Part shown: positions 1 to 57,157 of the stretch, one piece after another
How positions within the stretch are numbered: position 1 is the stretch's first letter
Layout: every line of letters begins with the position of its first letter
From: Candidatus Omnitrophota bacterium
GTDB lineage: Bacteria; Omnitrophota; Gorgyraeia; Gygaellales; Profunditerraquicolaceae
Direction: 5' to 3'
DNA length: 57,157 nt
NCBI GenBank assembly: GCA_017992455.1
Contig: JAGOOP010000003.1
Span: 73,402 to 130,558, forward strand
The notes under the pieces: model-generated
What the model was told of the DNA's origin: nothing
Databases searched by the model: none
What the model saw: only the letters and a program-made list of their open reading frames with translations
Program-made: the position numbers and the translations under genes

Positions 1-3000
1 TGAAGAGCCTGCCCTGGGCGTCGTTCAATTGGACATTGGCCGGTATGGTGCCGTCAGCGTTGTAAGTGAAAGCGGTCTTGGCAACGAATGATTTATCGCC
101 GATAGTGACCGCATCGCCGACCTTGACTGATGTTGGAGTTGTTGGCGTAGTCGGCGTTGTCGTGCCCGGTATGACGGTCTGCAGCAGGGTCATGCCTGCA
201 GTCCATTCCTTGGCGACGATCTGGACCTTGTCTCCGGAGCCGATGCTGATGCCAAATGCGCTCACGGGAATGGTCATCGTGCGCAGGTCGTCAGAGAGGA
301 AATACTTGAAATCCGAGATCTGCGTATATTTTCCGTTTACCACAACATAGAATGCCGTAAAAGAAGAGGGGTGGAATTCTGATGCGAACTGCAGCGTTAA
401 GTTGCCGCCGCTGACCTTGTATCCGGTGACCTGGGGCAGTTGCTCGCCCTTTGACGGGTCGCGGTCCACGGTAAAGGTGATCGCTGTTCCCGGCAGATTG
501 GGCACGCCGGCGCCGAACACATACGCCGTATCTTTCGCTGAGCCGAAAGCCCATGTCGTTTTTCCGGTCTGAGCATCTGTCGTCGTTATCAGGGGATTGC
601 CCTGCGCGTCAACGACGTAAAAAGCCACGGTGACCGTTTTGCCGTCGAGCTCAGCCGGCATGTCAAGGTGGACCGCCCGCCCGAGCGTATTAACCATGGC
701 AGGATCCATATCCCAATCTTGCGTTTCCAGGTCGCCGTCATTGTCAAAATCAGCGGTGATAAGCATGCGCAGGTCCCAGCCGGGCACGTAGAGATTCAGA
801 TCCTGGACCGGTATTGCCTCTTCGTTGGTCCAGAATATCGTGATGCCGCCGTCCGGGAACGTTTCGTCTGCCGCGCGGCACTTCTGCAGCCTCGCCTCCG
901 TCTGCATATCCTTAATGACCTCGGTCGTATCGTTGAAGCCCGAACCGCGCATCGCGCCACGCGGGTCCATCCTGTAATTTACCCAGCCGTTCTTATACGC
1001 CGATCCGACCGGCAGTTTGCCTGCGCTCGTATAGGCGACTTCCTTGGTTGTAACGTAATATTTTCCGTCGACAAGGACGACCGAACCCGCGGCTATTTTC
1101 GTTCCCGCGGCGCCGGTGGCTGCATAGACCGTGACCGCGCCGCCGATGGCGCCCGCGGCATCAGTCTTATAGACCTTACCGCTCGAGTCTTTCACAAGCG
1201 CGTCCTTCGGCAGCTTCCCGTCGTCGAGCGTGAAAGAAGAGAGAACGGTATATTTTGTCCCGTCAGTTGCGGTATACGAACTGCCGTTGACGAATGTCGT
1301 CTGGGTGAAAGCCCCGCTGCTGTAAACAAAATGCTCTCCGTCGAGTCCTCCGACTTTGTTAAATCTGATCGTTTCGGGGATCGATCCGTTTGCGCCTGTG
1401 GTGAACTCGCCCGTTGCAACGTATTTATTTGTCCCGTCGTCGATAATCGTGCCGGGAGTGATAGTTTTGCCTGCGATCTGCGACAATGTGTATGTGGTCC
1501 CTGCGGTTGTCGCAGCGGAGGTCGAGGTAGTCGTCGTTGTCGATGAGGTCGTCGTAGCCTGTCCAGTCGTCGATGACGTTGAAGTGGTTGCGGTTGTGCC
1601 GAGTATCGTGTTGGTATTCGCGGTCCCGAGCGCCTGTTTGACCGCGGCCTGGGCACTTGAAGACAAGCCTTTCAAAATGGCTGTTGCCTTTGCCTGCGTC
1701 GGCGCATTGGAATATACCTCCATCAACGCCGATGCAGCGAGTGAGGCGCCTGCGGCCGTGTTGGCCATTTCATTGACTATTTTGATCGCCTGCTCCGTGC
1801 TCATCTTGCCGTTGCCCAGGATCACCGCCGGGATGTTGACGATGCTGCGCAACCCTTCGCATGCCGTTAAATATCCGGCTGCCGCCGTTGGATCCATGGC
1901 GCAGAAGATGGACGCCATTTTCGTGTTGATAAGGCTCTGTGCGGCTGTCTGCTTGGCATTGAGCAGGGCGCTGATGATGTTCATGCCGGTATTGTCAGAG
2001 CTTGTTTTTGCGAGCTCATTGAAGATCTGGGCCGCGCTTGCAACGGTCATATTCCCATTCCTGATGATCGCTGCTGCCGCGGATTTTTCCATTTCCCTGA
2101 CGATATTTGCCGCTGCGGAAGCATCCATATCATTCAGGATAGAGCTGGCGCGGTCGATATATTGGACAGACCCTGCCATGTCGGTCAGGATCGCCGCGGC
2201 GATCTTTGCCCCGCCCTGGAGTTTGGAAAGCTCTTTGAGGATAGCGCCGGCATTGGTCGTATTATCGTTCTTGACGATCGCGATGGACGCTGTCGTCGGC
2301 ATGCGCGCCAGAACGCTCGCGGCTGAGGCGGGAGCCATGGCGTTGATGATGCTTGCCGCTCGGTCACGCATGCTCACGGTGCCGGCCATGGTCGCCAGGA
2401 CTTCCGTAGCAGCTGCCTGGCCGCTTTCTGTTTTTGCAAGCTCATTGCCGATCGCAGCAGCTTGCTGCGCGGAAATATTATCGTATATCGTTACTGCAGC
2501 AGCGGTCTGTTCCTGCGCGACGAGCGTGCTGATCATCGCGGCGCCGTAGTCAGGCGCAAGCTGTTGTACCGTCGTGATCTGCTGGGCGGCGGAGATGGTG
2601 TCGAAATTCAGGATATTGTTGAACAGCGCCGTGTCCTTGGCATCTATTGCGGTGTCGCCGTTCAGATCTTTCATCTGCGCAATATCGTTCGAATCGACCT
2701 TAAGGTCGTTGTTCAGGTCGAAGGTATTGGTAAATACGGTTGCGGTGGCCCATGACGCCTGTCTGTATTGGTTGGCGGTGACGTTCAAAGAAGCCAGATT
2801 ATTCGTATTGATGGTGCCAATGGCGTTACGGGGCGTCTGCTGGCTCGTCAGCGTCAAAGACGGCGTTTGCGATCCGGCGGAGGTCAGAAGATTTGTAGTT
2901 GCGAAGTTGTTCGAGCTGAATCGTGACAGCAGGTTTGTCGTATCGAAGCCTGAGGCGTTGAAGTTCGATAAGAGATTGGTCGTGCCGAAGGAGGTCGTAG

Positions 3001-3433
3001 AAAAGCCGGTGGTGCTGAATCGTGATAGCAGGTTTGTCGTATCAAAGTTTGTTGTTCCGAAGTTCGTCGACAGCGGGGTCGTGCTTATGGCTGTGGGCGT
3101 GAAACGCTCGGCGAGCTGCGAACTGCTGAATGACATCGGCGTATAGGATGACGGCGTGAATGCAAAAGGCGTAAAGTCATGCTCGCTCTTGTAGTCGGCG
3201 ATAAACTGTTTGACGTAATCGCTCGAATATGGCGAAGTAAAAGTATATCCGCCTGTTCCTTGAGTGGACCCGGATTCCGCGCCGGTGTTTTCGCCCCCGC
3301 CGCCGGACGGAATGCTACCGCCGTATGCGGCCAGGAACCCTTCAAGAGAAGCAAAGGCGTTGCCGGCCAACACCGGCTGAAGAGCAAGCGAAGCCGCCAT
3401 TGTTACTGCGAGCAATTTCTTCAAGGTTTTCAT
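1..3433 (-). CDS. Large secreted repeat protein with dockerin-like motif (partial, runs off left edge)
   Basis: The frame is open from ATG 3433 to the window edge (at least 1144 codons). The start is set by AAGGAG 4 bases upstream and by a clear signal peptide (MKTLKKLLAVTMAASLALQP, then Ala-rich to about residue 26). Residues 60-200 are Ser/Thr-rich with repeated (F/T)xTTNLLSRF units. Residues about 236-270 carry two DxNxD-type calcium loops (DLNNDLKVDSND and DLNGDTAIDAKD), spaced like a type I dockerin. Residues 280-595 are Ala-rich helical repeats resembling MgtE-N/MotE-type repeats (for example AASIINAMAPASAASVLARM). After a Thr/Ser linker, beta-rich repeats follow of the type GTxxxxGxKYVATxxFTYxxxGxIP. 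A further acidic loop (DFDNDGD) lies near residue 900. It has the same promoter and riboswitch as the giant gene and probably belongs to the same secreted class. Its enzymatic role, if any, is not visible. Confidence 0.85.
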   Translation of the reverse strand, partial: MKTLKKLLAVTMAASLALQPVLAGNAFASLEGFLAAYGGSIPSGGGGENTGAESGSTQGTGGYTFTSPYSSDYVKQFIADYKSEHDFTPFAFTPSSYTPMSFSSSQLAERFTPTAISTTPLSTNFGTTNFDTTNLLSRFSTTGFSTTSFGTTNLLSNFNASGFDTTNLLSRFSSNNFATTNLLTSAGSQTPSLTLTSQQTPRNAIGTINTNNLASLNVTANQYRQASWATATVFTNTFDLNNDLKVDSNDIAQMKDLNGDTAIDAKDTALFNNILNFDTISAAQQITTVQQLAPDYGAAMISTLVAQEQTAAAVTIYDNISAQQAAAIGNELAKTESGQAAATEVLATMAGTVSMRDRAASIINAMAPASAASVLARMPTTASIAIVKNDNTTNAGAILKELSKLQGGAKIAAAILTDMAGSVQYIDRASSILNDMDASAAANIVREMEKSAAAAIIRNGNMTVASAAQIFNELAKTSSDNTGMNIISALLNAKQTAAQSLINTKMASIFCAMDPTAAAGYLTACEGLRSIVNIPAVILGNGKMSTEQAIKIVNEMANTAAGASLAASALMEVYSNAPTQAKATAILKGLSSSAQAAVKQALGTANTNTILGTTATTSTSSTTGQATTTSSTTTTTSTSAATTAGTTYTLSQIAGKTITPGTIIDDGTNKYVATGEFTTGANGSIPETIRFNKVGGLDGEHFVYSSGAFTQTTFVNGSSYTATDGTKYTVLSSFTLDDGKLPKDALVKDSSGKVYKTDAAGAIGGAVTVYAATGAAGTKIAAGSVVLVDGKYYVTTKEVAYTSAGKLPVGSAYKNGWVNYRMDPRGAMRGSGFNDTTEVIKDMQTEARLQKCRAADETFPDGGITIFWTNEEAIPVQDLNLYVPGWDLRMLITADFDNDGDLETQDWDMDPAMVNTLGRAVHLDMPAELDGKTVTVAFYVVDAQGNPLITTTDAQTGKTTWAFGSAKDTAYVFGAGVPNLPGTAITFTVDRDPSKGEQLPQVTGYKVSGGNLTLQFASEFHPSSFTAFYVVVNGKYTQISDFKYFLSDDLRTMTIPVSAFGISIGSGDKVQIVAKEWTAGMTLLQTVIPGTTTPTTPTTPTSVKVGDAVTIGDKSFVAKTAFTYNADGTIPANVQLNDAQGRLF

Positions 3434-3474
3434 ATGTCTCCTTGGGTTATGGACAATGTTCTTGCGCATAAAAT

Positions 3475-3513
3475 AAAAAACCGGTTTGCCATTCCTTATT
3501 TCGGCAACCCGGT
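3475..3513 (-). terminator. Riboswitch-controlled terminator upstream of the 3433 gene
   Basis: On the minus strand ACCGGGTTGCC pairs with GGCAAACCGGT with one mismatch, followed by six T residues. The 5' arm is the conserved 3' end of the c-di-GMP aptamer, so ligand-bound aptamer and terminator exclude each other. This predicts an ON switch. Confidence 0.75.
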
Positions 3514-3579
3514 AATCGTTGACAGCTTCATCAAGATCCGTGGCTTTCCTGCTATTAATAGCAGGCTTTATCGATAAGG
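3494..3579 (-). ncRNA. c-di-GMP-I (GEMM-I) riboswitch aptamer, 3433 gene
   Basis: The minus strand shows the GEMM-I landmarks in order: P1 5' side CCTTAT, a stem-loop closed by GCCTGCTA/TAGCAGG, GGAAAGCCACGGATC, a variable stem, then ACCGGGTTGCCGAA and the P1 3' side ATAAGG. The same landmarks occur at three other leaders in this window. This copy departs slightly from the usual GGCAAACC on the 5' side. It lies 60 bases upstream of the ATG. Confidence 0.82.
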
Positions 3580-3652
3580 AAGATTACGACCCCTTTTCGA
3601 CCTGACCCCAGACCTTTTTAAAGCCCCCTAAGAAACTGCTTGCTCCATAATA

Positions 3653-3711
3653 AGTTTAACCTATATATATAGAATTTCAAGGCGCGAATACCAACTTTTG
3701 CTTCTGTTAAC
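3653..3711 (-). promoter_or_regulatory. sigma70-type promoter with shared upstream box
   Basis: On the minus strand the box GTTAACAGAAGCAAAAGTTG (3692-3711) precedes TTGAAA (3675-3680), a 16-base spacer and TAAACT (3653-3658). The box and its distance to the -35 are nearly the same at the other three riboswitch promoters. It is therefore likely an activator site or a conserved UP-like element. Confidence 0.7.
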
Positions 3712-3839
3712 ATATGCAAGGACAGGGCTGAACCCGAAAAGGGGTTAACGGGCCCAGCCCGCCCTGCATTGCTAAATTGGCGCAAAAAGAATTGTTTTGC
3801 AAATACATGATGCGCAAAGATATAGCTAAAGCGTCTTGA

Positions 3840-6749
3840 TTATGGAATGTCTTTAAGCGCTTTTTTTGCTGCTTCAGCGATTTTCCAGTAGAAACCGTCG
3901 CCTGTCGGATCATAGCACTGGGCAAAACCGAACTTGTTGATCACTGTGTTATACGCTTCTTTGGCTTTTTCATAATTCTTCTGCTTTGCGTATATCTCAC
4001 CAAGGATGAAATACGCAGTGCCCACATCATTGAGCGCCCAGTATTGCGATTCCTTGCCCTTTGGCGCGAAATCCTTCAATGACGCCTGCTGTTTGAGCGC
4101 TTCCTCGCCGTAGCGGTCGATGCATTCCTGGGCAAAAACTTTTGCCGCAGCATAGTCCTTGGCATTGTAATAATCCCACGCCTTTTTCATAAGCGCTTCG
4201 GAGCTCGTGCATGAGAGCATCTCAAGCCGGAACGCCAGGTCCTTGAACCCGTTCGCCTTAAGATGCTTGATAAGGCTGTTCATATCGGCAGTAGCTAACT
4301 TCTTGACAAGCGAATCCTTCAAGCCCGAGATCGTGCCGAAGATCGCGACGATATTCTCCTGCATCGCCTTGTCATCTCCGAGATCAGAGCCTTTCTTATA
4401 GACTTGCTTGAGCAGCGCGGTTAACGCGTCATACATCCTTCTCTGCCAGCCCCGATGGCGCATGTCTTTCAGGTGCTCCGGGACTGTGATCCACGCCTTG
4501 ATATCCGCGATGGTATCTTTGACCATTTGGGCGTCAACCTTGCCTGTATTATTGGCCAGGTTGATCGTTTCGATGTTCGCCAGCGCCCGCGCGACAAACG
4601 CCGCATGGTCTGCGCTGGTGGTTGCGTTCATCTCTTTGCGTGCTTTATCGACAAAACCCGCAAGGTCGAAATCCTTGTTGAGAAGGGCGTTTGTGCATTT
4701 CTCAACAACGCCCTCAAGGCCTTTTGCTTTTGCGGCATCCTTGAGATGCGTCAGCAGATTGATCGCCGATGACTGCACGGTAACGCAGCCGCCCTCATCC
4801 GCAGACAAAAGCAGGGATTTCTCCGCAAAAGAGATATAGGCGTTCGTCAGCGCTTTGGTCGAGTCCGTGGCGCCTTTGCCTTGGTTAAACAGGGTGGACA
4901 GCGCGCAGCCGATGCAATGGATCATGCCGCTGCGAACACCGGCTGAGACCTTGATGGAGCCGTCATTGACGCCTTTGACGAATGTTGTGAGCTTGTTGGC
5001 TATCTTCGTCCGGTCAGCGTCAGACAATTTCGTCTTGCTTGCCTTGTTCAACGCGTCGCTGTGCCAGAGCGCCTGCGCAAGCGCATTCGCTATATGTCCG
5101 CGGCTTTCGTCGTTAAGGGATTTGTCATCAAGATCTGCCATCCATTTATTGACAAGGCCCTGGATGCCGCCTTTGATGTCAAGCGCCTGCTCGAGGATCT
5201 TATTGACTTCATCGCGGTTGCCTTCTTTCGATCCCCAGTTGCCGATCCGCCACATGTTCATGAGCTGGCAGAATGCCTGCGCTTTGACATGGGTCGAACC
5301 GTTCTCCAGAAGCGTCTTAAAGAACTCAGCTATCTTGGGATACAACGCGCTGTTGGTCTTGTTATTTGCGCTTAACCAGGTAAGCTCGATGCCAAGAGCC
5401 ATAAAGCTATGGCTTATAGCGAGTTGTGTCGCATCATCCATTGCCTTAAAAGCATCGCTTTTGACCAGGTTTAACGCGGCCGTGACAACCGATGCCTGCG
5501 CTTTCGAGAGGTCCAGCTTGTAGCTGTCATCACGGTAGATCTTTTTCAGCTCCGCGGTCATCGCAGACATTACCGCGTTGATCGCACCGGCTGAAATCAG
5601 CTCCGGATGTTCCTTGGAAAGTTTCAGGATGTCATTGCCGAGTTTTTCCCATGCCTGTTTTTTCATAGATACGTCGTCCAATTTATTGATGTAGGCGACG
5701 TAATCCTTGTAATACTGTGTCCAGACCTTGATGTCTGTTTCTGTATCAGGAGGGCGTACCGGCGGCTTGATCTCGACATTCGCTGTTGTCTCGATCTTTT
5801 TGCCGTCTTTGTCGTAATACGTCTCCGAATGAACGCCGGTGTTGGTATCCTTCACGACCTTCGAGCCGATAAAGTTGCCGTCAGCGTCATAGTAGTTGGT
5901 CGTGTAGCCGGTACTCGGCGGTATCGTGGTCGTGGTCCACATGTAGGTCGGCCCGCTTCGGGCAGGCGTCGTGCCGAATATCTTCTTTAATGCCGCCTGT
6001 TCATCAGGGCTCAACGCAGTGCCTTCGCGCGTGATCACGTTGCCGTCTTTATCATAATAGGCGCCGAGGATATCGTATTGGGTTCCGGTTGTTTTATGAT
6101 ACGTTCCGATTACGTTGCCGGCCTTGTCATAATACGTGACGGTCGTGCCGCCATCAAGGTATACCGTTTTGGATGTTACCGGCGCTACTCCGAAGATTTT
6201 CTGAAGCTCTTTTTGTTCTTCGGCGGACAGCTTCTTAGTTTCCGGTTTCTGCACCCGGGGATCCTCAGAGAGCTCTCCGTTCCCGACTGCTGCTTTCCAC
6301 GTGTTTGTTGCCGATATGGTTGTTGCAGCCCGTTTTGCCACAGGCGCTGTTTCTGCCTGAACGACATTCATGGGCATGCTGACCGCCGTCATGGTGACCA
6401 GCAATACCGTTGTTACAATGGTCCTGAACTTTTGCGCGAACATTACACCCTCCTTTTTAGAGATCCGGTTAACGATATTATTTGATTTTCCTTCTATTTT
6501 CAACACTGCGAGGCCGTCTATCACCGCCTGGCATATGTATTGAAGCAGGGTTTCCAAATTCTCCCTGTCCAACCGCTGCCATTGCGCGTGCGCGCCTTTT
6601 TTGCAGTATGCCTGTTCCTCATCCGCGGCGATGAGGAATATCGCGTTTTTTCGGGTGCTTGTATCTCTGGCAAAAGCCAGAACGCCTCCGTCTTGTGTAA
6701 AAAAACCCAGCCGCCTGAAACGTAATCCCCTGCTGACCCCGCCTATCAT
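3840..6749 (-). CDS. Small-domain protein fused in frame to secreted YD/TPR protein B
   Basis: One uninterrupted frame of 969 codons from ATG 6749, whose ATGA overlaps the TGA of the upstream gene (SD GGGAGGG). Residues 1-102 match the small domain family found at 8497, 38873, 39563 and 41591 (FTQDGGVLAFARD, an I-F-L-I strand, then AxWQxL). A complete signal peptide (MFAQKFRTIVTTVLLVTMTA ... VQAE) then begins at an internal ATG, 6443, with its own AGGAGG. The 867-residue product from that start is probably exported. It has YYDKDGN-type repeats and two KKIFG-type segments (about residues 45-190), a long all-alpha solenoid (200-730), and two TPR-like helix pairs at the C-terminus (CIDRYGEEALK ... 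GEIYAKQKNYEKAKEAYN). Its N-terminal part is duplicated in the gene at 8808-9290. Function is unknown; a surface scaffold is plausible. Confidence 0.85.
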   Translation of the reverse strand: MIGGVSRGLRFRRLGFFTQDGGVLAFARDTSTRKNAIFLIAADEEQAYCKKGAHAQWQRLDRENLETLLQYICQAVIDGLAVLKIEGKSNNIVNRISKKEGVMFAQKFRTIVTTVLLVTMTAVSMPMNVVQAETAPVAKRAATTISATNTWKAAVGNGELSEDPRVQKPETKKLSAEEQKELQKIFGVAPVTSKTVYLDGGTTVTYYDKAGNVIGTYHKTTGTQYDILGAYYDKDGNVITREGTALSPDEQAALKKIFGTTPARSGPTYMWTTTTIPPSTGYTTNYYDADGNFIGSKVVKDTNTGVHSETYYDKDGKKIETTANVEIKPPVRPPDTETDIKVWTQYYKDYVAYINKLDDVSMKKQAWEKLGNDILKLSKEHPELISAGAINAVMSAMTAELKKIYRDDSYKLDLSKAQASVVTAALNLVKSDAFKAMDDATQLAISHSFMALGIELTWLSANNKTNSALYPKIAEFFKTLLENGSTHVKAQAFCQLMNMWRIGNWGSKEGNRDEVNKILEQALDIKGGIQGLVNKWMADLDDKSLNDESRGHIANALAQALWHSDALNKASKTKLSDADRTKIANKLTTFVKGVNDGSIKVSAGVRSGMIHCIGCALSTLFNQGKGATDSTKALTNAYISFAEKSLLLSADEGGCVTVQSSAINLLTHLKDAAKAKGLEGVVEKCTNALLNKDFDLAGFVDKARKEMNATTSADHAAFVARALANIETINLANNTGKVDAQMVKDTIADIKAWITVPEHLKDMRHRGWQRRMYDALTALLKQVYKKGSDLGDDKAMQENIVAIFGTISGLKDSLVKKLATADMNSLIKHLKANGFKDLAFRLEMLSCTSSEALMKKAWDYYNAKDYAAAKVFAQECIDRYGEEALKQQASLKDFAPKGKESQYWALNDVGTAYFILGEIYAKQKNYEKAKEAYNTVINKFGFAQCYDPTGDGFYWKIAEAAKKALKDIP
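6441..6456 (-). promoter_or_regulatory. Internal ribosome binding site and start inside the fusion frame
   Basis: On the minus strand AAAAAGGAGGGTGTA precedes ATG 6443 in the same frame as the upstream small domain. The codons after it encode a textbook signal peptide. This argues for an independent start, so the locus may give both a cytosolic small-domain fusion and an exported protein B. Confidence 0.75.
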
Positions 6750-8236
6750 AACGCCCTCCCTTGATAAAAAAGACAATTACAAAGAAAAATCCCTCTGTCC
6801 TGTAATTGATCCCCCCCAGAGATCAATGAGGACAGAGGGATGGTGTTATAAATAATGGAATTATCTATCGTGAGGTTTGCATTATATACAGAAACATCTA
6901 AAGCGGAATAGCTGCGAATAGAGCGATTCGATGCGGAAAGAAAAGCGGTTGAATTGGTTGATACGGTTTCCGGGGGAGAAAGGCCGGTTCTGGTGTAGTT
7001 TACCGCGTTCTTCTTCAGCATATCGATAATATTTATTGAATGCGTTGGGTTGATCGGTTTCCAGGCTACTCGCGCTATGGTTTCGCTTAAAGGATTCTGA
7101 TCCCCGGAGTTTCTATCTTCAAAGGCCTTGCGAAGCGGAGCAGGGAGGGGATCCTTATGTTCATTGCCGGAAACTGCAGAAGGAAGGTTGCTTGAATCCT
7201 GAAGCAAGAGGTCCAAGAGAAGAGGCATGTCCTCATTCGGGATAACTAGTTTGAATATGGGTATAATGCCTTTGATCCAGCCGCTTGTGTGTTCATAAGT
7301 TTTATTTTTAAGGTTGGTAACGGATTTTATATGTTTCCAAGCGGTTACTCTGGCAGTTGAAAGCGATTTTTGGACGGCATAGAAGCCATCAGTTACAGAA
7401 GATGCTGTTTTTCTGGAACGCGAATGTGTTTTTTGGGCCAGAATTTTCGCTGTAGCACACGTTTGTGTTGCCTTGGTTATCAGCGCATTAACAGTTCGTT
7501 TGCCGGCTTGAAGCGCCTGAGCATGCTGCACGGTTGGCTTATTATTTGTCAGAACCTTCTCTGCCGCTTCCCGGGAAGAATGAGCTTCGTTTTTCCACGA
7601 TATGTTATTATGAAGCGCATGAGCGCCGTCTTCAGCCTTAAAAATAAATTGGCTTGTTGATTGAGCAGTGCAGAGAAGCGGGGAGGAGTTCAAATTCGCA
7701 TTTACTATGTTTGTGGTTAATCCGGACATTTCCGGGGCTTTGAGAGGCTGTAATCCGGCTGTCGGCATGATCCCGACAGATGTTAATGCTGGGCTCAATA
7801 GGTTCGAATCAGGCTTAATCTGCGGCTGGGTCAGAGCCACGGGTTTTACTGCCGGGGGTATTGTTTGGATCCCTCCGCTCAAGGCAAGAGAGGAGTTCAC
7901 TATTGAGATTGATGCCGGACTGGAAATTGAAACCGCAGGCGCTGTCTGAAGGACTCTCACAGGAGAAGGATTGCTCAGGATCAAATTTGTCCCGGCGCCC
8001 ATCGATAGGCTGGCTGCTGTCCCAACCGACTTGAATCCGGGAGTAATGGCGTCACCTGATAAAGGACTTACCGATGCAGTAATAGGATTTGAAGACGAGA
8101 TCACTGATTGCTGCTTGTTTTTTATTTTGTCTTTTTTGGGAGTTTCGGCATGGGCGGTTGACGCAAGCATAAGAGATAATGCCGCGCCTATGATAAGATA
8201 TCTGCCCGATATTGTTTTACCTGTGAGATTGCTCAC
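6746..8236 (-). CDS. Secreted Ser/Ala-rich protein A (operon B)
   Basis: I use the GTG at 8236, not the longer frame from 8383 whose first 49 codons lie inside the riboswitch. GTG has GGGGGA just upstream and starts a signal peptide (VSNLTGKTISGRYLIIGAAL ... STAHA). The 496-residue product is rich in Ser, Ala, Pro and Asn and has no enzyme motif I recognise. Near the C-terminus it has the segment NYTRTGLSPPETVSTNS, matched by NYSKTGLSPPDKADITNS in the gene at 9283-10683. Both genes come directly after a riboswitch and directly before a protein-B gene, so the two are paralogous first genes of a duplicated cassette. The stop overlaps the next start (ATGA), suggesting translational coupling. Confidence 0.85.
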   Translation of the reverse strand: MSNLTGKTISGRYLIIGAALSLMLASTAHAETPKKDKIKNKQQSVISSSNPITASVSPLSGDAITPGFKSVGTAASLSMGAGTNLILSNPSPVRVLQTAPAVSISSPASISIVNSSLALSGGIQTIPPAVKPVALTQPQIKPDSNLLSPALTSVGIMPTAGLQPLKAPEMSGLTTNIVNANLNSSPLLCTAQSTSQFIFKAEDGAHALHNNISWKNEAHSSREAAEKVLTNNKPTVQHAQALQAGKRTVNALITKATQTCATAKILAQKTHSRSRKTASSVTDGFYAVQKSLSTARVTAWKHIKSVTNLKNKTYEHTSGWIKGIIPIFKLVIPNEDMPLLLDLLLQDSSNLPSAVSGNEHKDPLPAPLRKAFEDRNSGDQNPLSETIARVAWKPINPTHSINIIDMLKKNAVNYTRTGLSPPETVSTNSTAFLSASNRSIRSYSALDVSVYNANLTIDNSIIYNTIPLSSLISGGDQLQDRGIFLCNCLFYQGRAL

Positions 8237-8250
8237 GTATCCCCCAAAAT

Positions 8251-8291
8251 AAAAATCCGGATTGCGAAAGTTCCTTATTTCGGCAACCCGG
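8251..8291 (-). terminator. Riboswitch-controlled terminator, operon B
   Basis: On the minus strand CCGGGTTGC pairs with GCAATCCGG, followed by ATTTTT. The 5' arm is again the 3' end of the aptamer, so ligand binding should block termination. Confidence 0.72.
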
Positions 8292-8375
8292 TCGGTCTTA
8301 GAAACGACGAACCCAAATCCCCTTTGTCTGACCCCGTGGCTTTCCCGTTCTTGCGAACGGGCTTTTTCGATAAGG
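8273..8375 (-). ncRNA. c-di-GMP-I (GEMM-I) riboswitch aptamer, operon B
   Basis: Minus-strand landmarks are P1 CCTTAT/ATAAGG, AAAGCCCGTTC/GAACGGG stem, GGAAAGCCACGGGGTCAG, a variable stem and CCGGGTTGCCGAAA. It is the close counterpart of the aptamers at 3494 and 10722. It lies 37 bases upstream of the GTG start. Confidence 0.85.
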
Positions 8376-8403
8376 ACAAACAATTACTTTAATAGTTCAC
8401 TAT

Positions 8404-8463
8404 AAGTATGCCAGATGGCCTCTGAAATTCAAGATTAAATATCTGAATATTGCTTCTGTTAAA
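8404..8463 (-). promoter_or_regulatory. Promoter with shared upstream box, operon B
   Basis: On the minus strand TTTAACAGAAGCAA (8450-8463) precedes TTGAAT (8427-8432). A CATACT or ATACTT -10 follows after 16-17 bases (8404-8410). The box is less complete than at the other three promoters but sits at the same distance from the -35. Confidence 0.62.
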
Positions 8464-8496
8464 TATTTACTAATTAAAATAACCGTATCAACCGTA

Positions 8497-8796
8497 TCAT
8501 GAACCAGTAATGTGTATATTTTGAACTAATGAATCTATTTTTCCGTCTATTTCCTTGATCTCAAGACCATTTATTACTTCATTGCTCATAATTTGCACGA
8601 ATCGGCATAATGCATTGTTATTGAGCTTTTTCCAGGCAGAAGCGCCTGAATAAAGAACATATATCCTCTCTTCTGACCCCAGGACAAGGAACATTATGTC
8701 GTCTTTTGTCGTGTTCGCCTGCGCAAATGCAAGAATATCATCGCTTTCGTTAAAATAGAAAATATGGTTAAGCGTAAATTCAGCATTCTGGTCCAT
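8497..8796 (-). CDS. Small domain protein, free-standing copy (operon C)
   Basis: 99 residues. I chose ATG 8796 over 8823 because AAAGGGAAG lies just upstream and because the conserved domain starts there. It follows protein B' after an 11-base gap, so it is the third gene of operon C. The sequence has the family pattern: LNHIFYFNESDDILAFAQ, a hydrophobic strand (IMFLVLG), AWKKL, then a helix and a final I-E-I-D strand. The same family occurs fused at 3840-6749 and nested at 38873, 39563 and 41591. It has no signal peptide and no catalytic motif. I do not recognise the family; a cytosolic regulator or secretion chaperone for the neighbouring secreted proteins is a guess from gene context only. 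Confidence 0.8.
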   Translation of the reverse strand: MDQNAEFTLNHIFYFNESDDILAFAQANTTKDDIMFLVLGSEERIYVLYSGASAWKKLNNNALCRFVQIMSNEVINGLEIKEIDGKIDSLVQNIHITGS

Positions 8797-8807
8797 ATTT
8801 CTTCCCT

Positions 8808-9290
8808 TTAAGCATTGGTCCATGATTTTATTAAGGTTGACGATTTTTGCAGGTCGAATTTCTTGAACAAATAGCTTATAAGATCTTTTATATACTTGAT
8901 CCAGACCCGGATGTCTTTTTCGTTTTTATCAGGCTGAACAGGCGGCTGGATTTCGGTATTTGAGTTCGTATCGATTTTCTTGTTATCTTTGTCGTAGAAG
9001 GTGGTCTTTGTTCCGCCGGATAGGTTTACCGTGACGGATCTCCTCGGAGTTACGCCGAATATTTCTGTCAATTCTGTCTGTTCCTGCTGCGAAAGAGTCT
9101 TTTTCGTCGTCAACCTATCCAATACGCTGGGCCCCCTATTAAAAGAGTTGCTCGTGACTTCGGGTAAGGTGTTTTTATGACTATCCCAGATTGTTGCAGC
9201 TGCCTGCGCTGACCCCGCAGGCAGCGATGACGATAATAGCGTTGTTATCAGAGTAATATTGATCATGATGCTAATCCGGTGTTTAACCAT
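8808..9290 (-). CDS. Short secreted protein B' (truncated paralog of protein B)
   Basis: 160 residues. ATG 9290 overlaps the stop of the previous gene by 8 bases and has AAGGAA upstream. The signal peptide is MVKHRISIMINITLITTLLS followed by SSLPAGSAQA. Residues about 68-145 match the start of protein B: LSQQEQTELTEIFGVTP, then a YDKDNKKID repeat, then TEIQPPVQP and a KDIRVW segment. Where protein B continues with about 650 residues of helical and TPR repeats, this copy stops (KSWTNA). It is either a decayed duplicate or a minimal version of the family. Confidence 0.8.
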   Translation of the reverse strand: MVKHRISIMINITLITTLLSSSLPAGSAQAAATIWDSHKNTLPEVTSNSFNRGPSVLDRLTTKKTLSQQEQTELTEIFGVTPRRSVTVNLSGGTKTTFYDKDNKKIDTNSNTEIQPPVQPDKNEKDIRVWIKYIKDLISYLFKKFDLQKSSTLIKSWTNA

Positions 9291-10683
9291 TTGTTCCTTT
9301 TTGGTGGGCGGTTCTGTTAATAATATTTATTTCCAGGAAATTTAGGAGGGCCACACCTCGGGGGGGTGAGATATGGCCCTCATCGTGCAGAATAAACGCA
9401 GCACGATTGTTAAAATTTAATGAGGCTTCAGAAAGGACTCTTTCAATAAATGAAAAGCCTTCCCGAAGCCTCATGGGGGGGTTAATGATACTGTTAGTAG
9501 ATGATTGTGATACGGTTTGATTTAAAGGAGATGATAAGCTGAAAATAGGCAGAGATTGTCTGCTAAAAAGGAGAGAATTTGTAATATCAGCTTTATCAGG
9601 AGGCGAAAGACCGGTTTTTGAGTAATTGATAGCTTGTTTTAATATAGTATCTAAGCAAATGATTTCTTCTGCAATCGGATTAATATTTTTATTGTTTGCC
9701 GGATAAATGTCAATCCCGTCATAGCCGGTTGTGTCCAGGAGTGATTGTTTATAAGCTTCTGATCTTTCAGGAACATCAACAGGTTCGTTGCCGACAGGAT
9801 CTCGCGCAGGCGGAAGAAGAGGATCGATGTCTTCTTTCGCAGCCAGGACTTTTGACTGGTTTATCAAGCCGTTCTTCAGATAGGGCATTATGCCGCATAC
9901 TGCGTTATACATTGTTTCGGCATTATATTTCGTGTCTTTCCTGACTGAATTGATCTGGCTTTTGTTTTTGAAAGATGGCTTATCGGTGAATAAAGGCCTT
10001 TGATACGGCATGACGCTTTGCGCCTGGTCTGCGGCAATATCCTCTGCGTGCCTCTTTTGGGTTTTGGAAGTTATGGTATTTGATTCTTTAGCTGGTTTGC
10101 GGCCGCAATTCGAAAACTCTTGCTGTTTCAGGCTGTTTGTGCTGTCAGATGTTTGTTTTTTTGCGGCGTTTTCCTGGATTTGCGACGAGGTTTTGTTCTT
10201 TATCACCGCTTCTTTCTCGTCGAGACAGGCATTCGACCTGTTCTCTTGCTGCGTTGCGATATGTATCTTCAAATTCTGGACAACATTTGCTTTTGCAGCA
10301 TCAGAGCCGGTTATGCGCGTATCCGGTGCTGCAGAGGTTATTTTATTTAAATTGTTGTTAGATCCTGCCAGAGGAGCACTAAACGTATTCTGGGATTGCT
10401 GGACTAATGCCGGAGACGTTGATTGGACTGGAGATTTCGTAGAGAATGCCCAGGCGCCGGCTTTGGCGGAAGCTGTTACCAGCGCCGGAGTGCTTGAATT
10501 CCATCCATTATAAGCCGCAGCGATTGGCTGGAATTCCTTTGTTGCCGCATTCGCGTATTCTTGCGTTGCAAGTTGAATAAGCTTAGGAGTTTCTTCGGCA
10601 AAACAGGGAAAAGTCATACCTGCTGCTACAACGCAGAATATGGCTGATACGGTTATTCTAGCTGTTTTGATCATTTTTCCCAT
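9283..10683 (-). CDS. Secreted Ser/Asn/Lys-rich protein A' (operon C)
   Basis: 466 residues. The signal peptide is MGKMIKTARITVSAIFCVVA followed by AGMTFPCFAEE. AAGG lies 8 bases before the ATG; an alternative ATG three codons in is possible. The body is low in recognisable structure and rich in Ser, Asn, Gln and Lys. A C-terminal segment (NYSKTGLSPP) is shared with protein A at 6746-8236. It is the first gene after a c-di-GMP riboswitch and overlaps the next gene by 8 bases. Function unknown; exported by context and signal peptide. Confidence 0.82.
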   Translation of the reverse strand: MGKMIKTARITVSAIFCVVAAGMTFPCFAEETPKLIQLATQEYANAATKEFQPIAAAYNGWNSSTPALVTASAKAGAWAFSTKSPVQSTSPALVQQSQNTFSAPLAGSNNNLNKITSAAPDTRITGSDAAKANVVQNLKIHIATQQENRSNACLDEKEAVIKNKTSSQIQENAAKKQTSDSTNSLKQQEFSNCGRKPAKESNTITSKTQKRHAEDIAADQAQSVMPYQRPLFTDKPSFKNKSQINSVRKDTKYNAETMYNAVCGIMPYLKNGLINQSKVLAAKEDIDPLLPPARDPVGNEPVDVPERSEAYKQSLLDTTGYDGIDIYPANNKNINPIAEEIICLDTILKQAINYSKTGLSPPDKADITNSLLFSRQSLPIFSLSSPLNQTVSQSSTNSIINPPMRLREGFSFIERVLSEASLNFNNRAAFILHDEGHISPPRGVALLNFLEINIINRTAHQKGTNG

Positions 10684-10700
10684 GTTTTGCCTTATAAAAT

Positions 10701-10741
10701 GAAAATGCCGCGTTACCTTTTCCTTACTTCGGTAACCCGGC
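10701..10741 (-). terminator. Riboswitch-controlled terminator, operon C
   Basis: On the minus strand GCCGGGTTACC pairs with GGTAACGCGGC, followed by ATTTTC. It overlaps the aptamer 3' end as in the other three leaders. Confidence 0.7.
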
Positions 10742-10883
10742 TAGTCGGATAAACAATACAGAGCTGAATGTCGATGTTGCGCCTGGCGTCGCACCCCTGC
10801 GACATTTCATGCCTGGCTTAGCTCTCTCCTGACCCCGTGGCTTTCCGCACCCGCCTTACGACGGGATCGGCTTTTCGATAAGG
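10722..10883 (-). ncRNA. c-di-GMP-I (GEMM-I) riboswitch aptamer with extended stem, operon C
   Basis: The minus strand shows P1 CCTTATCG/CGAAGTAAGG, GAAAAGCC, GGAAAGCCACGGGGTCAGG, then an unusually long variable arm of about 80 bases, then CTAGCCGGGTTACCGAAG. The length difference from the other copies is confined to the variable arm, which is tolerated in this class. Confidence 0.82.
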
Positions 10884-10906
10884 AGAAACCAATATATTTC
10901 ACCTGA

Positions 10907-10965
10907 AGTATACGTGATGGATTTGAAAATTTCAAGGAAGGAAACAAACTTTTGCTTCTGTTAAC
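10907..10965 (-). promoter_or_regulatory. Promoter with shared upstream box, operon C
   Basis: On the minus strand GTTAACAGAAGCAAAAGTT (10947-10965) precedes TTGAAA (10930-10935), a 17-base spacer and TATACT (10907-10912). The box starts only 7 bases after the stop codon of the upstream TolC-like gene on the same strand. Confidence 0.75.
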
Positions 10966-10972
10966 GGAAAGA

Positions 10973-12838
10973 TCAGATGTTTATCCCGTATCCGGTGGCT
11001 TTTTTGAGGTTGGTGAGCGCGACAAAATAATTCCCCAGGGCCTGGAAGTATTTTGTCTGAGCATCAGCCATGCTGTAAAGGGAATCCATTGCAGAAGAGA
11101 GAGGGGCGTCGTTGACAGAAGCTCGGATTTTGGTGATCTCCGCCTGGTTCCGCCTGAAAGCCATATCAGCCGACGCTGTGTTAAGCTGCAAAATTGCTTT
11201 TTGATACGTCAGGAAAGCGTCTTGCACCTCGAAAGTTACGGTTTTTCGCGTCTCATTCAGGTCACTGATGGATTTTTGCAGATCCACATCAGTCTTCTTT
11301 AAAGAAGAAATTGCCGCCATATTATCAAATAATCCGAGTTCAGCGCTGAGCGAATTCGATGCAGTGGGAGAAGTCTGGCCAAAGCGCGGCCTGCTGCGCT
11401 CGAGTATTCCGGAACCTTTAAACGTGCTGGCTCCAAGCATTTTAGTGACTTTTATGCCCGCGGCCCAGTTCGTCGAATTTTTCCACGGCTCGGTCTTATA
11501 ATGACCGCTGTATAATCCGGCACTGCCAACCAGATCAACATTAAAATTATCCTTGTCTAATTCGATCTTTTTGGCGTATTTGCTGAATTTGACCATTAAT
11601 TCGCCTATTTTTATTTCAGCCCTGTGTTTGAGCGCTACTGAAAAAAGCTCGTCAAGGTCAAGATCAGGCTTGACGATCTCAGGCTCCTCCAGATTGATGG
11701 TCGGGATGTCCTGGCTGTTTAAAACCTGTTTAAAGGTCAATTCTGCAAGATATATATCCTGTTTCAGGCTTGCAAGCTGGAACTCGATCTGTTCAAAGGA
11801 CGAGCGGGCGCTGTTGAGCTCCAGGGGGATGATCATGCCTATTTCCGAGAGCTTGGTGATACGGTCAAGGAGTTCCTGCGCCTCGTTGCGCAAAGCTTCT
11901 TTATACCGCCAGTGAGTCCGGGAAGCGATCAGGTTATAGTAGGACGATTCGGTCTTATGGATGATATCGAATTTCATGCGGTCGAAATTCCTGCGGGCGA
12001 TCTCCGCGTTGACTTTGGCATGCTCGATCGAATCGATCAGCCTGCCGCCGTAATACAGCGGCTGGTTGACCTCGATCTTTTCTTCGAGCTCTTCGTACGG
12101 CACGTGGTACGTTTCTCCGTCGGTAAAATACCCGGAAAGCTTAACCGAAGGAAGCAGGTTCCTCATTGCTTCCTTGACCTTAAAGTCCGCAAGATCGACC
12201 TCTTTTTTCGCAACCTGGCTCGGTTTATTATTCCTGATGGCAAGGTCAATAAACCCGGATAATTCTTCAGGCCACACAACCTTGAAATCCTTCATTGCCT
12301 GCTCAGATGCCGAAGGCCCTTCTTTGATCTTTTTCAGGAACTTCGGCGCTTCTTCAGCCGGCTGTTCCTGATCGGGTTGGAATTGTTCGCTTTCCGCATC
12401 CTCCTGCGCAGCGGTTTCTTCCTGCTGTGACCATTCTTCTGGAGGCTCATACGGCTCGATCTGCTCGGGCATTTCCATCCTGAATTCAAGCGGCACGACC
12501 AGCTCGACATCCTCGCCTTCGTGATCCTCCGGAAGCGGATAGGGGCTTGCGCTTTTTACTGCGGCGACCGCGCCCTCGTCGAGAGAAGCATAGCCCGATG
12601 ACTCGAAAACAAAAATAGATTTTAGATACCCATCCTGGCCTATGGTGAAATTCAAGGTGACAATGCCCTCGCGCCCCTGTACAAAGGCGTCAGGCGGGTA
12701 GATCAAATTCTCGTAGATCCGTTCCTGAATGAACAGGGCGTAGTCAGTGTGTATTGGGAATTGGGCTATTGAAACAGGGATGGATGTAAGGATAAGGATG
12801 AAAGACAGAAAAACCGATAATAGAAGATTTTTGCCCAT
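10973..12838 (-). CDS. TonB-C-terminal-domain/TolC-type outer-membrane efflux protein fusion
   Basis: 621 residues; AAGGAGATT directly before ATG 12838. Residues 1-25 are a signal peptide. Residues about 27-121 look like a TonB C-terminal domain: GREGIVTLNFTIGQDGYLKS, SSGYASLDEGAVAAVKSASP, ending VELVVPLEFRM. An acidic Pro/Glu/Gln linker follows (about 122-165). Residues 185-615 have the TolC/OEP pattern of paired long helical repeats with beta segments (SYYNLIASRTHWRYKEA, YRKAILQL-like helices, QAEITKIRASV). In the family such proteins form the outer-membrane exit duct for type I secretion or efflux. A periplasmic TonB-like domain in front of the duct is unusual. Next to a set of very large secreted proteins, an export role is plausible but not shown. 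Confidence 0.85.
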   Translation of the reverse strand: MGKNLLLSVFLSFILILTSIPVSIAQFPIHTDYALFIQERIYENLIYPPDAFVQGREGIVTLNFTIGQDGYLKSIFVFESSGYASLDEGAVAAVKSASPYPLPEDHEGEDVELVVPLEFRMEMPEQIEPYEPPEEWSQQEETAAQEDAESEQFQPDQEQPAEEAPKFLKKIKEGPSASEQAMKDFKVVWPEELSGFIDLAIRNNKPSQVAKKEVDLADFKVKEAMRNLLPSVKLSGYFTDGETYHVPYEELEEKIEVNQPLYYGGRLIDSIEHAKVNAEIARRNFDRMKFDIIHKTESSYYNLIASRTHWRYKEALRNEAQELLDRITKLSEIGMIIPLELNSARSSFEQIEFQLASLKQDIYLAELTFKQVLNSQDIPTINLEEPEIVKPDLDLDELFSVALKHRAEIKIGELMVKFSKYAKKIELDKDNFNVDLVGSAGLYSGHYKTEPWKNSTNWAAGIKVTKMLGASTFKGSGILERSRPRFGQTSPTASNSLSAELGLFDNMAAISSLKKTDVDLQKSISDLNETRKTVTFEVQDAFLTYQKAILQLNTASADMAFRRNQAEITKIRASVNDAPLSSAMDSLYSMADAQTKYFQALGNYFVALTNLKKATGYGINI

Positions 12839-12877
12839 AATCTCCTTAAGTTTGGATCAACTATTACACCAATCTTA

Positions 12878-12941
12878 ATTATATGAAAAAAAATGTATTT
12901 GTCAAGAGTTTTTGATACTGTTTGATACAGTATGATACGGT
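12878..12941 (-). promoter_or_regulatory. Promoter of the TolC-like gene with three phased 10-bp operator repeats
   Basis: On the minus strand TTGACA (12900-12905), a 16-base spacer and TATAAT (12878-12883) form a consensus promoter. Seven bases upstream of the -35 are three GTATCA hexamers spaced exactly 10 bp apart (12913-12941; + strand TGATACTGT, TGATACAGT, TGATACGGT). The helical phasing suggests a cooperative activator site. There is no riboswitch in this leader. Confidence 0.72.
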
Positions 12942-12964
12942 AAAGAAAATATATACTCAGCGCC

Positions 12965-12993
12965 TTGACTTTGCCTTTGCCATATGTTAGATT
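12965..12993 (+). promoter_or_regulatory. Promoter of the zinc-ribbon gene, possibly giving a leaderless mRNA
   Basis: TTGACT (12965-12970), 17-base spacer, TAGATT (12988-12993). The start codon is at 13000, about where transcription should begin, and no Shine-Dalgarno sequence is present between. Confidence 0.5.
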
Positions 12994-12999
12994 TGTTCT

Positions 13000-13296
13000 A
13001 TGAAATGCATAATCTGCAATAGCGAATTTTCCCCCAGTAAATACAGGCCAAACCAGCAGGTTTGCTCAAATCCTGCTTGTCAGCGCCAGCGCCAACTTCT
13101 CAATCAGAAGAAGTGGCGGCTGAAGAATCCCGATTATTTTAAATGCCTTGGCCAGGAGCCTGCTTGGCAGGATAAGAGGCGCAGGTATAATCAGCTCTGG
13201 AAATCAGCGAATAAAGAATATATAAAGACCTACGAGAACGATCATAAGGATCAGCGCCGCGAATATATGCGTGAATACATGCGTAAATACCGCTGA
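13000..13296 (+). CDS. Small zinc-ribbon-like, very basic protein
   Basis: 98 residues. Two CxxC-type pairs lie in the first 27 residues (KCIICN at 2-7 and VCSNPACQ at 21-28), a likely zinc-binding knuckle of the CxxC...CxxxxC type. After this comes a basic segment (RQRQLLNQKKWRLKNPDYF) and a helical, Lys/Arg/Tyr-rich tail ending REYMREYMRKYR. The pattern suggests nucleic acid binding. Similar small proteins occur in many bacteria without an assigned role, as far as I know. It lies alone between the divergent TolC-like gene and the giant gene, 266 bp upstream of the latter. It could be a local regulator, but nothing in the sequence proves it. Confidence 0.75.
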   Translation: MKCIICNSEFSPSKYRPNQQVCSNPACQRQRQLLNQKKWRLKNPDYFKCLGQEPAWQDKRRRYNQLWKSANKEYIKTYENDHKDQRREYMREYMRKYR

Positions 13297-13301
13297 GCAG
13301 G

Positions 13302-13361
13302 GTAAACAGATAAAAAAGTTAGTTATTGTATCTTGACAATGAGCATTTTATTATATATACT
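13302..13361 (+). promoter_or_regulatory. Promoter of the giant gene with shared upstream box
   Basis: TTGACA (13333-13338), a 17-base spacer and TATACT (13356-13361) match the sigma70 consensus. Upstream, GTAAACAGATAAAAAAGTT (13302-13320) aligns without gaps to the boxes of the three minus-strand riboswitch promoters, at the same distance from the -35. Confidence 0.78.
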
Positions 13362-13419
13362 CTAGGTGGAAATTTAGATTTTTATAATCTTTTTGTAATG
13401 TGTTTCTGAAGTCAGACTT

Positions 13420-13520
13420 GAACGATAAAGGCAAACCTCGAGTAATCGGGGGGCGCAAAGCCACGGGTCCTGACTCTGCCGGATGCAGAGAAACCATCTT
13501 TAGGATAGCCGAGTTACCGA
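13420..13520 (+). ncRNA. c-di-GMP-I (GEMM-I) riboswitch aptamer, giant gene
   Basis: The best match of the four. GGCAAACC at 13430-13437, GGGGGGCGCAAAGCC, ACGGGTCCTGAC, a CTCTGCC/GGATGCAGAG arm, then TAGCCGAGTTACCGA at 13507-13520 follow the GEMM-I consensus. It lies between a consensus promoter and the giant gene. Confidence 0.9.
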
Positions 13521-13539
13521 AAAAAGGTACTCGGCTTTT
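13508..13539 (+). terminator. Riboswitch-controlled terminator before the giant gene
   Basis: GCCGAGTTACC pairs with GGTACTCGGC (one bulged T) and is followed by TTTTC. The 5' arm is the 3' part of the aptamer, so c-di-GMP binding should prevent termination and switch the giant gene on. Confidence 0.78.
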
Positions 13540-13562
13540 CTATTTACAAGGGGAAGAAGCCA

Positions 13563-16500
13563 ATGTATAATTGGCGCAAAAAACTGTGGTTCAAGGTCGT
13601 AGCCTTCACAATGATCGGGGTGTTTTTGTCCTCTGACTTTGGATGGGCTGCGCGTAATGACTACAGGATCTCCTTGCCAACCAATTCTGCAAGCCAGCAA
13701 CCGTATCAGAAACAAGATCAAAAAACACTCAAGGATACCGTATCAGGATTTCTTAACCGTATCACGCACTTTCTTGCGCCTGATGCGTATGCTTTTGAGC
13801 TCCCAAGCACATCCATGAACTCTGCTATTCAAGAGTTTAAGGAGAGTAATGGTTTGAGCGGTGGTGATACAGGATTCTCAATGCCGTCTTACTCAAAGCC
13901 TTCATACACATCATTCCCGGAATCATATTCGCGCCAGTCATTCGAAATGCCGTCTTACTCAACGCCTTCATATACGTCAGTTCTTGATTCTTATACCGGC
14001 GCAGATTCGTCAATTTCTTATAAATTTGATACGGTCAAGGTTTCAGCTGCATCTGATTTTCTAGAGCAAAGGCAGAATATAATCAGAAGTTATAATGATT
14101 CCACATTAGGCAAGCTGTCCAGCATACAAGACCGCCTTGCTGATGGGGTTTCTGCCATTACGCCGTCTTCTGTAACTACTACGGATTTTCTTGTACAAAG
14201 GCAGAATGCGATCGATGCATTCAAGACGTCGCAAGCTGATGCCTTTTCGAGCATGCAGGATCGGTTCGCAAATGTAGCACCTGCCTCTATTTTTGCGAAC
14301 CGCATGACGGATCCAGGAGTTTCTACCACTAATATTAGTCTCGGGACGACCCAGACTACCGGCATTCAATCGACGCAGTATCAGTCGTCAACTCAATATC
14401 AGACGCAGAATCAGTATTGCTGCGGCACGAATGTTCCTGATATGGATACAGGGAATTCAAATATGTATTACGAGCGGCTACCGAACAATTACGGTTCCGG
14501 AAATTCTTTTATACAAAAGATATCGAATCCGCTGGCCGGAGCGGTGAATCAAGGCGCAAATACGGTTGATCTTGATGTTGACATAGCGGGCGCGCGGCAG
14601 AATGCGCACCAGGCCGCAGCAGAATTGATCAAGAATATTAAGGACACGGCGCTCAATAATGGAAATAATGTTTTCAATGCCACAAACGAGACTGTTGATA
14701 CGGTGGGAGCGAATGCGTCAGGAGATGAGGAATCCATTCTTGAGGGCGTTAGCAAAGAGGTCAAGTTGACAGATAGAAATACGGTATTACGCGCCAGAGG
14801 GACGGTCAGCGAAGCATTCGAATCATTGGCTGACAGGATCTCAGCCAAGCAGGACAATCAGATCGCAATTCCGGCTGCCGTAGAGAACGGCAAGGAAACC
14901 CTGGCGGACGAGCTAAAGAATACCCGGATTAATACCGAAGCGTTAGCGGATTTCGCGAAGACCTTTAATCGGTTTAATCCTGAAGCTAAAACAGAGGTTG
15001 TTACATATACGGAAGAGGAAGCAAAGGCAGCGCATTTGAATTTCCTTGCTTCATTAAGCGACAAGACCCTTCAGGAAATACTGGCAGAAAGGATCAACGC
15101 TGATTCGATGCTTGACACCAGAATGACCGCAGGCTCGCGGTTCCCCATGCCTGTAGCGCGGCCTTCTGCAACGACCGTGGCAGACTTTACGCTCACGAAC
15201 AATATCACTAGAGAAACCGGTGATACGGTTGTGACGAAAGACAACAATATCAAGACGCAGATCGCTGCTTTCAAAGAGCGGTTCAATACATATACCGATA
15301 ATATAACCGGATCATTGAATGCGCGCGGTCCTCCGGAAGCTGATATCAATTCTCTTACCGCATCATTTATTAATCCTATCAGCAAGTCCGATCTTATAGA
15401 CCTCGAGTCTCGTGGTCTGTCGTCCATTTCTTCAAAACTAACCGATTTTCTTAATAACCGTCAGAATAAAATAGATAACCTCCTGCTGACCCCAGGACAA
15501 GGCGGTATCGGTATTACCCCTAATGCCGGTACCGCCGATTTATTTGCTCGGCTGGAAAGCCGCAGAAACACCGATTTCGCGGCTTTATTGAAGAAATATC
15601 AGCAGACGAACGTCATTGATCCGGTTGGAGCAACTGCAGAGGGCATGGAATATAACTGTGCAGTTTCTTCCATGCATGTGCTCTTACCTGATGTTTCTGA
15701 AGAGACGCTGGCTGCCGAATTAGCTCCTTATACAGTAGACGGTTATACGAGAATGTCAGGGATGCAGGCCGTTGCTAAGGCACATGGCAAGGATTATGTT
15801 TCAGCAGAAGTTACGACGCTTCAGACCGGAAATACTGTTTTCATCGCTCATTTGGATACCCCGACCGACCATTTTGTAGCTGTCACCAATGTAACTGATA
15901 CTGAAGTCACAATTAATGACAATGGAGAGGTCAAAACCGTATCAAGGACTGAATTTGAAGCCCGCTGGGACAATTATGCGCTTGTGCCGTCAACTACACC
16001 CGGTATAACTCCCCTTACGCAAGCCCAGGCAGCGAATATCACCGGTTTAGTCGTTAAAACGTCGGAAGCAACGGATTATACTGAAAGAATAATAGTTGAC
16101 GGAGATTTAGTCGTTTCCACCTATGAAGATACTCGGCTGACCAATAAAATCACCTATGACGGCACTGAAGCAGACTCTTCAAAAAGAATCGCTGAAGAGA
16201 CGTATGTATATTCAGCGGAAAATGTTACAATAACCAAAGATACATTTGCCAACAACAAGATAACCAATCATAATATTTATACAGCTACTATTGCCAATGT
16301 CACAAAACAGAATACCTGGGTTCCGGTTGAGGCGACTTCATATGACTATGCCGCCTTTAATAACACAGGCAGCGTGACGGTGAAAAAATTCAATGATGCC
16401 GGCAAGATGATCTTGAGCGTTACCAATAAAGGCACGGTTGCCGGACAGGGCGATAAAGTCAGAGAAACCGCCATCGCTTACAGCGCCACAGGGAGGATCG

Positions 16501-19500
16501 AAACCACCATCGATTATCTGGCATATGATGGTAAGGGAAGCGTTGATGTTTCGACCTTTAACACCGAGAATACCAAGACTCACGAAACTATATATAAAGG
16601 AACAAGCGTAGCCAGCGGCACCAAGGTAAAGGATATCACCATTGAGGCAAGCACAAGCGGTAGAAAAATCACTACTATTGATTACGAGGCTTATAGCGGC
16701 ACGGGAAGTGTATCAGTCCAGGATTGGAATAAGGAAGGGCGGCTGCTCAAAGATAATATCTATAAGGGTACTGAAGTCAAAGCCGAATCCAAGGTCGAAG
16801 AGCGGGTGTATGATTATGCCGCCGGCACCATTACCGTAACCTCGTTTGACAACGGAAAAGCCACCGGAACCAAGGTATACCAGGGCGAGATCAAGACTGA
16901 GAACGTGATCAGCACCACCTCCATAGAGAATACCGCAACCGGCCGCATCGAGACCACGGTCGCAGGTAGCAGGACCACAGTCAAGACCTTTGAAGGCGAA
17001 ACATTAGTCAAAGAGACCGTAGCTGATTCCAGCGCAAAGACTTACAAAGAGACAACCTACAAAGACGGAAAGATCGATTTAATCACCATCTACGAAAATA
17101 CCGTGACTGCGGACGCCACCAAAAAGGTCAGCTCAACCACATATACTTATTCCGCGACCGGTTATACAGAAACAGCCATTAATTTCAAGGATAGCACCAC
17201 CACCGTTAAACAAGTTTCTAATGACAAGCCGGAATCGATCAAGGTATACGAAGGCACTGCAGTTGACGCGACCAAACTGGTCAAGGAAACCATATATACC
17301 TACAACACTACCGGCTATACAGAAAAGATCTTTGATTACAAGGCTGGCAACGGCACCGGTAGCCTGACAGTCAAAACCTTTGATACCGATAACCGGATCA
17401 CCAAAGAAACCTTGTATACCGGCACTACCGCTGATGCGAATAAAAAAGTAAGCGAGACCGTATTTAATGCCGATCGCACCAAAACCATAACTAGCTTTGC
17501 CAGCGGCAAGGTTACCGGCTCACAGACAGTTGATGCCAATAACAATGTTCTGTCTTCAACCAGCATTGAGTATACCGCAACCGGACGCATTGAAACCACG
17601 GTTGCCGGTTCAAAGACCACGGTCAAGACCTTTGAGGCAGAAAAGCTTATTAAAGAAACCGTAGTTGACAAGCAGGCAAATACCTATACTGAAAAGACCT
17701 ATACAGACAGCAAGGTCCAAAAGATTGATGTGTATGAGGGAGATAAGATCGATGCTACAAAGAAGGTCAGCTCAACCACATATACTTATTCCGCGACCGG
17801 TTATACAGAAACAGCCATTAATTTCAAGGATAGCACCACCACCGTTAAACAAGTTTCTAATGACAAGCCGGAATCGATCAAGGTATACGAAGGCACTGCA
17901 GTTGACGCGACCAAACTGGTCAAGGAAACCATATATACCTACAACACTACCGGCTATACAGAAAAGACCTTTGATTACAAGGCTGGCAACGGCACCGGTA
18001 GCCTGACAGTCAAAACCTTTGATACCGATAACCGGATCACCAAAGAAACAGCCTATATCGGGCTTGAGGAGATTGCTGCCAAGAAGACCAGTGAGACTAC
18101 CTATGCGTATTCCCAGGACGGCAGGACCTTTACCGGCACCAGGACCACATTTGAGAACAGCAAGACAGTGAAGATCGAGAATATCTACGGAATGAGCTCC
18201 AACCCGAGCTCCACCACCCGTGTTTCCAGCACTACGACCCGCGTTAATACTGCCGACGGCTACACTGATACCACCGTAAACTCTAGTGGTACTGAGAAAA
18301 CTGTAACTGTAGTCCGGAATGATAAGATCCAAAATCAGACCGTCTACAGCATCAGTGAAGGTGTCGAGACTAAGGTCAAAGAAACAGCATATACCTACAG
18401 CGGAGACAACGTAGCCACTAAGACCGAGACTGAGTTCTTGGCGCTTGACGGAGCCGGTAAGATCACCGTCACTGCCTATGGACAGAGCAATAAAGTATCC
18501 AACGAAACAGTTTACAAGGGCAAGGATTTGACCACTGCCACCAAACTCACCTATACTACATATGCGTACAGCGGCACAAGCACTACCAAGACCGAGACGG
18601 ATTACCAGGCCTTTGACGGCACTGGCAAGGTCACTGTGACCAAAACCACCGGTGATCAGGTTCAGTCAATCGATGTATATAAAGGAACAGGCGACAACAA
18701 AGTCCAGATAGAGAAAAAGACGTATTCGTATTCCTCAACTGGTTACACAGAAACCGCCATTGACTACACGGCAGATAACAACGCCGGTAAAACCACGGTT
18801 ACCGAGTACAAGAATTTTGAAACAGTCCGGTATTCTTATGGTAAAACTGAGAATGTTGTAATTGCCAAGCCGATCAAAGAGAGCGTTTATGCCGGCACTT
18901 CAGTCAGCAACGATAAACTGGTCAGCACGAAAGAATACGATTACGGCCAGTATCTGGGATCTGCATGGGACGATACAGTAGTCGAGACCAAATACACCGC
19001 AGGCCAGGCGACCAGCATAACAACATACGTGGGCGGACAGTTAAAGAGCGAGACCACCATTGCCACCACCGGTACTAAGAGAGTAGAGACCACGGTGAAT
19101 TATGGCTATACCGGCTCTGACGCAGACGGCAATGCTCAATATGGTGCTGTCAATACCGTGGTAAAGACTTTTGAGAATAACAAGATTATGTCCGAAGATA
19201 CCTATCGGGGCAGCGAAGTAAAGGCCGAGAACCAGATCCGCGCTATATCCTATACCTATTCTCAGACCGGATACACCAAAATAGATAAAGACCTGGTTGC
19301 TAAGACCGTTGAGCTGACCGAAATCAAAGTCTCAGGCACAACCGAGACCGTGATGAAGAATATCAAGGCCCAGGGCGATACCATCACCTTGCCGGCGGCT
19401 GACAAGCTGCTTGACCAGGCATACATGGACAAATGGGCAACGGACAATAAATGGACTCATTCCTACATCAGGACCGATACCCAGGGCGGTTATATCGAGG

Positions 19501-22500
19501 TGACCAAGGATTTCACCTATACTACCACCAAAGACGAGGACGGCAACGAGACTACCACGTATATCACGGACCAGGAATTAAAAGAAGTAAAGATCAATAA
19601 CGGCGATGTGCAGCTTGTCCGCTATATCAAATCCACCGGTGACCTGGTTGAACCGGCGCAGGATAAACTGTTGAACCACGAATATATGCAGGATTACATG
19701 GCTGACCACGGTTGGTCATATTCTTATTATCGCTTCACTGACAGCACGTTAAAACTGACCTATGAAGTTGTCCGCGACACCACTGCGTTTGACGGCCAGG
19801 GCTTCTTGAACGTCAGGACCTATGATGCCCAGGGCAATCTGACATCGGAAGTGGCTTATAAATCGCTTGTCCCGGTCGAATCTTTAAGCCTGCCGACCGA
19901 AGCAATTCCGGCAACAGGCAGCACCGTTGACCTGACGACGATCGGCCAGCAGGATTTCAGCATATCATTCACGATCGACCCGACAGCAGAGAACCAGGGT
20001 TCTGTGAATCTGACAGGCCCTGATGGCACCGTGATTGGTGTGGGCGTTGCGCCATCCGCAACCTCCGGCAATGTGATCTACAACGTGACCATCGGCGGCG
20101 TTGTCAGGTCGATCGAAGCCCCTGCAGGCGAGCAGGTTAATATTACGATCAGCCGCGACACCGGCATGATGACAGTCACTGCCAATGACCAGGTGCTTTA
20201 TTCGGAGAGAAATACCGGCGCGATCAGCGGCGCAGCAATCAACGGCGCTGTCAGCGACATCGAAGGATACAATGATTCTACTGATTACCGTTTGTACAAT
20301 ACCGAAACCGCGACCATCTTCTGCGACAATGAGCAGGGATACACAAAGGTCATGACACAGGATTCGACCAAGATTTATATGGGCGACAATACCTCGACCG
20401 AAGAGAACCTGATCTATGCCAGGACCGCCACCGAGATCAAATTCCGCGGCGAAGACGGCACCGGCGAGTGGGAGACGGTGGCATTGACCTCATCGGCCGC
20501 CTCGACCAGTTCGTCTTCTGATGAGGATTCGTCAAGCAGCAACAGCCTTTTGACCCTGCCAACTATCCCGGCGACAGGCGGGAAGGTCATCAAGGATGAC
20601 GGATTCATGGCCGTAACGCAGTATACAAGCGGTTCTGAAACAGTTACGGTTACCGCCTATGATGTCGCGCGTCCGGACGGGGTTGTCAAAACCATCTCTG
20701 CCAATGGCCAAGCCTCGCAGGAAAAAGTCGATACTGTTACGCTTAATTATAAAGCCAGCGCAAACCAGGTCCAGGAATTCAAGGCAGAGGGTTACACCGT
20801 TACCGTGGGTGAGAATTCTACCACCTTGACCAAACCGTGGACGCAGACAACGACTACAACGCAGAGCGCGACATACTACGTTGACGGTACTTATACCGTG
20901 TCCGGGAGCCAGCAATATAATTATAATAAGTGGGGCTGGTATAAGACCGAGTCGCAATCCTTGGCCACCGATTTCTTCGGGGCCCGCACGATCACCAAGA
21001 CTGTCGATGATGTTGCAGTATGCACTGGCTCGTGCAATAGGACAAGTGAGTCCACCACGATTCATTATGATTTTGCAGGCAGGCCTGATACCGCGTCGGT
21101 GAAAAATTCATATAACAATGGGGCCAACACCGAGACTGAATATTATGAATTCAATGCCGCGGGCAAAGTAACCTATTACAAGAGCGAAACAGGATACCAG
21201 GGATGTTACGGAGCTAATTGTCAGAACTTCAAAACTACGACTGAAGTCACCAATGAGTATTCTGATAGCGGGAGTCTCGTAACGCAGACAATCGTTACCA
21301 ATGACACCAATCTGCGCGGCAGCCCATTGTACGATATCGATAACGGCGGAACAACGACGATCGTAAAGCATTTTGATCAGGATGGCCAAGTACGCAGCGC
21401 TGACATCTGGGAGACCTCGTGGGAGAATCGCCAGGAAATAGTGCCTGGTACGACCATTATGGGTGTTCCTCAGGGCGGCGGCGAACCTCAGGTTGTCATT
21501 CCGGCAAACGACGAGGAAGACACGAACGGCAATGTTTTCACCGAAGATGGCGTTTTGGCATTCGAGTCGACCTATGTGGTCACAGGCAATCAGAATTCGG
21601 ATGCCGATCATCCGTATAATCCGTCTCTAGATCCTAAGGCGAAGACCGAAGAACTGCAGTATACCATCGGTACCTACAAACACGTTGAGTACGACGCGAC
21701 AGGAGCCCTGCTTCCCGAGCTTTCCTTCGGCAAGGTCACTGAGTATGAGTACAGCCATGACAGCTATCTTACAAATCCTTCTCCGGCGAGCAAAGATTAC
21801 TGGAGCGTCATAGATCCCAATACTGGCCGCGAGAACAAGTATCAGGATCGGCCTACGGGCGAATATCCGCAAGGTACACAGCTCGAACATCATAAGTATA
21901 TCCAGAATCTGAATGAGTGGGTAACAGACTATTCTGGGGCGTATACCCAGCCCACAGAGCGGGTTATCAATGTTGCCCCTGGCGACGTTCCCGGCGCGCC
22001 CTATCAACTGGGCGATATAGCCGGAAATGGCGAAAAGGTCGTAGGTGTCGAAGCACGAGGCGACGGCAAGTATACGATTACGACTCAGCGTTTCGATACG
22101 GCGACCGGGAACGTGGATGGGAACGCCGATACCAATAGTTATGTCATGGAAGGAACAACGCCTATAAGTGTTTCGCCTGCGTTCAGCGATGTCCAGCCGT
22201 TCGCATACAATCAGACCGAAGGAGAATATTATCGTTCTAACGACGGCACCGCCCTTTATCATAGAGGAACAAACGGGGTATGGGAACAGGTTGATGCGAT
22301 TTCTAATGATATCCTCAACACACAGTTGGGTATTCCAGCGGGATCCACGATCACTTGTGTTGATTCTGAGGGCATGGTGCACTATACTTCGGCCAACGGA
22401 ACAGCGTGCGCCACTCCTTTACCTGCTGACCGCAGCCAGTTATTCCCGCAGGATGACCCGTATCTTCAGACCCCTGCAAATTCTCAGGGTAATGTGGATC

Positions 22501-25500
22501 CCGCCTTCCGGGATATCAATTTAATCGCGGATACGTCCGAAGGCCAGTACTTCCAGTCAAAATATACTACCGAAATTTATTACAGAGACAATAACGGCCA
22601 GTGGCATACCATGAACCAGATCCAGAGCACTGTGGTGAATACTCAGCTCAATCTCTCTCAAGACGCCGTCATAACCGGTATCAACAATCAGGGAGTGCTT
22701 ACATATACCGACGCTCAAGGGATACACACGAAGGCTATATCTACAACCATTCTGCCCGGAAACCAGACGGTGGTAAACGGCCGCGTGCTCACTCAGCAGA
22801 CCGAGGCAACAATGGTCAACGGACAATTCCCGGACGGCACGAAATTTACCGATGCCCAGAATAACGAATATGTTATCAAGAGCGGCAAACTCGTGCAAAC
22901 CGTTATGAATACCCAGATCGATAATCAAGCGGTAACCTTGACCCGGAGAGAGGATAAAACATATGTCGATCTTTCAACGAACACTTCTTACCAGCAGGGG
23001 CTTTTGAATGGAACGCTGGCTTTGAAGAATCTAAACACCAATGCCACATTTGTATATCAGAATGGGACATTTATTATCAACCCTGACGCGAAGGTTGGGG
23101 GAGGCAATGAGAACGAGAGGTATTGCGGCGCCACTGCGCTGCATGAAGAATATTTGCCCGATGTTCCGCGTGATCAGTTAATTTCCGAAATGGACGCCAT
23201 TGAACCAAACGCGAATGGCGCTTATAAGGCATCTACTATTGTGCAGGTAGCGTCTGCCCATGGGGTTAATCTCGAAGCGATTTATACCGATGCCGAGACA
23301 CTTGATGATACCCAGGGTATCTTTCATATACAGAACGATCAATATCCTGCCGGCCACTGGATGGCAGGAGAGATTGAGGGAGATGAGATAGTGGCCACCG
23401 GAAGCAGCAAGGTTGTTCCTGTGACTGACTGGACGGGCTATGGCGTCTTCCCCGCCGGAACTGCGGGCATCACCACTGCGTCCGCGTCTGGCGTTAGAGG
23501 TGCCGGTGAAGATGATTCTTGGGTATCCGTTGACCTTGGGCCATTGAGCCTTGATCTTGGGCCGAGCGGCCTTGGCGTGGGTTTGGATATTGGACCTGTA
23601 TCTGTGGATGCATCCATCGGGGCAGATACGCATTTCTCCGTTGACATTGAATCCATAGACCTTGGTGTGGTCAGTACCCCTGAAATAGATCTTACTCTGG
23701 GATCGACGGAAGATTCTGGTTTTGGCGTTCAAATCTCCTTTGGCGATGACGAGTCCGGTTCCGACGTTTATTTTGGTATAGGCTTTGAAGACGGTGATTT
23801 GAGCGTGAGCGCGGGTATTTCTGATACTAAAGTTATTGACCTGCAGGTCGGCTTGGATCTTCCTTCAGCCGGCGAAATGAGCGCCTGGTTTGGCGAAAAT
23901 GTAGTCGAACCGGCAGCAGAAGGTCTGGAATTCGCTGGCGCCATGTTCAACTTTGGTGTAGGTGTCGCTTTTAATGACCAGCAGAGACAGGTCGGAGCGA
24001 TGGCTGAAATGACCGGTATTGCAACAGATAATGATGCTTTAAAGGTTGCCGGTCAGAATATGATAGACCAGAGCCCGAGCACACAGCTTGCCGTTGATCT
24101 TGTTTCTCTGCCGGCGGATACCGCAGTGGCAGCATATGGCGGAGCAGAGTGGCTGGCAGGTGTCGTGACACAGAATCCTGTTCTTGCAGCAGACGGAAAA
24201 GCGAAAGTAGCAGATGTCGTGGATAATAACATGTTCTTTGCCGCAATTGCGGCAACGGGTGATCTGGCCGTAGATACGGCAACATACATTAAAGATGCAG
24301 GGTCTTCAGCTGCAGTACGGGTGGAAGATGCCACGTGGCAGGCGTTCAGTGCTGGCTCGACATTGATCCAGCAGGAGGCACAGAAATTATTTGCGCCCGT
24401 AAGCTCGGATATTCATATAGCTCCGGACAACTGGGGAGTGCTTGCTCATCCGGGAACGGGCAAAGTAGAAAACGGCCTGACAATTTCGGATTGCAATACT
24501 CTGTTTATTTCCTCTTCTCCTGATACGTTCGGAGGCGAAGCGTTTGCGCAAGGTTATGCAATCCGCCAGGAAGGAGATATTTCATGCAAGGGTACCTTTA
24601 CCACGAATGATATGGCTATTCTCGTTCAAAATTATCTGGTGAATAAAAACGGATATATTTACTCTGATGGTGCTATGGTCAGCGTGAACGGCAGCCTGGT
24701 ACCGGCAGATACGTATCTCAAGAATACATATCCTCAGTATTCAAGCCATATAGGTACATTCGATGCAGATAATTACGCGCCGATTTCCGTGACCATGACC
24801 TCAAGCGGCGATTATATGGTCTCAGCCTATGTCTCCAATGAAACTTCGACAGTCCAATATGAGGCGACAATCGAAGCCAATGCCCTGAGTTCCGGCTTGA
24901 TCGCCAACCTTGATAACCAGGCCCTCAACCAGCATTCGATAACCGTTGATCTGCCCGGCGTTGATTCCGCGTTGGTCACCGGGGTTGCAACGTGGTCGAA
25001 TAGTGTCGATGTGAACAATATAAATAATATATTAAATGATACGTTGGGACAGTCTTTCTTAAATGTTTCTGCGACCATAGCCGCTACCCTGGGCATGCCG
25101 GTTAACTTTGCCACCAAGAATATAATGAATTCAGGATGGCTGACAGGCGAGCAGCAGATCATCCGCCAGGAAGGCACCGTTAATGCGAACGGCCAGGTCT
25201 CAGATTTGGTTGCCGAAACAGCCACTATTACGAGCAATGGCATCACGGTCATACACAATAACGGCATTAATACAATTACCGGACACTTTGCGCTTCCTGC
25301 GGATTCTGCAGCGCGTGCCGACTATCTGAAGATGTTCGAGCAGTCAGCTCCGGATGCGTCCATGGGCAATATGGATGCGATTGCCGAAAGCGCTCTGCAG
25401 GGCACCACTCCGAACATGCCGATCAATAAGAATATGGTTTTTAAAGTCAATGCCAACGGCGAACTGATGGATGGAGGCAACACGAAGATGCCGGCTACGA

Positions 25501-28500
25501 CGCCGTTCAATATGCCGGCGGCTGGCAGCAATGCTGTTACCACTGGCACTACAAACACCACGGTTGGCACGAACTCCGGGTCAGTTTCCGGCGTACAGTC
25601 TGAGAAAGACAATACTCCCACTGGTCAGGTTATACCTGATTCGCAGTGGGGATATCCCGATATGATCGTCGTCACGCAATCCGCGCGCGGCCCGCCGGCA
25701 GGTGCCATCAATGTCTATTCTTCAACACAAAATCCATCCACAAATGCCACAAATCCTAATGTTATTAAAGTAACAAATGGCGGTCAAAATGTTATCCTTT
25801 CCGATGTACACCCTCTAACAACTTCACAATCCGGCGTTGGCATCACTGTTGTTGGTACTGATTCTCAGGCGACTGGATTGTTTGATAGGCCGAATTGGCA
25901 ACTTACCGTGACCGCTGGAGTTGACGAAGACGGTCAGCAATATTACGATTATAGTCTTGATGATAACGGCGGTACGCCGATTTTGAGCTGGCTCGCAGAT
26001 GTTTTCTCTCCTGGAGAAGTCTCCGGCCGAGTTTATGTTCAGGAAAACACCGCTACCGTAAGCTTTAACGGTCAACAGGACGTAAACGTTGTTTATGACA
26101 TCTCGACAGAGCAGGTCGCGGGCGATCCTCGCATTGAAGCCGGCACTTCTTATAATCTCTTCATCAGCCAGCCAGGCAGGACTAAAACCGTGACGACCGT
26201 AAATGTATCAGTGACTTCCGGCGGGCTTGTTGATACGGGCAAGTATGACGTTGTTCAAGATACTAAAGTTGAGGGTAATGTGCAGGGTTTGACGCCAACC
26301 TATTTGGGAGACATTATCCAGCTCACGGGCAGTTACACAGCAGTGACCACCAGCGTAACCACAGTCAAGTTTACCGATACTGAGCGCAATAATGCTGAAT
26401 CTTTCTTGAAGCCCAGCGAACGTGTTCTTGCTACCTCATCGGGCTCGTTCATCACCATGGTGCCTGCCCAATACTATGATGGTACAAGCCCTCGGGTCAG
26501 TGAATTGCCTGAAATCACGATCGATTCTATCACCGGGCTTACCTTGATCGCAGCGCCCTACGTTGAGCTTATCGGTAACCAGAAAACAAATCTTTCAGAG
26601 AATGCCGCCAGCATAACCCAGGATGGTGTGCTTAAGATCGCTTTCCCGAATGATGTTACCGCAACGCATTCTATATCGGAGGCCTCAGTGGCTTCATTGC
26701 AGACAATTAATAATATCACTCTCTGGAGCGGCACTATTAACGAGGATGGGATATCCATTCAAACAGTCAGAGATTCATTCAATATTTATTCGCAAGACGC
26801 CAGCCAGTATATAGCACCGGCAGATTTGTTGCCCTTAGGTGAGCAGCATATCCTTAATATCGTCACCCATGAGATCAATACGCTTGTGCCCGAAGAAAGA
26901 GCAGAACAGAATGCGCTCGCCGTAAAAACTATTTATATGCCGGTTATTACGGAATTATATGACAACCAAGCTTATGAAGGTATGGTGTTCCAACAAACCA
27001 TTGCCGGTCAGCCATATACAATGAGTTCTAACATCAATCCTAATTTAGGCAATAATGGTTATTATACAGATCCGATCACAGGTAATCTTGTCGCCACGTT
27101 CTTCACTACAAACATAAATGGAACAGACGGTTTTACTGTTATGACAAGACCCGGGGCAAGCCAGCCTTATGCAGGCCACTACATTTCTGCAGACTACACG
27201 CTGACGACAATTGACGGGACGGTTCAATACAGCCTGTTAGGACAGCCTTTAATCTTCCAGGGAATAAAGGTCAATGGTATTGTTACAGCTGAAATATATC
27301 ATCCGGGAGAGGTTTCGGTGAGCTCACTGCGCGCCGATGATCAGTTGCTTGACAGCATGCTGAGTGAGACTGACACGCGGACAGCATCTGGCTATGTCCA
27401 GAGAGTTGGATTTAAAGATAATAAGCCTGCTTTTTATCAGTCAGAACTGTGGCTAGCTGGCGGAGATCGAGATGTCAGCCATGCAGGGTTTATTGCCACA
27501 ATCCAGGATGGCGGAGAGGGAGAGGAAAATCAGCTTCTGGATGCCGTAATTAATATGTCTAACGCAGTCCTGAGCAGCCAGCCGAGAATTGCTCAGGGAG
27601 GGACGCAGTTAGATGTTTATAGCGGTTTTGATGAGGTGAATAGAGACCATATCGCGGGTCTGGACCGTTGGTCTTTCTCGACTAATGACGGGTATACCGT
27701 AACGCATCTTGATGGAAAGGTGGATGATGTGCCTGTGGTGATCGATGGCCAGCTCGCTTCTATGCAGGGATATGATATTTCAACTGCCAAATTCCCTGCG
27801 TCGGCAGACGGCATCGTCAGGGCAGCATGGACATATACTGTTAATACTGAAACAGGCGAGCGATATACGGGAACACTGGTTCAGAACGCCGGCAAATGGA
27901 ATTTTGAAGGCAATGAGGCGCAACGCGTCCTTCCCGCTCAATTCAATAAAGGGGATACGGAAGTTTCCGGCGTTATTATAGAAGATATCACCTTCAAGGC
28001 AGCAGATGGTTCTATTGTAAATCTGGGTGCGGTTTCTGACCCGAATTCGAAGCCGCGATTCATCACCAAGAGTGAGGACGCGGCATGGGACGTCAGGAGC
28101 TATGAACTTAATACAGATGGAACCCCTGATTGGGACGGCAACTATGTCGATATTAGGAATGTCGGTGGTATGAGCATCCTCAAGACCCATGATAGCGCGA
28201 ACCAAACAGATGGATATTCCATTGTCAACAATGAAGGTATAACTGTCTGGATGGGGAATAAGATGCCCGGTCAAATATTCACCGATGCTGCACAAAGCGA
28301 GGTGCTTGTCGTCTTGAATGACGGTTTCACAACCAGCTATTTCAAGGCGCTTTCAGATCAGAATATCCACGGATATTCTGCTGTGTTCCAACTTGATAGC
28401 GCCCTTTTCATGGTGAGCGATCAAGGATCGCTTGTTGCGGTTTCAGGGGACATCGGACATATGCTGACCTGGTATCCGAGCACGGAGGGTGCCGTCAATG

Positions 28501-31500
28501 TCATCAATATTGTCTCCGAACCATTAACAGGCCAATTGGTCCTTGAACGCTATGAAGACGGCTCAATAACGAAGATCGATTTCCAGAAGTTTAATTCTCA
28601 GGGGAATCGTGTTGGCGGGATTGAATATTATTATGCTGATAAGAATTGGATTAATCCTCTTCACGGCGAACTGGATACAAAGACGTATGCGCCCCTGGAT
28701 GGCTCCACATCTGCTGAGTTATATGACGGTGAAATGGTTGTAGAGGACACCAGAGTCATATATTTTGCTTATGGAGACAAGGGCGGACGCATTATTGTTA
28801 GAAAATGGGTTGAATCATATGATCCCGACACGGAAACAACTACGCAGACCGCCCTTGATACGGCGTATATGAAAAATGACGGCAACGTGTGGAGCTATGT
28901 CTTCTCATACAATGGCACAGGATTGTTGGAAAAACCCGTAAGCCAGGCAGAAGGCATGGAAATTCTGCGGTATTATGCCCAAAATGACCCCTCGACTTAT
29001 GTGGTCGGATATACCGTAATGCCTGTGTCCGATCCCTCGGTGATAATCTATACTCCTGCTGAAGCGCTTGCCAAGCTGGAGGCAGACGGAGCGATTCCAG
29101 ATAGCCGTCCGTGGTATCGTCAAATTGATTGGGGTAAAGCGGCTGTGGTTGGCGCATCTGCAGTTGTTGGCGCATGTATTGTGGTGGCAAGTGCTGGGTT
29201 AGCATCTCCTGTCGCAATCGCCTTGGTTACTGGTACTGCTGCTGCTGTTGGTTTTACTGTTGGTGCGGGTATGCAGTATCAGCCCAATATCCCTGTTTTT
29301 GCCGATATGTCATCCGGAAATGCGTTAAATGATTGGGGAAGAAAAACCGTTCCGGGTTTCTATAAGCCTGGCGTAGAAGGATATCTGAATGCGATTCCAG
29401 TTGGTTTACAGATAGGCGCTGCTGTTGCAGCTCCTATGACTGCTGCTGCTGGTGTGGTAGCTCCAGCAGCTTTTGCTACCGTTCAGGGACCGATTACTGC
29501 GATTGGTATTGTCAAAACCGGCCTTGTATTTGCCGGTTGGAGCGCTGCATCTGAGATTGGCATGAGCCTGTATACCGGTCAGCCGATCAACTGGTTTGAT
29601 TTTGGCATGAACCGTGTTATGTCCTTTGGGCAGGGAGCGTTGTACTCGAGCGTATTTCTTGCAGCAACACCTGTCTTACAGGGTTTATCCGGGAATGCAA
29701 TAGGTAATTTATATATCCAGGGTTTGTCAAACTGGAAACTAGGTATTCCGCTCTTTGCCGCTACCGGTGCTACCATCAACGCCGTGATCGATCTTGCAAG
29801 CGGCAATCTTTTCAACAGAAACGGTAGCTTCAATTGGAAGAACCTCGGTATAAGCCTTCTCGAAGGATCTCTTTATGGTTTAACTGCATGGACTTTGATG
29901 ACTTCAAATCCAAAGGTTTCTTCGAATTCTGTTGTTAAATCGACTAAGAATTTCCTTGAAAACGCCCTGCTTCCGAAAACTCAGCCAGCACTGAATCCCA
30001 CCGGATTTGGCAATTGGGGATATGCGATATTTGCGGGTATTGGCGGAGCATTAAATTTAGAGAGAGATTGGGCAAGAGGAAAACTCACGAGTTCTGGTGC
30101 AGTGGCAGAAAGCTTCCTGAAAGGTGTCCTATACGGCGTGATTGCAAGATATGCTTTGGGTCCGGCTGGCTTTAACCTGGCCCACGCAGATTTGGGCAGC
30201 ACTTCACATATCATGCAGGTTAACCAGATCGTTACCGCTTATAGCTTACAGCCCTACGATCTGGCTGCAGCATCTTTTGAAGGCGGCTTCTTGTGGCTCT
30301 TTATCTCTCCTTCATTCACGTTGTTCGGGTCGGCGTGGTCCGGTTTGCTGAGAATGACTGCGCGAGCAATAGATAACAAAGGCATTTCGTTCAAACTGTT
30401 AATGGATGCCCCGAATTATGATGGAACTATTGGGCAAAGGCAGTTGACTGTTTCAGATCTCATCACTGCTTTCATCACTGGTCCGCAGTCAGGCGTTTGG
30501 ATGCATCCTCTTATTGGCGTATTTTCTGCCCCTGGAGCTGAATATAGAGGCGTTCTCGGCAGGATCAATGGTTTCTTTACCTCATTGGAAAGAGCGGCTG
30601 CTAATACACGTTCGCCTTTGAGCCAGATTTTACTAGGCGTGAATGCAGGAGCATGGCATATTCCCGGCATTATTAACTATGTTGGTTACCTGCGCGTCGC
30701 AGCGCTTGTAACAGGTATTGATGCAACGCTTCAGTTTATTGGCGATTTGTCTACAACCACAGGATTATTTGATGCGCAGGATAATAAAAATACGGCATTT
30801 GGTTCGATTCTTGGTGCTTTAGGAATGGATGAGGCTGATATCTTAGCTTGGGTTTTCTTCTTCATGCTTCCAGCGGGTAATACCAGAGATCAGAGAGCCG
30901 AAATCATTATCGCTGCTCATGCGTCTAGAGATAGGGATAATGAAAAGAGAGTCAATGTCGATTTTAAAGATAAAAGCGGCATGCCGAAGCTGACTGAGTA
31001 TACACTTAAAGACGGCAAATGGGTAAAAGGCGAAGATTTCTATGGAATTACGGGCAATAAGGGTTCGGAGGTCACCGGTATTAAATTTGTGGAAGCAGAT
31101 AAGATCAAGAGAAACAAAAACGGCAACCCGATAGTACTTATAGAGGAAATCACGGCTGATGGTGTAGAAAACTCGCGTCAAGGCAAATCTTATGAAGAAG
31201 CAAAAATGTTTGAAGTTAAACTTAAAAATGCTGATACCGGTAAGACGGGCGAAGCAGCTGAAACTAAGACTGTAAGAGTCTACGGATTTACCGAGGCGGA
31301 ATTTAAACAAGAAATGGCTGATACCAAGATAGATACCAATACGGATAAAGCCATGTATATCATGTTAGGTAAAGACATCGTTCTGGGAGTCAATGAAAAT
31401 CAAATCGGTACAGATAAGTTCGGCATTCGCATGGAATGGGAACGTTATACTGCCTATATGGAGGCTAAAGATCTTTCGTCCCGACAAATTGCAGACCTTC

Positions 31501-34500
31501 TGGGCGCCAAGGGCATAAAGAAAGACTTGAGAGAAGCGCGTAATCGTAAAGATGAGTCGGCTGTGAAGAGTCTTAATGCAAAGGCGGAAGGTTTGTACGC
31601 GCGGTTACGCGAAAAAATGACCGGCATGGAACTGATTAAGACCGGCCTTTCAGGCAATGTGGTCCTTGAAGAAGACGGCAAATTTAAGATTGCCCTGTAC
31701 GGCCAGGACAAAAAAGATGAGATACGGAAGATGGCGCTGAGCGAGATTGCGATGAGAAACAGCTTTATTCTGACCAGAAAAGCCTTGAAAGCGTATGATG
31801 CTCAGAAAATAACCGACAGCGACATGATCAGCCGGATGAAAGAAGAGCTTGCTAAATACGAGAACCAAGGAGTTAAGGCACAGGAACGTCAAGCTACTGC
31901 TGACCGCAAGATCGAACAATTGACCCAAGAGCTTTCCCAATTGGAGAAGAGGTATAATGAACTGCGTCATTTCGAAGAAGCGATTCAAGCAGGTTTTGGC
32001 GGATTGTACGTTGAATCAGACGCGTTGACTGAAACAAAAAATAAGATCGCAACTATCAGCACCGAAATCAGGGAACTTCGGATTGAAAGCATTTATGCAC
32101 AGAAGGATGCAGAGACAGCTAAGATAAAAGCCGCCGATCTGAACAAAGAGCTGAGTCTGATCAAAGAAGGCAAGGGTGAATATTTGGCTTCCAGGAAATT
32201 GTGGGCAAAAGCAGAGTTTATGGCGCAGATCAACGTATTTGACAGCCGGTACGTCAAGGTTGTCAAACAGATCGGCGACTTAGTCTCAAGCAAAAAATCA
32301 GATCAATTATTCCAGGAATTGACTGTTACGAAGCTGGGCGAATTGGTCTGGTCATTCAAGGATATGGATCAGGATAATGCAGTCACCAAAATATTTGGCA
32401 AAATCTTCAGCAGTACATATAGAACTAAGTCCGATTTAGCTAGTCTGTACCGCCAAACCAAAACGGCTGTAGCGGAGAAAGTTATCAAGGAGAAAGGGAA
32501 CTTTGGGCCTGAGCAGGTCAGACAGATAGTCCGCGTGGTTACCGATTCTAATCTGCCTGTCGCATGGCTGAAGACCGAGAGCTTTGATATGTGGTGGAAA
32601 TCGTACGGCGAAAGACTGCAGGACCTTACCGATAAGAATGTATTTGGTGGTATCAGGGATTTGATACAGGCGAATATTATCACTGCTCGCCTTAATGAGA
32701 AAGGTAAAGTCGAAGACATCTATCTCAATTATGCCCAAATCGAGCAAAGCGAGCTTTCTGATAGCGCTGTTAAGATACTGGAGGTCTTAAAACAGGAAGA
32801 CATTAAAACAATCTTAGATTATGCGTCTTATTTTACTAAAGGCTATACGTTCAGGACGCGCGCCGGGGAAGAATTGAGCAAAATGCAGTCTATGTACGAA
32901 GTTGGCAGTATTATGGCAGCGGTTCTGTATGCTTTGAAGGACCCATATAGTATGATTAATCCTGAATATATCTACAATGAACACATTAAGGATGCCAGAG
33001 GCAAATCCGAGATCGCAATTCCTACACTTCTGTGCATGTTCTACGATAAGCAGATAGCCGTTGCAGGTGTTATGTCATCTCCGTACGAAGTCACCCGAAT
33101 GTATCAATATCTGTATAAAAAGGCAACAGGAGCAGAAACCGAGAAGGCGGTAAGCGGGCTGAAGGACTTTGACATGGAATTGACAATAAACGGAGAGACC
33201 AAAACCTATAAGTTCTCTTTCCTGGCATCCCGCCATGATTCGAATGCGCTTGAATCGCTTAATGGCAGAGATCTCAAAACAGAGTTAAGCGGAAGGATTA
33301 TTGTTACCGACATTGATACTCTGCAGGGTATTGAAATGTCCAAGAAAATCGATCCTACCGGATCTGATAAGCAGCGTATTGCACAGACCTTATCGAGTAT
33401 TTTATACGAACGTGGCATAGTCGTTGATGAAATACATCTTGTTGCGCAGTCTCCGCAGTTGATCATCGGCTTCGGCGGCAAAGCCCCGCGAGCTATTGTA
33501 GGAGAGAGCAAGATTGAAACAGTCATCGCGAACACAGAGAAAGTGGTGAAGGCAATCGATGCACTGGCGATAAAATATGATTGTAAAGACAAAGATGGAA
33601 ACCCCGATTGGGCGCAGTTAAGAGATAAAGTGGTCAGTGGTGAGGTTAGCGAAATAAATCCGAAACAAAAGAGCCTTACGACAAAAGACAACTTTTCAAA
33701 AGATAACGCCAAGAGAGAGGACGGCTGGGCATTCTTTGCAGAGCAGTTTAAATCGGACTACAAGATTCTTGAAAATCGGTTTGATGCCTTGCAGAACGAC
33801 AAAGAGTTTGCTGAGATCAGATCTCTCCTGAACGAATTTACGCGTGCGTTATTCATGTTCAAGGATTACGAAAATGGATACGGTGTTGGGGGAACGGAAT
33901 ATCTCGAGATTTGCCCTGTGCACTTCTTCACAGCCAGAACTGATATGCAGTGGTCAGGGGTCGACACAGCGATTGCCCGCTGGGTCACCGGTTATAGGAT
34001 TGAAGGAGACAGGACGACTCGCGTGGAAACGATTATCGATCGTGTTAAAGTCAGCGAAAAATCGGTCCATGTATCACCTGTTCCGACCCTTGCAAAGTTC
34101 AGATCGTTCAAAATATTCTTCTCCGCAACGCCGTTTTATGCCGAAACCCTTTCCCATACACTTGGCGTTAAATATGTTGATGTGTACAACGCCAAGAAGG
34201 ATTTTGGCTCAAAGGTAGCACAATTTGTCAAAGATGTGAACTTTAGCGCGCGGAATTCATATATCGAAGCAATGCAGGAAATGAGCAATAATAACCTGCC
34301 TTTAATTATCTTGCCTGTGTTCAGAGCAAGCATGGATGAGATCTTAAGGAAAGCGATTGAAACGGGCCGTGAAGTCTATTATATTGCTGCTGATGGCGAG
34401 ATCAATAAGGTGGTTTTGACTGCCGAAGGGAAGATAGATCCAAGTAACAAGGCTGTTTATAAGGATCTTGAAGGCAAGAAAGCGGTGGAAGCAATGATTG

Positions 34501-37500
34501 AAGATGGTAAGCAGATCATTACTGTATTTAATCCCTTAAAGCTTACAGGCTATACTCTCGAAGTCGCGCATGGCAAAGCGGAATACCTCCTTGTCGCGGA
34601 CAGAGAGACAACGGCGTCAGAATTTTGGCAGGCCCAGAGAAGGAATAGAAACGGCTCTTCGCTGACTATTGTGTTCGAAGGCGGGAAAGACAGAAGTGAT
34701 CTGGTTAAAAATCTGCTCGAGAATGAAAAGAGAGCCAGGGCAGATTCCTTTGTAAAGGCATGGTCAGAGACGCATACCGAAGCTACTGCGAACAGATTTG
34801 AGGCAGTTCGAGCTCGCTGGGCGCAGGAAAGAATGCCTGTTTTGAATGAAATGCTCAAAGAGTTCCAGAGTAGACAGAAGCCCGATGATTCCGGCTTTGC
34901 AAAAGATTATTCCAATGCGTACGATCAATTGCTGGGCGCAATAGCCAGAGATATCAGGAATTTCCAGGATGTTATCGCCGAATTTAAGGAAGGCAAGACC
35001 GTAGACGGAGAGTTTATGCAATTATCTTCTGCGGAAAAAGATATGTTTGCTCCATATTTGGCTGCCGATAGAAAGGCAGAGAAACGTGGTTATTTGAAAG
35101 TCGCTGGCAGCGAAAAAGATACCGGTCGCGATCTCATAGAGGCTGTTGCCAAGGTCGTGGGGCTGGCGAACCTTGATGCAGTACAGGTTAGAGAGTGCCT
35201 TGAGATGATGTATACCGCAGACGCTTTAAAGGTAATGGAAGTCTCAAGCTCATCGATGAAGGATGCGTATGACATAGTAATGCCAATTGTCAAACAGAGC
35301 GTTAGAGCAGGCGAATCTCAGCGTACCACGCTCGAGAAAGTCAATCAAGAATTGGCGGAAAATGGCTATAAACCATATACCCGGAAAATGTATGCATCTT
35401 CCATCAAAGACGATATCGAGGTCTTTTACGATGGAGCGACCCCGTGGCAGAGATCAGGCAGAATCCTTGGGTATATTTATGGCGCATTCTGGGGCATGGC
35501 GCATTATTGGGATGAAGATTCCATAGATCGGGACTGGGATAGAGTGAAATCAACTGCGCGTGCGTACGCGACGCTGAGCTATTATAATACGGGAGTCGCC
35601 AGCCCTGCATTACTGCATTTGCTTGACGAAATGGACAGGATAACGCCTGAGGGTACTGTTAAAGAACTCGGACAAAAGCTTGCGGACTTGCAGAAACGTT
35701 ACGATGATTTGAGCTTCTATAAAGAGGGTTCATACGAAGCAGCTATCCAGGGAGGATTCGCCGGCCTCTTCCAGGAAACTGCTAGCGATATCACAAGCGA
35801 AATTCAAGCTGTTACGGAGCAGATTAGAGAGATCGAAACAGAGGGCGTGCAGACAAAGACCAGGCAGATCTTCCAAACCATCCTGAATGTAGAATTAACG
35901 GGCATCATTGCTACGATGGAAGGGCAGTTGCAGGATAAAGAGATCGTGGAGGGGAAAGAAAAGAAACTTCTCCAGCTCGAAAAAAGTATTGTTCAGTTAA
36001 GAGGCCTGCAGGCGCAGGTGAATGCCGGTCTGATGTCTGATTTTGAATTAGTCATGACGGTACGGCAGTATGTACACCCGAATGTCGGAGAGCATAACGA
36101 AACGGTGCTTCGTGCTATGCTTCGTGCAAAGTTAATCAAGCTTGCAGCCGGCAGATTTGTTCCTCAGCTTTCGAAGTATGACGTAAACGAGGAAGCCGTA
36201 AAGGACTTTATGAAGGAGATGGCTGCTCGCCTGGGCATAGAGGCTTCTGATAAAATATGTCCGAATTTGTTCAGTATTGTGCAGGTATATTGCGCGGTAT
36301 TAAACGCGATTTTGGATCAATATGCATCCGGCGATATTAATGCTGCCGAAAAGGTCGCTAAATATTTATCTGATCCCGAGAAGAGAAATGATTTTGAATT
36401 AACATCGAACATGGCGTTGTATAATGCGCTCAATGTATTCGTCGGAAAAGATAATAGTCTCGTCAATCAGGCCATCGATCGCTTATTGACTGACCAAGAG
36501 AAAAAGACGAGAGATCAGGTAATTGCTCTCCTCAAAAAGAAAATAGCAACCCAGGAAAATAAAATTCAGGAGATAAGATCCAGGGGCCGCAATGCATGGG
36601 TACGGTTCGTATTAAAAGGCGATGAAAAATATATTGCCAGCATGGTAGAAGAATACAAGGATTATTATACGGAAACGTTAAATACCGAGATTATTATTGT
36701 TGCTTTAGATGAAACCATTGAAGAACAATTTAGTTCTTATTTGAGGGTTTTTGCTGATAGGTCTTCTGTGTGGTATAAGGGCTATAATTGTTATCCTGTC
36801 GAATTCATCCTTGATGCCTTGAATAAAACGCAAGATTATTTGCCTGAATCGGCGAAGGCTGACTTGTCTCTCGCATTGCATATTGATCTTTCCGCGCGCG
36901 GCGGCTCAAAGATTATCGATCTTATCGGTATGGGCGGCAAATACAAGACCGCGGCATTTTCTATTGGGCCGTTTAACAAGGGTATGAGCAAAGTAATAAC
37001 TAAAGGGTTCTACGCCTCCTTCCTGGAAATAGAACATATGCACGAATGGGGTCATGTGCGCGGACTGGGCCATGCCGAGGCAAGAAAAGGTTTGTCTTTA
37101 TTGAATAGGGCAATAGGTTCAGTAATGGAATCATCCGGTGCCTACGAACTTAAGGGCATTTGGGGCAAGATCCCGGGCCTTTGGAAATTGCATTTCATGC
37201 TTTTTAAGGGCAGAAAGTTCACTAAAGAAGAAGAGAAGACGATTGGATCCAGCATTACTGAAAATAAAATTGCAACAGGCGATTTGAAGCTTGCCGTGAC
37301 AGACGATGCGCTGCAAGCTGCGAATGAAATAATGGCCGACCTGGAGTCTTTAAGCGAAGTAGAAATAAAGAATAACGGGGACATTAATGCTAAGATCAGA
37401 TGGTTAGAGGAGACCATTAACGCCATTCTGGCGCAGGCTGGTGCGGGGACGACTATCAAGCTTATGCCAGTCAATGGGAACTTAATAAAAGTGGTGCTGG

Positions 37501-40500
37501 AGCATGCTGGTATCGCGGACCCGATTACCCATGTTTTGGTCGCTCACTTGGATACTAAATACGAATATATCAAGGATTATTTTATTGACGCTCTATATGA
37601 TTTTGAAGCAAACGGTATGGTGAAGGGAAAATTCGACAACTTGTTAAGCGTAGCCTTTGCGCTTTACATTATGAGAAAACTGGCAGCTTCAAAGTCCGCC
37701 AACGGTATCTTTTACTTTACCCTTGATGAAGAAGAAGCAAAGGGTATGGGTAGATATTCTGTACTGGCTGATTTAAATAATGAAAAAGGTACTAACAATA
37801 TCAAAACCGGTCTTGAGTGGAATCTGGATGTCAAGGATGACGATAAAGCAAATATGCTTGGAAAAGGTCTCACGGTTACTGAGTATGAGACATCAAAGGA
37901 CGTCGCTGCTACGATGAAAAAATTAGCCACGCAACTTGGAATTAATATGGAGATTCTTGAACAGGGTAAAGATTCCTGGACTGACGCGCAGGTTATTGCA
38001 ATGGTGCATGCGATGGTCACGGTTAGCGTCCCGGTTATTAATATGCATACTTATAATGAAGCCGCAAGTATCAACGATATAGCCTTGATGAAGAAATTTA
38101 TCGACGCGGCATTCCAGTTTGAAACTGTCGCGACTGAATTACTGCCTGCTGCGATCAATTTGGTCGGAGATAAAGCCGTGAAGGCGTTCGCGCAGATGGG
38201 CGAAGTCACTCCCGGCGCAGTGGCCTCGACAGTGGCTAACCTCAACGGTAATGGGAACGGCAATTATCTCGGCGAAGGCGTCATTCCGATGAATATCATG
38301 GCTGAAGCTATCAAGAATACGCCTGTTCAGCTCTATAGCAATGGTACTGAAATGTACGTTGTCAAGGGCGACCTGGACAAAGAAAAAGTTTCAGTGATAA
38401 CCCTGAAGAAAGACAGAATCTATGAAGACGGGTCAAGGGCTGTACGCGTCATTGGTATCCCGAGCGAGAGGGATAGCGTGGAAATTACTGCCCACGACAA
38501 CAAGTTGGTTGATGTTGCTGAATACAACCAGATCAAGCTTATCAGCGCAGCGGATGAAAGTGCTTCAGAATCCGGTTATGACGGCGGCACAGTCCCGGCC
38601 AACATCCCTGTGAGCACCGCAAGCGCAGCAATAGCCGCAGAAACCCAGGACGGCGGGATTGGCACCAATGCCGCAAAGAATATAGGATCAATCACTGTAC
38701 AGAATACCAGAATGAACGCAATGGGATTGTTTGGGGTCGTAAACACCGCTCCGTTAGTGCTTACAGGCCTTCACACCGGCGTTGCGCCTCCGACCGCGGT
38801 TGCCATCATTGCCTTACTCGTTGCAGCAGCCGTTTATGTGTATCGCAAACAATCCGTCGGAGGTGATCAAACATGGTCAACTTCAGCTACTCTGACCTCA
38901 GATTCAAGCACCAAGTCATATTCAAAGAAGATGACTGCATCCTCGCTGCAGCCAACGAACCATGCAGCCGCAGGATCAGATTATTCCTCATCTTCAATGA
39001 TAGGAAGGTCTATATCCGCAACGGCATCCAGAACAACTGGGAGCCTGTGGGCGAATATGCAACAGAGGCTGTTGTTGGTTCGCTCAATCAAGCTGTTGGT
39101 CGCGGCCTTACGACGTTCTATCTCCACAGTACGTGCGCGATCACTGCGGGTATCAGCAACTAGGTCAGGCTTCAGAACAGGATTAAAGCATCTGTGGAAC
39201 ACGATCAGGCCAGGTGCTATTGTCCGCACATTCTTTAAGCAAGTCCTCAAGACGCTGGGCCATGCTTGCGGCTGGATCGTGAATCCAGTTATCAATCGTT
39301 TACGGCCCGTCACAACCACTTCTAAACTCTCTACAGAGAATCGTCCTACTAATTCCATCATTAGATCTCATAAAAATATTTTATTAAAGCCTTCTGACTC
39401 ATTATCTACCGTGGCAGGTAATGTGGGGAGGAAGGCCGAAAATCTCGAAGCGGACGACATCAGTGCCGCCGATAATATATTGGGTTCCGGGTTAACGCCG
39501 GCTATTTGGTCAGATAGCCGTGCTGTGTTCTTAACCAATGGTTCCAAAAATGGAGGTGTATTATGGTCAACTTTACAACGGGTCATAGCATCACTCTCAA
39601 GCATCTTGTCATCTTCGACAATGGATCGCGCATTTTCGCGGCAGGTCGTGAGCAATACGGCAACAAGCAAGCCATCAGGCTCTACATCCTCAATGCCGGC
39701 ACGGGAGAAGTTTTTACTCGAAACGGCCGAACAGATCAATGGAATCTCGTATCAGAACAAGCTCATCGCCAGCATATCGCCGACCATATCCACGAGGCCC
39801 GCGCAGCCCGCCACGTCCCTGTTTACACCATTCGCGGCCAGTTCGACCTCGCTTAATGCCGACGGCGGCAATAAGATTATCCTTGTTCTTGGGCCGTCAG
39901 GCAGCGGCAAGACGACCTTGATCAGAGGGCTCCCGGCCGTATTCAAGGAATTAGGCTCCGGGGTCCGAGTAAAAGCTCTTCGTTTGACAACCGATCGGGC
40001 GCCGGATCGCGACTGCGAAGAGGACAAGGAATTCATCTCTGTTAAGGAGTTTACCGATAAGATCAATAACGGCTTCTTCCTTTATCATTGGCAGAGCCGT
40101 AACGATGGCGTGTCGGCGACACGATATGGGATCGAAAAAAGCAATATCGAGCAGGACACGGTGTATATCATTGATTCGAATACTGTCAGCAGGATCAAAG
40201 ATTACAAGGATATCTTCGGCAGTGACCTGTTGGGCGTGGTCGTGGTCCTGCCGAGCACTCCCGAGGATTACGAGTTGAACGATGCTATCAGCAGGAATTT
40301 AAAAAATAACCTTATGCAAAGACACGGTTCTGTTCCTACATCCCGTCAAGAGGCCTTAGCGAAAGACGTTAAAGTGCGTATGCTCGAGACTGAACTGTTC
40401 ATGAGGTGGGAGTATCCGAATTTATTGGATCAGGTCGTCAAGGGCAATGGCCCGGTCGCGATAGAACAATTGAGGATCGTAATCAAGCCGGTTTCACGGA

Positions 40501-43500
40501 CCCAGCCCGAATGGGAAGAGAAAAATCAAGTATTGTCAGACTTCAGAGCACAGGTGGCGAAGCTTATTGAAGATGATTTGAATGCGCAGGCAGGCCGCGA
40601 CGGCGGCACGCCTTTTGCGGCAGTGCAGCCAGACGCGGCAGATATATTGGTTACGCAGTCTTCATTCATGCGCAGTGCAGCAAAGATATTGAGTATATTA
40701 GTAGCCCAGGCTGTTGCCGTCAAAGAATCTCTGTTGGAATCCGTGAAATACCGGGAAGCGCGGGCATTGGAAGAATCTCCGTGGGGCCTGGCGCCTCCGG
40801 ATGGTACCGGCACGTACATTTTCTTCAACAAACCCGCGAAGGTTAAATTCGCCTGCCTGATCAGCCTGCGCATGATGATCAAGCATGTGATCGATACTGT
40901 CCGGGAAGCGTTCGAGAATCCCGAAGTCCTCCGCAGAGCGATCTCCGCAACAATAGAACGTTCTTATACCTATTTAATCAATATATACATCAAGACGATA
41001 TCATTATTGCCTTCTAAACCTTTATCTACCGTGGCAGGTAATTGGGTGAGGGAGGCGATTTCCAAGGGTCTGGGCAAGGCAGGAACTCTCCTTCAGGAAG
41101 TTACTGCTTTTGCCCAGGCCCTTAACAATATTGATTTGCCGTCCGCTCTATCGACCTACCGTGGCAGGTTTGGTTTTGGGCGGGCGGCTTCAAATTCTTT
41201 GCCGTCCTTTAGAAACAACCAACCGTGGCTGGTGCGTTTGCTTTCAGGGACGGCATATATTATAGGGGCTGAGCTTTCTTCTACCTACCGTGGCAGGTTG
41301 GACAGATCAGCAAGCGAAGCCTCTAGAAATCCACAGGGTAGCCCCGTGTCAGCACAACCATCTAAACGTAAACCTTCCGTGGCTGGTGGGATACGAGATT
41401 GGCTGGTTGCTGACCGGGCTGCCCTGATTAATAGATCAACGTCATCGCGCTTGACGGCCGTCTGGGCAGACGGAGGGACGATGGCAAATGTAAAGGATGA
41501 GGGCCGTGTGCTTGGAGCTCCAACAAACCTCCAGGAGACTGACCCCTCTGAGCGTCGCGGCTCTCATTCTTTCACAAACGGAGGTGAACCATGGTCAACT
41601 TTACAACCGGACAATCAGTGGTCCTCAAGCACCTCGTGGTCTTCGACAATGAATCAAAGATCTTTGCAGCTGGTCGTGAATCCATGGGAAGAAAACATGT
41701 TCTTAGGCTATACCTTATCAACACCCACACCGGCGACGTATTTACTCGCAATGGCCGGGCTGAATCATGGGAATCAGTGGCTGATGCAGAGCGACAGAAC
41801 ATCTCAGACACCGTTTATCATGCCTATCAGGGCCGGCACATACCGGTCTACAGGATCCGCGGCCAATTCCAGTTTGATGCATAATACGCCGTATACCATT
41901 GGCGATACCCTCACGGGTATTGCCATGGCTGACGGCGGCAGAGCATTAAGAAGTATTACGAACCCGGCAGGATGGATGGCGCTGGTTAGGGTCACGAAAG
42001 CAGGGTTGGGCGCATTGGTGGCTATTGTGCTGAAAATCGTCAAATACGGCGCAAAGGCAGTGTCATTTATTGCGACCCCGGCCAAAGCCATCGTCAGAAT
42101 GATAGCTGAAGAACCGAGACAATATAACAGCATATTGCATGAAAGAACTAACCCGAGTTACGACGGCGGCTGGACCAGGGATGATTTTAAAATGGCAGGC
42201 GTAATAGGGGTTCGTGCGGAAATCGTGCCTATGAAAGAAGTCCTCGCGCGTGTTGCGGATAAAGCTCAGCGCGAGGAACTGGCTGACGTATGGGCGGATA
42301 TTCAAGGTCAATTCCCGGATATCGTTACGTATGTAAAAGAAAATAAAGTGGCGTTCCTGAGAGACACGACGAATCTGGCAGGCGAACCCGGCAAGAGCGA
42401 TTGGCTGCCGAAACGCCCGGCGTTTGGTTTGGGGCTTACCGGACGGACAATCTATGCTTACCTGAGAGGCCTGATGACGCTTGCAATAAAAGGAAGCGGG
42501 GATTGGGATAAAAAGGTTTATGTTGTTTCAAAGAGCGCGGCCAACGTCGGGCCGGATACACGGCCTGTTCTCAATATGCTCAATAGCCACGCGCTTATCG
42601 GGGCTTTGAACTTCGAAGAGGCGGCATCACAGGTCATTGCATCGCTTGATTATATAAGAACTATCAGAAAGATGGGCGGCGTGCCGAATACAGGGTTACC
42701 GCTTGTGATCGTCAGGCCCCTGGAAATCCCCTATGTGACGGCTGATGGAGACGTGGTCCTTATGCCGATCGTTGAATACTTTGCCCAGCATTCCAAAGTG
42801 AACAATATTATAGCTCAATTACGTGAAGCGTACCCGGCGACTTTCCGCAGCAGCGTGAAAAAAGGATTGCCGTCGTTCTTGGAGGTAGACAAACTGATCA
42901 ATGCGTATTCGGATCGCGCGGAGGCGGTATTAGCCAAACTGCCGGAAGAATTAAGGCAGTTGCATGATGCTAAAACAAGGCTTGGGAATTCCTCAAAGTA
43001 TGCGCACGGATCGGATGATTATAACAAGCTGTATGACGATTATTACAGGAAGTCGCTGGTGATAGATGCGGCCATCAACGCCGATCCGGAGCTTGAAAAC
43101 ATGGCACAGCAGATCGCCCGCCTGTATTTGGACGTTGTCGATCCGGTCCAACTTTTCTATGCGGCGCCCGTCGCGGACAAACGAGTGGAAGAAAGCACAA
43201 GGGAGGATATTTTTAAGGCATGGGGCTATGCAGATCCCGGGCTCATGTCTCCGGAGGAATTTACCGAGAGCGCTTCGAAGATCCTGGAAGACTTTACCAG
43301 ACGGCTGATATTTAATCTGGCGACGGCGCATGCAAACAACCGTGTTCTTGGCGTATCCCTCATCGCTCAGAATACGACCGTATTAGGCGATGTTCTTGAT
43401 ATGGGCGCTGAATATAGTATTTTGTCCGTCGGCAGACAAGAAGTATTGCCTGTTGTAGGCGTGAGCAGGTTAGTGTTCAACTATGATATCCTCGCTAAAG

Positions 43501-46500
43501 AATTTAAACGGGATTTTAATTTCGCGGCGAGCACCGTTGACGCGTTCGCCGGTACGTTAGGGATCTCGGCTCCGCGCCGGTCATTCACGGTGAAAATTTA
43601 CTCTTATGCCTTTGGCGAAGCGCAGCGTAAGGTTCGCGCATCCCAGCGCGACGGCGGCAGCGTCAATATCCATTTGGCTTCTCTGGCGGTAGTTGGCGTT
43701 GTCCTCGCCGGCCTCTTCCTCTTCGCTCCCGCGCTCCTGCCGGTTGTTTCGGCAGCTCTGACGTCATGGGAATTTGTGGCAATTACCGGCAGCATTGCAG
43801 CCTTGTTCACGATTGTTCGATACAGGACAGGCGATATCACAGCGGGAGCCATTGCAAAGACAGCAGCATATATAGCAGGCCTGACTGTCCTATCGATCCT
43901 TTTTAGCGCGGGTATCGGGGCCTTTTTCGTTGACCCTGTTATCGGCAGGATCCTGACCACCCTTCTGGCAATCGTCAACATCAGGTGCGTGACGAGTATC
44001 ATTGTTTCGGCCAGGGGCGGTTATACTGCGTTGAATATTAAAAAATTGGGCGAGGATGAGGCAAAAGAGCGCATTACGAGCATATATAAAGGTAAGCTCG
44101 CAGATAAGATCAATGGATTGAACGCCGCAACGGCGAGGACATACCTCAAGAAATTATTATACCTCATTAGAACAATGCCGCAAACAGATGCCCAGCAGCC
44201 GCCGGTCGGGCCGGTTACAAAAGCCGATCAGATCAAAGAGGCGCTGCTTTCTCTGGAATTGACGAGAGAAATACTTGACGCATGGCACGGAGCAACGGCT
44301 CTCATTAACACGGTTTCCGGCGAAGACGAAACGTTCCCGGCGCTCAGGCAGGCAGCCAGATACCTGCTTGTTCCGCCGTATTTCCTCGGAAAAATATTGA
44401 TCCTGTTCTTTGCGGGCAGGAGCATCGGTAATGCCGATTATGTCAATAAAGTGAATACGGGCGGAATCGAAGTCGAGAATCCCGAGTATTACCATGAATT
44501 GATCATGGCGGAATTGGAAGCGGACACGGGCGATTCCTTCATCGCGCTGCAAAAAAGATGGTTGGAACTGAAAGAAAAATGGTTCGGCGCAAGCCTCAAA
44601 CACCCGAATTCCACGGGCGTTGTGGAATTCCTCAAGGGCAGAGGTTTCCTGACGGTCGTGTCAGTGGCTGTGAGCGGCCCGGTCATCCTTGCGCTTGGCA
44701 TCACCGGCGGTTGGGCATTCATCGTGAGCATCGCGATCTTGACCTATGTGCTTTCCGGAAAAGAGAGCATACTGAAGATACACGCGGCGTACCAGGATTC
44801 TTACAAGGCCGCAAAATACGGCCTTGTTACGTTGGATGCGCGCCGGCTGCGCATAATGGAATCGGCATTGCAGCAGAATTCTAACGACACGGCTCAGCTG
44901 GATGCATTACGGCGTGGTAGAAAAGAAGCATACGAAGCGGGCGCGCTCTATAGCCGGAACCCGTATGAATGGTTCTTGTTAAGGCAAGAGTACCAAATCC
45001 CGTTCAATTCCAAGGCATGGTTTACCGGTTGGCTCAGATTCCTGCCGCTGGGCATCGCGGTATACCTGATCAACCCGATCGTGCCGTTCAAGACAATTGC
45101 ACAATCGACAAAAGACAGCAGGCATGAACAGTTTGGCGCGTTATTATTCAATCTGCGTATTGCATTCTACTCAAGCGGTTTGAGCCTCTCGTTGATAAAG
45201 TATGAAATAGAGCTCGCCCAGACGGTCGGGGAACAGTTAGGCGGGTTCTTTGAAATGTTGATCGGGCCGTGGGAAGGCGGGGATGACTTCAAGTATCCGC
45301 TTTTGAACATCGGCCACGACCTGCTGGATCCAACCGACCAGAAGATATACACTTCCGTGGATACGGAAAACGACAAGTTTATGACTATCATCAAAGAGGA
45401 GCATTTATACGGCACGCCGGAAAAATATCAGATCGGGCAATCATCGCTGAGCAACGGGACTCTGGAAAGCATTACCGTGATCGACCTGGCGAATGCCTCG
45501 GTCGACAAGACGACGAACGTTTCCGGCGCGGTCACAACACAAATATTTAACGGGACATACGATATGGTCAGGGTTAATGATTCGCCAGCCTCGAATAATG
45601 CCGCGAATATCCCGACAATATATTCGCTTTCAGAAAGCCCGAATAAGTTGACCGAGATCCAATTGAACAACAGCAACTTTACTCTTGTGCAGACAACTGT
45701 TCCTGCGGGCGCTGCAACGTCTATACCGGTTGCTGACCGTTCAGCGGGGTTAAGCGCGTATGAAGAAGCCGAACGCATCGCTCAGGAAATGGCACAGGAT
45801 AGAAATGCAAGCGTTGCGACGGCCGTTCAGGAAAACATATCAGCGGTTTCAACAGCCGACAACATCATAATACAGCAGTTATTTAACGAATCAGCGATCA
45901 GCAGGGCGCCTCCGGCAGACGCAAATCAGACCCTTGTCAATGCGACCGGACATCTGGCCACAAAAGCCAATAATACGCCCGCGGTTTCCCTGCCTGCAGG
46001 CATGCTGATCATCGGCAACGTCCAGGTCGTCGATAATTCCACGAAATTCCCGGCGCTGATCAATCCCAACCGCGTGATTAACGCAAGCGCTTCAGGGGAC
46101 TTAAGAGAAGTCATCTATAAGAACCAGGCGCAGGCTGCGCGCACGAAGGACCTGGTTTTCTATATTCCCTCCGATATATTACAGGCAAACAACATAACTC
46201 TGCGGCAAAGCCAAGAATGGACGTTCTTGATGTTCGGCCCCGGCCATGATGACGTGGTTATCATGACCGAAACCAACAAGCATTATTACATTAATCCGGC
46301 AGATCTGGACGTTATGGCGAAGTATCTTGCGTCACAGCCTGAACCCGCGCCTGCGCCCGCGGTTTCCTCACCGGTAGATACGACCGGCGCCCTGTATCAT
46401 TTCGACGCGCTTGCGTATTCTCTCGATAACGTGACGGTCAAGGCATCTGCCGACTTCGCAAGCACGAGCGGCAATTACAATATCGAGATAGATTACTCAA

Positions 46501-49500
46501 AGATGACGAATCTGACCGAAGAGCAAGAGGCGAACCTGACGTTTGTCGCTGTTGTGCACCCGGTCGAGAACGGCATGAACGGCAAGGCGTTCCTGGCGGT
46601 TGAGTCAGAGTCAGCCCCGTATCCCGGAAGAACGGTCATCCCGGTGTCGAATGTGCCCGCAGGGCTGTATGAGAACACCATCTACGCATTTAACACGGAT
46701 CCGCGCACGAGCGGCATCGATATGGATGATCTGACCGTCAGCAGGCTGAATACGACGTTCTACAAAGAAGTCGTTATCAATGATGACCTGCCGGCAACGC
46801 CGTATATCATCGTATCCGCGGATGACATGCCCGGCCAGGCGCTGAACCGGACTTCAGCCGGGAACGCGCAGTTTAACTTCTTCTCAGAGGACGAAGCTGC
46901 CAGATACTACATTATATATAAGGATATAACGCCGGGCTTTGAAGATGAGGGCCTGCGTGATCCGGGAGCATACAATACGAGGTCGGGTTCTTACTTCGAG
47001 ATGGACCTGGAAGCCGGCCATGATTACGAGTTCACCGTCATTGCCGAAGCCGAATCAGGGCTCCAGAGCATGCCGAGCGAGCCTCTGACGGTCCATGTCA
47101 AGCAAGCCGATGCGATCAGGGATACTGTTAGAATGGAAGGGTATAGTGAAAACGGCAACGCGGTCATCAAAGTCAGCAATACACTGTGGGAAAATGCGCC
47201 AAAGAAAAATGGCCGCGCACGCGCATACTCCGGTGACTACCCGACATACCTGAAAGTAGACGTTGAGGATATAGAGCGCAATATCACCTATGATACGACG
47301 CTCATTAAAGTCAACTATGATTCGAACACGATCCAGAATTACTATGATCCGATACAGAAGACGTTTGTGGAGACCAACCCGGTGTTTGTCAGGAATCTCA
47401 AGGATGGCAGATACAATATAACCATGACGTTCCTTGACTCAAATCCGCAAGACACATATCTACAGAAAGCGCCTGGCCCGTCCACGACGATAACCTTGAA
47501 TGTGAGCCGCGATACAGCCCTTAAGGAATTCAACTGGGATCCGGTCGAGTTCAATAGGGAAATAGCCAGATTCTATGATCCGGCAACTTCAGGTGAGTTC
47601 AAATTAGGCCTGCTCGATGCAACCGGCGTGGACCATTACGAGGTTGAGATCAATCCCGATCCGGCTCTGGGCGCGCTTGAGAACATGGCTCCATCGGATG
47701 TCCCGGTCAGGTTCAATCTTACCCCGAACGAAGCGCAGATGTTCTCCGTTGTCGTGGATAAAGATAATTTGACCAGGGTGAACAGGCCGTTTACCGACAA
47801 TCTGGGCGTTCACGACCGGTATTACTGGGAAGGCACGTATTCCATCCGCGTCAGGGCTGTGCTCGAGGATGAAACCGGCACATATAAGAGCCCGTATGCG
47901 TATGCGGTCAAGCATATCGCCATTCCCGACGAGCTGCTTTCCAACGATGTTGACGGCCTGAAACAGAACGATAAGGACCCGTCCACATTCCTTATCGAAA
48001 GCAAGTTTAAGGACGACAGCGGCAATAACTACATCATCCAGCGGCAATTTGCGACCATGGGCGAGGATATATACCTCAAGCAGGAAAGCGCCAATATCGT
48101 CGTTTCCAGCTCGAGCTGGCTGCCGCTGAACCTGCATTATGATTCCGAAGGCAGGCTTGTGGGCAATATCACCAGCGTCCCTGCGCAGGAATTCCTGAGC
48201 ACGCTCACTGGCACCGGCCAATACCAGCAGACGCTGCGTTCCCTTATCGCCGGCCACCCTGATTCGCTGCTGACCGGGTATTGGGATATGCCTAACAAAA
48301 CGTATTCATTCTTCGTCAACGATGAGCCGCGCGTCCTTGTCGTGACCGATGTGTATGCCCAGAGCATTATCAATAAGATCGATAATTCGTATGATACGTA
48401 TTCGAGCGAAACGGATGCCGTGATCTTCCACCGGTCGCTTGAACAGAATTTGGCCACCACGATCAACGGCCCCATTGAGCAATTCATGGCCGGCCAGGGA
48501 GTCGAATTTACCGGAAGAGACGATGATCCCCGAGGGGAATTGGACATGCTGCTCGTCCAGCTCCAGGATGAAGGGCTCAACGAGCTGGCGCTTTACCGGA
48601 ACGAATTGTATGGGGATTCTGCGCAGGGCCAGGAATTGAAGCAGATCAGTTATACGCTCTATGACCCGAGAAGCATGAAGCCGCGTATTGTCCTTGTCCA
48701 GCAGAGTGTGTGGCTTGTGTATCTGCCCAATACATTCGGCATTCCTCAGACCCAGATCGCCCAGGATTACTTTACCGGCCTTCCGGTCTATTCTTCGGAT
48801 GTGCCGGCCGTCAGTCTTGTCGATCACAGGCTCAGCATCGAAGGCGTGACTGATAACTATCAGATCCGCGGCGTTGATTATTCGCCTGTTCCGCGGGGCG
48901 AGGGGCTGGCTGACCTGGTGCTGAATGGCACGCCTGAGCAGGAAAAAGATCTGCAGATGATCAGCGCCCAGGGCGCGAATACGATCAGGGTATACTCTTT
49001 GCCGACATGGAAGTTCCTTGACCTGTGCGCGAAATACGATATCAGGGTCATTCCCGTGATCCCGTATTTTGATTCGCGCAACAACAGAGGCCCGGACCTG
49101 TTGAGCGAAACTTATATCGATTATGTCGAGCTTTATAAAAACCACCCGGCGATCCTGTACTGGGAGCTGGGCAACGAATATAACTATCATCCGGAGCTCT
49201 TTGACGGAGATGTGAAAAACTGGTATCGCATGGCAAATGCCGCAACCCTTATTATCAACGGCATTGACAAGAATCACCCGGTTGCCGTATCCAACGGCGG
49301 CGTGCCGAGCGCGGACGCGATCATGCTTACTCCCGCGGTGAAATTGTGGGGCTTGAACGTCTACCGGTATGACCGGCCGGGCGAGGTCATCGATGAGTTT
49401 AACGAGGCATATCCTGATCTGACGTGCGTCATTGACGAAACCAACGCAGACTCGTATGACGCGACGATCGGCGCGGAGAACCAGCTGGCGCAGGCAGACG

Positions 49501-52500
49501 TTGTGGAAAAGATGTGGCTGGATATTAAGCCCAGGATGGAAAGCGGTAAAACGCTCGGCATTATATTCTTCGAAGACAAAGACGAATGGCATAAGGCGAA
49601 AGAGGCGGATATCCATAATATAGAAGGATGGACTGTTTCGCAGTTCAATTCAAAGGACGGCATTGCTATAGACGGCGTCGGCAACGAAGAATGGTTCGGC
49701 CTGCGAAAGGTCGACGGCACTCCGAAAGAGGCCTATTACCGTCTGCAGGGTTACTGGGTGAATGAAGCGCGCACTCCGATCGCTTCGAATTATATCGTCG
49801 GCGGCGCAAGCATAGACCGGGCCATCACGCTTAAGACCAGGTTTGTCCGGACAGAGACAACGCGCATATTCCCGTTCAAACAGCAGGACCAGCCGCAATT
49901 CCTGCCCACGCCGTTCAAGGTCAGCGATCTTCGGCAGGGCGTTTCGGATTACAATGTGATCGACATCAGGTATCCGGATTATTTCCCGCAGGCGCATGAC
50001 GCAAACTGGACAACCCCGGCTTCCCTGCCGAGCCTTACCAGGAACGACATCCTTAGCAAAGACGGCACCCTGACAGGATATATCTATTTGGATCCGAAGG
50101 AAGCTTTAGGCAGGACATGGCTGCAGGCAAATCCCGATAAATCCGAGATATATCTCGTGCTTAAATTCCAGGCCGGCAACGCGTATCAGTCGGAAAGAGC
50201 CTTATTTGCCGCGCGGGGTTACAACGAGACCGCATATACGGTCATCAAAACGATCGATACGGACACGAAACTTCAGCCGCTGACCGGCATCGGTATGCAA
50301 AACAACGAACCGTGGATATTCGAAAAAGGCAATGAGAATTATAATAATATAGTGAACGTGACCGCCCAGATATCCCACAAAGATGTAAAGGATCTGGTCG
50401 GAACGGATATCCCGCTTTTGAAAAACACCATCACGATCAAGGACGAGACATTTGTCGAATACGTTGTTCCCGGCGATTCAGTCGGCAGGGCAATTGTCAT
50501 CGACCGCGGCATGACGCTGTTCGTGACCAAGAGCTTTATCGACAATTCAGGCATTCCGTATGAAGGCTACTTTATCGACAAAGCGACCGGCAAGGTGCTG
50601 CTTGAAATACGCAACACCGATGACGGAGACGCCGAATACGGCTTAGGCCCGGATACGGACGTTCTCTACTATCGCGTCCGTTACCGGAATCCCAACACCG
50701 GCGAAGTGTGGTATCGGTGGCATTATCCTGTTCATCGCTGGGGCGGCTGGGCGTATGAAGATAGAGGCCATTTTGAGGCATTGACCGCTCCGGAGCCGTT
50801 CAAAAACGCGCAGGGCGATATCGAATATGCGACCCGGCGCTGGGTTCCCGAGACACGGATCAAAGTGGAACAATGGGATCCGTACCGCGATCAGCCGCTG
50901 GTTACCAGCGAATTCGATTTCATTGACGGTAAAGAAGTGCCTGCTGCGGATTCGAGTGTGATTGGCACTATCCTGGCGAAGAACCTGTTCAGCCAGGATA
51001 TCCAGGATGCGTACTACAAGGAGTTTGGCCGTGATCTGAACGCGGATATGTACGCATACGGCATTACGCCTGAGACCATGCTGTATATCGTCGAAAGGAC
51101 GCCGGCGGTCTGGGAGGGAAGCACGACGACAAACATCACCGCTACCGGCGCGTTCCATGATCCTTCATATTTTGTCACCCTGCCCAGCGATCCCATGGGA
51201 AGGGAGTTGTATAAAAAGGCGCCGAGCAGCGCAGCGGCATATAAGGAAATACTAAATGTCTGGTGGGCGGATAACAACGCTCCTTTAGGACTGGTGCCGC
51301 AGACATTAGCGTATGATCAAAAGAAAGACGAGATCGAGATAAGGAATTATACGCGCAGTATCACAGAGATCGATTGGTACGATCCGACCCAGAACCAAGT
51401 TGTATTGATTCCCATTAGCGACCTAACGCAAGGTAATTACGACCGGGCATTTGTTTACAGCATCAAGAATTCCAATCCTGAACGGTTGCCCAGAGAATCC
51501 ATTATGTTGCCATCAAAGAAATTGGCCGACATTAATGCTCAGGAAAAACAAGAAATATTGATCTCGCATCCTGTTTATCGCGGGTTCGAAGAGGTCCAAT
51601 ACAATGTAACCTCTCCATTGGCATTGTCGGAATTCAGCTTTGATCCCGAGAAAGGGATTGTCTTAAAAGAATTGCAGAATATTATTTATTTGCCGAACGG
51701 TGACATCACAGTTATCCAAAGAGAAAAAGAAGGGACTGCCCCGAACAATGAGTATCTACAGCAGTATGAGTATGATCCATACGGAGAATTAAAACAGGGC
51801 GGTCAGCTGAGAATCGACATACTTTCAAGGTGGTCAGCAGATATCAAGGGCGTGTTTTTCTTCTCGCCGTTATCTATCTGGATCGGCATCATAGGTATAG
51901 TGATAGTGGGAACCTACCTGGGCGGTTTGTTCATAACCCTTGGGAAGTTCGTAGCGCGCCTATTAAACAAATCTAAAAAAGCGCATGGTAGCATCAGGAT
52001 TTGGGAAAATAAAAACAAGAACACGGAATCGCAGAAGGTCGATGATTTATTAAGAGCACCAGTTGATTATGGATTCGAAGCAGGCGTAACAAATGAGGCG
52101 CAGGGCTATTTGAGAGATAATATAAAAAATAAAGTAGCCAAACGAGCCTTAAGCGAAGTGATGGGTGAGCACTTTGAAGAGTATCTGGTATGGTTAAAAG
52201 AAGTTAAAGAGATTAAAGGAGAAGAACTGACTCTGGAGGATTTATATTTATGGCAGCTTATTAACAGGGCAGCTGCCAATTTTGCCTATGGCACCCCTGC
52301 TTTCCACAGTTATTTGTTCTGGGAAGCAAAAAGATTGCCCAGCACTGCAGTTGCTGCCTTTGTAAAAGAAGAAATCACAAGATGGAATAAAATACTCGAA
52401 TTACAGATAGGATCATACAAAGGAGCTGTTCCCGGGAAATACAGGGATGTTTCGGGTTCAGTCCCGCCCGAATACTTTATCACCTATGATGATATGGATG

Positions 52501-55500
52501 ACCTATTCAGGAATACAAACTTTGTCAATAGTTATAGAGCAAAAGTCCAGAGGGGAGATTATGATCGATTTATCGCCGCTTTAACTCCGAAGACAGAAGC
52601 TTTATTTAATAAAATTAACGGAGCAAACGGCTTAATAGAGACATATGGCGTCAGAAATAAGGTAAAAATCCAGGCAAAGACGCTTGAAACAGATGAATTT
52701 CGCGAATATTGGGAGTTTATGAAAGAAGAATGGGCAAAGGGTGATGATGTTGCTGTAATCTGGAAGACATACCTGGAAAAGACTGGCGGAATATTTGGAT
52801 ATAAAGGATGGCTGCGCACCTATAGGAACCATATTAAACCCATGTCTATATTTATCGGAATGTTTTATGTGATCGCGGGTGTTGCTCTTATCCCAACAGG
52901 CATAGGGATCGGATGGTTATTGGTTTATTGGATGGTCGGATTGCCCCTTTTGGCAGGGTTTTTGCATACAAGCAAAATAGCGCTGGATAAATGGTTTGAC
53001 ATCAAGAACCATTCCAAGTCCGTAAGGCCTGATGCGGGGTATAAACCTCCCGAAATTAACATTAAGACAAAATTATCGCGATGGGCTTTCTGGATACTGG
53101 GAGTTTTAATTCCCAAAATGCTTTGGAATTATGTCGTATTCTATTATCTGGGAATTGCAACCAATGAGTTATGGGGCGGAACATTACTCTTATTTGGTTT
53201 TAATCTATGCCCGCTGGTCATAATCGCGCTTTGGGTGCCTTTTGTCATCTTCTTCTTCCTGGATACATTTACATTCTTCTATCTCGCTTCGGCTATCGTA
53301 GGTTATTTAAAAGGTAAATTGCTCGGGATCGGAACAATTAAATTCTGGTATCAATTCAGACGGAAGTCTGACGAAATTGAAAAGGCGTTTAAAGAAAAAA
53401 TTATTCCTCCGAGTTTGAATCTTAATCCGAATCAGAAGGATATCGCCTGGGCAAAAGCATGGAATTTAATTATTACGGCATTGTATCTAGACTGGAGATT
53501 ATCTAAAAAGGAATATGATGCGTTTAGATATGTTATTGAGGAAGACCCAGTTGACTATCTCGGTGGTAAAATAACCAAGCGCCCTGACTTCACTAATAAA
53601 CCGGTCAATAGGGTAGCAAAAGATAGACTTATTTGGTTTGCAGACCAGCTTTTCATGGATATGGACGCTGCTCCTGCGTGGGATCAACTTTTTTCCTTGA
53701 GCCCCATGACTCCTGTGGGATCAGAAGATATTCTTTATGAATTTGGAGAATTGAATGAGATCCTTAATACAGGAGTAACCAGGTTGACGTTCTTAATCAA
53801 TAAATTGCCTGACGAATGGAACAACCTGATTGACTATTTAGAAGCCACGAACAAATATTCACCATCCGAGATTCAGAAAATGAAAAACCTTGTCTATGGT
53901 CAACCTCTGGATATAACCGATAATGCTTTAATAATGGAAGTAAGATTATGGGCTTCATATAGATTCCAACCATTATCAAGGACGATCAGGGGTATGATGA
54001 ATTATAGAGAGATACTAAAATGGAAATACAGCCTGGAAAATAGAGGTTTCTTAAACAGCGCAACAAAGGAACAAATAACCAAGAAATTACTCGAAAGATA
54101 TCAATATGTAATAGCAATAGATATGTATAGAAAAGACTCCGAAAATCCGAATTCTCAAAAGGGCAAGGACCTTAATTGGCTGCTGCAACAATATCCTGAG
54201 CTGCTTCAAATGGCATATTTCTATAATAATACCAGCGGAATTGCAAGATACAGCTATGCATCTAATGCTATTGAACACTCGAAACTTATCTCGCTGCCAG
54301 GAAAAGAGTTGTTGGCTGAAGGTAAACCCGAGGGCCAGACAAACGGCATACGGTATATCAGAGGCGAGAAAATGATGAGCATAGATGTCAACCAGGATTT
54401 CTATCTTGAACAATGGTTCTTTATGCCTAATTTGCTGGAGAAATTTAAGCATGATAATAAGGTTAAGCTAATCGGATTCCCCGAACATATATTCACCGAA
54501 GACTATAATTTGATAGGGCAGCATAATGCTCTGGGAGACGGGACATTTAACTCAATAACTAATAGAATACTCACATGGCTGGGTGTCAGGCAGCATTATG
54601 GACATCCGGATGTCAGCGATGAAACATATGTCCGCCAAAGAGGATTATCAATGTTGTCATTTGTTAATGAGGACATCTTTGGAGGGTACTTGATGGTGTT
54701 AAAAGGTTATCTGGTTAGTTTCTTTGAATTTATCCTTGCAGGGAAAGCCAGAGAAGTCGCTTTTTCGAAAACAGCCGGTTTCTTTGAAAAACTGGGCATG
54801 GGCGGCGGAGAACAGGGGCGTTGCAGATGGCTGTATTTATTGAACACATCGCCTAATTTTTCCCTTGACCAGGTATTATCTCATTTTATAGGCGCTTTAG
54901 GATTTTTCTTGAGAAAGCCCTTTGTGAAAATAGGCGTAATGGTCTATACAGTGTTTCTATTTTTACTGGGCATAAGCGGATTCGCGGCATTTCCTTCAGA
55001 GATAATCTTTGGCCTTTTCGCATTACTTCTAATGCAGGCTATTACCTTATCAGGATACTTCCAGATGATGTTAAAGAAAGGATTCTGGATAGCTACCGGA
55101 AAATTCTTTAAAATGCTGATTTTGGAAGCCATGATGCCTTACTTCCTGGCACACGTGTTTACGTATGATTTCGGCGTCAGAAAGGCGATGAAGGGGATCG
55201 CAATGTACGTTGGCACTGGGAGAGGCTTTATGCTGCATCATATCCCGATTTTTGCGGCTAAGCCATTTAATCCTCAAGGGCGATTGACGGAAGAAAACGC
55301 GTCTTTGTATAACGAGTTTTTATCAAGTCATCTTCGTTTTGGATTGATTTTTACTGCGATCTCTTTTTACGCTATATCCCTGTGGCAGAATTTGACGCTT
55401 ATCTGGTCATGGACTTATATATTGATGGTGATTTCAGCTTTTCTGGTTCCGATTCTTGCGAATCCCGGCTCCACTCCTCTGACTGTGGGTATTCGCAATT

Positions 55501-57157: not shown

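Follow-up and report, generated by a model that had tools for sequence, protein, structure and literature searches.

S90, a small gene nested out of frame in giant open reading frames of Omnitrophota, and the structured RNA often found beside it

The 57,157-nucleotide stretch of a Candidatus Omnitrophota genome analysed here (the window) holds five homologous copies of a unit of ~90-97 residues, which we label S90, and three of them lie inside a giant ORF, in another reading frame. Comparison of 64 such nested copies, from 54 genomes and at least 54 species, leaves little doubt, to judge from the distribution of stops and substitutions, that S90 is a true gene within a gene, that is, a conserved nested overlapping protein-coding gene. 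The same patterns indicate that a single DNA segment is maintained so that it can be read as two proteins, and in many cases as an RNA too, an arrangement more unusual than the one first described.

S90 in the window and the giant ORF around it

The copies and their surroundings are:

8497-8796 (ORF 8497-8823), minus strand: free-standing S90 copy, outside any long ORF, with 7 stops in each other frame
6441-6749, minus strand: S90 copy in frame with a signal-peptide/TPR protein (to 3840), with no stop between
13563-57155, plus strand: giant ORF of at least 14,531 codons, frame open throughout, running off the contig end
38873-39163, plus strand: nested S90 copy 1, 96 aa, +1 frame relative to the giant, SD GGAGGTG at 38859-38865
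39563-39856, plus strand: nested S90 copy 2, 97 aa, +1 frame relative to the giant, SD GGAGGTG at 39552-39558
41591-41884, plus strand: nested S90 copy 3, 97 aa, +1 frame relative to the giant, SD GGAGGTG at 41580-41586
13421-13522, plus strand: c-di-GMP-I-GGC riboswitch just 5' of the giant ORF (RF03167, 64.2 bits)
10728-10881, minus strand: c-di-GMP-I riboswitch 5' of the minus-strand array that holds the free-standing and fused S90 copies (45.1 bits)
3500-3576, minus strand: c-di-GMP-I riboswitch

The sequence-only reading had described one domain in five copies, and that these are real and homologous is borne out both by pairwise phmmer links (E 1e-10 to 1e-12 between the free-standing and fused copies, 8e-7 between the fused copy and the one at 38873) and by a five-row profile, which recovers exactly these five and no others in the whole genome (E 1e-35 to 1e-37). 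The in-frame fusion that it placed at 6749 is confirmed, and the signal-peptide ORF 3' of the fused copy has retained its own SD and ATG (AAGGAGGGTGTAATG, 6441-6453, minus strand). An equivalent fusion is found in a genome of the same genus (G014); in both genomes of the genus the stop between S90 and the signal-peptide ORF has been lost and the internal SD and ATG kept (window 6441-6453, minus strand; L037 near 720, plus strand). The three copies in the giant gene had been placed there correctly, but they are overlapping genes and not domains of the giant protein: each is a separate, complete out-of-frame ORF of ~97 codons with a strong SD, an ATG and a stop. In a tree of S90 sequences, which is built on a short alignment and has many weak forks, the free-standing and fused copies of the window group with nested copy 1, and this clustering suggests that both escaped from the giant.

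The giant of the window encodes a signal peptide, a Peptidase_C39-like domain, an M42 peptidase and a 1,3-beta-glucan synthase domain, the last of which matches PF02364 with E 7.5e-63 at ~53.6-54.9 kb, inside a bacterial giant ORF. Giant ORFs of more than 20 kb with few known domains and a proposed role at the cell surface or in predation are known from Omnitrophota (PMC10066038) and have been described as poorly conserved and unclear in function, and the ORF that hosts S90 is of the same kind. The passages of that study on giant ORFs describe no catalytic RNA in them and make no mention of nested genes or structured RNAs (PMC10066038), and we found no report of nested genes or RNA in the literature on Omnitrophota giant ORFs. 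The giants reach at least 31,517 codons (in G014), and their regions upstream of S90 are homologous across most loci. A c-di-GMP-I-GGC riboswitch (RF03167/RF01051, above gathering score) precedes all six giants that could be traced to their start, namely the one in the window and 5/5 others, and in these six S90 is found 15.8-28 kb from the giant start.

Within 10 kb of window sequence three c-di-GMP-I riboswitches face the giant and the minus-strand array. The array behind the riboswitch at 10728-10881 would be co-transcribed and, since the free-standing and fused copies lie downstream of this second riboswitch, all five S90 copies in the window may be under c-di-GMP control. In the giant frame, recurrent DGG tripeptides (GACGGCGGC / GACGGAGG) appear at apparent module borders over 38.5-43.7 kb of the window, and in other genera ASSP/SSPL-like motifs follow the nested gene; both kinds of motif are possible processing or fusion scars.

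Relatives of S90 and selection in two frames

Searching genomes with the five-copy profile, a check suggested with the original observation, yielded independent homologs in 42/108 genomes of the family, representing 27 of its 60 genera, while about half of the near-complete family genomes have no detectable S90. A larger profile matched 75 of the 384 genomes of a phylum sample, all from the same class except for one weak fragment. The named matches are Candidatus Omnitrophota MAGs together with two contigs labelled Woesearchaeota and Nitrospirae (L083, L091), which carry nested S90 of Omnitrophota type and are probably misbinned. No match was obtained in viral contigs, phages or plasmids, nor, at curated cut-offs or with a significant E-value, in Pfam, NCBIfam, PHROGs, PADLOC or PDB. 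A diverged nested paralog (MCREYNELEFTHFVV..; L054:10249-10494, L147:6808-7059, L163:4378-4626) often stands in tandem with S90 and is the sole copy in other genomes.

In related Omnitrophota families S90 also occurs as a free-standing gene, and 11/11 of these copies lie between mraZ and rsmH in the dcw cluster, away from giants, followed by an ftsL-like gene, ftsI and murE/murF-like genes. As ordinary genes they begin at the ATG that corresponds to the nested one, and they form one clade in the tree (99/86). Two genomes (G230 and G362) have a dcw and a nested copy each; the window's own genome has no dcw copy, and in 3/3 inspected genomes of family f1, the window's included, mraZ is followed directly by rsmH. 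The dcw proteins (L126-L141 loci) share a conserved cysteine motif, P..C.CVFC, a possible metal site, which is mostly absent from the nested forms. The unit had been thought to sit always next to a large secreted protein, with homologs mostly far from secreted giants counting against that idea. The association holds for most copies, 64 of them being nested in giants, and fails for the dcw side branch, where alone the homologs are far from such genes (11/11).

The nested copies tested (39 first-round and 25 further ones) are all in one register: in 64/64, base 2 of the S90 ATG is a first codon position of the giant frame, which is open not only across S90 but mostly across the entire 9-20 kb retrieved around it. 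Within S90 the giant frame contains no stop in any of the 64 copies. The number to be expected was obtained by drawing synonymous codons for each S90 protein and counting the stops that this creates in the giant frame, which gave 178 + 116 (about 300) with uniform synonymous codons, 193 for the first 39 copies when codons were drawn at the frequencies of the giant itself, and 40 + 17 when each gene's own codons were permuted. These tallies are to be read as counts and not as p-values, since copies that are related do not count as independent observations. That the giant frame is open by chance is ruled out by zero stops against any of these expectations. Openness as a property of the S90 protein sequence is ruled out by the homologs outside giants, since the 11 dcw copies have 41 stops in the equivalent frame (40-51 expected) and the free-standing and fused copies of the window have 14 (13.9 expected). 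The third sense frame of the nested copies contains 334 stops. The absence of stops in nested copies, set against their chance-level frequency in free-standing homologs, therefore shows that both readings are under selection.

The S90 frame carries its own coding signature. In pairs of 55-70% identity, nucleotide identity by nested codon position is 0.68/0.77/0.42, position 3 being the most variable, and it is therefore the amino-acid sequence that is selected in the S90 frame, with the giant frame mainly kept free of stops. Most S90 copies have the SD GGAGGTG directly 5' of the ATG.

The RNA element and a second nested ORF

The ~140 nt directly 5' of S90 usually form two hairpins that covary strongly: in 18 of the 38 pairs of this structure both sides have changed, and the covariation score of 0.381 compares with 0.206 after shuffling (0/500 as high) and falls to 0.07-0.12 when the partner strand is slid. 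The conserved parts are a loop (CCGUGGCAGG), an apical CCUCC and UGACC. A covariance model (R1) finds the element in 45/108 family genomes, with one to three matches per genome that are nearly always at nested-gene loci, and at several loci the element is repeated in tandem, up to five times (L100). Six loci scanned against Rfam at gathering score gave no match, and within the window Rfam detects only the c-di-GMP riboswitches, at other positions. The matches to R1 in the window are:

41434-41593, plus strand: RNA element adjoining the 5' side of nested copy 3 (E 5.5e-7)
39383-39565, plus strand: probable degenerate RNA element 5' of nested copy 2 (E 0.0056, weak)
41003-41150, plus strand: possible extra RNA element with no ORF after it (E 0.017, weak)

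Nested copy 1 of the window has no element detectable with R1. More distant nested copies have other, unrelated hairpins at the same place, as judged by eye, and the dcw paralogs have no such RNA element.

Could the RNA mask the start of the nested gene? Apical loops able to pair over at least 5 nt with the adjacent SD are present in 25 of 60 cases compared with 4.8 after shuffling, but tandem RNA copies without an adjacent ORF often retain CCUCC as well, and covariation gives no support to an interaction between this loop and the nested SD. Because CCUCC persists in RNA copies that lack an adjacent SD or gene, loop-SD pairing is suggestive rather than established.

A second nested ORF, S45, lies roughly 350-650 nt 5' of S90, in the other non-giant frame and with its own SD. 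It encodes 43-54 residues, predicted to be helical, with a consensus around EELKALETQYLxRRLEEIR. Its 18 good copies (for example L062:14141-14287) have no giant-frame stops where 38 are expected, and one locus (L160) has two ORFs of this type; S45 was not found in the window. When the six giants with a traced start were screened for ORFs in the other frames that reach 40 aa or more and have both an ATG and a strong SD, every ORF obtained, one spurious match aside, was an S45 or an S90 gene.

Possible roles of the nested gene

How might the nested gene be expressed, and what might its product do? Our overall reading, to which we give a probability of about 0.6, is that S90 is an embedded gene under RNA control, translated in dependence on ribosomes that are reading the giant, and that its product is a small cytoplasmic regulator or adaptor. 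Translation of S90 would begin at the gene's own ATG, behind its own SD, in frame +1 of a giant surface-protein ORF that is controlled by a c-di-GMP riboswitch. The RNA would fold beside the nested start and restrain the S90 SD, ribosomes on the giant frame would run through the RNA and unfold it, and, because these passing ribosomes would have to open the RNA, S90 would be produced in step with the giant. The protein would then act in the cytoplasm, being related to the small protein of the mraZ-rsmH interval in the division cluster. Taken on its own, translational coupling to the giant is somewhat short of even odds, and the assignment as a regulator or adaptor is tentative and somewhat more doubtful. 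It is favoured over a secretion factor because of the ordinary-gene paralogs in the mraZ-rsmH cluster and because S90 proteins have no signal peptide, and this preference is the weakest step of the argument. A confident AlphaFold2 model of S90 (pLDDT 84.9, pTM 0.75) shows a beta meander, one helix and a last strand, for which Foldseek returned no significant neighbour (best E 0.13 in PDB, 0.012 among viral structures).

Several known systems come close to this arrangement. In Bacillus subtilis, comS is nested out of frame in srfAB, a small regulatory gene co-expressed with a giant ORF. S90 likewise sits inside a giant ORF in another frame, but it is larger, unrelated and found in many species; a conserved structured RNA precedes it, and it has free-standing paralogs in the dcw cluster. 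Translational coupling by an RNA that masks an SD is known from the coat-replicase type of MS2, where, as proposed here, an RNA structure beside an internal start can be opened by upstream ribosomes; at S90 loci, however, these ribosomes would also translate through the nested gene in the other frame, and the SD pairing is putative. Type III toxin-antitoxin systems such as ToxIN have tandem structured RNAs 5' of a small gene, as S90 does, but the RNA of S90 differs in size and is intragenic, S90 has paralogs without the RNA, and the protein lacks a family match, including any PADLOC or Pfam match to the ToxN/TenpN/CptN toxins.

This last likeness, together with the tandem RNA copies (up to five, L100) and the presence of multiple copies in some genomes, gives some appeal to the view that the RNA and S90, possibly with S45, are a selfish or addiction module, for example one like type III toxin-antitoxin, settled in linkers of giant ORFs. 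We consider this quite improbable, as genomes nearly always have just one locus, located 16-28 kb from the start of a homologous giant, the searches of viral contigs, phages, plasmids, PADLOC and PHROGs were empty, the dcw paralogs lack the RNA, and copies cluster in the tree according to their state and lineage. A programmed frameshift out of the giant frame, yielding a truncated giant protein with an S90 domain at its end, would agree with the fixed register, and in-frame SD-like sequences, which are able to stimulate frameshifts, could act as stimulators here. It is nevertheless very improbable: nearly all copies have a strong SD and an ATG, a stop in the nested frame usually lies 1-59 codons upstream of the ATG at a variable position, and the dcw homologs begin at the equivalent ATG as ordinary genes.

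The functions originally suggested for the unit included that of a dedicated chaperone or a secretion factor; such a role, or one in targeting the giant protein, would fit a protein encoded within the giant, and so made together with it, and cytoplasmic in the absence of a signal peptide. We regard it as unlikely, given the paralog in the mraZ-rsmH interval of related families, away from giants, the lack of a detectable copy in about half of the near-complete family genomes and a predicted fold that matches no chaperone. Alternatively, processing of the giant mRNA might release the RNA elements, which would then work in trans as regulators with C-rich loops on the SDs of other mRNAs; S90 might bind the elements. 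Many tandem copies without an adjacent SD do keep their CCUCC loops, which speaks for this reading, but the elements usually abut the nested start codon, and we find this decidedly unlikely.

S45, the structured RNA and S90 could together form a riboregulated mini-operon that acts as a checkpoint inside the giant message, switched on once the c-di-GMP-triggered transcript and its ribosomes reach 16-28 kb and feeding back on giant synthesis or the cell envelope. This reading is rather unlikely as it stands, but if true it would add a novel type of control layer within genes, with coding in up to all three frames.

Few bacterial genes are convincing cases of conserved nesting on the same strand; S90 is such a case, recurs in 54 species or more and comes with free-standing homologs as natural controls. 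Genes nested in the manner of S90 are probably dropped by standard gene callers. For the giants themselves, continuous translation of the giant frame is supported, because the frame is kept free of stops over sequence that is otherwise not conserved as protein. A conserved point inside these giant genes of Omnitrophota is a hidden gene with its RNA, and it offers a handle on them.
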